In this document: positions 1-43,995 of the stretch, in pieces | How the letters are laid out: each line of letters begins with the position of its first letter | Position numbering within the stretch: the first letter of the stretch is position 1 | Assembly: GCA_945827785.1 (NCBI GenBank) | Contig: CALZOR010000008.1 | Location: 1-43,995, forward strand | DNA: 43,995 nucleotides | Direction: 5' to 3' | Source of the DNA: an uncultured Bacteroidales bacterium | GTDB lineage: Bacteria; Bacteroidota; Bacteroidia; Bacteroidales; UBA932 | Notes under the pieces: model-generated | What the model was told of the DNA's origin: nothing | The model's input: only the letters and a program-made list of their open reading frames with translations | Databases searched by the model: none | Position numbers and translations under genes: made by a program

Positions 1-114
1 CGTCTTGCTGAGCGGTAATTTCTGCGTTGTCCTCCTTCTTCAGTCGGTCATTACCTGGAGGTAACTCCCTCCATCATCAGTCGTCCGCCTTGAACTTCCG
101 GTTTGATTTTTAAC

Positions 115-146
115 GAAAGAAGCAGCCTCGTTGGACTGCTTCTTTC
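115..146 (-). terminator. Hairpin downstream of rpsT, possible terminator
   Basis: Perfect 11-bp stem GAAAGAAGCAG/CTGCTTCTTTC with a 10-nt loop; weak U-tract on the minus strand. Confidence 0.45.
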
Positions 147-180
147 CAGCTATAAGAAAACCTTTAAAAGGTTGCTTTCA

Positions 181-435
181 TTACGAAAGTTTGTTGATGT
201 AAACTGCGATACCGCTCTTGAGGTTTGCAGCCTTGTTCTTGTGAATAACACCAATCTTAGCAAGCTTGTCAATCATTGCGTAAACCTTAGGAGCATTTGC
301 CTCTGCTGATGCCTTGTCGGTGGTATTTCTCAACGCACGAATTGCGTTCCTTGTTGTCTTTGCATAATATTTATTATGCAATCTGCGCCTCTCGCTCTGG
401 CGATAGCGCTTGTCTGCTGAAGCGTGGTTTGCCAT
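181..435 (-). CDS. rpsT: 30S ribosomal protein S20
   Basis: 84 aa basic protein [36 protein letters not shown]..., typical bS20. Confidence 0.95.
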
Positions 436-459
436 TGTTCTTATTTTTTATATTTTTTG

Positions 460-531
460 TAGTGGGTAGGGGAATCGAACCCCTATTGCAAGAATGAAAA
501 TCTTGAGTACTAGCCGTTATACGAACCCACC
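460..531 (-). tRNA. tRNA-Glu (TTC anticodon)
   Basis: Reverse complement GGTGGGTTCGTATAACGGCTAGTACTCAAGATTTTCATTCTTGCAATAGGGGTTCGATTCCCCTACCCACTA folds as a cloverleaf; anticodon loop TTTTCAT. Confidence 0.93.
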
Positions 532-560
532 TTGCCAGCCATTTTTATCAAATGGGAGTG

Positions 561-591
561 CAAAGGTAAGAAATGTTTCTGAATTGACAAA
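561..591 (-). promoter_or_regulatory. Bacteroidota housekeeping promoter (-33 TTTG, N19, -7 TACCTTTG) for the tRNA-Glu/rpsT unit
   Basis: + strand CAAAGGTA (561-568) and CAAA (588-591), exactly 19 bp apart; matches the TTTG-N19-TAnnTTTG consensus. Confidence 0.75.
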
Positions 592-628
592 TTTTTCTTG
601 ACTTTTCTTACCAATTATTTCACTTCTC

Positions 629-1636
629 CTATTTCTCTTCCCTGGCCTTCGCCCATTCAAAAGAGTAGAGAACAGACTCTATCTGCCTGAGATAGTGGCG
701 TTTGTCATATTTTGGAGCATATACGAACGCTTCCATGACAATCATCTCGGTTCCATCCTGATTATAGAACGCATGAGCAACGAAAGGACCTCCCATATAG
801 TCATTATATACTTCCCAGAAGCCTCTAATCTCCGCGAAGTCCCTTCCCTTGTATTTCATATACTTTATAGATGGCCTTGCAAAGGTGCTGGTCATCATGT
901 AGGTATTTTCGAACATTCCCGGAACATTGTTCTTGAGCATCTCTGCATTTTCCTCAAGAATTTCGTCAAGGCCCATCATCTGCTTTCCTGCAACTACAGG
1001 ATATTTATATATAAGTATGCCCTGGCTTGTGAACTGGGTGTCATAGGAAATCCAGATGAAGTCGTCTGTCTGCTTCTTGAGCCTGTAGCCTGAAGGAAAA
1101 TGTGGAGAACCTCCAACCATGGCGCTTACAACCGGAGCCAGTGCCCTCTCTTCATATTTTTTTGAGTTGATGATTATCCTGTCTCTTTCCGCCTGCTCGA
1201 GGGTGGTGATGATCTTGCCGGCATTTTCTTTAAAAAGCTCGAGCGCAGAGTCACTGTCGGCCGCATTGATGCGGATAATGCACTGAGGCGTTGCCCACAC
1301 GTCCTGCTGAAGGACCAGCCCCGGATTGGTTACCTTCGGGCTGATATTCAGGATGATAATGTTCCTGTGAATCTGGAACATGCTTCCGAAACCTCCCGGA
1401 GCGACATTCACAAGCGAGTACAGAGGCTCCCTCTGAGGCAGGTACGGGCAGTCGGCAGCCAGAGTGTCCCTTATTGCAGTCCCGACGGCACCTTCCCAGT
1501 CTGCCTTGTCGATTACTACGATGACTTCGCCGGCCTTTCCGCTTACGTTCGGAAGCAGAGCTTTCTTACGTCCCCCGCATGAAACCATGGCAAGAATGCA
1601 GATGGCCATGGCCATATAAGATAATATCCGTTTCAT
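629..1636 (-). CDS. DUF4837 family lipoprotein
   Basis: 335 aa, lipoprotein signal MKRILSYMAMAICILAMVSCGG; conserved Bacteroidales neighbour of rseP/dxr. Confidence 0.8.
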   Translation of the reverse strand: MKRILSYMAMAICILAMVSCGGRKKALLPNVSGKAGEVIVVIDKADWEGAVGTAIRDTLAADCPYLPQREPLYSLVNVAPGGFGSMFQIHRNIIILNISPKVTNPGLVLQQDVWATPQCIIRINAADSDSALELFKENAGKIITTLEQAERDRIIINSKKYEERALAPVVSAMVGGSPHFPSGYRLKKQTDDFIWISYDTQFTSQGILIYKYPVVAGKQMMGLDEILEENAEMLKNNVPGMFENTYMMTSTFARPSIKYMKYKGRDFAEIRGFWEVYNDYMGGPFVAHAFYNQDGTEMIVMEAFVYAPKYDKRHYLRQIESVLYSFEWAKAREEK

Positions 1637-1667
1637 ATATATTAAGGTATAAAGGTATATTGGTTAA

Positions 1668-3011
1668 TCACAACATTTTGAAAAGCCTTGCGATATCGTT
1701 GCCGAAGGCAAGGAACATCAGACCGAATATGAGCAGCATCCCGACAATCTGCATTGCATACATGAATTTGTCGCTTGGCTTGCGTCTTGTAATCATCTCA
1801 TACAGAGTGAATACGATATGGCCTCCGTCCAGTGCCGGGACAGGCAGCAGGTTCATCACACCCAGCATGATTGAGAGCAGGGCAAGAATGTTGAGGAATT
1901 CGTACCAGTTCCACTTCGAAGGGAAAATCTGCCCCATCGCAATGAAACTTCCCACGGATTTGTACGCCCCTGTGCTCGGAGTCGCCACCAGTTTCAAATC
2001 CTGAAGATAGCCTCCTATTGTCTTGAATGTCAGGGAGAAACCGGCAGGAATTGCGCTCATAAAATTATATTCTTTCGTCTTGACGGGCGGCATGGCCAGC
2101 TGTACGCCAAGCATTCCGAGCGAGTCCACCTGGAGAGCCATGCAGAGCGTATCGGCCCCGCGGACAATCTCGGTCTCAATCTGCCTTGATGCATTTTCCC
2201 TCAAAATCCCTCGGGCATCCTGCACGAACCTTATGGGGCGCCCGTCCAGGGCTACGATTCTATCGCCCTGGCCGATTCCCGCCTCCGAGTTCACCGAAGA
2301 AGAAGGAACGGCTGAAATTGTGAACGGAATCGCTATGTCGAACATGCCCGGAGTATTGAGCACCTGCGGAAGCATGCTGTGGTCGATGTAGATGTCAAGC
2401 GTGTCTGTCCCCCTGAGCACTCTCGCCTTCCTTGCGGTCTGCCTTGCGAGGTCTGCCTGAAGCATGCCGAAATTCTCCGGCACATAGTCATCGAAACTCA
2501 GGATACGGTCACCGCTGCGGAAGCCCATGTCGTATGCCAGATCATTGACATAGATGTAGTTGTCTTCGTTGCTGTAGTAGCTCGTCCCCCATTTCATCAA
2601 TATGCCGGAATATATTGCGATGGCCAGGATGAAATTGAAAAGCACTCCTCCGGCCATTACAAGCAGCCTTTGCCATGCCGGCTTTGTCCGGAATTCCCAT
2701 GGCTGGGGTTCGTGTTTGGTGAATTCGGTGTCCATTGATTCGTCCACCATGCCGCATATTTTGCAATAGCCTCCGAGGGGAAGCCAGCCTATTCCGTACT
2801 CGGTCTCTCTGGATGCGAGCTTCGGGAAGAGTTTGCTGAACCATCCGCTCTTGGTGCTGAGCAACTTGAACCCTCCGGCATCGAAGAAGAGGAAGAACTT
2901 GTCAACCCTTATGCCGAAAATCTTTGCAAAAGTGAAATGCCCCAGTTCGTGTATTGCAATAAGCAGCGAAAGGGCGACAATAAGCTGCAATGCCTTTATC
3001 AATACTGTCAT
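1668..3011 (-). CDS. rseP: RIP metalloprotease RseP (site-2 protease)
   Basis: HELGHF zinc motif, PDZ region, LLPVPALDGGHIVF motif. Confidence 0.95.
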   Translation of the reverse strand: MTVLIKALQLIVALSLLIAIHELGHFTFAKIFGIRVDKFFLFFDAGGFKLLSTKSGWFSKLFPKLASRETEYGIGWLPLGGYCKICGMVDESMDTEFTKHEPQPWEFRTKPAWQRLLVMAGGVLFNFILAIAIYSGILMKWGTSYYSNEDNYIYVNDLAYDMGFRSGDRILSFDDYVPENFGMLQADLARQTARKARVLRGTDTLDIYIDHSMLPQVLNTPGMFDIAIPFTISAVPSSSVNSEAGIGQGDRIVALDGRPIRFVQDARGILRENASRQIETEIVRGADTLCMALQVDSLGMLGVQLAMPPVKTKEYNFMSAIPAGFSLTFKTIGGYLQDLKLVATPSTGAYKSVGSFIAMGQIFPSKWNWYEFLNILALLSIMLGVMNLLPVPALDGGHIVFTLYEMITRRKPSDKFMYAMQIVGMLLIFGLMFLAFGNDIARLFKML

Positions 3012-4195
3012 TGTTTCTGATGGATTCGCCTGCCCTCCTGTCTGTCAATGAGTTCTGACGCTTTGGCGAGGACGGCATCGTTTGTTCTGAAAATTGTATC
3101 CAGGTCGCACGCTTTATCAAAATCCGAGCCATTCATGCACTCGGAAACGATGTCCGTGATGGTGTAGAACCCGATTCTGCCTTTAAGATAGGCTGCGACA
3201 GCCGCTTCGTTGGCGGCATTCATGATGCATGCCATGTTGCCTCCCTTGTCCAAAGCCATGTAAGCAAGGTCCAGTGATGGAAATCTCTCCCTGTCCGGAG
3301 CGAAGAAAGAAAGGCTGCCGAGCTGGGCGAAATCGAGTTTCTTGTTGGAAAGTGTCATCCTGTGCGGAAAGCAGAGCGCAAACTGAATCGGTTCCCTCAT
3401 GTCGGGATGTCCCATCTGTGCTATCACCGCCCCGTCGGCATATTCCACCATTGAATGGATGATGGACTCGGGGTGGATGACCACGTTGATCTTGTCTCCG
3501 GGAGTTCCGAAAAGCCACCTTGCCTCTATGATTTCCAGACATTTGTTCATCATGGTTGCGGAGTCTATGGTTATCTTTGCTCCCATGTTCCATTTCGGGT
3601 GCTTCAGGGCCTGCCCCGGTGTCGCCCTCGCAATCTGCTCCTTTGTCCAGGTCCTGAAAGGGCCTCCGGATGCCGTAAGATGGATTTTTTCGATCTCTGC
3701 CCCTGCCGACCCCATGAGACATTGGAAGATGGCGGAGTGCTCTGAATCCACCGGCAGGATCTTCGCCTTGTATTCCATGGCCATTTCCATGACTGTCTGT
3801 CCTGCGGCAACGAGGGTTTCCTTGTTGGCCAGGGCTATTGTCTTGCCCGCCTTGATTGCCGCCACCGTGGATGCCAGTCCGCTGAATCCGACCATCGAGG
3901 TGAGGACGATGTCAATGTCCTCGCTGGTGACAAGGTCGCAGACCGACTGCATTCCCGCAAATACCTTTACAAAATGGGGCCTGAGGGCCTGGTTGACCTC
4001 CTCGTATTTTGCTTCGTTACAGATTACGACATTGTTTGCATTGAATTCAATTGCTTGATTGATAAGAAGTTCGCTGCTGTTGTTGGCTGTGAGCAGCTCA
4101 ACCTCGAAAAGGTCGGGGTGCTGTCTTATCACATCCAGTGCCTGTGTACCTATCGATCCTGTTGACCCCAGGATGGCTATATGTCTTTTTTCCAT
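3008..4195 (-). CDS. dxr: 1-deoxy-D-xylulose-5-phosphate reductoisomerase
   Basis: ILGSTGSIGTQALDVIRQHP and LPVDSEHSAIFQCL motifs. Confidence 0.97.
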   Translation of the reverse strand: MEKRHIAILGSTGSIGTQALDVIRQHPDLFEVELLTANNSSELLINQAIEFNANNVVICNEAKYEEVNQALRPHFVKVFAGMQSVCDLVTSEDIDIVLTSMVGFSGLASTVAAIKAGKTIALANKETLVAAGQTVMEMAMEYKAKILPVDSEHSAIFQCLMGSAGAEIEKIHLTASGGPFRTWTKEQIARATPGQALKHPKWNMGAKITIDSATMMNKCLEIIEARWLFGTPGDKINVVIHPESIIHSMVEYADGAVIAQMGHPDMREPIQFALCFPHRMTLSNKKLDFAQLGSLSFFAPDRERFPSLDLAYMALDKGGNMACIMNAANEAAVAAYLKGRIGFYTITDIVSECMNGSDFDKACDLDTIFRTNDAVLAKASELIDRQEGRRIHQKQ

Positions 4196-4205
4196 AATTA
4201 TGCGA

Positions 4206-5081
4206 TTAGAAACTTATGTACGATGTCGGGTCGATGCTCTGGCCGTTGTGCCACAATTCGAAATGCAGGTGTGGTCCGGTTGTCGTCGTGCCTGTGTTTC
4301 CGAGAAGGGCTATGGGTGTGCCGGCCGTGACTTTGTCTCCCGTCTTCTTGAGCAGTTTTTCGTTGTGCCGGTAGATTGAAACGATGTCGCCGCTGTGCTG
4401 AATCTGGATGCTGTTGCCTGTTTCTTCGTTCCATTGTGCTGAAATTACTGTGCCGTCCAGCACCGCCTTTACCACCGATCCGCTTGGTGCAGTTATGTCT
4501 ATATATGGGTGAAAATCAGGGTCATAGCCCTGGGAAATGACTCCTTTCACAGGTGTGAAGAAATGCATGCCCTCGATTGGGAGCGCCCTCTTTGCACGGG
4601 ATGAAATCTCGAATTGTTCCTCCTGCTTGACCTGCTGGCGCAGAAGGGAATCCTGTTTCTGAAGGGCCGTCGCATCTGTCGGAACGACCTCCGCTTTCCT
4701 GGCATTGATGATGCTGTCGATTTTCAATGGCTCACGTCCTTCGACCGTCCTCCTAAGATTTTCTGAATATAATTCCCATTTATATATCTCATTTTCAAGA
4801 GAATCCACCTTTATGGCATTCTGGATGGCTGCTCTTTTTGAACCCTCGTCAGGATAGCCCGGGATAAAAACGCGGACAGGTGTGTATGCCACAATGGCAA
4901 AAATCGCAGCTGAGAATATGACCACCACGCTGACTATTGCAACCAGGAAACTTGCTCTGGAAAAATGCAGTGTCAGGAATTGTTCATGAGTCTGGTCATC
5001 AATAAGTGCGAGCCTGAAATTTCGCACTTTATGCTCTTTGTGCTCCTTGGATTTATTGTTATGTTTATTGTTCAGTGCCAT
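4206..5081 (-). CDS. M23 family metallopeptidase, membrane anchored
   Basis: N-terminal TM segment; GPHLHFELWHNGQSIDP motif. Confidence 0.92.
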   Translation of the reverse strand: MALNNKHNNKSKEHKEHKVRNFRLALIDDQTHEQFLTLHFSRASFLVAIVSVVVIFSAAIFAIVAYTPVRVFIPGYPDEGSKRAAIQNAIKVDSLENEIYKWELYSENLRRTVEGREPLKIDSIINARKAEVVPTDATALQKQDSLLRQQVKQEEQFEISSRAKRALPIEGMHFFTPVKGVISQGYDPDFHPYIDITAPSGSVVKAVLDGTVISAQWNEETGNSIQIQHSGDIVSIYRHNEKLLKKTGDKVTAGTPIALLGNTGTTTTGPHLHFELWHNGQSIDPTSYISF

Positions 5082-5105
5082 AATTTTTATAACTTTGTCC
5101 CCGAT

Positions 5106-5597
5106 ATGGACAGGCTAATAGGCATAGATTACGGACGGAAAAGGGTCGGACTTGCAGTCAGTGACCCGCTCGGAATTTTTGCCTCTGCCCTTGAAACGGT
5201 ACAGACTGCAAAGATAATAGAATATCTCAGAAATTACTCAGAAAAAGAGAATGTATCCGCTTTTGTGGTTGGTATGCCGCAGAATATGAACGGTGCTCCT
5301 TCAGAGGCTGCGAAGGATGTGAAGGCATTTCTGGTTCAACTTGAGAAGGCATTTCCCGGAGTCCCGATTCATCTTGAAGATGAGCGTTTCACCTCCGTCC
5401 TGGCCCATCGTGCCATGATTGACGGAGGCATGAAAGCCTCGGACCGCAGGGACAAGGAGTCTGTGGACAAAATCAGCGCTGCAATCATCCTCCAGAGCTA
5501 CATGGACCGGACTTCAGGCTCGAATTTTGCTTATGACCCGGCCCTGGTCCCGGATACCCTGACCTCCAAGGTTTCGGGCCGCAGACGCCGCAAATGA
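5106..5597 (+). CDS. ruvX: Holliday junction resolvase RuvX/YqgF
   Basis: Start adjusted from the ORF track: MDRLIGIDYGRKRVGLAVSDPLG; DERFTSV motif. Confidence 0.93.
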   Translation: MDRLIGIDYGRKRVGLAVSDPLGIFASALETVQTAKIIEYLRNYSEKENVSAFVVGMPQNMNGAPSEAAKDVKAFLVQLEKAFPGVPIHLEDERFTSVLAHRAMIDGGMKASDRRDKESVDKISAAIILQSYMDRTSGSNFAYDPALVPDTLTSKVSGRRRRK

Positions 5598-5636
5598 TAC
5601 GGTAACATTCTGTAAATTAAAATAATATATAATATA

Positions 5637-6188
5637 ATGATACTTCCGATTTATTTATATGGTTCTGAAATCCTGAGGAACCAAAATGTTGACGCCGACC
5701 TCACGGACAAGGAAGGTCTGGCAAGTTTCATCGCCGACATGAAGGACACTCTCAAGGAAGCTGACGGATGCGGACTTGCCGCGCCTCAGGTTGGAGTGAA
5801 CAAGAGGATACTCATCGTGGACGGGACTGACCTTGCCGACACTTATGACTACCTGAAGGATTTCCGCCGCACGATGATCAATCCGGTCATTGTCGAGGAA
5901 AGTGAGCAGACATGCGAATATTCAGAGGGCTGTCTCAGCGTGCCCGGCATCTATGCCGAGGTGACACGCCCTTCGGTAATCAAGGTCGAGTATTATGACG
6001 AGAATCTCAACAAGGTAACCGAAGAGTTCAAGGGCTTTGCCTGCCGTATGGTCCAGCACGAGATGGACCACCTTGACGGAAACCTCTTTGTTGACCGCGT
6101 TTCTGCCATCCGTCGCAAAATGATTGCCCGCAAGCTCCAGGGAATATCAAAGGGAGCTGTCAAAACCCGTTATAAATCAAAAAGATAA
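5637..6188 (+). CDS. def: Peptide deformylase
   Basis: GCGLAAPQVGV, EGCLSVPG and QHEMDHLDG motifs. Confidence 0.97.
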   Translation: MILPIYLYGSEILRNQNVDADLTDKEGLASFIADMKDTLKEADGCGLAAPQVGVNKRILIVDGTDLADTYDYLKDFRRTMINPVIVEESEQTCEYSEGCLSVPGIYAEVTRPSVIKVEYYDENLNKVTEEFKGFACRMVQHEMDHLDGNLFVDRVSAIRRKMIARKLQGISKGAVKTRYKSKR

Positions 6189-6193
6189 TTGAT

Positions 6194-7549
6194 ATGGGAG
6201 CATTTCACGCTTATGATATCAGAGGAATCTGGAATGTGGATTTCGACAGGGAGACCGCCTATAAGGTAGCGTATTTTCTCCCTGAACTTCTTGCAACGGA
6301 CAAGGTTGCAGTGGGAAGGGATTGCCGTGTTTCATCAGATGAAATACATCAGGCTGTTCTTCAGGGAATTACAGATGCAGGTGCCGATGTCTATGACCTT
6401 GGTCTGACGACAACCCCGGCAGTATATTTCGCAACTGCAAATTATGGATTCAAGGCTTCGGTACAGATTACTGCCTCGCACAATGGACCGCAGTACAACG
6501 GTATGAAGGTCTCGACAGAAAATGCACGTGCAGTGGGCTATGATGCAGGTCTGAAGACCATCAAACAGTGGATCGACGAGGGTAAACCGACTCCTGCAGC
6601 CGAAACCAAGGGGCAGGTTCATCAGATGAACATTTATAAGGACTATCTTGATTTCCTGCTGAAATACAAGGAGGACTACAGCAATCTGAACATCGCCATG
6701 GACCTTTCCAACGGAATGGCAAATCTTTTTGCGCGTCCCGTTTTCGGCGACCAGCCTCACTATCTCTTCGAAGGAATGGATGGAAGGTTTCCGAATCATG
6801 AGCCTAACCCATTGATACAGAAGAATGTGGAGGCTTTGAAGGAACTGGTTCGGAAAACCGGGGCAGATGTCGGCGTAATCTATGACGGGGATGCAGACAG
6901 GGTAATGTTCGTGGACGAGAACGCCCGTTTCATTTCTCCTGACCTGATGATTGCAGTGCTCGGACAGTATTTCCTTGTGGAAAGAGGTGAAAAGGGACTT
7001 GTCCTTCAGGATATCCGCTCCAGCAAGGCTGTCGGCGAGTATCTCGCACCGCTTGGCGGAGAAATGCGCACATGGAAGGTAGGTCGTGCATTCGCTGCCG
7101 AGAAACTCCGTGAAATAGACGGCGTGTTCGGAGGCGAACTTGCCGGCCACTATTATTTCCGTGATTTCTTCTATTCTGACAGCGGAATGCTCGCTTCTAT
7201 CCTGATTCTCAATGTGATAAGCAAACTCAAGAAGGAAGGAAGAACACTCAGTCAGCTCATATCGGAGATTGAAAAATACCAGAATTCCGGAGAAATCAAC
7301 TTCCGCCTTGAAGACAAGGCCGGGGCTATGGACGCCGTGAGGGACATGTTCATGAGTGCGGAGAAGCACACCGCTTATATGGATTTCGATGGCTACAGAG
7401 TTGAATTCCCGCAGTGGTGGTTCAATATAAGGCCTTCAAATACAGAACCTTACCTGCGTTTTATTTGCGAAGCGACATCTAAGGAACTCCTGGATGAGAA
7501 GATACAGGCAGTAAGGGACCTGCTCACTTCAAAATTCGGAGCGGAATAG
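6194..7549 (+). CDS. Phosphomannomutase/phosphoglucomutase
   Basis: TASHNGPQYNGMK active-site loop, YDGDADR metal loop, RPSNTEPYLR. Confidence 0.95.
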   Translation: MGAFHAYDIRGIWNVDFDRETAYKVAYFLPELLATDKVAVGRDCRVSSDEIHQAVLQGITDAGADVYDLGLTTTPAVYFATANYGFKASVQITASHNGPQYNGMKVSTENARAVGYDAGLKTIKQWIDEGKPTPAAETKGQVHQMNIYKDYLDFLLKYKEDYSNLNIAMDLSNGMANLFARPVFGDQPHYLFEGMDGRFPNHEPNPLIQKNVEALKELVRKTGADVGVIYDGDADRVMFVDENARFISPDLMIAVLGQYFLVERGEKGLVLQDIRSSKAVGEYLAPLGGEMRTWKVGRAFAAEKLREIDGVFGGELAGHYYFRDFFYSDSGMLASILILNVISKLKKEGRTLSQLISEIEKYQNSGEINFRLEDKAGAMDAVRDMFMSAEKHTAYMDFDGYRVEFPQWWFNIRPSNTEPYLRFICEATSKELLDEKIQAVRDLLTSKFGAE

Positions 7550-7550
7550 G

Positions 7551-8573
7551 ATGAGGAGGTTCGGATTTTTAATGACAGCCTGCATGATAATGCTTTTCGG
7601 GAGCTTTCATGCAGGCGCTGTCGTTCCTCAGAGGATCGATACAAGCAGGATTCAGCTCCAGATTCCGAGACTTTTTCTCCAAAGTGTGAAGTCGCTGGAG
7701 ATTTCTCCGTCCGATCCCATCGATACCCTTGATACCGTAAACGAACATGTCAAGGTGATTCTTTTCGGAGACAATACCTGGAGATATTATAAAACTCCTG
7801 ATTTCAAGGCACTTGCGGGTGTCTTTGATGAAAACTGGAACAATGTTGATTCCAATCCTTACAAGCTATCTCTGGAAAATCTTCCATATTCCTGGTCCAT
7901 CTGGCTTGTGGACAGTCTCAGCCAGTACCACTGCCCTTATCAGGGGGATGTATATTATAGAGGTAAATTCGGCATAAGGAGGGGACGCCGTCACCAGGGA
8001 GTCGATATCCCTTTGAAGACCGGGGAACCGGTACATGCGACTTTTACCGGCAGGGTGAGGGTATCCAAATATCTGGGAGGATATGGAAATGTGGTGATAA
8101 TCAGGCATGAAAACGGACTTGAGACTTTCTATGGGCATCTTTCAGAAAGGAAGGTCGGGGAAAATGAGTGGGTAAATGCCGGGGATGTCATCGGACTTGG
8201 TGGCTCGACCGGCCGCTCGACCGGTCCGCATCTTCATTTTGAAACCCGTTACAAGGGCTTTGCCTTTGATCCCCAGTGGCTTATCGACTTCAAGACTGGA
8301 GACCTGCGTCACCGGCTCTTCGTCCTGAAGAAGAAGTATTTCAGTCCGTACAGCAATTATGAGCAGGATTTTGAAGATGAATTCAAAAACGAGGAGGATG
8401 ACAGGAGGGAAGAAGCTGAAAGGGCGGCAATGAGATTCCACACGGTCAAGTCAGGAGATACTCTCGGCAGGATTGCAATCAACAACGGGACGACTGTAAG
8501 TGCCATCTGCAAGCTCAATGGCATCAAGCCGGATACTGTCCTGAAAATAGGCCGTAAACTTCGTGTGAAATAG
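7551..8573 (+). CDS. M23 family metallopeptidase with C-terminal LysM
   Basis: GRRHQGVDIPL...GPHLHFETRYKG plus C-terminal LysM FHTVKSGDTLGRIAINNGTTVSAICKLNGIKPDTVLKIGRKLRV. Confidence 0.93.
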   Translation: MRRFGFLMTACMIMLFGSFHAGAVVPQRIDTSRIQLQIPRLFLQSVKSLEISPSDPIDTLDTVNEHVKVILFGDNTWRYYKTPDFKALAGVFDENWNNVDSNPYKLSLENLPYSWSIWLVDSLSQYHCPYQGDVYYRGKFGIRRGRRHQGVDIPLKTGEPVHATFTGRVRVSKYLGGYGNVVIIRHENGLETFYGHLSERKVGENEWVNAGDVIGLGGSTGRSTGPHLHFETRYKGFAFDPQWLIDFKTGDLRHRLFVLKKKYFSPYSNYEQDFEDEFKNEEDDRREEAERAAMRFHTVKSGDTLGRIAINNGTTVSAICKLNGIKPDTVLKIGRKLRVK

Positions 8574-8675
8574 CCACCTGCTTCCACCTGAGCAGAAAAT
8601 CAAGAAAAATATCCGATTAACGAGATATTTATATATTTTTGCAAACTTTTTCGGACGATTATTATTGGTAAATAT

Positions 8676-10481
8676 ATGGAAATTAGAAACATCGCAATCA
8701 TCGCCCACGTTGACCATGGAAAAACCACCCTGGTTGACAGGATGATTTATCAGGCGCGTCAGGCACGCGAGCAGGAGAAGTTGGGAGAACTGATCCTCGA
8801 TAACAATGACCTCGAAAGGGAAAGAGGTATCACAATCCTTGCAAAAAACGTATCAGTTACATATAAGGGAGTGAAAATCAATGTGATAGACACTCCGGGC
8901 CATAGCGACTTCGGAGGCGAGGTCGAGCGCGTGCTCAACATGGCTGACGGTGTCCTTCTGCTTGTGGACGCATTTGAAGGCTGCATGCCGCAGACAAGGT
9001 TCGTGCTTCAGAAAGCAATTGAGATGGGCAAGAAACCGGTTGTGGTGATAAATAAGGTTGACAAGCTGAACTGCCGTCCGGATGAGGTTCAGGAAGAGGT
9101 TTTCGACCTGATGTTCTCTCTCGGGGCAACTGAGGACCAGCTTGATTTCAAGACTGTTTACGGAAGTGCAAAGCAGGGATGGATGTCCTATGACTGGAAA
9201 CAGCCGACAAACGACATCACTGCTCTTCTCGATACGATTCTGGAGGTGATTCCTGCTCCTGAAAAGAATGAAGGAACTCCGCAGATGCTGATTTCGTCTC
9301 TCGAATATTCTCCTTACGTGGGACGGATTGCAGTCGGAAGGGTTACCAGAGGTGCCCTCACTGCAGGCATGAACATCACTCTCTGCAAGAGATATGACAT
9401 TCAGGAAAAACAGAAAATAAAGGACCTGATGATTTTTGACGGCCTCGGAAAGACCAAGGTGGATACGGTTGAGTGCGGGGACATCTGCGCCGTTGTCGGC
9501 ATCGAAGGTTTCGAGATCGGAGATACCATTGCTGACTGGGAAAATCCTGAGCCGCTTCCTCCGATCGAGGTCGATGAGCCTACGATGAGCATGCTCTTCT
9601 GCATCAACAACTCTCCGTTCTTCGGACGTGAGGGCAAGTTCGTCACTTCCCGTCACCTTAAGGAGCGTCTTGACAAGGAGCTTGAGAAGAACCTTGCGCT
9701 CAGGGTGAAACCGGGCCCGAATGCCGATTCGTTCATCGTTTACGGTAGGGGAGTCCTGCATCTTTCTGTCCTGATTGAGACAATGAGACGTGAAGGCTTT
9801 GAACTTCAGGTTGGCCAGCCGAAGGTCCTCGACAAGACAATCAACGGACAGAGGTGCGAGCCTATAGAAAATCTTACAATCGAGGTGCCTGAGGAGTTTG
9901 TCGGAAAGGCCATTGAAATGGCAACCAGACGTAAGGGAGCCCTCATCCAGATGGAAAACAGGGGCGACAGGACGCATCTTGAGTTCGACATTCCTGCACG
10001 TGGCCTCATGGGTCTCAGAAGCAACCTTCTCACTGCAACCCAGGGAGAGGCTGTCGTTGCCCACAGGTTCAAGGGTTATGAACCGTACAAGGGAGAGATC
10101 GAGCGCAGGACAAACGGTTCCCTCGTTTCGCTTGAGACCGGACTTTCCGTTGCTTACTCTATGGATAAGCTTCAGGACAGGGGACGTTTCTTCATCGAGC
10201 CGGGAGTTGACATCTATGCCGGACAGGTTGTCGGCGAGCATACTCGCGAAAGAGACCTCAATATCAATATCTGCAAGACCAAGAAGCTGACCAACATGCG
10301 TGCTTCGGGAAGCGATGACAAGGTGATGCTTCCTCCTCCGATTGTTTTCTCTCTCGAGGAGGCTTTGGAGTATATTCAGGAGGACGAACTTGTTGAGGTA
10401 ACCCCTAAGTCGATGAGAATCAGGAAAATAATCCTTGACGAAATTGAACGCAAGCGTCGTGGAAATGTAGCTGAGGAATAG
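8676..10481 (+). CDS. typA: Translational GTPase TypA/BipA
   Basis: [35 protein letters not shown]; full-length 601 aa. Confidence 0.97.
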
Positions 10482-10587
10482 TTTTTCCGGGCCCATAAGG
10501 TGGAAAAACTCTTTTTCAACTGAAAAAGTTTGAAAGTTTCGAAAGTTTTCTTTACCTTTGCGGGCTCAAAATCTATTTTTAGGGTTG

Positions 10588-11115
10588 ATGGACGTAAAAC
10601 TTGAAATACCTTTGAATGGATTGACTTGTGGGCAGACTCGTTTCTGCTGGCAGGTTGGGAAGGAGTTCTTTGAGTCTTTTGGCAATTCTGAAATATTCGG
10701 TGCAGCTCTTGAGGTGGAAGCTCTGGTAGGCAAGCAGGGAAGAAATGTGATGGTCAGCGGCAATGCTTCCGGAAGCGTAACGGTCGAATGTGACAGATGC
10801 CTTGAGGATTTGCAGATTCCGGTCTGTGCTGATTTCGAGCTTGAAATCAGGTTCGGGGATGGAGAGGATGAGCAGCAGGAAGACGGACGTGAGATTCTGT
10901 ATGTTCCTGGGACTGATACTGAAATGGATCTGGGGCAGATAGTATATGACTATGTATGTCTGTCGCTGCCTATTCAGAGGGTTCATCCCGAAGGGGAATG
11001 CAATCCGGATGCAGTAAGGTTCCTCGGAATGGAAACCGAGGAGGATGCCTCGGAGGAGGCTCCTGAGCAGAACAATCCTTTTGCAGCGTTGAAAGGACTC
11101 TTTGGAGAAAACTAA
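10588..11115 (+). CDS. DUF177 domain protein (YceD-like)
   Basis: Start adjusted to MDVKLEIPLNGL; GSVTVECDRCLEDLQIPV motif; upstream of rpmF as expected. Confidence 0.85.
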   Translation: MDVKLEIPLNGLTCGQTRFCWQVGKEFFESFGNSEIFGAALEVEALVGKQGRNVMVSGNASGSVTVECDRCLEDLQIPVCADFELEIRFGDGEDEQQEDGREILYVPGTDTEMDLGQIVYDYVCLSLPIQRVHPEGECNPDAVRFLGMETEEDASEEAPEQNNPFAALKGLFGEN

Positions 11116-11122
11116 GATAATT

Positions 11123-11299
11123 AAGTTTCGCATTTAGCGAAACTACCATATTTAGAGACCTTTAGGTCGATAATAAGTCCCTTCCCCGGGGGAAGGGATT
11201 TAGGGATAGGTCCTCGTAAAAAGGGAAATGTGCGGTGGGAAGAAGTTTCGCAAGCGGCACAACCCTCAGGATCATAATAAGTTATAACTTGCGAAACTT
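11123..11299. repeat. Palindrome-rich MITE-like intergenic element
   Basis: Terminal inverted repeats AAGTTTCGC (11123-11131)/GCGAAACTT (11291-11299); internal CCCTTCCCC-G-GGGGAAGGG; 7-bp TAAGATA direct repeats at 11113-11119 and 11303-11309. Confidence 0.45.
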
Positions 11300-11332
11300 G
11301 AGTAAGATATTAATAATTAAAAATATAGAACA

Positions 11333-11515
11333 ATGGCACATCCGAAACACAAAGTCTCTAAGCAGAGACGTGACAAAAGAAGAACACATGACGTTGCGGT
11401 AGTTCCTACCCTCGCTACTTGTTCAAACTGTGGCGCAACAATCATGTATCACAGAGTATGTCCAGAGTGCGGCTACTACAGAGGCCGTCAGATTATCGAG
11501 AAGAAAGCTGAGTAA
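11333..11515 (+). CDS. rpmF: 50S ribosomal protein L32
   Basis: MAHPKHKVSKQRRDKRRTHD with CxxC...CxxC zinc ribbon. Confidence 0.97.
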   Translation: MAHPKHKVSKQRRDKRRTHDVAVVPTLATCSNCGATIMYHRVCPECGYYRGRQIIEKKAE

Positions 11516-11545
11516 GTTTTCTCCGGTAAAGAGGGACACTCTCAT

Positions 11546-11617
11546 GGCCCTGTAGTTCAACGGATAGAATGGAAGTTTCCTAAACTTTAGATAGCAGTTC
11601 GATTCTGCTCGGGGCTA
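11546..11617 (+). tRNA. tRNA-Arg (CCT anticodon)
   Basis: Cloverleaf GGCCCTGTAGTTCAACGGATAGAATGGAAGTTTCCTAAACTTTAGATAGCAGTTCGATTCTGCTCGGGGCTA; anticodon loop TTCCTAA. Confidence 0.9.
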
Positions 11618-11624
11618 CAAAATT

Positions 11625-11648
11625 GGCGACCAACCGGTCGCCTTTTTT
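11625..11648 (+). terminator. Rho-independent terminator after tRNA-Arg
   Basis: GGCGACC-AACC-GGTCGCC followed by TTTTTT. Confidence 0.9.
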
Positions 11649-11758
11649 GTTCTGTATCTTCACTTTGCCCCATTCATGGTAAAGAGGAGCAATTTTGGAA
11701 GATTCCTTATGAAAAATAATCGTTAACTCCGCAAAAAGTGGTATTTTTGCGCCTGCGT

Positions 11759-12607
11759 ATGGAAATTATGAAAAAGAAAGAATTCGGAAAATATGAAAAG
11801 TATGCTCTCGTGACGGGAGCCGCATCCGGGATGGGCCGGCTATATACCATCCGTCTTGCCACCATGGGCTATAATGTGATACCGGTGGATATAAATAAGG
11901 AAGGTCTGGATCAGACCTGCTCTATGGCGAAGGATGCCGTCATGGCCCTGGAAGGCCTTGATACGGATGCCAGAGGCAGGTTCAGGATGCTCCCTCTCGT
12001 GCAGGACCTTTCTCTGAGAGAGGCCGCAGAGCAGGTGTTCCAAAAGACTGAGGCTGAGGGATGTAAGGTGGAAGTGCTTGTAAACAATGCCGGCATCATG
12101 TATTGCAAGGGAATAGCTGAAACGGCTGAGAGAAAGCTTGAACTCATAATGGCAGTACACATGACAACGCCTCTGATGCTTTGCCGCAAATATGTCAACG
12201 GAATGAAGGAGAGGGGATGCGGCTATATCCTGAACATTTCCTCGCTTGCGGCATGGATGAGCTGGCCGGGTATCGGAATGTACGGAAATACCAAGCGCTT
12301 CGTGAAGGATTATTCACGTGAGCTCAGAATCGAATGTCAGAAGACGGGCGTCAGCGTCACGAATGCTTATTTCGGCGCAGTTGACACTCCTCTTGTCCCT
12401 TTGAGGGACGACTTGAGGAAGCTTGCAAGGGGACTGACTGTCATGATTCGCCCGGAGAAGGCAGTGAGCAGGGCTTTGAGAGCTACATTCAACCGCCGCA
12501 GGGGAGTAATGCCGGGATTGGTGAACTGGATTTTCCTTCCGTTCATCATCATTTTGCCGGACTGCCTTCTCGGCTGGATATACAGGAAGGTAAAAAAATA
12601 TTTGTAA
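11759..12607 (+). CDS. SDR family NAD(P)-dependent oxidoreductase
   Basis: ALVTGAASGMGR, NNAGIM, YxxxK (YGNTKRF); start may be 11768 (MKKKEF). Confidence 0.88.
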   Translation: MEIMKKKEFGKYEKYALVTGAASGMGRLYTIRLATMGYNVIPVDINKEGLDQTCSMAKDAVMALEGLDTDARGRFRMLPLVQDLSLREAAEQVFQKTEAEGCKVEVLVNNAGIMYCKGIAETAERKLELIMAVHMTTPLMLCRKYVNGMKERGCGYILNISSLAAWMSWPGIGMYGNTKRFVKDYSRELRIECQKTGVSVTNAYFGAVDTPLVPLRDDLRKLARGLTVMIRPEKAVSRALRATFNRRRGVMPGLVNWIFLPFIIILPDCLLGWIYRKVKKYL

Positions 12608-12644
12608 TTTTGTGAAACTTGAGTATAAACATTGAAAACGCTAC

Positions 12645-13578
12645 CATGCAGACAGAAATAGTAAATTGCCTGATAGTAGGAGGCGGCCCTGCGGGTTACA
12701 CCGCAGCAATCTATGCCTCACGTGCGGATTTGTCCCCTGTGCTTTATGAGGGAATCCAGCCGGGAGGTCAGCTCACTACGACAACCGACATTGAGAATTA
12801 TCCCGGATTTGAGAACGGCATCTCCGGGAATGCCCTGATGGAAACCATGCGTGCCCAGGCTGTAAGGCTTGGAGCGGACGTCCGTACCGGTACTGTAACT
12901 GATGCGGATCTTTCTTCTCGTCCGTTCAGGATCACAATTGACGGAGAGAAAGACATCATGGCCAGGTCGCTTATCATCGCAACCGGAGCCACTGCAAAAT
13001 ATCTCGGCCTTCCGTCTGAAACAAAGTACCGAGGCCTCGGCGTTTCAGCCTGCGCTACATGTGACGGCTTTTTCTACAGGAAGAAGACAGTTGCAGTCGT
13101 AGGCGGAGGAGATACTGCATGTGAAGAGGCAACCTACCTTGCCGGACTTTGCAAGAAGGTTTATATGATTGTCCGCAGGGATGTGCTCAGGGCTTCCCAG
13201 ACAATGCAGGAGAGGGTGATGTCCACGGAAAACATTGAAGTACTCTGGAACTGCAACACCCGCGAAGTACTCGGAAATGAATATGGAGTTACCGGGGCGA
13301 GGCTTGAGAGAAAGGATGGCGAGATTTTTGATATAGAGCTGAACGGCTTTTTCCTGGCCATTGGCCACCACCCTAATTCAGATGTGTTCAACAAGTGGAT
13401 TGCCGTGGACAAAGAGGGCTACATCATAACGGACGGCAAGTCTTCAAAGACCAATGTTGAAGGTGTTTTTGCAGCAGGAGATGTTCAGGACCCTGTTTAC
13501 AGGCAGGCCATCAATGCTGCAGCGTCCGGCTGCCGTGCCGCCCTGGATGCGGAAAAGTTCCTAAAAATGCAAAAATGA
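12645..13578 (+). CDS. trxB: Thioredoxin-disulfide reductase
   Basis: GGGPAGYTAAIYASRA, CATCDGFFY redox motif; start adjusted to ATG 12645 (MQTEIVNCLIVGGGPAG). Confidence 0.95.
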
Positions 13579-14489
13579 CAATGAAATTGAGAAATCTTAT
13601 CCTTGCAGTGGCTTCACTGCTGGCTCTGGCTTCATGCAAATCACAGTATGAGGCAATTTTGTCGAGCAACGATGCTGATGCAAAGTATGAAGCTGCCTTC
13701 GAGTATTACAATAACCGCAAATATTCAAAGGCTGCCAATCTTTTCGAATCACTTTCAGTATTGACAAATGGAACCGAGAGGGATGACACCGTCAGGTATT
13801 ACTGGGGATTGAGCAACTATAAATTTAAGGACTACTACACTGCGGAAACCAATTTCGAGCAGTTCCTTGAGGTGTATCCGAGAAGCCCGTTCGCATCTGA
13901 AGCGCGCTTCCTCAGGCTGGACTGCCTCTATCGTTCCACCCTCAGGTATGAACTCGACCAGACTCCGACTCACAAGGCAATTGCCGCCATTTCGGAATAT
14001 CTCATCGAATATCCTTCTTCAACTCATGCTGAAGAGTGCAACGACATGCTCGACGACCTGGGCGAAAGACTGGACCGCAAGGCTTATGAAAGCGCCAAAC
14101 TCTATTACAAGATGGAGGATTACCTCGCATCAAGGGTTGCCCTGCGCAATGTGCTGAAGGACAATTCGGAGAACCGTTATCGTGAGGATGTCCTTTATTA
14201 TATTGCAATGTCCTCTTATAAATATGCCCAGCTCAGTATCCCTTCGAAGCAGAGAGAGCGTTATCTGGTCTTTGTCGATGACTATTTCAATTTCATCGGT
14301 GAACTTCCGGAGTCAAAATACAGGAAGGAACTGGATGTCATATATCAGAGGGCGCAGAAAGCTCTTGGAAAAGCGCCTGTCGTGACAGAGGATTCCCACA
14401 AGAGTGAAAAGGATTTTGCCAAAGAAAGGCAGAAACTTCTGAAAGAATATCAGAAAAGCAAGAAAAAAAATGAAACCACCTCCAAATAA
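13575..14489 (+). CDS. bamD: Outer membrane protein assembly factor BamD
   Basis: Lipoprotein signal (LALASCKS) and TPR-like YEAAFEYYNNRKYSKAANLFESL. Confidence 0.9.
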   Translation: MTMKLRNLILAVASLLALASCKSQYEAILSSNDADAKYEAAFEYYNNRKYSKAANLFESLSVLTNGTERDDTVRYYWGLSNYKFKDYYTAETNFEQFLEVYPRSPFASEARFLRLDCLYRSTLRYELDQTPTHKAIAAISEYLIEYPSSTHAEECNDMLDDLGERLDRKAYESAKLYYKMEDYLASRVALRNVLKDNSENRYREDVLYYIAMSSYKYAQLSIPSKQRERYLVFVDDYFNFIGELPESKYRKELDVIYQRAQKALGKAPVVTEDSHKSEKDFAKERQKLLKEYQKSKKKNETTSK

Positions 14490-14526
14490 AGGGGTATAAT
14501 TAAATAGAAGATAAAGATTTTTATAT

Positions 14527-14850
14527 ATGGCAAAGACAAAAGTACCTACAAACACAATCACACGTGACCTCTGCGACCTGGCTGCACCAACCGGGAACAT
14601 CTATGAAACAGTGGTAATCCTTTCAAAAAGAGCTAATCAGATTTCAATAGCTGAGAAAAAGGAACTTACACGCAAGCTTGAGGACTTCAAGAACGACCGT
14701 GACACCATGGAGGAGGTTTTCGAGAACCGTGAGCAGATTGAAATCTCAAAATACTACGAAAGACAGCCTAAGCCGTCACTCGTTGCCATTGAGGAATTCA
14801 AGGACAACGAAATTTTCTACAGGATGGCAAAGCAGGAGGACGAAGAGTAA
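14527..14850 (+). CDS. rpoZ: RNA polymerase omega subunit-like protein (Bacteroidota type)
   Basis: MAKTKVPTNTITRDLCDLAAPTGNIYETVVILSKRANQIS; between bamD and recN. Confidence 0.8.
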   Translation: MAKTKVPTNTITRDLCDLAAPTGNIYETVVILSKRANQISIAEKKELTRKLEDFKNDRDTMEEVFENREQIEISKYYERQPKPSLVAIEEFKDNEIFYRMAKQEDEE

Positions 14851-14853
14851 GTC

Positions 14854-16524
14854 ATGCTTTCAAGGCTCCAAGTCAAGAATTTTGTACTGATAGACTCTCT
14901 GGAAATTGATTTTCCGGAGGGTCTGGTCATTATTACTGGCCAGACCGGTGCAGGAAAGTCCATACTTCTGGGGGCCCTCTCCCTTGTGATGGGATCCAAG
15001 GCAGATGCCGGGATGCTTTCTGACGGAGCCGAAAACTGTGTCGTTGAAGCCGAATTCGAGGCTGCAGGGCTTGAAGAAGGGCTTCTTCCGATACTTGAAG
15101 AAAACGATATCGACTGGGACGGGGGACATCTGATTCTCAGACGTGTTGTCAACCGTTCCGGAAGGTCCAGGGCCTTTGTAAATGACTCTCCTGTGCCTTT
15201 GCAAGTGCTTCAGAACATTTCATCCCGCCTTATTGACATTCACTCCCAGCATCAGACTCTGCTTTTGGCTGACAGGCAGTTCCAACTTTCAATACTTGAC
15301 CATTTTGCCGGCAATTCGCAGCTGCTTAACGACTGTGCAGAAGCTTGGCGCAATCTTGGCCGCCTGAGAGGCGAACTGGAAGAACTTGATCGGAGGATTG
15401 CTGCAATTGAAAGGGACAGGGACTATAATGAGGCGCAGTTCCGCCAGCTGGATGCCGCTGCCCTTCGCTCCGGCGAGCTTGAGGAACTTGAGCAGGAGCA
15501 GAAGAGCCTTGCAAATGCCGAGGAGATAAAGACGGCATTGTGTTCTGTCGAGGCCATGTATGATGCTTCTGCATCGCAGGACGGACTGTCGATGGACGCT
15601 TCCCTTAAGGAGGCTTTCAAGCAACTGAATAAGGTTTCTAAATATCTTCCTGCTGCGGAAGAACTTGCCCGCAGGATTGACTCATGCCGTCTTGAGCTTG
15701 AGGATATAGTCTCGGAGGTTAGTTCTCTCAATGACGGAACTCTTCTTTCTGAAAGTCGTCTTGAAGAGGTTGAGGCTCGTATGTCCTTGATATACAGCCT
15801 TATGACAAAACATTCCTGTGCAAATGAGGCTGAGCTGATTGCTCTCAGGGACAGTTTGTCGGAGAATCTTGCCGACTCCACCATCCTTCTTGAACGCCGG
15901 GAAGCCCTTTCAAAGGAAATTTCTAAAGCAGAATCTGTTTTCGATTCTTTTGCTCTCGCTCTACGCAACTCAAGGCAAGCTGCTGCTAAGCCTTTTGCCC
16001 GGAGCATTGAAGAGTCCATCCGTTCTCTTGAACTGCCTTATGCTGTGTTTGAGGTGGCACTATCAGAAAGTGCTCCTTCATCAACGGGAACGGATACGGT
16101 CATCTTCCGTTTCAGCGCCAACAATACATCTCCGGTGGAGCTTTCAAAATGTGCTTCCGGAGGCGAACTCTCACGTATCATGCTCTCTCTCAAGGCCATG
16201 ATGGCCCGCTTCACCCAGATGCCTACAATGATATTCGATGAAATAGATACTGGAGTATCAGGCAGTGTCGCGGACAAGATCGGTTCCATGGTATGCGGGA
16301 TGGGCCGCTCAATGCAGGTCTTTGCAATTACCCACCTGCCTCAGGTTGCAGCCAAGGGCGATGCCCACTACCTTGTTTCCAAGGAAATGAAATCAGGACA
16401 CGCCGTGTCCACCATAACAAGAATTCAGGGGCGCGAACGTGTCCTGGAAGTTGCGAGAATGCTCAGCGGCTCTCATCTGACCGATGCGGCAATCGCCAAT
16501 GCCGAGGCCCTTCTCAAAGGCTGA
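14854..16524 (+). CDS. recN: DNA repair protein RecN
   Basis: MLSRLQVKNFVLIDSLEIDFPEGLVIITGQTGAGKSILLGALSL; ASGGELSRIMLSLK; FDEIDTGVSG. Confidence 0.97.
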   Translation: MLSRLQVKNFVLIDSLEIDFPEGLVIITGQTGAGKSILLGALSLVMGSKADAGMLSDGAENCVVEAEFEAAGLEEGLLPILEENDIDWDGGHLILRRVVNRSGRSRAFVNDSPVPLQVLQNISSRLIDIHSQHQTLLLADRQFQLSILDHFAGNSQLLNDCAEAWRNLGRLRGELEELDRRIAAIERDRDYNEAQFRQLDAAALRSGELEELEQEQKSLANAEEIKTALCSVEAMYDASASQDGLSMDASLKEAFKQLNKVSKYLPAAEELARRIDSCRLELEDIVSEVSSLNDGTLLSESRLEEVEARMSLIYSLMTKHSCANEAELIALRDSLSENLADSTILLERREALSKEISKAESVFDSFALALRNSRQAAAKPFARSIEESIRSLELPYAVFEVALSESAPSSTGTDTVIFRFSANNTSPVELSKCASGGELSRIMLSLKAMMARFTQMPTMIFDEIDTGVSGSVADKIGSMVCGMGRSMQVFAITHLPQVAAKGDAHYLVSKEMKSGHAVSTITRIQGRERVLEVARMLSGSHLTDAAIANAEALLKG

Positions 16525-18342
16525 TTATCTTACGGATTGCTGGCTGACTTTCCAGGAGTTTTCATACAGGATTCTGCGAACTCCTTCATTTTCCCATCCG
16601 CCTCCTTCCATTTTTCTGAACTTGAAATAACTCTGGAGCATGTCCTTGTCATGCCTGTCGAGATTTTCTGTCCATCTGCGGCCATATTTGCTGTGCATTT
16701 CTATGCTCCAGCGTGCAATGTCGTAGCCCTGAAATGCATATTGCGAAGGCTCTGCATTGAAAAGCGCCCTGTACTCCAGAAGAAAGTTCCTCACCTTGGC
16801 ATCATCATAGTCGATGCTGTATGAGTGGCAGACATGCAAATGGGTGTTGTGCAGGTTCTCAACCTCGATTGTTTCGAATGACCTTATCTTTGCAGGAGCA
16901 TAGAGAACAACTTCAAACTTATTGTGAATCAGAAGGTTGAGGTTGCGTACCACATCGTTTACGAAGGCTTCGCTCTCGGATGCGACAATAAACCTGTTGG
17001 TCGCCGAGTCTGTCATCAGAGCTGTCAGCGGCTCAAGTATGTCCCTTCCTTCGAGGATGCTGTATGAGAAACTATTCCATGCCATTCCAAGGGAATCAAC
17101 AGCTGCAGTGAGCATCTTGTTCATGCTGCTCTCCTTATAGCCTTTTTCGGTGATGATGATGATCCTGTCTTCTTCATCCGTCTCTTCCTTCATCCACTTA
17201 GCAAGTTCAAAATACTGTGTCTGATGGGATGTCGGAGCCTGGATGAGGTTGGAATACTGTCCTGCAAGTGCCTCCACCTTAGGGTCGAGAGGGGAAATGA
17301 CAGGAATCCATGACGGGATGCCTCCGATAAATCCGTTCATGTCATTGTATGATACCGGTCCTATGACGATATCGCAGTTTGTCGTATCAATTATATCGGA
17401 TGATTTGCCTTCGATGGCTGTGTCAATGACCTTCAGGTTGACGTTGATTCCTTCATTGCCGAGGTCCCTGACCGCCGTGAGTACTCCTGAGTAGAAGTCC
17501 ATGTTATTGCGGCTGGCAGCCTGTCCATCGGCTTTCAGCGGAAGCAGAAGAGCCAGGTCTGTTTCAGATTTCCAGAAATCAAACAGGTATCTCCTGTCTT
17601 CTTCCCTGGAATTGGCATCTTCTTCGTATATGCCTGCCTCTCCTGGCTGGGGTTCTTCAATCTGGACAATGCCTTCACCATTGGTCTTATATTGTTCGGC
17701 AAGCAGGCTGTCTTCCTCCTGGAAAGGTATCTGAATTTTTTGCCTTGTTGTCAGTTTCCTGTCCTTGAGGGAATTGACCTCCATGATGGCCTCGGCGCTC
17801 ACTCCGTATTTCTGGGCAATGTCTTCGATGTCTTCATACCATTTCACGGTGTGAACCTTTCTTTTCCTGCCTTTCTTTTCTGCCTTTCCGGATTCTTGCC
17901 CGGCAGATGGCTTCTCGATTACGGCAGGCCTTTCCTCCTGGCGGGCAACCGGCTCCTCCTTCACCTCTTCCTCCTTCAGCTGCTCCTCCTTCACCGGCCC
18001 GACACCGACTGGCTTCTGTTCCTTCGGATCAGAAGCTTCTTCTTTTTTGGAAACGGAAGGAATAATCAGTATGGTGTTTTTCTTCAGACCATTTTCCTTT
18101 ACTGCAGGATTGTATTTGTAGATATCCTCCGGGGTTACCTGATATGCTTTGCAGATGGAATACAGAGTCTGCCTTTCACGCACGATGTGCGAGTAGCAGA
18201 CGACTCCGTCCACTTTTAATTTTTCCTTTGATATCGTAACAGGTACAGCTTCATATTGCTGAGCCCTTGACAATGAAGGTGTTGCAATCGCAATACCGGT
18301 GCATATCAATGCACAGAACAAACCTTTTATCTTCATTCTCAT
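16525..18342 (-). CDS. LysM-containing protein with periplasmic-binding-protein-like C-terminal domain
   Basis: Two LysM-like segments (HIVRERQTLYSICKAYQVTPEDIYKYNP; HTVKWYEDIEDIAQKYGVSAEAIMEVN), then DLALLLPLKADGQ...FYSGVLTAVRDL. Confidence 0.82.
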   Translation of the reverse strand: MRMKIKGLFCALICTGIAIATPSLSRAQQYEAVPVTISKEKLKVDGVVCYSHIVRERQTLYSICKAYQVTPEDIYKYNPAVKENGLKKNTILIIPSVSKKEEASDPKEQKPVGVGPVKEEQLKEEEVKEEPVARQEERPAVIEKPSAGQESGKAEKKGRKRKVHTVKWYEDIEDIAQKYGVSAEAIMEVNSLKDRKLTTRQKIQIPFQEEDSLLAEQYKTNGEGIVQIEEPQPGEAGIYEEDANSREEDRRYLFDFWKSETDLALLLPLKADGQAASRNNMDFYSGVLTAVRDLGNEGINVNLKVIDTAIEGKSSDIIDTTNCDIVIGPVSYNDMNGFIGGIPSWIPVISPLDPKVEALAGQYSNLIQAPTSHQTQYFELAKWMKEETDEEDRIIIITEKGYKESSMNKMLTAAVDSLGMAWNSFSYSILEGRDILEPLTALMTDSATNRFIVASESEAFVNDVVRNLNLLIHNKFEVVLYAPAKIRSFETIEVENLHNTHLHVCHSYSIDYDDAKVRNFLLEYRALFNAEPSQYAFQGYDIARWSIEMHSKYGRRWTENLDRHDKDMLQSYFKFRKMEGGGWENEGVRRILYENSWKVSQQSVR

Positions 18343-18359
18343 ATATATTTGTGCTCCGG

Positions 18360-19487
18360 TTATTTCTCAATCCGGAGGGCAAACTCTGTGAGTTTGCCTG
18401 CAAATTCCTTCCAGGAAAGCCTTTCCTTTTCTTTCCTTATATTTTCTATGCAATTCTCTTTTATCTTCGGGTCGCTGAAATATCTCTCGATTTCAGCCCT
18501 TATCGCCTCAGGCGAGCCATCCGGGGATACAATACCCGTGCCTCTGTCGCCGATTGTTTCTTTCAGACCACCGACATCGGTTACAATCATCGGAACTTCA
18601 AAGTGATATGAAACCGAACTGATACCACTCTGCGTGGCGCTCCTGTAAGGCAGGACCGCCAGGTCCGCTGCCGAAAAATAGTCCTTGACTTCCGAGTCCT
18701 TGATGTATTTCAGCCAGAGGTGAACCTTGTCTTTGTTCGGCAGAGAATCAATAATCTGCTGGTATTTGTCAAAAGACCCGTATGGCTCTCCGGCTATTAT
18801 CAGCTGATAGTCTTCGCCGAGGCCAGCAAAAGCATTCAGAAGGATATCGAGCCCCTTGTATGCCCTGATCAGACCGAAAAACAGGATGTTACGCTTGCCG
18901 CTTTCAAGATTGAGTTTTCTGGCCGCTTCCTCCCTGTCCAGTTTTTCTCCGAAATGAGAGTAGAGAGGGTGCTGGATGACAGCGAAATCCGCATCCGGAC
19001 GCAGCCTGAGCAAATCCTTCGACACAGCCTCGCAAAGGGTGACGTATGCATCGCTTCCGGACAGGAAATATTTGGTCAGAGGAGTGTCGAAAAAGCGCTG
19101 CTCATGAGGGACGACATTGTCAAGGATGGAAATCACCCTGCAATGCTTCCTCATTTTTCTGGTAATCCAGCCCAGCGATGGCGCAAAATATGACATCCAG
19201 TATCTTACGATAAGCAGGTCCGGCTCCCAGTCCCGGATTGCTTTGTATGTGGTGATGTATGTAAACGGATTGGCCGTATCCAGCAGAGATACGCTCTCAA
19301 CCGGTACGGCCTCATCATCGTCTGTTACAAACTGAGTCTTGCCCGGGAAGAGGAATTCGGGATATTGCCGCTTGAAATTGAAAGCTTTGACAATGTGATT
19401 TTTGCTCAGTTCTCCGTAAAGGCATGCGTTAAACTGAGAAATTCCTCCCCTGTAGGGGTAGAAACAGGACAGTATTGCTATTTTCAA
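18360..19487 (-). CDS. Glycosyltransferase family 4
   Basis: MKIAILSCFYPYRGGISQFN...; LPYRSATQSGISSVSYHFEVPMIVTDVGGLKETI. Confidence 0.9.
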   Translation of the reverse strand: MKIAILSCFYPYRGGISQFNACLYGELSKNHIVKAFNFKRQYPEFLFPGKTQFVTDDDEAVPVESVSLLDTANPFTYITTYKAIRDWEPDLLIVRYWMSYFAPSLGWITRKMRKHCRVISILDNVVPHEQRFFDTPLTKYFLSGSDAYVTLCEAVSKDLLRLRPDADFAVIQHPLYSHFGEKLDREEAARKLNLESGKRNILFFGLIRAYKGLDILLNAFAGLGEDYQLIIAGEPYGSFDKYQQIIDSLPNKDKVHLWLKYIKDSEVKDYFSAADLAVLPYRSATQSGISSVSYHFEVPMIVTDVGGLKETIGDRGTGIVSPDGSPEAIRAEIERYFSDPKIKENCIENIRKEKERLSWKEFAGKLTEFALRIEK

Positions 19488-19491
19488 TTAG

Positions 19492-20106
19492 TTACTCTTT
19501 TTTGTTCTTGTTCTTCACATACTCCTCGTTGAGGCCTGCAAGTACCTCCTCGGTGATGTTCAGGGAAGCGTCAGCTGCAATTACCGGAGCACCACCTTGG
19601 TTGGTGAGGATCATTGCATACTGTTTCTCTGCATTGTATTTCTCAAGGTAGGTCTGGATGGCATCACCGAGCTGGTTCATCATCACGACCTGCTCTTCCT
19701 GAATCTCCTGCTGTTTCTGGGCTGCATAGTTGTTGAATTCAGCTTCCTGCTGCTGGAGCTTCTGGCTCTGTACCTCAGCAACCGAACGGGTCATGAGGCC
19801 TTTGTCAATCTTCTCCTGGAAGGCTTTCACGTCTGTTTCGAGCTTCTTTCCTCTTCTGTTGACTTCAGCCTGGATGTTCTGGACCTTGGTTTCAACTACA
19901 GACCTGAGGTCATTGGCCATGTCGTACTCCATGAGAATCCTGTCAAGGTCAATGTAAACGATGTCTCCCTTCTGTGCAGGTGCGCCGGCTTCTTCAGTTG
20001 CGACTGCTGCATTGCCCTCTGATTTGCCTGTTGTAAAGAAAAGGATTCCGAAAACTACTACAGCAACCAGTGAGATGATGCTGAGTACAAGTGGTGTTTG
20101 TTTCAT
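19492..20106 (-). CDS. OmpH/Skp family protein, membrane anchored
   Basis: N-terminal TM segment, YIDLDRILMEYDMANDLRSVVETKVQNIQAEVNRRGKKLE coiled coil. Confidence 0.85.
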   Translation of the reverse strand: MKQTPLVLSIISLVAVVVFGILFFTTGKSEGNAAVATEEAGAPAQKGDIVYIDLDRILMEYDMANDLRSVVETKVQNIQAEVNRRGKKLETDVKAFQEKIDKGLMTRSVAEVQSQKLQQQEAEFNNYAAQKQQEIQEEQVVMMNQLGDAIQTYLEKYNAEKQYAMILTNQGGAPVIAADASLNITEEVLAGLNEEYVKNKNKKE

Positions 20107-20183
20107 TTTGCTTTATTTTTTATTTATTGATTATTCATTTGTCCGCCACACCGGTTGCGCAGCGCATATCTTTGCAAAGATAA

Positions 20184-20903
20184 CTAAAAAATCTTAACTT
20201 TTGAGAGGTAGGCCTGTATTGTTTTCTCCAAACCCATATAAAGGGCATCGCAGATGATGGCATGGCCTATGGAAACCTCCGCAGTCCACGGAATGTTCCT
20301 GATGAAGAACTCCAGGTTCTCAAGGCTGAGGTCATGCCCGGCGTTCACCTGCAGTCCCGCTTCGCGGGCCGCCTCTGCCGTCTTGATGAAATCTGCAATT
20401 GCTCCTTCCCTGTCCTTTGGATAATTGCTCGCATAGGGCTCGGTATAGAGCTCCACCCTGTCGCAACCGCATTCTGCCGCAGCAATGGCCATGCGAGGAT
20501 TTGGATCGATGAAGATGGATGTGCGTATTCCCTTGGATTTGAATGTTTTGCATACATCGGTAAGGAAGTCCCTGTGCTTGATTGCATCCCATCCGGCATT
20601 CGAAGTAATGGCATCTTCCGCATCGGGGACGAGGGTGACCTGGTCCGGAACAACTTCAAGGACGAGGTCTATGAAGGAAGGAATCGGATTTCCTTCAATA
20701 TTGAATTCCGTAGTAATCAGCGGCCTTATCTGTCTGACATCCGCATATCTGATATGTCTTTCGTCCGGTCTCGGATGGACGGTAATGCCTTCGGCACCGA
20801 ACTTTTCACACATAACGGCTGCATGTGCCACATCAGGCATATTTCCGCCTCTTGCGTTCCTTATTGTGGCAATCTTGTTGATGTTTACACTTAGTCTTGT
20901 CAT
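20184..20903 (-). CDS. pdxJ: Pyridoxine 5'-phosphate synthase
   Basis: TRLSVNINKIATIRNARGGNMPDV; GAEGITVHPRPDERHIR. Confidence 0.97.
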   Translation of the reverse strand: MTRLSVNINKIATIRNARGGNMPDVAHAAVMCEKFGAEGITVHPRPDERHIRYADVRQIRPLITTEFNIEGNPIPSFIDLVLEVVPDQVTLVPDAEDAITSNAGWDAIKHRDFLTDVCKTFKSKGIRTSIFIDPNPRMAIAAAECGCDRVELYTEPYASNYPKDREGAIADFIKTAEAAREAGLQVNAGHDLSLENLEFFIRNIPWTAEVSIGHAIICDALYMGLEKTIQAYLSKVKIF

Positions 20904-21000
20904 TCTCGTCTTATATTTTCGACCGACAAAAATAGATAATAAACTTTAAAATTTGTAAATATTGTGCTATTTTTGGCATTTTATAGCGAAACTTGAGCGG

Positions 21001-21819
21001 ATGACAGGATATTTATATATAGGAAAAAAAGGGTCGGAAACAGACCCGAGAATTACCCTTCTTTCCCGGAAACTTTCATCGGGAGGTTGGACGGTCATAA
21101 CGGGCGCAAACCCGGCTGATGCCCCAGGTGACACGGACATGATTCTGAGCGTCGGAGGCGACGGGTCCTTCCTTTCGGCCTCGTCTTATGCTTCCCGCAG
21201 GGGCATCCCTGTCGTGGGAGTGAATCTCGGCCGCCTCGGATTCCTTTCCGAGAACCGGCCTGAAGACGTCGCGGATGCCTTGATTTCAGGAGAATATGAA
21301 ATTGAGGAACGGGGTCTCCTTTCGGCATCACTCTCAGGCAGTGGAAATCCTGAAAGTGAAGATTTCATTGCCCTGAATGAAGTCACCGTCCACCGCAGCG
21401 GTGCTGCCATGCTCGGAGTCGATGTCAGGATCGGGGACGAGAAACTTCCCACCTACTGGGCCGACGGACTTGTCATTTCCACAAGTTCCGGCTCAACGGC
21501 ATATTCTCTCAGCGTCGGCGGACCGATAGTGCTTCCGCAGTCAAAAGTCCTGATCATATCCCCGATTGCCCCGCACAACCTGAATGTGCGCCCTCTCGTG
21601 GTGCCGGATTCATCGGAAATCACTCTTGACATGCATTCGCGTGACGGCCAGTTCACCTTCACTGCGGACAATCTCAATGTCTGTGCACCTTCCGACACAA
21701 GCATCAGGGTTTCAATGGCACAATTTTCGCTTAAGCGTGTCCGGCTCAATAAATCGGATTTCATCAATGCCCTTACTGAAAAACTCTTCTGGGGCGAGGA
21801 TGTCCGGAATATCAAATAA
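21001..21819 (+). CDS. nadK: NAD kinase
   Basis: Start adjusted to MTGYLYIGKKGS; SVGGDGSFLSASSYA (GGDG), GVNLGRLGFL, STSSGSTAYSLSVGGPI. Confidence 0.95.
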   Translation: MTGYLYIGKKGSETDPRITLLSRKLSSGGWTVITGANPADAPGDTDMILSVGGDGSFLSASSYASRRGIPVVGVNLGRLGFLSENRPEDVADALISGEYEIEERGLLSASLSGSGNPESEDFIALNEVTVHRSGAAMLGVDVRIGDEKLPTYWADGLVISTSSGSTAYSLSVGGPIVLPQSKVLIISPIAPHNLNVRPLVVPDSSEITLDMHSRDGQFTFTADNLNVCAPSDTSIRVSMAQFSLKRVRLNKSDFINALTEKLFWGEDVRNIK

Positions 21820-21834
21820 TTGAAATTTACACCT

Positions 21835-22563
21835 ATGGCAACAGAAGACGGTAAAAAAGTACCTCTGCATGTCTCCATCATCATGGATGGTAATGGAAGA
21901 TGGGCAAAGGAAAGAGGCAAGGAAAGGGTTTATGGCCATTTCGAAGGCGTTGAAAGCGTGAGGGCATGTGTGGAGGCATCGGTCGAGACCGGTGTGCGCT
22001 ACCTGTCGCTTTTCGCATTTTCTGAAGAGAACTGGGGACGTCCGGATGCAGAAGTTTCTGCACTCATGGAATTGATGGTCAAGGCAATGCGTGCAGAAAT
22101 GGACAGCCTGAACAAAAACGGAGTCCGGTTCATGGTTCTTGGCAACAGGGCCCATCTTTCAGATAACGTGAACAATGTCATCGACGACTGCATGCAGATG
22201 ACAGCATCAAACACAAGATTGACTCTCATCCTCTTCATGAGCTACAGCGGCAAATGGGACATACTTCAGGCGGCAAAGCGTCTTGCTGCTGAAGCGGCAG
22301 CAAACCCCGAGGGCATCGATGCCATACTTTCGATGGACAATGATGCATTTGCCAGATATCTCGTCACTGACGGAATCCCGGACCCGGACCTGATCATAAG
22401 GACCTCCGGAGAGACCCGTCTGAGCAACTATCTTCTCTGGCAGGGGGCATATTCCGAACTTCTTTTTGTAGATACATTGTGGCCTGACTTCCGTAAGGAG
22501 GAATTCCGCTTGGCTCTGGAATCCTATTCAAAACGGGACAGACGTTATGGTAAAGTCAAATAA
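21835..22563 (+). CDS. uppS: Isoprenyl transferase (UPP synthase)
   Basis: HVSIIMDGNGRWAKERG; DLIIRTSGETRLSNYLLWQGAYSE. Confidence 0.97.
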   Translation: MATEDGKKVPLHVSIIMDGNGRWAKERGKERVYGHFEGVESVRACVEASVETGVRYLSLFAFSEENWGRPDAEVSALMELMVKAMRAEMDSLNKNGVRFMVLGNRAHLSDNVNNVIDDCMQMTASNTRLTLILFMSYSGKWDILQAAKRLAAEAAANPEGIDAILSMDNDAFARYLVTDGIPDPDLIIRTSGETRLSNYLLWQGAYSELLFVDTLWPDFRKEEFRLALESYSKRDRRYGKVK

Positions 22564-22599
22564 TTGCGTATATTTGCAGTTTTGAATTAAATTATACGG

Positions 22600-25221
22600 A
22601 TGAGAATCAGCAGAGTTTTCCTTCTTGTACTGTTTATGGTACTCTCGGCCTCTTATGTGATGTCGCTTTATGCGCAGAACAGGGATGGTGGAGTTGTCGT
22701 CGATTATAACAAACCGAATAAATATATAGTGGGCGGTGTCAAGGTCGAAGGCACCAATTATCTTTCTCCGGAGCAGATTATTCAGGTTTCAGGCCTTCAG
22801 AAGGGTCTTGAGGTCACTGTCCCGGGTGAGCAGATAACTTCGGTGGTCAAGCGACTGTGGCTTCAGCGCTATTTCGAGGATGTATCGGTGTCGGTGGACT
22901 CCCTCAGTCCGAGCCGCGATACGGCATTCTTCAAGATTTCCATTGTCGAGCGTCCGCGTGTATCCAAATGGACATTCAGCGGAGTGAAACAGGGAGAGCA
23001 GAAGGAACTTCAGGAGCGTCTCAACCTTAAGCGAGGCGGGGAGTTCTCGGAATATGTCTCAAAGACTTCGACTGATATCATCAAGAGATATTTCAAGGAG
23101 AAGGGCTTCTATAACGTTGACGTCAACGTGATGACGAAGCGCGACACCATGATCCGCAGCGCTATCCGCGTGAACTTCCACGTGAACAGGGGAGAGAAGG
23201 TCAAAATCAAGAAGATAAACTTCAATGGCGCGAAGAACGTAAAGGAATTCAAGCTCGTACGTTCGATGAAAAAGACCAAGGATGCAAGGTTCATGAACCT
23301 GTTCAGCTCAAAGAAATTCAACGAGAGCGAGTATGAGAATGACAAGAAATCCCTCATCAGCGCTTTCAACGAGGCTGGTTACAGGGATGCAAGGATTGTC
23401 AAGGATACAATGTATTATATCGAACCGGGGCGTCTGCAGATTGACTTCGACATTGACGAGGGCAGGAAATACTATTTCAGGAACATCACATGGACAGGAA
23501 ACTCAGTCTTCTCATCAGATGCCCTCAATGAAATCCTGATGGTCAAGAAGGGAGATGTCTATGATTTGGTGACCATGCAGAAACGACTCTATGGCGGTGG
23601 GAAACAGACCGAATATGATGTTTCCAAGCTATACAGGGACAACGGCTATCTGTTCTTCAATATCCAGCCGGTGGAACTGAACATCCAGGGAGACTCCGTC
23701 GATGTGGAAATGAGGGTTGTCGAGGGAAAACCGGCGACATTGAACAACATCATCATCAATGGTAACGACCTCACCAACGAAAGAGTAGTGCGCCGTCAGG
23801 TCTTCACCCGTCCGGGATACCTCTTCAGCCAGAGCGATTTCGAACGTTCAATCAGGGAAATTGCATCCATGGGCCAGTTCGATGCGGAGGCCATTGCCGA
23901 TCCGAATACCGGATACTCTCTGCTTCCGAATCCAAATGACAATACGGTTGACATTGTATATAATGTAACAGAGAAACCTTCCAGCCAGCTGGAACTTTCA
24001 GGCGGCTGGGGCGGAAATACCTTCGTGGCTACTGTCGGAGTCAGCTTCAACAATTTCTCCACAAGAAGGTTCTTTGACAAGACTGCATGGCGTCCTGTAC
24101 CTCTTGGAGATGCACAGAACCTTGCAATCCGCTTCCAGACCAACGGAACGTACTACACGAGCCTTTCAGCCAGCTTCTCTGAGCCATGGCTCTTCGGAAA
24201 GAAGCCTACATCGCTGAATGTATCGCTCTACTATACAAGGCAGACCAACTCCTACCTTGCATTCAACATTCTGAACAATAACGAGTACATGGAGGTGTAT
24301 GGATTTGCAGCCGGAATCGGAAAAAGGCTCAAATGGCCTGACAACTATTTCGTACTTTACAATCAGTTGAGTTGGCAGACATACAAGCTTCAGAACTGGG
24401 CGTACCAGTTCCTCTTCAATACCGGTATTTCGCACAACCTCAGCTATACCCTCAGCCTTTCGAGAAACTCTACCGACCAGCAAATCTATCCGCGTCAGGG
24501 CTCGGACATCTCTTTCTCCCTCCAGCTGACTCCGCCTTACTCCCTGCTCAGAAGCTGCAAGGGCAAGAACAAGGACAGGTTCCTGAAGGGGTATGACGAA
24601 AAGGGCAATGTGCAGTATGCAACCAATTGGAAGGAAATCAATTACAACCTCCAGACATCTCAGGAGAGATACAAATGGATCGAGTATCACAAATGGTCGG
24701 TCAAGGCGGCAATCTACACCAAACTCGTCGGAGACCTTGTCCTGATGGCCCGCGCACAGTTCGGATATCTTGGCTACTATAACCGCAACTGGGGATATTC
24801 TCCGTTCGAGGGATTCCGCGTCGGTGGTGACGGTATGTCCGGATATGATACATATGGATCAGAGATCATTTCACTTCGTGGATATGAAAACTACTCCCTG
24901 ACACCTACTGCATCATCAAATTACAATACCACAGGAAACTATTATTCCGGCAACGTGTATGACAAGTTCACTGTCGAGCTCCGTTATCCTGTCGTGCTTC
25001 AGCCGCAGTCCACGATTTACGCGCTCCTCTTCCTCGAAGGCGGTAACTGCTGGTCTGACATCAGGGATTTCAATCCTTTCCAGATCAAGAGGTCTGCCGG
25101 AGTCGGCGTGAGGGTGTTCCTCCCGATGATCGGACTCCTTGGAGTTGACTGGGGATGGGGATTCGACGATCCAGTCAATGGAAAGAGCCAGTTCCACTTC
25201 GTCATCGGACAACAGTTCTAG
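22600..25221 (+). CDS. bamA: Outer membrane protein assembly factor BamA
   Basis: Five POTRA-like repeats and C-terminal barrel ending FHFVIGQQF; SLRGYENYSL. Confidence 0.95.
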   Translation: MRISRVFLLVLFMVLSASYVMSLYAQNRDGGVVVDYNKPNKYIVGGVKVEGTNYLSPEQIIQVSGLQKGLEVTVPGEQITSVVKRLWLQRYFEDVSVSVDSLSPSRDTAFFKISIVERPRVSKWTFSGVKQGEQKELQERLNLKRGGEFSEYVSKTSTDIIKRYFKEKGFYNVDVNVMTKRDTMIRSAIRVNFHVNRGEKVKIKKINFNGAKNVKEFKLVRSMKKTKDARFMNLFSSKKFNESEYENDKKSLISAFNEAGYRDARIVKDTMYYIEPGRLQIDFDIDEGRKYYFRNITWTGNSVFSSDALNEILMVKKGDVYDLVTMQKRLYGGGKQTEYDVSKLYRDNGYLFFNIQPVELNIQGDSVDVEMRVVEGKPATLNNIIINGNDLTNERVVRRQVFTRPGYLFSQSDFERSIREIASMGQFDAEAIADPNTGYSLLPNPNDNTVDIVYNVTEKPSSQLELSGGWGGNTFVATVGVSFNNFSTRRFFDKTAWRPVPLGDAQNLAIRFQTNGTYYTSLSASFSEPWLFGKKPTSLNVSLYYTRQTNSYLAFNILNNNEYMEVYGFAAGIGKRLKWPDNYFVLYNQLSWQTYKLQNWAYQFLFNTGISHNLSYTLSLSRNSTDQQIYPRQGSDISFSLQLTPPYSLLRSCKGKNKDRFLKGYDEKGNVQYATNWKEINYNLQTSQERYKWIEYHKWSVKAAIYTKLVGDLVLMARAQFGYLGYYNRNWGYSPFEGFRVGGDGMSGYDTYGSEIISLRGYENYSLTPTASSNYNTTGNYYSGNVYDKFTVELRYPVVLQPQSTIYALLFLEGGNCWSDIRDFNPFQIKRSAGVGVRVFLPMIGLLGVDWGWGFDDPVNGKSQFHFVIGQQF

Positions 25222-25242
25222 AAATTAATAACATAATATAAA

Positions 25243-25818
25243 ATGAAGAAGATTTTATTGATCGCAGCCATGGCAATGATATCTCTTGCCGCTGCCGCAC
25301 AGAACATTACTTTCGCTTATGTGGATTATAATGAGCTTGTACAGCTCATGCCTGAAATGGACAAGGCACGCGAGCAGATTGAAGCTGCAAGTGTCGAGGC
25401 TCAGGAAACCTACACTGCAATGATGGAAGAGTACCAGACAAAGGCTCAGCAGTTCCAGCAGAAACAGGCAACCTGGACTCAGGCAATCAGAGAAAGCAAG
25501 GCCGCTGAACTCCAGCAGATCGAGTACAGGATTCAGGATTTCCAGCAGGCTATCCAGCAGGAACTCCAGCAGACACAGCAGACTCTTCAGGCTCCTATCT
25601 ATGAGAAGGCTCAGGCAACCGTAACCGAGCTTGCTAAAGCTAAGGGTGTCGCTTTCGTATTCGAGAAGAATTCAGTGATTTACATTGATCCAGCACAGGC
25701 TATTGACCTCACTCCGGAGGCAAGGAAAGCTCTGAACATTCCTGAGGACAGAACTCTTGAGTCTCTCCAGGCAGAGCTTCAGGCAAAGGCTCAGGCAGCA
25801 CAGGGAGGAGCACAGTAA
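25243..25818 (+). CDS. OmpH/Skp family periplasmic chaperone
   Basis: Signal peptide, AYVDYNELVQLMPEMDKAREQIE, Q-rich coiled coil; directly after bamA. Confidence 0.9.
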   Translation: MKKILLIAAMAMISLAAAAQNITFAYVDYNELVQLMPEMDKAREQIEAASVEAQETYTAMMEEYQTKAQQFQQKQATWTQAIRESKAAELQQIEYRIQDFQQAIQQELQQTQQTLQAPIYEKAQATVTELAKAKGVAFVFEKNSVIYIDPAQAIDLTPEARKALNIPEDRTLESLQAELQAKAQAAQGGAQ

Positions 25819-25857
25819 TCGTGCTTTCTTATAAAAATTCCGTTAACGGGCACGGAA

Positions 25858-26016
25858 TTCATCGTTGCAAAGACTCCTGCTGCACGTTGGGGTACACCTG
25901 AAGACCTCATGGGCCCTGCAGTGTTCCTCGCATCAGATGCTTCCAACTTCGTGAACGGGCACGTTCTCTATGTGGACGGAGGTATTCTTGCTTACATCGG
26001 AAAACAGCCACAGTAA
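25858..26016 (+). pseudogene. C-terminal remnant of a KduD-like SDR (2-deoxy-D-gluconate 3-dehydrogenase type)
   Basis: In-frame FIVAKTPAARWGTPEDLMGPAVFLASDASNFVNGHVLYVDGGILAYIGKQPQ*, no N-terminal two thirds and no usable start. Confidence 0.85.
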
Positions 26017-26026
26017 TCGAATCGTG

Positions 26027-27157
26027 ATGAAAAGATTATCAACTTTTATGGCAGCGGCTTCGGCTGCTGCCGTTTTGGTTTCATGCGCAGGCGCTGGCCA
26101 AAGCGTGATTGTCAGCAATGACACTAGCCTTGCAAGGCAGAACGAGACTGTTGAGCTTTCTTTCAGCGAACTCTGCAGCGGTGATGACAACCTTACTGCA
26201 GAGAACGTAATCGTACTCAATCATCTTGGAAAACAGGTTCCAGTTCAGGTATATACCGAGAAGGACGGAGAGCAGATTCTGCTTTTCCAGGCTGACGTCA
26301 AGGAACATTCAAGTGTAAAATACACCGTGAAGGTCGGGGAACGTGAAGAATTTCCGATGAAGGCATACAGCCGCCACGTCCCGGAGAGACTTGACGACTA
26401 TGCTTATGAGAATAACCTCGTTGCCGGACGTATCTATGGCCCAGCCCTTCAGGATCCACGTACTTTCGGATCGGATGTTTGGCTGAAATGTACCGAAAGA
26501 CTCGTCATTGACGACTGGTTCAAGAAAATGGACTATCATCACAACTATGGCGAGGGAATGGACTGCTACAAGGTGGCAAATACACTCGGCGGCGGTGCCG
26601 TTACTCCTTATGTTGGGGAAAAACTTATCATCGGAGACAACTGGGCAACTCAGGAGCATCTTACCGACGGCCCGATTCGTACCAAGGCTTATTTCACTTA
26701 TGATGCCTTCGACGTCGCAGGTCAGAAAGTTTCTGCAACCCGCGAGATTTCTCTTGATGCAAACAGCCGTTTCGTTCAGTCAACTACATGGTTCTCAGCC
26801 CAGACTCAGGAGCTTCCGCTTGCGCTTGGCGCAATCCAGCACGATGTTCTTGACAGGGTTGACGGCACCAACTGGATTGCCTTCACAGAGGTTGCTTCCG
26901 ACACAAAACAGCCTGAGATTGACGGAAACATTTCCATCGGCCTTGTGCTTTCACCGGAACTTTCTGCTGAGGGCACTGCAACTCTCGATGGTCATGCAGT
27001 TATCAAGACCACTGCAAAATGCGGCTCACCGGTAACTGTATGGACAGCTTCAGGTTGGAGCCAGGGCGGAGTTGAATCTCCACAGGCATGGACAGCCCTT
27101 GTTCAGGATTTCGCCTATGCCAAGGCTCATCCTCTAAAGGTTGAGGTTGTCAAATAA
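26027..27157 (+). CDS. DUF4861 family lipoprotein
   Basis: MKRLSTFMAAASAAAVLVSCAGAG signal; family typically found beside kduI/kduD pectin genes; start adjusted (the ORF-track start lies inside the kduD remnant). Confidence 0.82.
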   Translation: MKRLSTFMAAASAAAVLVSCAGAGQSVIVSNDTSLARQNETVELSFSELCSGDDNLTAENVIVLNHLGKQVPVQVYTEKDGEQILLFQADVKEHSSVKYTVKVGEREEFPMKAYSRHVPERLDDYAYENNLVAGRIYGPALQDPRTFGSDVWLKCTERLVIDDWFKKMDYHHNYGEGMDCYKVANTLGGGAVTPYVGEKLIIGDNWATQEHLTDGPIRTKAYFTYDAFDVAGQKVSATREISLDANSRFVQSTTWFSAQTQELPLALGAIQHDVLDRVDGTNWIAFTEVASDTKQPEIDGNISIGLVLSPELSAEGTATLDGHAVIKTTAKCGSPVTVWTASGWSQGGVESPQAWTALVQDFAYAKAHPLKVEVVK

Positions 27158-27180
27158 TATTTCTGATAAATACCATAATG

Positions 27181-27210
27181 AAAAAAACCGACCATCCGGC
27201 CGGTTTTTTT
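27181..27210. terminator. Bidirectional terminator between convergent DUF4861 and pnp
   Basis: AAAAAAACCG...CGGTTTTTTT hairpin. Confidence 0.85.
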
Positions 27211-27229
27211 ATCAGGATAATCCTGAGGC

Positions 27230-29554
27230 TTAGAACATTTCAGGATCATTGTTTGATGGAGTCTCGACGTCGTTCTGCTGAGGACGGCGTGGACCTCTGC
27301 TGCGGTCATCGCGGCGTGGGCCTCTGTCGTTCCTGCGGTCTGAAGAACCCTGACGGCGGTCGTCGCGACGAGGGCCTCTGTCACCCTGAGGCCTTGGCTT
27401 GCGCTCAGGCTCTACATAGCCCTCAGGCTTTTCAATCAGAGCCTTGCGAGAAAGCCTCATCTTGCCGGTCTTCTCGTCAATTTCGAGGAGCTTCACGTCA
27501 ACTTCGTCACCGATGTTGAGCACGTCTTCAACCTTGTCGGTCTTTCCCCAGTCGATTTCAGAGATGTGGAGGAGTCCCTCTTTTCCAGGAAGAATCTCTA
27601 CAAATGCTCCGAACTCGAGGCATGAGACAACCTTTCCATGGTAAACGGTGCCAACCTCAGGAACAGCGCAGATGCCGTTGATCCAGTTGAGAGCCTTGTC
27701 CATTGACTCCTTGTTCTCGCCGAAGATGTCAACTACGCCCTCAGTCTTGCCGTTGGTGTTCTCCTCAGTGATTGTGACAACTGTGCCTGTCTCTCTCTGA
27801 ATCTTCTGGATAACCTCACCGCCTTTGCCGATGATTGCTCCGATGAAGTCACCCGGAACGCGGATCTGGATGATGCGAGGAACGAATGGCTTGTAGTCCT
27901 CACGAGGCTCGCTGATTGTCTTCATCATCTCGCCCATGATGTGCATGCGTCCCTGACGTGCCTGCTCAAGGGCTCTTTCGAGGACGTCGTATGAAAGACC
28001 GTCCACCTTGATGTCCATCTGGGTTGCAGTGATACCGTCTTTTGTTCCGGTAACCTTGAAGTCCATGTCTCCGAGGTGGTCCTCATCTCCGAGGATGTCG
28101 GTAAGGATTGCATATCTTTCGTTTGGTCTGTCCTTGTCAGTGATAAGTCCCATTGCAACACCTGCGACAGGTTTCTTGATCTTCACTCCGGCATCCATGA
28201 GTGCGAGGCAGCCTGCGCAGACAGTAGCCATTGAAGATGAACCGTTTGACTCGAGGATGTCTGAAACCACGCGTACTGCATAAGGGTTTTCTGGTGCTAT
28301 TGGAACCATCGGCTTGAGTGCCCTCCATGCGAGGTTTCCGTGACCGATTTCACGACGTCCCACACCTCTCTGTGCCTTAGCCTCTCCGGTTGAGAACGGA
28401 GGGAAGTTGTAGTGGAGGACGAACTGGTCAGTGCCCTGAACGAGCACTTCGTCGCGCTCCTTCATGTCGAGCTTGGTTCCGAGGGTTACAGTCGAAAGTG
28501 ACTGAGTCTCACCACGGGTGAAGATCGCGCTTCCGTGTGCGCATGGAAGGTATCCTACCTCGCACCAGATTGGACGCACCTGAGTGGTGTTACGTCCGTC
28601 AAGACGGATTCCCTCATCGAGAATCATGTTCCTCATTGCAGCTTTCTCGACAGCGTGATAGTACCTTTCGACCATCATCTTTTTGTCTTCGCGCTCCTCC
28701 TCAGGAATTGTCTGGTAGAACTCCTCCTTGAGTGCGTCGAAAGCGTCGGTCCTTTCATGCTTGCCCTGACCTGACTTTGCAATTGCATAGCACCTGTCAT
28801 AGCAGAACTCCTGAACGGCCTTGCGAAGGTCTTCGTCGTTCTCTTCGTGGCAGTAGGTTCTCTTGACTGTCTTTCCGACCTCCTCTGTGAGTTCCATCTG
28901 CACCTTGCAGTGGCGTTTAATCTCTTCGTGAGCGAACTTGATGGCCTCAAGCATGTCGTGCTCGCTGACCTCGTTCATCTCACCCTCGACCATCATGATG
29001 TTGTCGTAGGTAGCGGCAACCATGATGTCTATATCAGCATTCTCCATCTCGCTGAAGTTAGGGTTGATCCGGAGCTGTCCGTCAATTCTTGCAACCCTTA
29101 CCTCTGAGATAGGACCCTCGAAAGGAATGTCGCTCACTGCAAGAGCAGCTGATGCGGCAAGACCTGCGAGAGCATCCGGCTGAATGTCCTTTTCTGCTGA
29201 AATAAGATTTACATTTACATATACTTCTGCGTGGAAATCCTCTGGGAACAGCGGCCTGAGAGCCCTGTCCACGAGCCTTGCGATGAGAATTTCATAATCA
29301 GAAGCCTTTCCCTCACGCTTCATGAAGCCTCCCGGGAATCTTCCCGCAGAAGCATATTTCTCCTTGTAGTCCACCTGCAGAGGCATGAAGTCCACATCCT
29401 CTTTTGCATCTTTTGCACAGGTCACAGTTGCAAGGAGCATGGTGCCGCCCATCTTGACGACCACCGCACCATCAGCCTGTTTTGCAAGCTTGCCGGTCTC
29501 GATTTCGATTATCCTTCCGTCGGACAATTCGATTTTCTTGTTTACGATATTCAT
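27230..29554 (-). CDS. pnp: Polyribonucleotide nucleotidyltransferase (PNPase)
   Basis: Start adjusted to [35 protein letters not shown] ([15 protein letters not shown]) and S1 domains. Confidence 0.97.
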
Positions 29555-29565
29555 TACTTCTTTCA

Positions 29566-29689
29566 CAACCTGCCTCCCCCTATGGGAGTCATTAATAATT
29601 TTGTCTGTCTGTTCCGCCCATATGGAACCCGTCGGGTTCCTAGATATAGTCACGTACTATATTAATCATTCTTCCGGCACCGCAGGTTG
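29566..29689 (-). promoter_or_regulatory. Structured pnp 5' leader
   Basis: 8-bp long-range stem CAACCTGC (29566-29573)/GCAGGTTG (29682-29689) enclosing hairpins GGAACCC-GTC-GGGTTCC (29624-29640) and ATATAGT-CACGT-ACTATAT (29644-29662). Confidence 0.5.
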
Positions 29690-29722
29690 ATGAGTGTTAG
29701 TGCCATCGGAATTTTTTTTGCG

Positions 29723-29755
29723 AAAAAAAAGGGAAACCCTGTTCGGGATTCCCCC
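29723..29755 (-). terminator. Rho-independent terminator downstream of rpsO
   Basis: Minus strand GGGAATCCC-GAACA-GGGTTTCCC then TTTTTTTT. Confidence 0.85.
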
Positions 29756-29775
29756 TTGTCATTCCTATTTTCTGG

Positions 29776-30051
29776 TTATCGACGCAGACCAAGCTCTTTG
29801 ACGATAGCTCTGTATCTCTCGATGTCAGTCTCCCTGAGGTAGTCAAGGACACGGCGTCTCTTACCAACGAGTCTCAGAAGTGAACGACGGGTTGAGTAGT
29901 CCTTCTTGTTGCTTTTGAGGTGCTCGGTAAGGTGAGCGATACGGTAGGAAAATAATGCAATCTGACTCTCTGGAGAGCCGGTGTCAGTATTAGACTTTCC
30001 GTACTTCGCGAAAATCTCCTGCTTTTTCTCCGGTGCTAAATATTCAGCCAT
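29776..30051 (-). CDS. rpsO: 30S ribosomal protein S15
   Basis: [48 protein letters not shown]. Confidence 0.97.
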
Positions 30052-30110
30052 AGCGAAAAAAGTTTAGAGGGTTAATAAATACTCGCTTTTCATTTCTGAT
30101 AAAGCGGGCG

Positions 30111-30141
30111 CAAAGATACACATAAAATAAAATAAATCAAA
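30111..30141 (-). promoter_or_regulatory. Canonical Bacteroidota promoter for rpsO (TTTG-N19-TATCTTTG)
   Basis: + strand CAAAGATA (30111-30118) and CAAA (30138-30141), 19-bp spacer. Confidence 0.78.
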
Positions 30142-30188
30142 CTCTTTCAAAGAAAATTATTCAAAAAGTCGAAATTCCCTTGCATGTC

Positions 30189-30974
30189 CTATCGGGTGCT
30201 GTAGGTATGGATGCTCTGGCCTTTCGCAGAAGGGAGGTAATTGATGCCCCACCAGCAAATCTGAAGGCAGATGAATGCAAGCAGTAGAATAAGGCAGGCT
30301 TTCTTCCAGTCGGCTGGGCGGATGTGCCGGTAGTGGACGAAGGTCAGGTAACAAAGCCATGTGATTGCAGCCCATGTCTCCTTCGGATCCCACGCCCAGT
30401 AATGCCCCCAGGCCTCCTTGGCCCAGAGTGCACCGAAAAGCATTCCTATGCTCAGGAATGCAAGTCCGACATAGACCAGGTTGTCACAGATATTCAGCTC
30501 CCTGTCCATGCTCTTTCCCTTCTTGAACAGCATGTAGATGGCCATGAGCGTTGCCGCTCCGAGCAGGGCATAGGCAAACATATAGACGATGACATGAGGG
30601 GCGAACCATGGGCTCTGCAGGGCCGGCATCAGGGATTTGGCATGAATCCCTGGTTTGAAGACGTTCACGCATATGAATACCAGGGAAAGCAGGGTACTGA
30701 AAGACAATATCCATTTATAGCGCCAGCGGCCATAGACGATGATTCCGGCCAGGGGCAGGAAGAAAGAGTACCACATCCTGGTTTCTCCCATAGTCCTCAG
30801 AGGCGGACGTTCGAGGCTGACCCACATCCCGATGATGAAGGCAAAGAAAACAGCAAGACCGGCGAGGGTGAAAAACCAGACTTTCCCGTCCTTTCCCTTC
30901 CATGCAAAGTAAGCTCCTGTGCTCCAGCATAATACGGCGGCAAGGGCGAAATATATGAATGAATCCCAACTCAT
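30189..30974 (-). CDS. ccsA: Cytochrome c assembly protein CcsA-like
   Basis: Start adjusted to MSWDSFIYFALAAVLCWSTGAYF; WGHYWAWDPKETWAAITWLCYLTFVHYR heme-handling (WWD-type) motif. Confidence 0.93.
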   Translation of the reverse strand: MSWDSFIYFALAAVLCWSTGAYFAWKGKDGKVWFFTLAGLAVFFAFIIGMWVSLERPPLRTMGETRMWYSFFLPLAGIIVYGRWRYKWILSFSTLLSLVFICVNVFKPGIHAKSLMPALQSPWFAPHVIVYMFAYALLGAATLMAIYMLFKKGKSMDRELNICDNLVYVGLAFLSIGMLFGALWAKEAWGHYWAWDPKETWAAITWLCYLTFVHYRHIRPADWKKACLILLLAFICLQICWWGINYLPSAKGQSIHTYSTR

Positions 30975-31876
30975 TGCTCGTCCTCCTTTCTTATCGGTTT
31001 GGGTGCCATGAAGAGCATCAGACACAGGGCTCCGGCAATCATCATGTAAATTCCTGCATAGACAGCAGGGAGCCAAGGGTCCTTCACAAGCAGGAATATG
31101 CTGTAGGGACTTTTGCTGCCCTTTGCCTGGTCATAGCCTGCCTGGTATATCTTCCATCCGTCCACTTTCATGGGCTTGTTCACCAGAACGGTTCCCCTGA
31201 GGTGGCTGTCGTCCCGGGTGTGTATCGTTATTTCTGATGCAAAAAGCTTCGGAGTATTGTCCGGATAGTACTCGGCCGTGAATTCATGCAGCTCGATTGC
31301 AAGGCCGGGATCCACTACCTCTCCATATTCCGAGAGCGCCCTGTTTTCAGGCTTCCCATAATGGACCTGCATCTGCAATTGCTGCATGTCTGCACTTCCA
31401 AGGGTGGCGGCCACGATGGCTACGAACACTCCGAGATGGTTCAGGATGAATGGTATCTCCGATGCTCTCATGCGGAGAAAATGGTTCAGGGCGGCAAGCC
31501 CGTCCACAATCAGTACCCAGGTCCATACAAGCACGAAAGGCCAGAAGCGGATCATCTGTGACAGCCACTCAAGCCCTCCGGAAGGCTTCTGGGTGGTAAG
31601 TCCCATCACCAGTGTCAGAGCAAGGGCACAGGCCAGGGACGAAACGGCCGCATACGAATGCATCATCCATTCGAAGGCCTGTACCTTCTTTCGCAGAAGG
31701 AAGATTACGGCAATCAGCCCTGTCAGCAGCGCCAGCACAATCTTGTTCACCGGAGCGGCAAGCCATCTCCAGTCAACCGGCCCCAGAATGTACTGCAGGG
31801 CCAGCCCGGCTGCAAGGAGGCATCCTCCTATAAGGAAGCCCTCCCTGAATTCCCATTTATGATTATTCCGTTCCAT
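30971..31876 (-). CDS. ResB-like cytochrome c biogenesis protein
   Basis: Multi-TM protein; GTVLVNKPMKVDGWKIYQAGYDQ motif; overlaps ccsA start. Confidence 0.88.
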   Translation of the reverse strand: MERNNHKWEFREGFLIGGCLLAAGLALQYILGPVDWRWLAAPVNKIVLALLTGLIAVIFLLRKKVQAFEWMMHSYAAVSSLACALALTLVMGLTTQKPSGGLEWLSQMIRFWPFVLVWTWVLIVDGLAALNHFLRMRASEIPFILNHLGVFVAIVAATLGSADMQQLQMQVHYGKPENRALSEYGEVVDPGLAIELHEFTAEYYPDNTPKLFASEITIHTRDDSHLRGTVLVNKPMKVDGWKIYQAGYDQAKGSKSPYSIFLLVKDPWLPAVYAGIYMMIAGALCLMLFMAPKPIRKEDEQ

Positions 31877-31878
31877 TG

Positions 31879-33543
31879 TCAGAATATGTAACGTAGTTTA
31901 AGCCCGACGCTGAAACGGTGCTCCGGGCGTAACCAGCACAAGCCGGTGTAGGCTCCCTGGGAAATGAATTCTTCCCCGAAGCGGATGAACCGTCCTTCAA
32001 TGGCGCAGTTCAGGCTCTTCCCGAAGTCCTTCTCCAGGCTGCCTCCGACATTGAATGCAGTTCCGGCGCGCCGGTAAAGATCGAGAGTGTTTCCGAAACT
32101 GTAGTCGCCGAAGATTTTTATGCCGAATCCGGACGGGAGGCCCTGCTTCAGGTCCAGATGGGCGCTGTAGCCCCAATTGCCATGTGACATGTTGATTGAA
32201 TCGGCAATGCGGATGTCCCAAAGGAAGGTCGCAAGCGCATTTATCTCTGTCGTCTTTGCAGGGTTGATTTTTACGGACGGGCTGATGTTCCATGCGTGCC
32301 TTATGCCATCATTGCCCCACTGATATAACCTGAGATTGCCTTTTTCTATCCAGATTCCGTTGATTCCGTCGTCGGAGTATGAGTAGCCGCAGTCAAGATG
32401 CAGGGCCACGACCGGGAGTTTGCAGTCAAAAGTGAAGGATGCCTTGTTGATATGGAGCCCGACTATGTCCTCATTTCCCTGACGCAGGGCAAAAGGTTCA
32501 CGGATTTCTGCCGGATTCAGGAATTTGAAATCCGGTCTCACAAGCAGCCTGTCATAGCGCAGTGCAAGAAGGAAAATATCCGTAGGCCTCCATTCGACTG
32601 CTGCTTTCGGGAGGAAATCATTCAGGCTCCTGCCCTGCATATCGGTGTAGGCATATTCAAATTCTGCAAACAGTTTCAGGCTCTTTACCGGAAGGTAATT
32701 GGCAGATGCCCTGACTGCTCCGGTCTGGTAGCTGTGACGGAAATGATCCTCAAGAGTGATTTTCCCGTCCAGCCTCTGCACGTCGTTGCTCCTGATGAGA
32801 CGGTTTTCATAGCGCGCCGCAAAGCCGAGGTCGAGTTTGTCAAAACGGTGGTTCAGTGCAAGGACAAGATTATGGTGGTCTATCTTGGCATCAGCATTTA
32901 CCTGACTCTTGGAGAAATCTTTAAATCCTTGAAGTTCAATGGCTTCCAGAAGCTTTTCCTCGGCTTCGTCCTGATGCTTGAAATTGTATTTGAGCTGTAT
33001 TTTTCCCTTCGGACTGTATGAAAACCTGTAGTCTGCCCCGACAGTGAACATGTTCTCGTTTACCAGAGGATTGCTGATTGTCCAGTTTGTCCTGACTGGG
33101 TCCTTCCCTGATGCCATAAACTGCTCTTTGAGGCTGCCGCTTTCATTCCGGCTGAGGTTTTCCCCTTCAAACTCAATTCCCAGAAAATGCTTGCGGGAAA
33201 GTTTCAGCCCCAGATTGAAGCCGTAGTTTGTGACAATTCCCTTTGCCTGGGTTTCGCTGGAAGAAAGATATTGGTTACCGGCATTCTCCGAAAGGGGAGC
33301 CTTGCCTGTGAATGTGTAATCTTCCTCGCCGATATGTCTGGATGAATATGGGGTGATTCCCTTGATTCCGAAGAAGGGCCTGAAACTGACCTTCCTGCCA
33401 TCGACATCCAGTCTGAGGCTGGCCTCATATGGGTCAATATGCCCGTAGCCTCCGCCGACCGAGACCTCTCCCGTTGGTCTGGTCTGTGCCCGTAAGCCTA
33501 TGGATATCAATAAAATGGATATTGTTGTTATTACTATCCTCAT
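31879..33543 (-). CDS. Outer membrane beta-barrel protein (TonB-receptor-barrel-like, no plug evident)
   Basis: Signal peptide, alternating aromatic strands, C-terminal HRFSVGLKLRYIF. Confidence 0.75.
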   Translation of the reverse strand: MRIVITTISILLISIGLRAQTRPTGEVSVGGGYGHIDPYEASLRLDVDGRKVSFRPFFGIKGITPYSSRHIGEEDYTFTGKAPLSENAGNQYLSSSETQAKGIVTNYGFNLGLKLSRKHFLGIEFEGENLSRNESGSLKEQFMASGKDPVRTNWTISNPLVNENMFTVGADYRFSYSPKGKIQLKYNFKHQDEAEEKLLEAIELQGFKDFSKSQVNADAKIDHHNLVLALNHRFDKLDLGFAARYENRLIRSNDVQRLDGKITLEDHFRHSYQTGAVRASANYLPVKSLKLFAEFEYAYTDMQGRSLNDFLPKAAVEWRPTDIFLLALRYDRLLVRPDFKFLNPAEIREPFALRQGNEDIVGLHINKASFTFDCKLPVVALHLDCGYSYSDDGINGIWIEKGNLRLYQWGNDGIRHAWNISPSVKINPAKTTEINALATFLWDIRIADSINMSHGNWGYSAHLDLKQGLPSGFGIKIFGDYSFGNTLDLYRRAGTAFNVGGSLEKDFGKSLNCAIEGRFIRFGEEFISQGAYTGLCWLRPEHRFSVGLKLRYIF

Positions 33544-33549
33544 CTGTTT

Positions 33550-34407
33550 TTATTTTATTGATTTTGCACGGTTGACAATGCCGACATAAATCAGCAGAAT
33601 CACATTCATCATCAGAGCATAAATGATGGCAGGGATGGCGATTCTCCCGTCATTGAACACGAAGGGACTGCTGGCAATTGCTATGGCCTGGGCGGCATTC
33701 TGCATTCCCACCTCAATGACGATGGTCCTTCTTTCACGGCTCTCCAGATGGAAAATCCAGCAAAGCCCGGCGGCGACAGCCACGGCACAAAGCAGCAGGG
33801 CGGTTGTTGCCAGCCCAAGGCTTGAGAAATTTTCTGCGATGGTGCTCCTATGCTGGACAAAGAACACGGCGGCAAGGAACATCAGGGCAGGGAAGGCCAG
33901 GCGTGAAAGTACCTTGTCAATTTTTGCGGCAGCTTTTTCCCACCTGTGTCTTATTCCGATGCCCAGAAGGATGGGCAGCAGCATCGTGACTACATTCTGC
34001 ATCAGCAGGTTTTTCACCGGCAGGATGATGCCTGTGGATTCTCCGGCATTGGCTGTTATAAATTGCATTATGATGGGGATCGTGAAAAGCGTGACAATGC
34101 TGCTGACGGCGGTAAGCGACACGGAAAGCGCCACGTCACCTTTTGCAAGCTTTGAAAACACATTGCTTGAACTGCCTCCGGGACAACATGCAATGAGCAC
34201 CAGCCCGATTGTCATCAGCGGACTCAGATCAAGAACTGCTGCCAAGGCCCATGCAATCAGGGGCAGCACTATCAGCTGCCCAAGCAGTCCGGCAATGACC
34301 GCCCTGCCCCTTTTCAGGACGAGCAGGAAATCCTTTCCCTGAAGCGTCAGTCCAAGATCGAACATCAGCACTGTCAGAATTGGCAATACTATATATATGC
34401 TGTTCAT
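33550..34407 (-). CDS. Bile acid:sodium symporter (BASS) family transporter
   Basis: MNSIYIVLPILTVLMFDLGLTLQGKDF; LVLIACCPGGSSSNVFSKLAKGDVALSVSLTAVSS; EVGMQNAAQAIAIASS; start adjusted. Confidence 0.92.
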   Translation of the reverse strand: MNSIYIVLPILTVLMFDLGLTLQGKDFLLVLKRGRAVIAGLLGQLIVLPLIAWALAAVLDLSPLMTIGLVLIACCPGGSSSNVFSKLAKGDVALSVSLTAVSSIVTLFTIPIIMQFITANAGESTGIILPVKNLLMQNVVTMLLPILLGIGIRHRWEKAAAKIDKVLSRLAFPALMFLAAVFFVQHRSTIAENFSSLGLATTALLLCAVAVAAGLCWIFHLESRERRTIVIEVGMQNAAQAIAIASSPFVFNDGRIAIPAIIYALMMNVILLIYVGIVNRAKSIK

Positions 34408-34649
34408 AAAAATATGATATTTCGCAAGTGAGCGAGGAAAAACGCGCGAAGATAATATTTTTATTCCAATCACATGCGGCTTGATGTGCATGACTTGTCA
34501 GAATAATACGGATAAGAAATATCAAATTTCATAGTTTTTGTGTCAAATTTATTAAAATGCAATAATTTGGCCTTCCGAAATAATTTCCTCTTGCGTTTGT
34601 AGCAAAACTTGAGTAATTTGTATATCTTCGCATTTGCCATTTTTACGCT

Positions 34650-34730
34650 ATGGATTACGCCAATAAGAGAAAATACCTCACGGTAAATGCAAGTGACCAC
34701 AAATGGGGATTGTATTCAACTTCAGCATGA
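34650..34730 (+). pseudogene. N-terminal remnant of an AraC-family regulator
   Basis: ATG-initiated MDYANKRKYLTVNASDHKWGLYSTSA*, resembles the N-terminus of Bacteroidales AraC-type regulators; then stop. Confidence 0.55.
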
Positions 34731-34740
34731 ATGGAGGAAA

Positions 34741-35343
34741 ATGAAGGTAAATGAGATATTCTATTCAGTGCAGGGAGAGGGCAGATTTGCCGGTACCCCT
34801 GCCGTTTTTTTGCGTCTGTCCGGATGCAACCTCAGATGCAGTTTCTGTGATACGGACCACCGGAGCTATGTCCAGATGACTGAGGATGAGATTGTTTCTG
34901 AAGCAAGTGCTTATAAATCAAGGCATATTGTGATTACCGGAGGGGAGCCGACACTTCAGCTGACTGCCTCGCTTGCCCGAAAGCTCCATGACAAAGGATT
35001 CTTCATCCAGATTGAAACCAATGGAACCGTGCCTCTTGAGCCGGATTGCAGGATAGACTGGGTCACCTGTTCTCCCAAGCAGGCTTGTGAAGGGGAGAGC
35101 CTTGTTGCCCGGGCCGGCCTTAAAATTCAGCGCATAGACGAACTGAAAGTCGTTTTCTGGGGGCAGGATGTGTCTTCATGGGAAAACTTTTCTGGCGAAA
35201 TACGCGAATATCGTCTGCAACCTCTTGATACCCAGGATGCTGACAAGAATGATGATATTCTTCGCAAAACTGTAGCCTACATCCTTGACCATCCCCTTTG
35301 GAAGCTTTCTCTACAGACTCATAAACTTATAAATGTCAAGTAG
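34741..35343 (+). CDS. queE: 7-carboxy-7-deazaguanine synthase (radical SAM)
   Basis: MKVNEIFYSVQGEGRFAGTPAVFLRLSGCNLRCSFCDTDH (CxxxCxxC). Confidence 0.94.
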   Translation: MKVNEIFYSVQGEGRFAGTPAVFLRLSGCNLRCSFCDTDHRSYVQMTEDEIVSEASAYKSRHIVITGGEPTLQLTASLARKLHDKGFFIQIETNGTVPLEPDCRIDWVTCSPKQACEGESLVARAGLKIQRIDELKVVFWGQDVSSWENFSGEIREYRLQPLDTQDADKNDDILRKTVAYILDHPLWKLSLQTHKLINVK

Positions 35344-35384
35344 TTGAAGCGTCCCTGCAAGCCGGACAGAAAAATCTGTATCTT

Positions 35385-36224
35385 ATGAAAAAACATAAAA
35401 AATCGAAATCAGCTCGTCATCGGCTGTCTCAGGATGAGGCGCAGCAAAGCAGACAGGTCAAAGAGGAAATCTGCATGAATTGCGGAACTGTGCTTCATGG
35501 CCCATATTGTTCGAATTGCGGACAGAAGGTGACTGACCTCAATCAATCTTTCTGGAACTTCCTGATGGAGTATCTGGCCAATGCCTTCCAGCTCGATACC
35601 CGCCTTCTTCCCACTCTCAAGGAGATGGTCATTCATCCGGGCAAGCTTACTCAGGAGTTTTTCAAAGGCAAAATCAACAGTTATGTTCATCCCTTGAAAA
35701 TGAACATGTTCATGCTGGTGATAGTCATTGCGATAGTGGCTCTTTTCATTAGTCCTTCCACGAATATTGCCGACGACCAGACAAATGCTGTCTTATCCTC
35801 AGACCTTAACAGCCTGATTCAGACTTATCTTCCGATTTTCATCCTTCTGATGACCCCTGTACTGGGCCTGGTGGTGCAGCTGTTCAACCTGCGCAAGAAG
35901 CGGCCGTTCATGGAGCATTTCGTCTTTGCCCTTCATTTTGCTGCTTTTATGGAAATGTTCATCGTCCTGAAGATGGTGGTGACCCATTTCTGCAACAATG
36001 CCTGGATTGATTTTGCCTTCTATGCAGTGTCGGTCCTGTACCTGATGTTGTCGCTCCGTCGGGTTTATGCCGGTACCGGATGGACCGGGGCTTTCTTCAA
36101 GTCTCTTGCAATCGTTTTCTTCTATTTTGCCGCCATGGTCGTTGCCATCGTTCTCGTCGCCCTTCTCTTTGTCTATAAGAACTATGACAAACTGGAAGAC
36201 CTCGCCTCGTACCTTATGCAGTAA
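35385..36224 (+). CDS. DUF3667 domain-containing membrane protein
   Basis: CMNCGTVLHGPYCSNCGQKVTDLNQSFWNFLMEYLANAFQLDTR then TM helices. Confidence 0.85.
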   Translation: MKKHKKSKSARHRLSQDEAQQSRQVKEEICMNCGTVLHGPYCSNCGQKVTDLNQSFWNFLMEYLANAFQLDTRLLPTLKEMVIHPGKLTQEFFKGKINSYVHPLKMNMFMLVIVIAIVALFISPSTNIADDQTNAVLSSDLNSLIQTYLPIFILLMTPVLGLVVQLFNLRKKRPFMEHFVFALHFAAFMEMFIVLKMVVTHFCNNAWIDFAFYAVSVLYLMLSLRRVYAGTGWTGAFFKSLAIVFFYFAAMVVAIVLVALLFVYKNYDKLEDLASYLMQ

Positions 36225-36269
36225 GTCTACTTTTCGCGTCTGGTTCATCCAAACTTGCCTTTTTAGGAA

Positions 36270-36302
36270 TTTGCATATTGCCGAAAAAAATATATATATT
36301 TG
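36270..36302 (+). promoter_or_regulatory. Bacteroidota-type promoter (TTTG-N21-TATATTTG) for the TSCPD gene
   Basis: TTTG 36270-36273; TATATTTG 36295-36302; ATG at 36329. Confidence 0.55.
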
Positions 36303-36328
36303 CCCGTATATATAATAAAGGTATAAAT

Positions 36329-36745
36329 ATGAAATTATTCAGAAGAATTGTGGCTGCATTGGTGGTGGCTGCACTTACAGTTCCTGCATTCGCTTCGGCA
36401 ATGTATGTGGATGATGAAAACAAAAAACAGGAGAATGTTATGGTTGGAGATGATTATCAGATTGTAAGGAATGAAATTGTTGACGGAATCCGCTATGTGA
36501 GTGCGGTTCCAAGCCAGAAAGTGTGCTCAAACAAGATTGATATCGAGATTGAGGGCGATGTCGTCCGGAGTGTGGTCTTCACGAGGGGCTGCAACGGAAA
36601 TGGAAAGGGCATCGGAGCTCTGATTCAGGGCATGACCGTGGAAGAAGCGGTCAAACGTCTTAAGGGTATAAACTGCTCAAACAGAGGAACTTCCTGCCCG
36701 GACCAGCTCGCACGCATCCTCGAGGCTGCCTGCCTTTCCCGTTGA
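36329..36745 (+). CDS. TSCPD domain protein with N-terminal signal peptide
   Basis: MKLFRRIVAALVVAALTVPAFASA signal, then KVCSNKIDIEIEGDVVRSVVFTRGCNGNGKGIGALIQGMTVEEAVKRLKGINCSNRGTSCPDQLA. Confidence 0.88.
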   Translation: MKLFRRIVAALVVAALTVPAFASAMYVDDENKKQENVMVGDDYQIVRNEIVDGIRYVSAVPSQKVCSNKIDIEIEGDVVRSVVFTRGCNGNGKGIGALIQGMTVEEAVKRLKGINCSNRGTSCPDQLARILEAACLSR

Positions 36746-36753
36746 TACAGATG

Positions 36754-36840
36754 TCATCTCATGAGTGCTCAGCAAACAGCCCGGTGAGCTTTTGCAGCGA
36801 GCAGCCGACGGCAGTAGGACACGAAGCGCATGGAGAGATC
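36754..36840 (+). repeat. Efflux-locus extragenic repeat, copy A (long form)
   Basis: GCTCAGCAAACAGCCCGGTGAGCTTTTGCAGCGAGCAGCCGACGGCAGTAGGACACGAAGCGCATGGAGAGAT; shared with copies B and C. Confidence 0.85.
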
Positions 36841-36853
36841 TACATTTAAGTAG

Positions 36854-36893
36854 TGTAAAGAGTCTTTACAGATGGTGTAAAAATTCTTTACAC
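36854..36893 (+). promoter_or_regulatory. Tandem palindromic activator sites (putative sigma-54 UAS) upstream of tolC
   Basis: TGTAAAGAGTCTTTACA (36854-36870) and GTGTAAAAATTCTTTACAC (36875-36893), 22-bp period. Confidence 0.75.
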
Positions 36894-36946
36894 TTTTTTT
36901 GTGTTTAATTTTTTTAATAAATTGATTCATAGGATTTTGTACTGTG

Positions 36947-36961
36947 TGGCACGGATGGTGC
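36947..36961 (+). promoter_or_regulatory. Sigma-54 type -24/-12 promoter for tolC
   Basis: TGGCACGGATGGTGC: GG-N10-GC with TGGCACG -24 box; 33 nt before ATG 36994. Confidence 0.8.
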
Positions 36962-36993
36962 CCGTATTCTTCTAAATTTGAAAAATACGTCTT

Positions 36994-38379
36994 ATGAATC
37001 ATAAATTATTATCAACAGCTGCAGCAGCTTTCTTTCTTTGTTCGGGTGCTTTCGCTCAGCCTCTGACAAATCTGGAAACAGGTTATGCCCGGCCGATGAC
37101 ATTGAAAGAATGCATGCAATACGCATTGGACAAGTCTGCCAAGCTGAAAATCCAGCAGACAGATGTGGATGATGCTAAAGTTGCACGGCGCGATGCAATC
37201 CTCAAGGCCTTCACTCCTGCCGTTGAGGCCGGGACCTATGCCTACAGTAATTTCGGACGAAGCGTTGACCCGGAGACAAATACCTATGTTTCAACGACTT
37301 CATTCAATAATGGCTATTCCGTTTCCGCCGGAATCGTCCTCTTCAACGGCTTCGAGGCTGTCAACAATGTGAAGATTTCCAAGACTTCGCTCATGATGGG
37401 CATTGAGCAGGAGCAGAAGCTCAGGGATGAAATCTGCCTTGCTACTATGGAGGCCTTCTACAATGTCGTCTATTACACAAAACTTTCGGTTATCGTTGAG
37501 GGGCAGGTCAGTACATTGAAGGATGCCCTTGAACTCGTCCGTCGTCAGGAGGAACTTGGACAGAAAGGCTATGCCGACCTTGTCCAAACTCAGGCTGACC
37601 TTGCAGATATGGAATATAATCTGATTGTGGCGCAGAACAATCTTGCATCGGCCTTGATTACCCTGAAGGACATAATGTTTTGGGAAGAGGATAAGGATCT
37701 GGTTATCAATATGGAAGAAGTTGAACAGGCACGTACTCTCACGGATGCTGATCCCATTGAAGAAAGCAGCGCCGTGGCGGACTATGCAGTTGAGCACAAT
37801 TCTTCTGTCCTGATTGCAAAAGGCAGGATGGATAATGCAAGGCTCAATCTGAGGACTGCGAAATGGAAATTTACCCCATACCTCTCTCTCAATGCCGGTT
37901 GGTCCACAAGTTATTATACCTATCCGGGACTTGCAGGCTATGCACCTGTGCCTTATGGACAGCAGTTCAGGAACAACGGCGGAGAGTATGTTCAGCTTTC
38001 ACTTTCGTTCCCGATTTTCAACAGGCTTCTGACTTTCTCCAATTTGAGGAAGATGAAAAACAGTTACAAAAGAGCTGAGGCTGAATATGATACGGTTGTG
38101 CGTCAGGTGCAGGCTGAGGTTGAAAGGGCAGTGCAGGACCGTAACGGAGCTGCAGCGGCGCTGAATCAGGCCGAGCGCAGGGAAAGCTTCCAGGATGAAG
38201 CCTGGAGGCTGAATGTCAAAAAGTTCGAGCAGGGCCTTATTTCTCCGATTGATTTCCGTAAAGCCTCGGATAATCTGATGAACGCCAAGGCTGAACGCCT
38301 CAATGCCCTTCTCAAATGGCACCTTAAAAGCAGTGTCGTCAAATACTATAACGGCATATCCTACATTGACCAATATTGA
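36994..38379 (+). CDS. TolC family outer membrane efflux protein
   Basis: TLKECMQYALDKSAKLKIQQTDVDDAKVARRDAILKAFTPAVEAG; coiled-coil repeats. Confidence 0.93.
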   Translation: MNHKLLSTAAAAFFLCSGAFAQPLTNLETGYARPMTLKECMQYALDKSAKLKIQQTDVDDAKVARRDAILKAFTPAVEAGTYAYSNFGRSVDPETNTYVSTTSFNNGYSVSAGIVLFNGFEAVNNVKISKTSLMMGIEQEQKLRDEICLATMEAFYNVVYYTKLSVIVEGQVSTLKDALELVRRQEELGQKGYADLVQTQADLADMEYNLIVAQNNLASALITLKDIMFWEEDKDLVINMEEVEQARTLTDADPIEESSAVADYAVEHNSSVLIAKGRMDNARLNLRTAKWKFTPYLSLNAGWSTSYYTYPGLAGYAPVPYGQQFRNNGGEYVQLSLSFPIFNRLLTFSNLRKMKNSYKRAEAEYDTVVRQVQAEVERAVQDRNGAAAALNQAERRESFQDEAWRLNVKKFEQGLISPIDFRKASDNLMNAKAERLNALLKWHLKSSVVKYYNGISYIDQY

Positions 38380-39650
38380 AAAAACACAAAACAATGGACA
38401 AAATAATTGAAAAGAAAAAAGGATGGAGAGCCGCATTTACAAAAAAGGCCCTTCCGTACTGGGGCGGCGCCCTCGTTCTCGCACTTGTTCTCTGGCTCGT
38501 GTTCAGGGACAACTCCGCAACCCTCAGGGTAAATGCTGACTCATTGACAATCAGCCAGGTAAGCCAAGGCGAATTCAATGACTACATCCGCGTAAGCGGC
38601 CAGGTCCAGCCAATGACGACCATCCAGATAAGCCCGCAGGAAGGCGGTATCGTCCAGGAAATCGTGACCGAGGAAGGCTCAAGGCTGAAGGCCGGAGATG
38701 TCATAGCCCGACTGAGCAACGACAACCTCGACCTTCAGATTCTCAACTCCGAGGCCGAACTTGCCGAGAAGGAGAACATTCTGCGCAACACATTGATTTC
38801 CATGGAACAACAGAAGCTCTCCCTCAAACAGGACAAGCTCCAGCTCCAGACAGAGGTGGCTCGTCTGAGGAGAAAATATGAGCAGAACAAGGCCCTTTAT
38901 GAGGACAGACTGATTGCCAGGGAAGATTATCTTACCTCGAAGGAGGACTATGAACTTGCAGCAGGAAAACTTGAGCTCGTGAAGGACAGGGCGGAGCAGG
39001 ACAGCCTCTACAGGAGCGTGCAGATTCTCCAGATGCAGGAAAGCCTCGACAATATGAGGCGCAACATGCTGATGATCCGTCACAGAAAGGAGAACCTTAC
39101 AATCAAGGCTCCGATTGACGGCGAACTTGGCCTTCTGGACGTAGTGCTGGGACAGTCAATCTCGGCAGGAATGAAAATAGGACAGATCAATAATCTGGAT
39201 AGCTATAAGATTGAAGCTCAGATAGATGAACATTATATCGACCGCGTGTCAGCAGGACTTGCAGCGACATTCCAGAGGCAGAATGACTCCTACGGAGCCA
39301 TCATCCGCAAGGTCTATCCTGAGGTGCGTGACGGAAAGTTCAAGGCGGATTTCAAGTTCGAAGGGGAGACTCCGGACAACATCCGCAGCGGCCAGACCTA
39401 TTACCTCAATCTTCAGCTCGGCCAGCCAGAGAATGCTGTGCTCGTGCCTCGCGGTACTTTCTACCAGAAGACAGGTGGCAAATGGATATTCGTGGTGGCT
39501 CCGGAAGGCGGCAAGGCAGTTCGCCGTGAAATACGCATAGGCCGTCAGAATCCTCAATACTATGAGGTCCTCGAAGGCCTCCAGCCAGGCGAAAAGGTCA
39601 TCACCTCCGGCTACGACTCCTTCGGCGACAATGACGTCCTGGTTTTCTGA
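38376..39650 (+). CDS. HlyD/MacA family periplasmic adaptor subunit
   Basis: Single N-terminal TM, VSGQVQPMTTIQISPQEGGIVQEIVTEEGSRLKAGDVIARL; long coiled coil. Confidence 0.93.
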   Translation: MKKHKTMDKIIEKKKGWRAAFTKKALPYWGGALVLALVLWLVFRDNSATLRVNADSLTISQVSQGEFNDYIRVSGQVQPMTTIQISPQEGGIVQEIVTEEGSRLKAGDVIARLSNDNLDLQILNSEAELAEKENILRNTLISMEQQKLSLKQDKLQLQTEVARLRRKYEQNKALYEDRLIAREDYLTSKEDYELAAGKLELVKDRAEQDSLYRSVQILQMQESLDNMRRNMLMIRHRKENLTIKAPIDGELGLLDVVLGQSISAGMKIGQINNLDSYKIEAQIDEHYIDRVSAGLAATFQRQNDSYGAIIRKVYPEVRDGKFKADFKFEGETPDNIRSGQTYYLNLQLGQPENAVLVPRGTFYQKTGGKWIFVVAPEGGKAVRREIRIGRQNPQYYEVLEGLQPGEKVITSGYDSFGDNDVLVF

Positions 39651-39660
39651 TAATAAAGAT

Positions 39661-39714
39661 TTCTCGACATCGCGAGCAGCCGAAGGCAGTAGGACATGAA
39701 GCGCATGGCGAGAT
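39661..39714 (+). repeat. Efflux-locus extragenic repeat, copy B (short form)
   Basis: TTCTCGACATCGCGAGCAGCCGAAGGCAGTAGGACATGAAGCGCATGGCGAGAT. Confidence 0.8.
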
Positions 39715-39738
39715 ATGAATGATAACGACAAATAAAAA

Positions 39739-42066
39739 ATGAAACTGAAAGACACAGCAATCAAATCCCTGTCCCTTGGCATCGGACTGGCAATCAGCAT
39801 CATACTCGTTGCGAAGATCTGCTTCGAGTTGAGCTACGACCGTTGCTACCGGGATTATGAAAACATATACCAGATTCGGACTTGCTTCAGCCAGCAGGGT
39901 CACGAACACGATTACACCGGAGTCAGCGGTGGTATTGCCCCCGGATTCAGACAGTATGTCCCCGGGGTGGAAGCCGCAACAAGAACCACTTTTCTGGTTG
40001 AAAACAACCGCTTTAAGGATGAAGACGGCAATATCATCAGCGGTCAGCTCATCGTCGCCGACACTTCATATTTCGATGTCTTCCAGACCGAGATTCTTGC
40101 CGGAGATCCCGCGAAAATACTCGCTACAAACGCCAGCCTTATGGTGTCAAGGACATTTGCAGAGAAACTCGGAGGTGTTCAGGAAGCAATTGGAAAGCAG
40201 ATTGAAAGCGAGGAATACGAAGGATACAAGATGACAGTTGCAGGGGTATTCGAGGACTTCCCGTACCAGAGTTCCCAGAAATATGACATCCTCCTTTCAA
40301 TGGAATCATTATCAAAGAGTACCACTGAAAACTGGCTTGGCAACGACCGGTATATGGGATATGTCCGACTTGCGGAAGGCGTTGATTACAAGATGCTTGC
40401 CCCTGCAATCCGTCTTATGCAGGAGAAGAACCAGCCTCTTGAGCAGCTTGAGAAGTCCGGCTCTAGAATCCAGTATTACCTGTCTCCTCTGTCAAGCAGT
40501 CACACTTCAGAGGATAATGTAAGGAATATGCTGGTCATCCTCGGCATTGTCTCATTGCTGCTGCTCGCGATTTCGCTTCTGAACTATATTCTTTTCGTGA
40601 TTTCAGCGATGGTGAAACGTTCGAAGGAGGTTGGAGTCCGCAAATGCTACGGGGCTGGGACCGCGAATATATATGCAATGATGATGAAGGAGGCGGCGGT
40701 GGATGTGATCGCATCGCTTGTGGTGGCCTCCCTGCTGATTCTCGCTTTCCAAAACATCATAGGTGACATGGTCGGAGTGCCGGTTAAATCATTATTCGTA
40801 CCCCAGGCCCTCATTACTCTTGCATCAGTCATGGCAGTGGTGTTCGTGGTGGCCGCCCTGGTTCCGGCACGCCTGTATTCGAACATCCCGATTGCCTCTG
40901 CCATACGGAATTACAAGGAAAACAAGAGAATATGGAAACTAGCCCTGCTTTTCTCCCAGATCTGCTTTTGTACCTTCCTCATGAGTCTGGTAGTAGTTAT
41001 AGGTCTCCAGTACAGGAAGGCAATCAACGACAAGCCTGGGTATGAATATGAGAATCTGATATTTGCAAACCTCAGAGGTACAGACAGTTCAGTCCATCAG
41101 TCGGTCATTGACAGACTGCTTGCGATTCCTGGGGTGGATGACGTGCAGATGAGTTATGGAGTTCCGCTTGAATGGTCCTCGGGGAACAATGTCTTCCTAT
41201 GGGAGACTCCTATACGAGAACTATTCAACATTGCCGACCAATACGAAGGAACGGAAGGACTTTTCTCGATGCTGGGAATACAGTTCGTCGAAGGACATTA
41301 CCCTCAGACGCTGACTGAAGTGGCTGTCAGTGAGAGTTTTTTGGACAAGATGGCTGAGTTTGAGGACTGGAGCGACGGAGCAGTTGGCAAGCAGATTTAT
41401 ATTTCCGAACATAGCACAAATGGACAGGCATATACTGTCAGCGGCGTATATAAGGATTATCGTATCAGAAACCTGACAAATCCTGACGAAAGGGCGAGCG
41501 TGAAGTTCCTTGGCAAGGTGGGTGAGGGCTATATGCCGTATATTCTGGTCAAAGTGAATGAGGTGGACAGGAATGTGATGGATGAGGCAGACGCGGTCCT
41601 CAGTGAGATCTTCCCTGAGAGGGAAATCGTGTTCACTGCCTACAAGGATGCAATGAGGAATGCTTACAAGGAAGAGAGAAGGATGCGGAACACAGTGCTT
41701 TCCGGCTGCGCTATATGCATATTGATAGCACTTTTCGGCCTTGCGGGCTATGTGCGGGATGAGTCGGAGAGAAGGAGCAAGGAGGTGGCTGTCAGGAAAA
41801 TCAATGGCGCTACAGTGAGGGATATACTTGGTCTGTTCGTCAGGGAAATCGGACTGCTCGGCATAGTTGCCGCTCTGCTTGCCGATGCCGGAGCCTTCTT
41901 TACGGCTAATGTCTGGCTGGAGAATTTTGCGGAGAAAATCAGTCTTTCCCCTCTGATCTTCCTCTCTGCCGACATCATCATTCTTGCCATCGTCGCCACG
42001 ACAGTCATTCTATGCTGCCTCCGCATCAGTCGCGCCAACCCTGTAGATTCACTGAAAGATAATTAA
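39739..42066 (+). CDS. FtsX/MacB family ABC transporter permease
   Basis: 775 aa; N-terminal SYDRCYRDYENIYQIR (MacB periplasmic core); two FtsX-like segments (RSKEVGVRKCYGAG, RSKEVAVRKINGAT). Confidence 0.93.
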   Translation: MKLKDTAIKSLSLGIGLAISIILVAKICFELSYDRCYRDYENIYQIRTCFSQQGHEHDYTGVSGGIAPGFRQYVPGVEAATRTTFLVENNRFKDEDGNIISGQLIVADTSYFDVFQTEILAGDPAKILATNASLMVSRTFAEKLGGVQEAIGKQIESEEYEGYKMTVAGVFEDFPYQSSQKYDILLSMESLSKSTTENWLGNDRYMGYVRLAEGVDYKMLAPAIRLMQEKNQPLEQLEKSGSRIQYYLSPLSSSHTSEDNVRNMLVILGIVSLLLLAISLLNYILFVISAMVKRSKEVGVRKCYGAGTANIYAMMMKEAAVDVIASLVVASLLILAFQNIIGDMVGVPVKSLFVPQALITLASVMAVVFVVAALVPARLYSNIPIASAIRNYKENKRIWKLALLFSQICFCTFLMSLVVVIGLQYRKAINDKPGYEYENLIFANLRGTDSSVHQSVIDRLLAIPGVDDVQMSYGVPLEWSSGNNVFLWETPIRELFNIADQYEGTEGLFSMLGIQFVEGHYPQTLTEVAVSESFLDKMAEFEDWSDGAVGKQIYISEHSTNGQAYTVSGVYKDYRIRNLTNPDERASVKFLGKVGEGYMPYILVKVNEVDRNVMDEADAVLSEIFPEREIVFTAYKDAMRNAYKEERRMRNTVLSGCAICILIALFGLAGYVRDESERRSKEVAVRKINGATVRDILGLFVREIGLLGIVAALLADAGAFFTANVWLENFAEKISLSPLIFLSADIIILAIVATTVILCCLRISRANPVDSLKDN

Positions 42067-42161
42067 TTTTTATTTTGATGAGACAATTTCTCGGTGCAAT
42101 TTTTGCGATTGAACAAGTGCTATTTGCAATAGATTTGTTTAACCATCAGAATCAGAAAAAA

Positions 42162-42596
42162 ATGAAAAAGATTGCTACACTTTTATTGTCACTGGCCTTT
42201 TTCGCTTTCACAGCGAATGCTGATGACAGACCGATTGATTATGAGCAGCTTCCATCTGCTGCAAAGAACTTTATTAAGGCAGATTTCCCGACAGAGAGCA
42301 TTTCGTACATAACCATGGATATGGATCTGCTTGACACAGCCTACGATGTACATTTTGCCAATGGATTGAAAATCGAATTCAACAGCAAAGGCGAATGGAC
42401 GGAAATAAGTTGCACATCCTCACCGATTGACAGTAAGTACATCCCGCGTCAGATTATCGACACGGTCGCGACCAGATGGCCGGGAGAGAAGTTCAAGAAA
42501 ATCGAAAGGTACTGGCACGGATATGAGGTCGAACTCACAAACCGTCTGGAATTGAAATTCGACAAGAAATTCAGACTTACTGAAATAGACGACTGA
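42162..42596 (+). CDS. PepSY-like (BLIP-type) periplasmic protein
   Basis: Signal peptide MKKIATLLLSLAFFAFTANA; LPSAAKNFIKADFPTESISYITMD; start adjusted. Confidence 0.82.
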   Translation: MKKIATLLLSLAFFAFTANADDRPIDYEQLPSAAKNFIKADFPTESISYITMDMDLLDTAYDVHFANGLKIEFNSKGEWTEISCTSSPIDSKYIPRQIIDTVATRWPGEKFKKIERYWHGYEVELTNRLELKFDKKFRLTEIDD

Positions 42597-42679
42597 CATT
42601 ACTGCCAAACGGTCGGATTATCCATGATTTCCTGGCCTGATGCAAATGCTGGAACCTTGGTTCCAGTTTACCTGAAAAA

Positions 42680-42735
42680 CACCTGCCTTAGTATTCATGA
42701 CCCGTTCTGTCGTGTCCTATGGCAGGTGGTTTTTG
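42680..42735 (+). terminator. Long-loop hairpin plus T-tract after the PepSY-like gene
   Basis: CACCTGCC (42680-42687)/GGCAGGTG (42721-42728) followed by GTTTTTG. Confidence 0.5.
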
Positions 42736-42774
42736 TGTTAAATAACTTTACATCCAGTGTAAATTTTCTTTACA
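42736..42774 (+). promoter_or_regulatory. Tandem palindromic activator sites (putative sigma-54 UAS) upstream of the ABC ATPase
   Basis: TGTTAAATAACTTTACA (42736-42752, degenerate) and TGTAAATTTTCTTTACA (42758-42774), 22-bp period. Confidence 0.7.
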
Positions 42775-42828
42775 TTCTTTATTTTATCTTGAATTGTAAC
42801 TCCTTATAAATAAGGCATTTATCTTGTT

Positions 42829-42843
42829 TGGCACGGGTGGTGC
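42829..42843 (+). promoter_or_regulatory. Sigma-54 type -24/-12 promoter for the ABC ATPase operon
   Basis: TGGCACGGGTGGTGC: GG-N10-GC; same offset from the UAS pair as at tolC. Confidence 0.8.
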
Positions 42844-42859
42844 ACATTTCTTTCCCTGT

Positions 42860-42950
42860 CATCTCGGCCTCGCGAGCGCTCAGCAAACAGCCCAGCGGAC
42901 TTTTGCAGCGAGCAGCCGGCAGCAGTCGGACATGAAGTACGTGGAGAGAA
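42860..42950 (+). repeat. Efflux-locus extragenic repeat, copy C (long form), in the predicted 5' UTR of the ABC ATPase
   Basis: GCGAGCGCTCAGCAAACAGCCCAGCGGACTTTTGCAGCGAGCAGCCGGCAGCAGTCGGACATGAAGTACGTGGAGAGA. Confidence 0.85.
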
Positions 42951-42993
42951 CTTATGAATTTAAGAATGAATAACAATTAAATACCAATAAATT

Positions 42994-43674
42994 ATGATTA
43001 AAGTTACAGACCTGTGCAAAGTCTTCCGCACAGAAGAAATTGAAACAACCGCACTGAACAACGTGTCATTTGAAATCGGAAATGGGGAATTCGTCGCAAT
43101 CATGGGCCCTTCTGGCTGCGGCAAATCGACGCTTCTGAATATCCTCGGCCTTTTGGACAACCCGTCATCGGGAAGCTATGAACTGCTAGGCCAGGAAGTG
43201 GCAAACCTCAAGGAGAAGGACCGCACCAAATTCCGCAAGGGCAACATCGGCTTCGTGTTCCAGAGCTTCAACCTCATTGACGAACTCAATGTGTATGAGA
43301 ATGTTGAACTGCCGCTTCGCTACCTGAACATAAGTGCTTCGGAGCGAAAGGAAAGGGTTACAGCGATGCTCAAGAGAATGAGCATCAGCCATCGCGCACA
43401 GCATTTCCCGCAGCAGCTTTCCGGAGGTCAGCAGCAGAGGGTGGCCATTGCACGCGCCGTGGTCTCAAGCCCGAAACTCATCCTCGCCGACGAGCCTACA
43501 GGTAACCTCGACTCAAAGAACGGCAAGGAGGTTATGGAACTGCTTCAGGAACTCAACAGCGAAGGTACTACCATCGTTATGGTAACCCACTCCCAGAGGG
43601 ATGCAGCCTGTGCCCACCGCACCATCAACCTCTTTGACGGTGCCATTGTCAGCGATGTGCAGAACGAACTGTAA
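42994..43674 (+). CDS. ABC transporter ATP-binding protein (LolD/MacB type)
   Basis: Walker A GPSGCGKST, signature LSGGQQQRVAIARA, Walker B LILADEPTGNLD. Confidence 0.96.
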   Translation: MIKVTDLCKVFRTEEIETTALNNVSFEIGNGEFVAIMGPSGCGKSTLLNILGLLDNPSSGSYELLGQEVANLKEKDRTKFRKGNIGFVFQSFNLIDELNVYENVELPLRYLNISASERKERVTAMLKRMSISHRAQHFPQQLSGGQQQRVAIARAVVSSPKLILADEPTGNLDSKNGKEVMELLQELNSEGTTIVMVTHSQRDAACAHRTINLFDGAIVSDVQNEL

Positions 43675-43699
43675 AAACATAAATATTGAATCACGGCAC

Positions 43700-43807
43700 T
43701 ATCGTGAGATCGACCGCAATCATCCCACTTCCGGCCGTATCTACCGCGTTGACAAAATCGGCATGGACAAGGAAGGGAACCGTGTCGTTACCGGTCAGAG
43801 TTCCGGC
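43700..43807 (+). pseudogene. Internal remnant of a MacB/FtsX-type permease (periplasmic core start)
   Basis: YREIDRNHPTSGRIYRVDKIGMDKEGNRVVTGQSSG aligns with SYDRCYRDYENIYQIRTCFSQQGHEHDYTGVSGG of the 39739 permease; both ends missing. Confidence 0.6.
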
Positions 43808-43995
43808 ACGGGTTCGTTATCGATGAAAATGTCACCGCCTTCATACCATTCTTTAAGATGTACGCTGACTTCCACTTCTGTAGCGCCATAGATGGTCAGA
43901 GTGATATTGTAGCGGTTTCCGGCTTCGAAATATGAACTTCTGCTGATAGGGAGTTCAGTGACAAGATTGTCATGTTCAATTCCGTCTTCCCTCAC
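43795..43995 (-). CDS. Fimbrillin-like protein, C-terminal part (gene continues beyond the window)
   Basis: LPISRSSYFEAGNRYNITLTIYGATEVEVSVHLKEWYEGGDIFIDNEPVPEL*; typical fimbrillin-family C-terminus. Confidence 0.55.
   Translation of the reverse strand: MREDGIEHDNLVTELPISRSSYFEAGNRYNITLTIYGATEVEVSVHLKEWYEGGDIFIDNEPVPEL

What the first reader, a model, noticed from the sequence alone, without database searches (positions are those of the whole stretch)
36854..36994. Sigma-54 promoter with tandem enhancer palindromes driving tolC
Seen directly: TGGCACGGATGGTGC (GG-N10-GC) 33 nt before the tolC ATG. It is preceded by two near-perfect palindromes, TGTAAAGAGTCTTTACA and TGTAAAAATTCTTTACA, on a 22-bp period (same helix face). 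The second palindrome centre lies about 89 bp before the expected start site, which is standard UAS geometry for an NtrC-type bacterial enhancer-binding protein. This suggests a dedicated two-component/sigma-54 efflux regulon in a Bacteroidales genome, where sigma-54 regulons are poorly mapped. The regulator is not in this window.
Basis: partly seen in the sequence, partly recalled or inferred. Interest (0 to 1): 0.82.

Follow-up and report, generated by a model that had tools for sequence, protein, structure and literature searches.

The report
Enhancer-driven sigma-54 promoters of an exporter
In a gut Bacteroidales genome, genes for an export pump sit behind two matching sigma-54 promoters with paired enhancer sites, and the likely dedicated activator and sensor kinase (which near relatives encode in the same operon) are also in this genome; this makes an almost unstudied regulatory circuit of gut bacteria directly testable.

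Summary
The tandem palindromes TGTAAA-N5-TTTACA (36854-36870, 36876-36892) and the -24/-12 box TGGCACGGATGGTGC (36947-36961) lie upstream of tolC as described. The genome's only three perfect palindromes are all in these two promoters (0.125 expected per 2 Mb). The genome has rpoN and three sigma-54 activators; one, on contig C107, is an NtrC-type response regulator followed by a histidine kinase. In a near relative this pair ends one long operon: UAS, sigma-54 box, tolC, hlyD, ftsX, ftsX, ABC, ftsX, ftsX, activator, kinase. All 15 order-level genomes with the tandem palindrome carry a relative of this activator. Of 29 distinct tandem sites, 28 have GGCA 52-55 or 63-66 bp downstream, about one helical turn apart, with a conserved TG at -12. 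Best reading: the activator binds the palindromes and switches on the exporter, and its own genes, with sigma-54 RNA polymerase. Signal and direct binding are untested. New member of a known kind; a 2025 in-silico survey already predicted sigma-54 control of FtsX-type permeases in Bacteroidia.

The parts
36854..36870 (.). UAS palindrome 1 of the tolC promoter, TGTAAA-GAGTC-TTTACA (centre about -111)
   Evidence: perfect match; conserved tandem arrangement in 29 distinct sites
36876..36892 (.). UAS palindrome 2 of the tolC promoter, TGTAAA-AATTC-TTTACA (centre about -89)
   Evidence: perfect match, 22 bp after palindrome 1
36947..36961 (+). sigma-54 -24/-12 box of tolC, TGGCACGGATGGTGC
   Evidence: the same box at the same gap (54 bp) in the orthologous locus L174 and at 52-55 or 63-66 bp in 28 of 29 sites
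36994..38379 (+). TolC-type outer-membrane channel
   Evidence: Pfam OEP 3.4e-49
38376..39650 (+). HlyD-type periplasmic adaptor (ORF from upstream TTG; the true start may be the ATG near 38395)
   Evidence: Pfam HlyD_3 1.1e-15; best NCBIfam DarC, below cut-off
39739..42066 (+). MacB/FtsX-type permease
   Evidence: Pfam MacB_PCD and FtsX; 85.5% identical to the permease in the L040/L172 operon
42075..42596 (+). PepSY-like protein, last gene of the first unit
   Evidence: Pfam PF11396 3e-27
42736..42752 (.). UAS palindrome 1 of the second promoter, TGTTAAATAACTTTACA (1 mismatch)
42758..42774 (.). UAS palindrome 2 of the second promoter, TGTAAATTTTCTTTACA
   Evidence: perfect match, 22 bp after the first
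42829..42843 (+). sigma-54 -24/-12 box of the second promoter, TGGCACGGGTGGTGC
   Evidence: gap 54 bp, identical to the tolC promoter
42994..43674 (+). ABC ATPase of the exporter
   Evidence: Pfam ABC_tran 2e-37; 86-87% identical to the ATPase of the L040/L172 and L148 operons

Best explanation
Two enhancer-dependent sigma-54 promoters drive the tolC-hlyD-ftsX-pepSY unit and the ABC-ATPase unit of one MacB/Dar-like tripartite exporter. The activator is an NtrC-type response regulator (receiver, AAA+, Fis-type HTH) encoded with a short histidine kinase on contig C107. Dimers of the phosphorylated activator bind the two palindromes (centred at about -111 and -89), assemble the AAA+ oligomer, loop to closed sigma-54 RNA polymerase at -24/-12 and open it. 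In relatives the activator and kinase genes are the last genes of the same operon, or divergent from the same UAS, so positive autoregulation is likely. Shown: the sites, their spacing and conservation, the components, and their genomic linkage. Inferred from the NtrC family: binding, phosphorylation, start site, sigma-54 dependence. Unknown: the signal; the kinase has one short N-terminal membrane anchor and no periplasmic domain, so envelope stress or a transporter-derived signal is a guess.
For: Two identical-geometry promoters in one window and no other perfect palindrome in the genome. rpoN and activators present. Tandem palindrome in 15 of 294 order genomes, control pattern 0; all 15 have a C107-type activator, 11 on the same contig as a tandem site, 10 within 20 kb, 5 adjacent and divergent. 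21 of 25 well-flanked activator loci contain TolC/HlyD/FtsX relatives. Intact operon with UAS, box, exporter, activator and kinase in L172; orthologous promoter with the same flanking TSCPD gene in L174. 28 of 29 tandem sites have GGCA at 52-55 or 63-66 bp, control windows 41 of 232; -12 TG conserved although not selected for. Genus-wide association of motif and activator, 53/85 against 6/76.
Against: No expression, footprint or start-site data. The activator's L1 loop reads GAFTDA, not GAFTGA (the Thr is kept). C8 and C107 are not joined in this assembly. The promoter-unit assignment rests on gene order. 32 of 85 genus genomes with the activator lack a match to the strict composite pattern, as expected if sites vary, but not proven.
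Confidence: 0.88

Rival explanations
1. The promoters are sigma-54-dependent, but another activator of this genome (C5, upstream of lptE, or C21) uses these sites instead of the C107 activator.
For: The genome encodes three activators; crosstalk cannot be excluded by sequence.
Against: The palindromes co-occur and co-localise with C107 orthologs. C21 has no Fis-type HTH and stops after the AAA+ lid; C5 has a different HTH. Genomes with only the other activators mostly lack the motif (6 of 76).
Confidence: 0.05
2. The palindromes are operators of a repressor (TetR/MarR-like), and the nearby -24/-12 box is incidental or separately regulated.
For: Tandem palindromes with about 22-bp spacing are also typical repressor operators (general knowledge).
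Against: The distance to the -24 box is fixed and helically phased in 28 of 29 sites; the box is conserved with its -12 TG; no transcription-factor domain was found in the ten window ORFs tested; the only regulators seen recurring in the loci are activator and kinase, although other regulators were not searched for systematically.
Confidence: 0.04
3. The tandem palindromes act as an RNA hairpin, a terminator for the upstream TSCPD gene.
For: The tolC copy folds into a -19.1 kcal/mol hairpin followed by a U run, z -5.65.
Against: The second window copy folds no better than shuffles (z -0.99), and four of eight relatives have z weaker than -2. Sites are equally conserved where the flanking gene is divergent. 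Tandem palindromes fold back on themselves by construction. A side effect as terminator at tolC is not excluded.
Confidence: 0.03

Closest known systems
NtrC-type sigma-54 two-component systems (ZraSR, AtoSC, NtrBC)
   Same: Receiver + AAA+ + Fis-type HTH activator with a histidine kinase; paired palindromic UAS about 90-110 bp upstream of a -24/-12 promoter; best named relatives are PEP_resp_reg, AtoC, NtrC and ZraR, kinase AtoS/ZraS.
   Different: All scores are below the curated cut-offs for those named proteins; the target is a TolC-HlyD-FtsX exporter; the UAS is TGTAAA-N5-TTTACA; the L1 loop is GAFTDA; the kinase has no periplasmic sensor domain.
Predicted sigma-54 control of COG0577 FtsX-type permeases in Bacteroidia (PMC12316311, 2025)
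   Same: Genome-scale in-silico prediction that sigma-54 promoters are enriched upstream of FtsX-type ABC permeases in Bacteroidia.
   Different: The passages read name no activator, UAS or operon for them; the present work supplies these.
Flavobacterium psychrophilum sigma-54 regulon (PMC9723704)
   Same: Bacteroidota -24/-12 promoters found from mapped 5' ends, linked to envelope stress and protein quality control; three sigma-54 activators in the genome.
   Different: TolC and palindromes are not mentioned in that text.
MacAB-TolC and darobactin exporter DarBCD
   Same: HlyD adaptor, MacB_PCD/FtsX permease and separate MacB-like ATPase; best NCBIfam hits include DarC, DarD and the ADOP permease family.
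   Different: Equivalog cut-offs not reached; several permeases per operon in relatives; substrate unknown.

Membership tests
Enhancer-dependent sigma-54 promoter | -24/-12 element with GG-N10-GC | tested here: met
   36947-36961 and 42829-42843, both 0 mismatches to TGGCACG-N5-TGC
Enhancer-dependent sigma-54 promoter | rpoN in the genome | tested here: met
   C1:51811-52287, E 4.4e-54
Enhancer-dependent sigma-54 promoter | UAS about 80-150 bp upstream, at a conserved distance | tested here: met
   28 of 29 tandem sites
Enhancer-dependent sigma-54 promoter | transcription start about 12 nt downstream of the GC; loss in an rpoN mutant | not testable with these tools
   needs 5'-end mapping and mutants
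NtrC-type enhancer-binding response regulator (C107) | receiver, sigma-54 AAA+ and Fis-type HTH domains | tested here: met
   Pfam PF00072, PF00158, PF02954 over cut-off
NtrC-type enhancer-binding response regulator (C107) | phospho-acceptor Asp, Walker A and Walker B | tested here: met
   conserved in all 16 orthologs aligned
NtrC-type enhancer-binding response regulator (C107) | GAFTGA sigma-54 contact loop | tested here: inconclusive
   GAFTDA or GSFTDA in all 16; the Thr is kept, the second Gly is Asp
NtrC-type enhancer-binding response regulator (C107) | binds the UAS | not testable with these tools
   only co-occurrence and linkage shown
MacAB-TolC-type tripartite exporter | OEP, HlyD, MacB_PCD/FtsX and ABC ATPase encoded together | tested here: met
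Darobactin exporter DarBCD (equivalog) | NCBIfam equivalog cut-offs for DarB, DarC, DarD | tested here: not met
   DarC 217 of 450 bits, DarD 289 of 375, DarB 51 of 700

The most novel reading that the evidence does not exclude
A sigma-54 counterpart of the BceRS-BceAB logic: a two-component system whose kinase lacks its own sensor domain reads the state of the FtsX-type permeases encoded in the same operon, and its NtrC-type activator turns on exporter and regulator together through a helically phased UAS conserved across many Bacteroidales families.
Probability: 0.25. Interest if true: 0.75.

Novelty: new member of a known kind. Interest (0 to 1): 0.58.

Why it matters
Sigma-54 regulons of gut Bacteroidales are poorly mapped. 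This gives a concrete activator, binding site, promoter geometry and target operon recurring across many Bacteroidales genera, so the circuit can be tested in a cultured relative. It also assigns a likely regulator to a widespread class of TolC-HlyD-FtsX exporters whose substrates are unknown.

Tried and rejected
The sigma-54 consensus alone is uninformative (38 matches with up to 2 mismatches against 35 expected in the window). MAFFT alignment of the two promoters was misled by a dispersed repeat lying on opposite sides of them; they were compared by coordinates instead. A strict scan for tandem palindrome plus box over 109 activator loci gave only 8 hits; reading the tolC upstream regions showed that more distant family members use GTGTAAAG half-site arrays instead. 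The RNA hairpin/terminator idea was tested and rejected as the main explanation. One-mismatch single palindromes elsewhere in the genome were rejected as background (11 hits in all against 9 for the reversed control). Searching the own genome for the missing ftsX genes found only 21-29% identical permeases, so they are probably in the assembly gap. Literature searches found no paper describing this activator or regulon; subscription journals and preprints are not covered.

Full report
OBSERVATION. A second set with the same dimensions lies 5.9 kb downstream: palindromes 42736-42752 and 42758-42774, box TGGCACGGGTGGTGC 42829-42843, ORF of an ABC ATPase from 42994. In both, 54 bp separate the second palindrome from the -24 box. 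A first-order Markov model of the window gives 0.125 perfect palindromes per 2 Mb and no tandem pair with 5 or fewer mismatches in 8 simulated genomes. The real 1.99-Mb assembly has three perfect palindromes, all in these two promoters. The window is the whole of contig C8 in a 127-contig, 88%-complete genome.

COMPONENTS. rpoN is on C1. Three proteins are real sigma-54 activators: C107 (447 aa; receiver, AAA+, Fis-type HTH; followed by a 292-aa histidine kinase), C5 (413 aa, upstream of lptE) and C21 (382 aa, receiver and AAA+, no HTH detected). The window genes are TolC, HlyD, FtsX/MacB_PCD, a PepSY-like protein and a MacB/LolD/DarD-like ATPase. No transcription-factor domain was found among the ten neighbouring ORFs tested.

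LINKING ACTIVATOR AND SITES. A scan of 294 order-level genomes found the tandem palindrome in 15, and none for the reversed control pattern. All 15 have a relative of the C107 activator (50-74% identical apart from the own genome). In 11 of them a tandem site lies on the same contig as the activator, in 10 within 20 kb, and in 5 the gene is adjacent and divergent. Of 25 activator loci with at least 8 kb on both sides, 21 contain TolC, HlyD or FtsX relatives. Of 91 composite-motif hits in genomes with a listed activator, 58 lie within 5 kb of it; 39 of these cluster at 916-1123 bp, roughly the length of the kinase gene, so the motif sits just beyond the kinase, where tolC starts in many loci. 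Within the genus the motif is in 53 of 85 genomes with an activator ortholog and 6 of 76 without (Fisher p = 1e-13; the genomes are related, so this overstates independence).

INTACT LOCUS IN NEAR RELATIVES. L172 (Bacteroidales bacterium SUG1371; activator 77%, ATPase 86%, FtsX 85.5% identical) reads UAS, sigma-54 box, TolC, HlyD, FtsX, FtsX, ABC, FtsX, FtsX, activator, kinase. A same-genus genome (L148) has ABC-FtsX-FtsX-activator-kinase. L174 keeps the same TSCPD gene upstream, two perfect palindromes, TGGCACGAGCGGTGC at gap 54, then TolC and HlyD. In the own genome, C8 ends just after the ATPase and C107 begins 41 bp before the activator ORF. The natural reading is one locus broken by the assembly; the join itself was not shown.

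GEOMETRY. Of 29 distinct tandem sites gathered from all loci, 28 have GGCA downstream, each with one at a gap of 52-55 or 63-66 bp, about one helical turn apart. Control windows of the same width contain GGCA in 41 of 232 cases. In the 28 oriented sites the -12 TG, which was not used for selection there, is 86% and 96% conserved. A fixed, phased distance is what an enhancer-bound AAA+ activator contacting sigma-54 polymerase would be expected to give. More distant family members keep the sigma-54 box but arrange the half-site GTGTAAAG as arrays of direct and inverted repeats.

MECHANISM. Shown by sequence: sites, spacing, conservation, components, genomic linkage. Inferred from the NtrC family: phosphorylated activator dimers on the palindromes, AAA+ assembly, looping, ATP-driven opening. 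Positive autoregulation follows from the activator's place in the operon or divergent from the same UAS. The contact loop is GAFTDA or GSFTDA instead of GAFTGA in all 16 orthologs aligned, which deserves an experiment. In the own genome and close relatives the kinase has one short N-terminal hydrophobic segment and no periplasmic domain, so the signal may come from the membrane or from the co-encoded permeases; this is a guess.

ALTERNATIVES. A repressor operator does not explain the fixed spacing to -24/-12. An RNA hairpin is strong at tolC (z -5.65) but not at the second promoter (z -0.99), nor in four of eight relatives. Another activator of the same genome is unlikely, given linkage and HTH differences.

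KNOWN WORK. A 2025 in-silico survey (PMC12316311) reports sigma-54 promoters enriched at COG0577 (FtsX-type) permeases in Bacteroidia; the passages read name no activator or UAS for them. In F. psychrophilum, sigma-54 promoters were inferred from mapped 5' ends and point to envelope stress (PMC9723704). The receiver domain has a solved relative, 2QR3 (from Bacteroides fragilis, as I recall). No paper on this regulon was found in the library.

VERDICT. Observation confirmed and extended; interpretation supported. It is a new, well-conserved member of a known kind of control system, with a named candidate activator. The nearest named relatives of the activator are from Candidatus Cryptobacteroides onthequi and other uncultured Bacteroidales; assigning the window to that genus is an inference.

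Noticed in passing
36750-36846, 39672-39714, 42874-42952: A dispersed intergenic repeat of up to about 97 bp (GCTCAGCAAACAGCCC...CAGCGAGCAGCC) occurs three times in this gene cluster and once elsewhere (C4:22421-22490), 84-93% identical. One copy lies inside the 5' leader of the ABC-ATPase unit.
   Followed up: partly
43664-43995: After the ATPase the contig holds a fragment resembling residues 34-70 of an FtsX permease without its N-terminus, then unrelated sequence; the contig end may be misassembled.
   Followed up: partly
L058, L063, L070, L094, L109 upstream of TolC: In many family members the UAS is an array of several GTGTAAAG half-sites in mixed orientation instead of two 22-bp-spaced palindromes, a natural series for studying how activator sites evolve.
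   Followed up: partly
L020:2479-3627 (own contig C21): The second receiver-type sigma-54 activator of this genome stops after the AAA+ lid and shows no HTH, so it may activate without binding DNA.
   Followed up: no
42075-42596: A PepSY-like gene sits between the permease and the second promoter; no relative of it was seen between permease and ATPase in the L172 operon. A periplasmic accessory or sensor role is possible.
   Followed up: no
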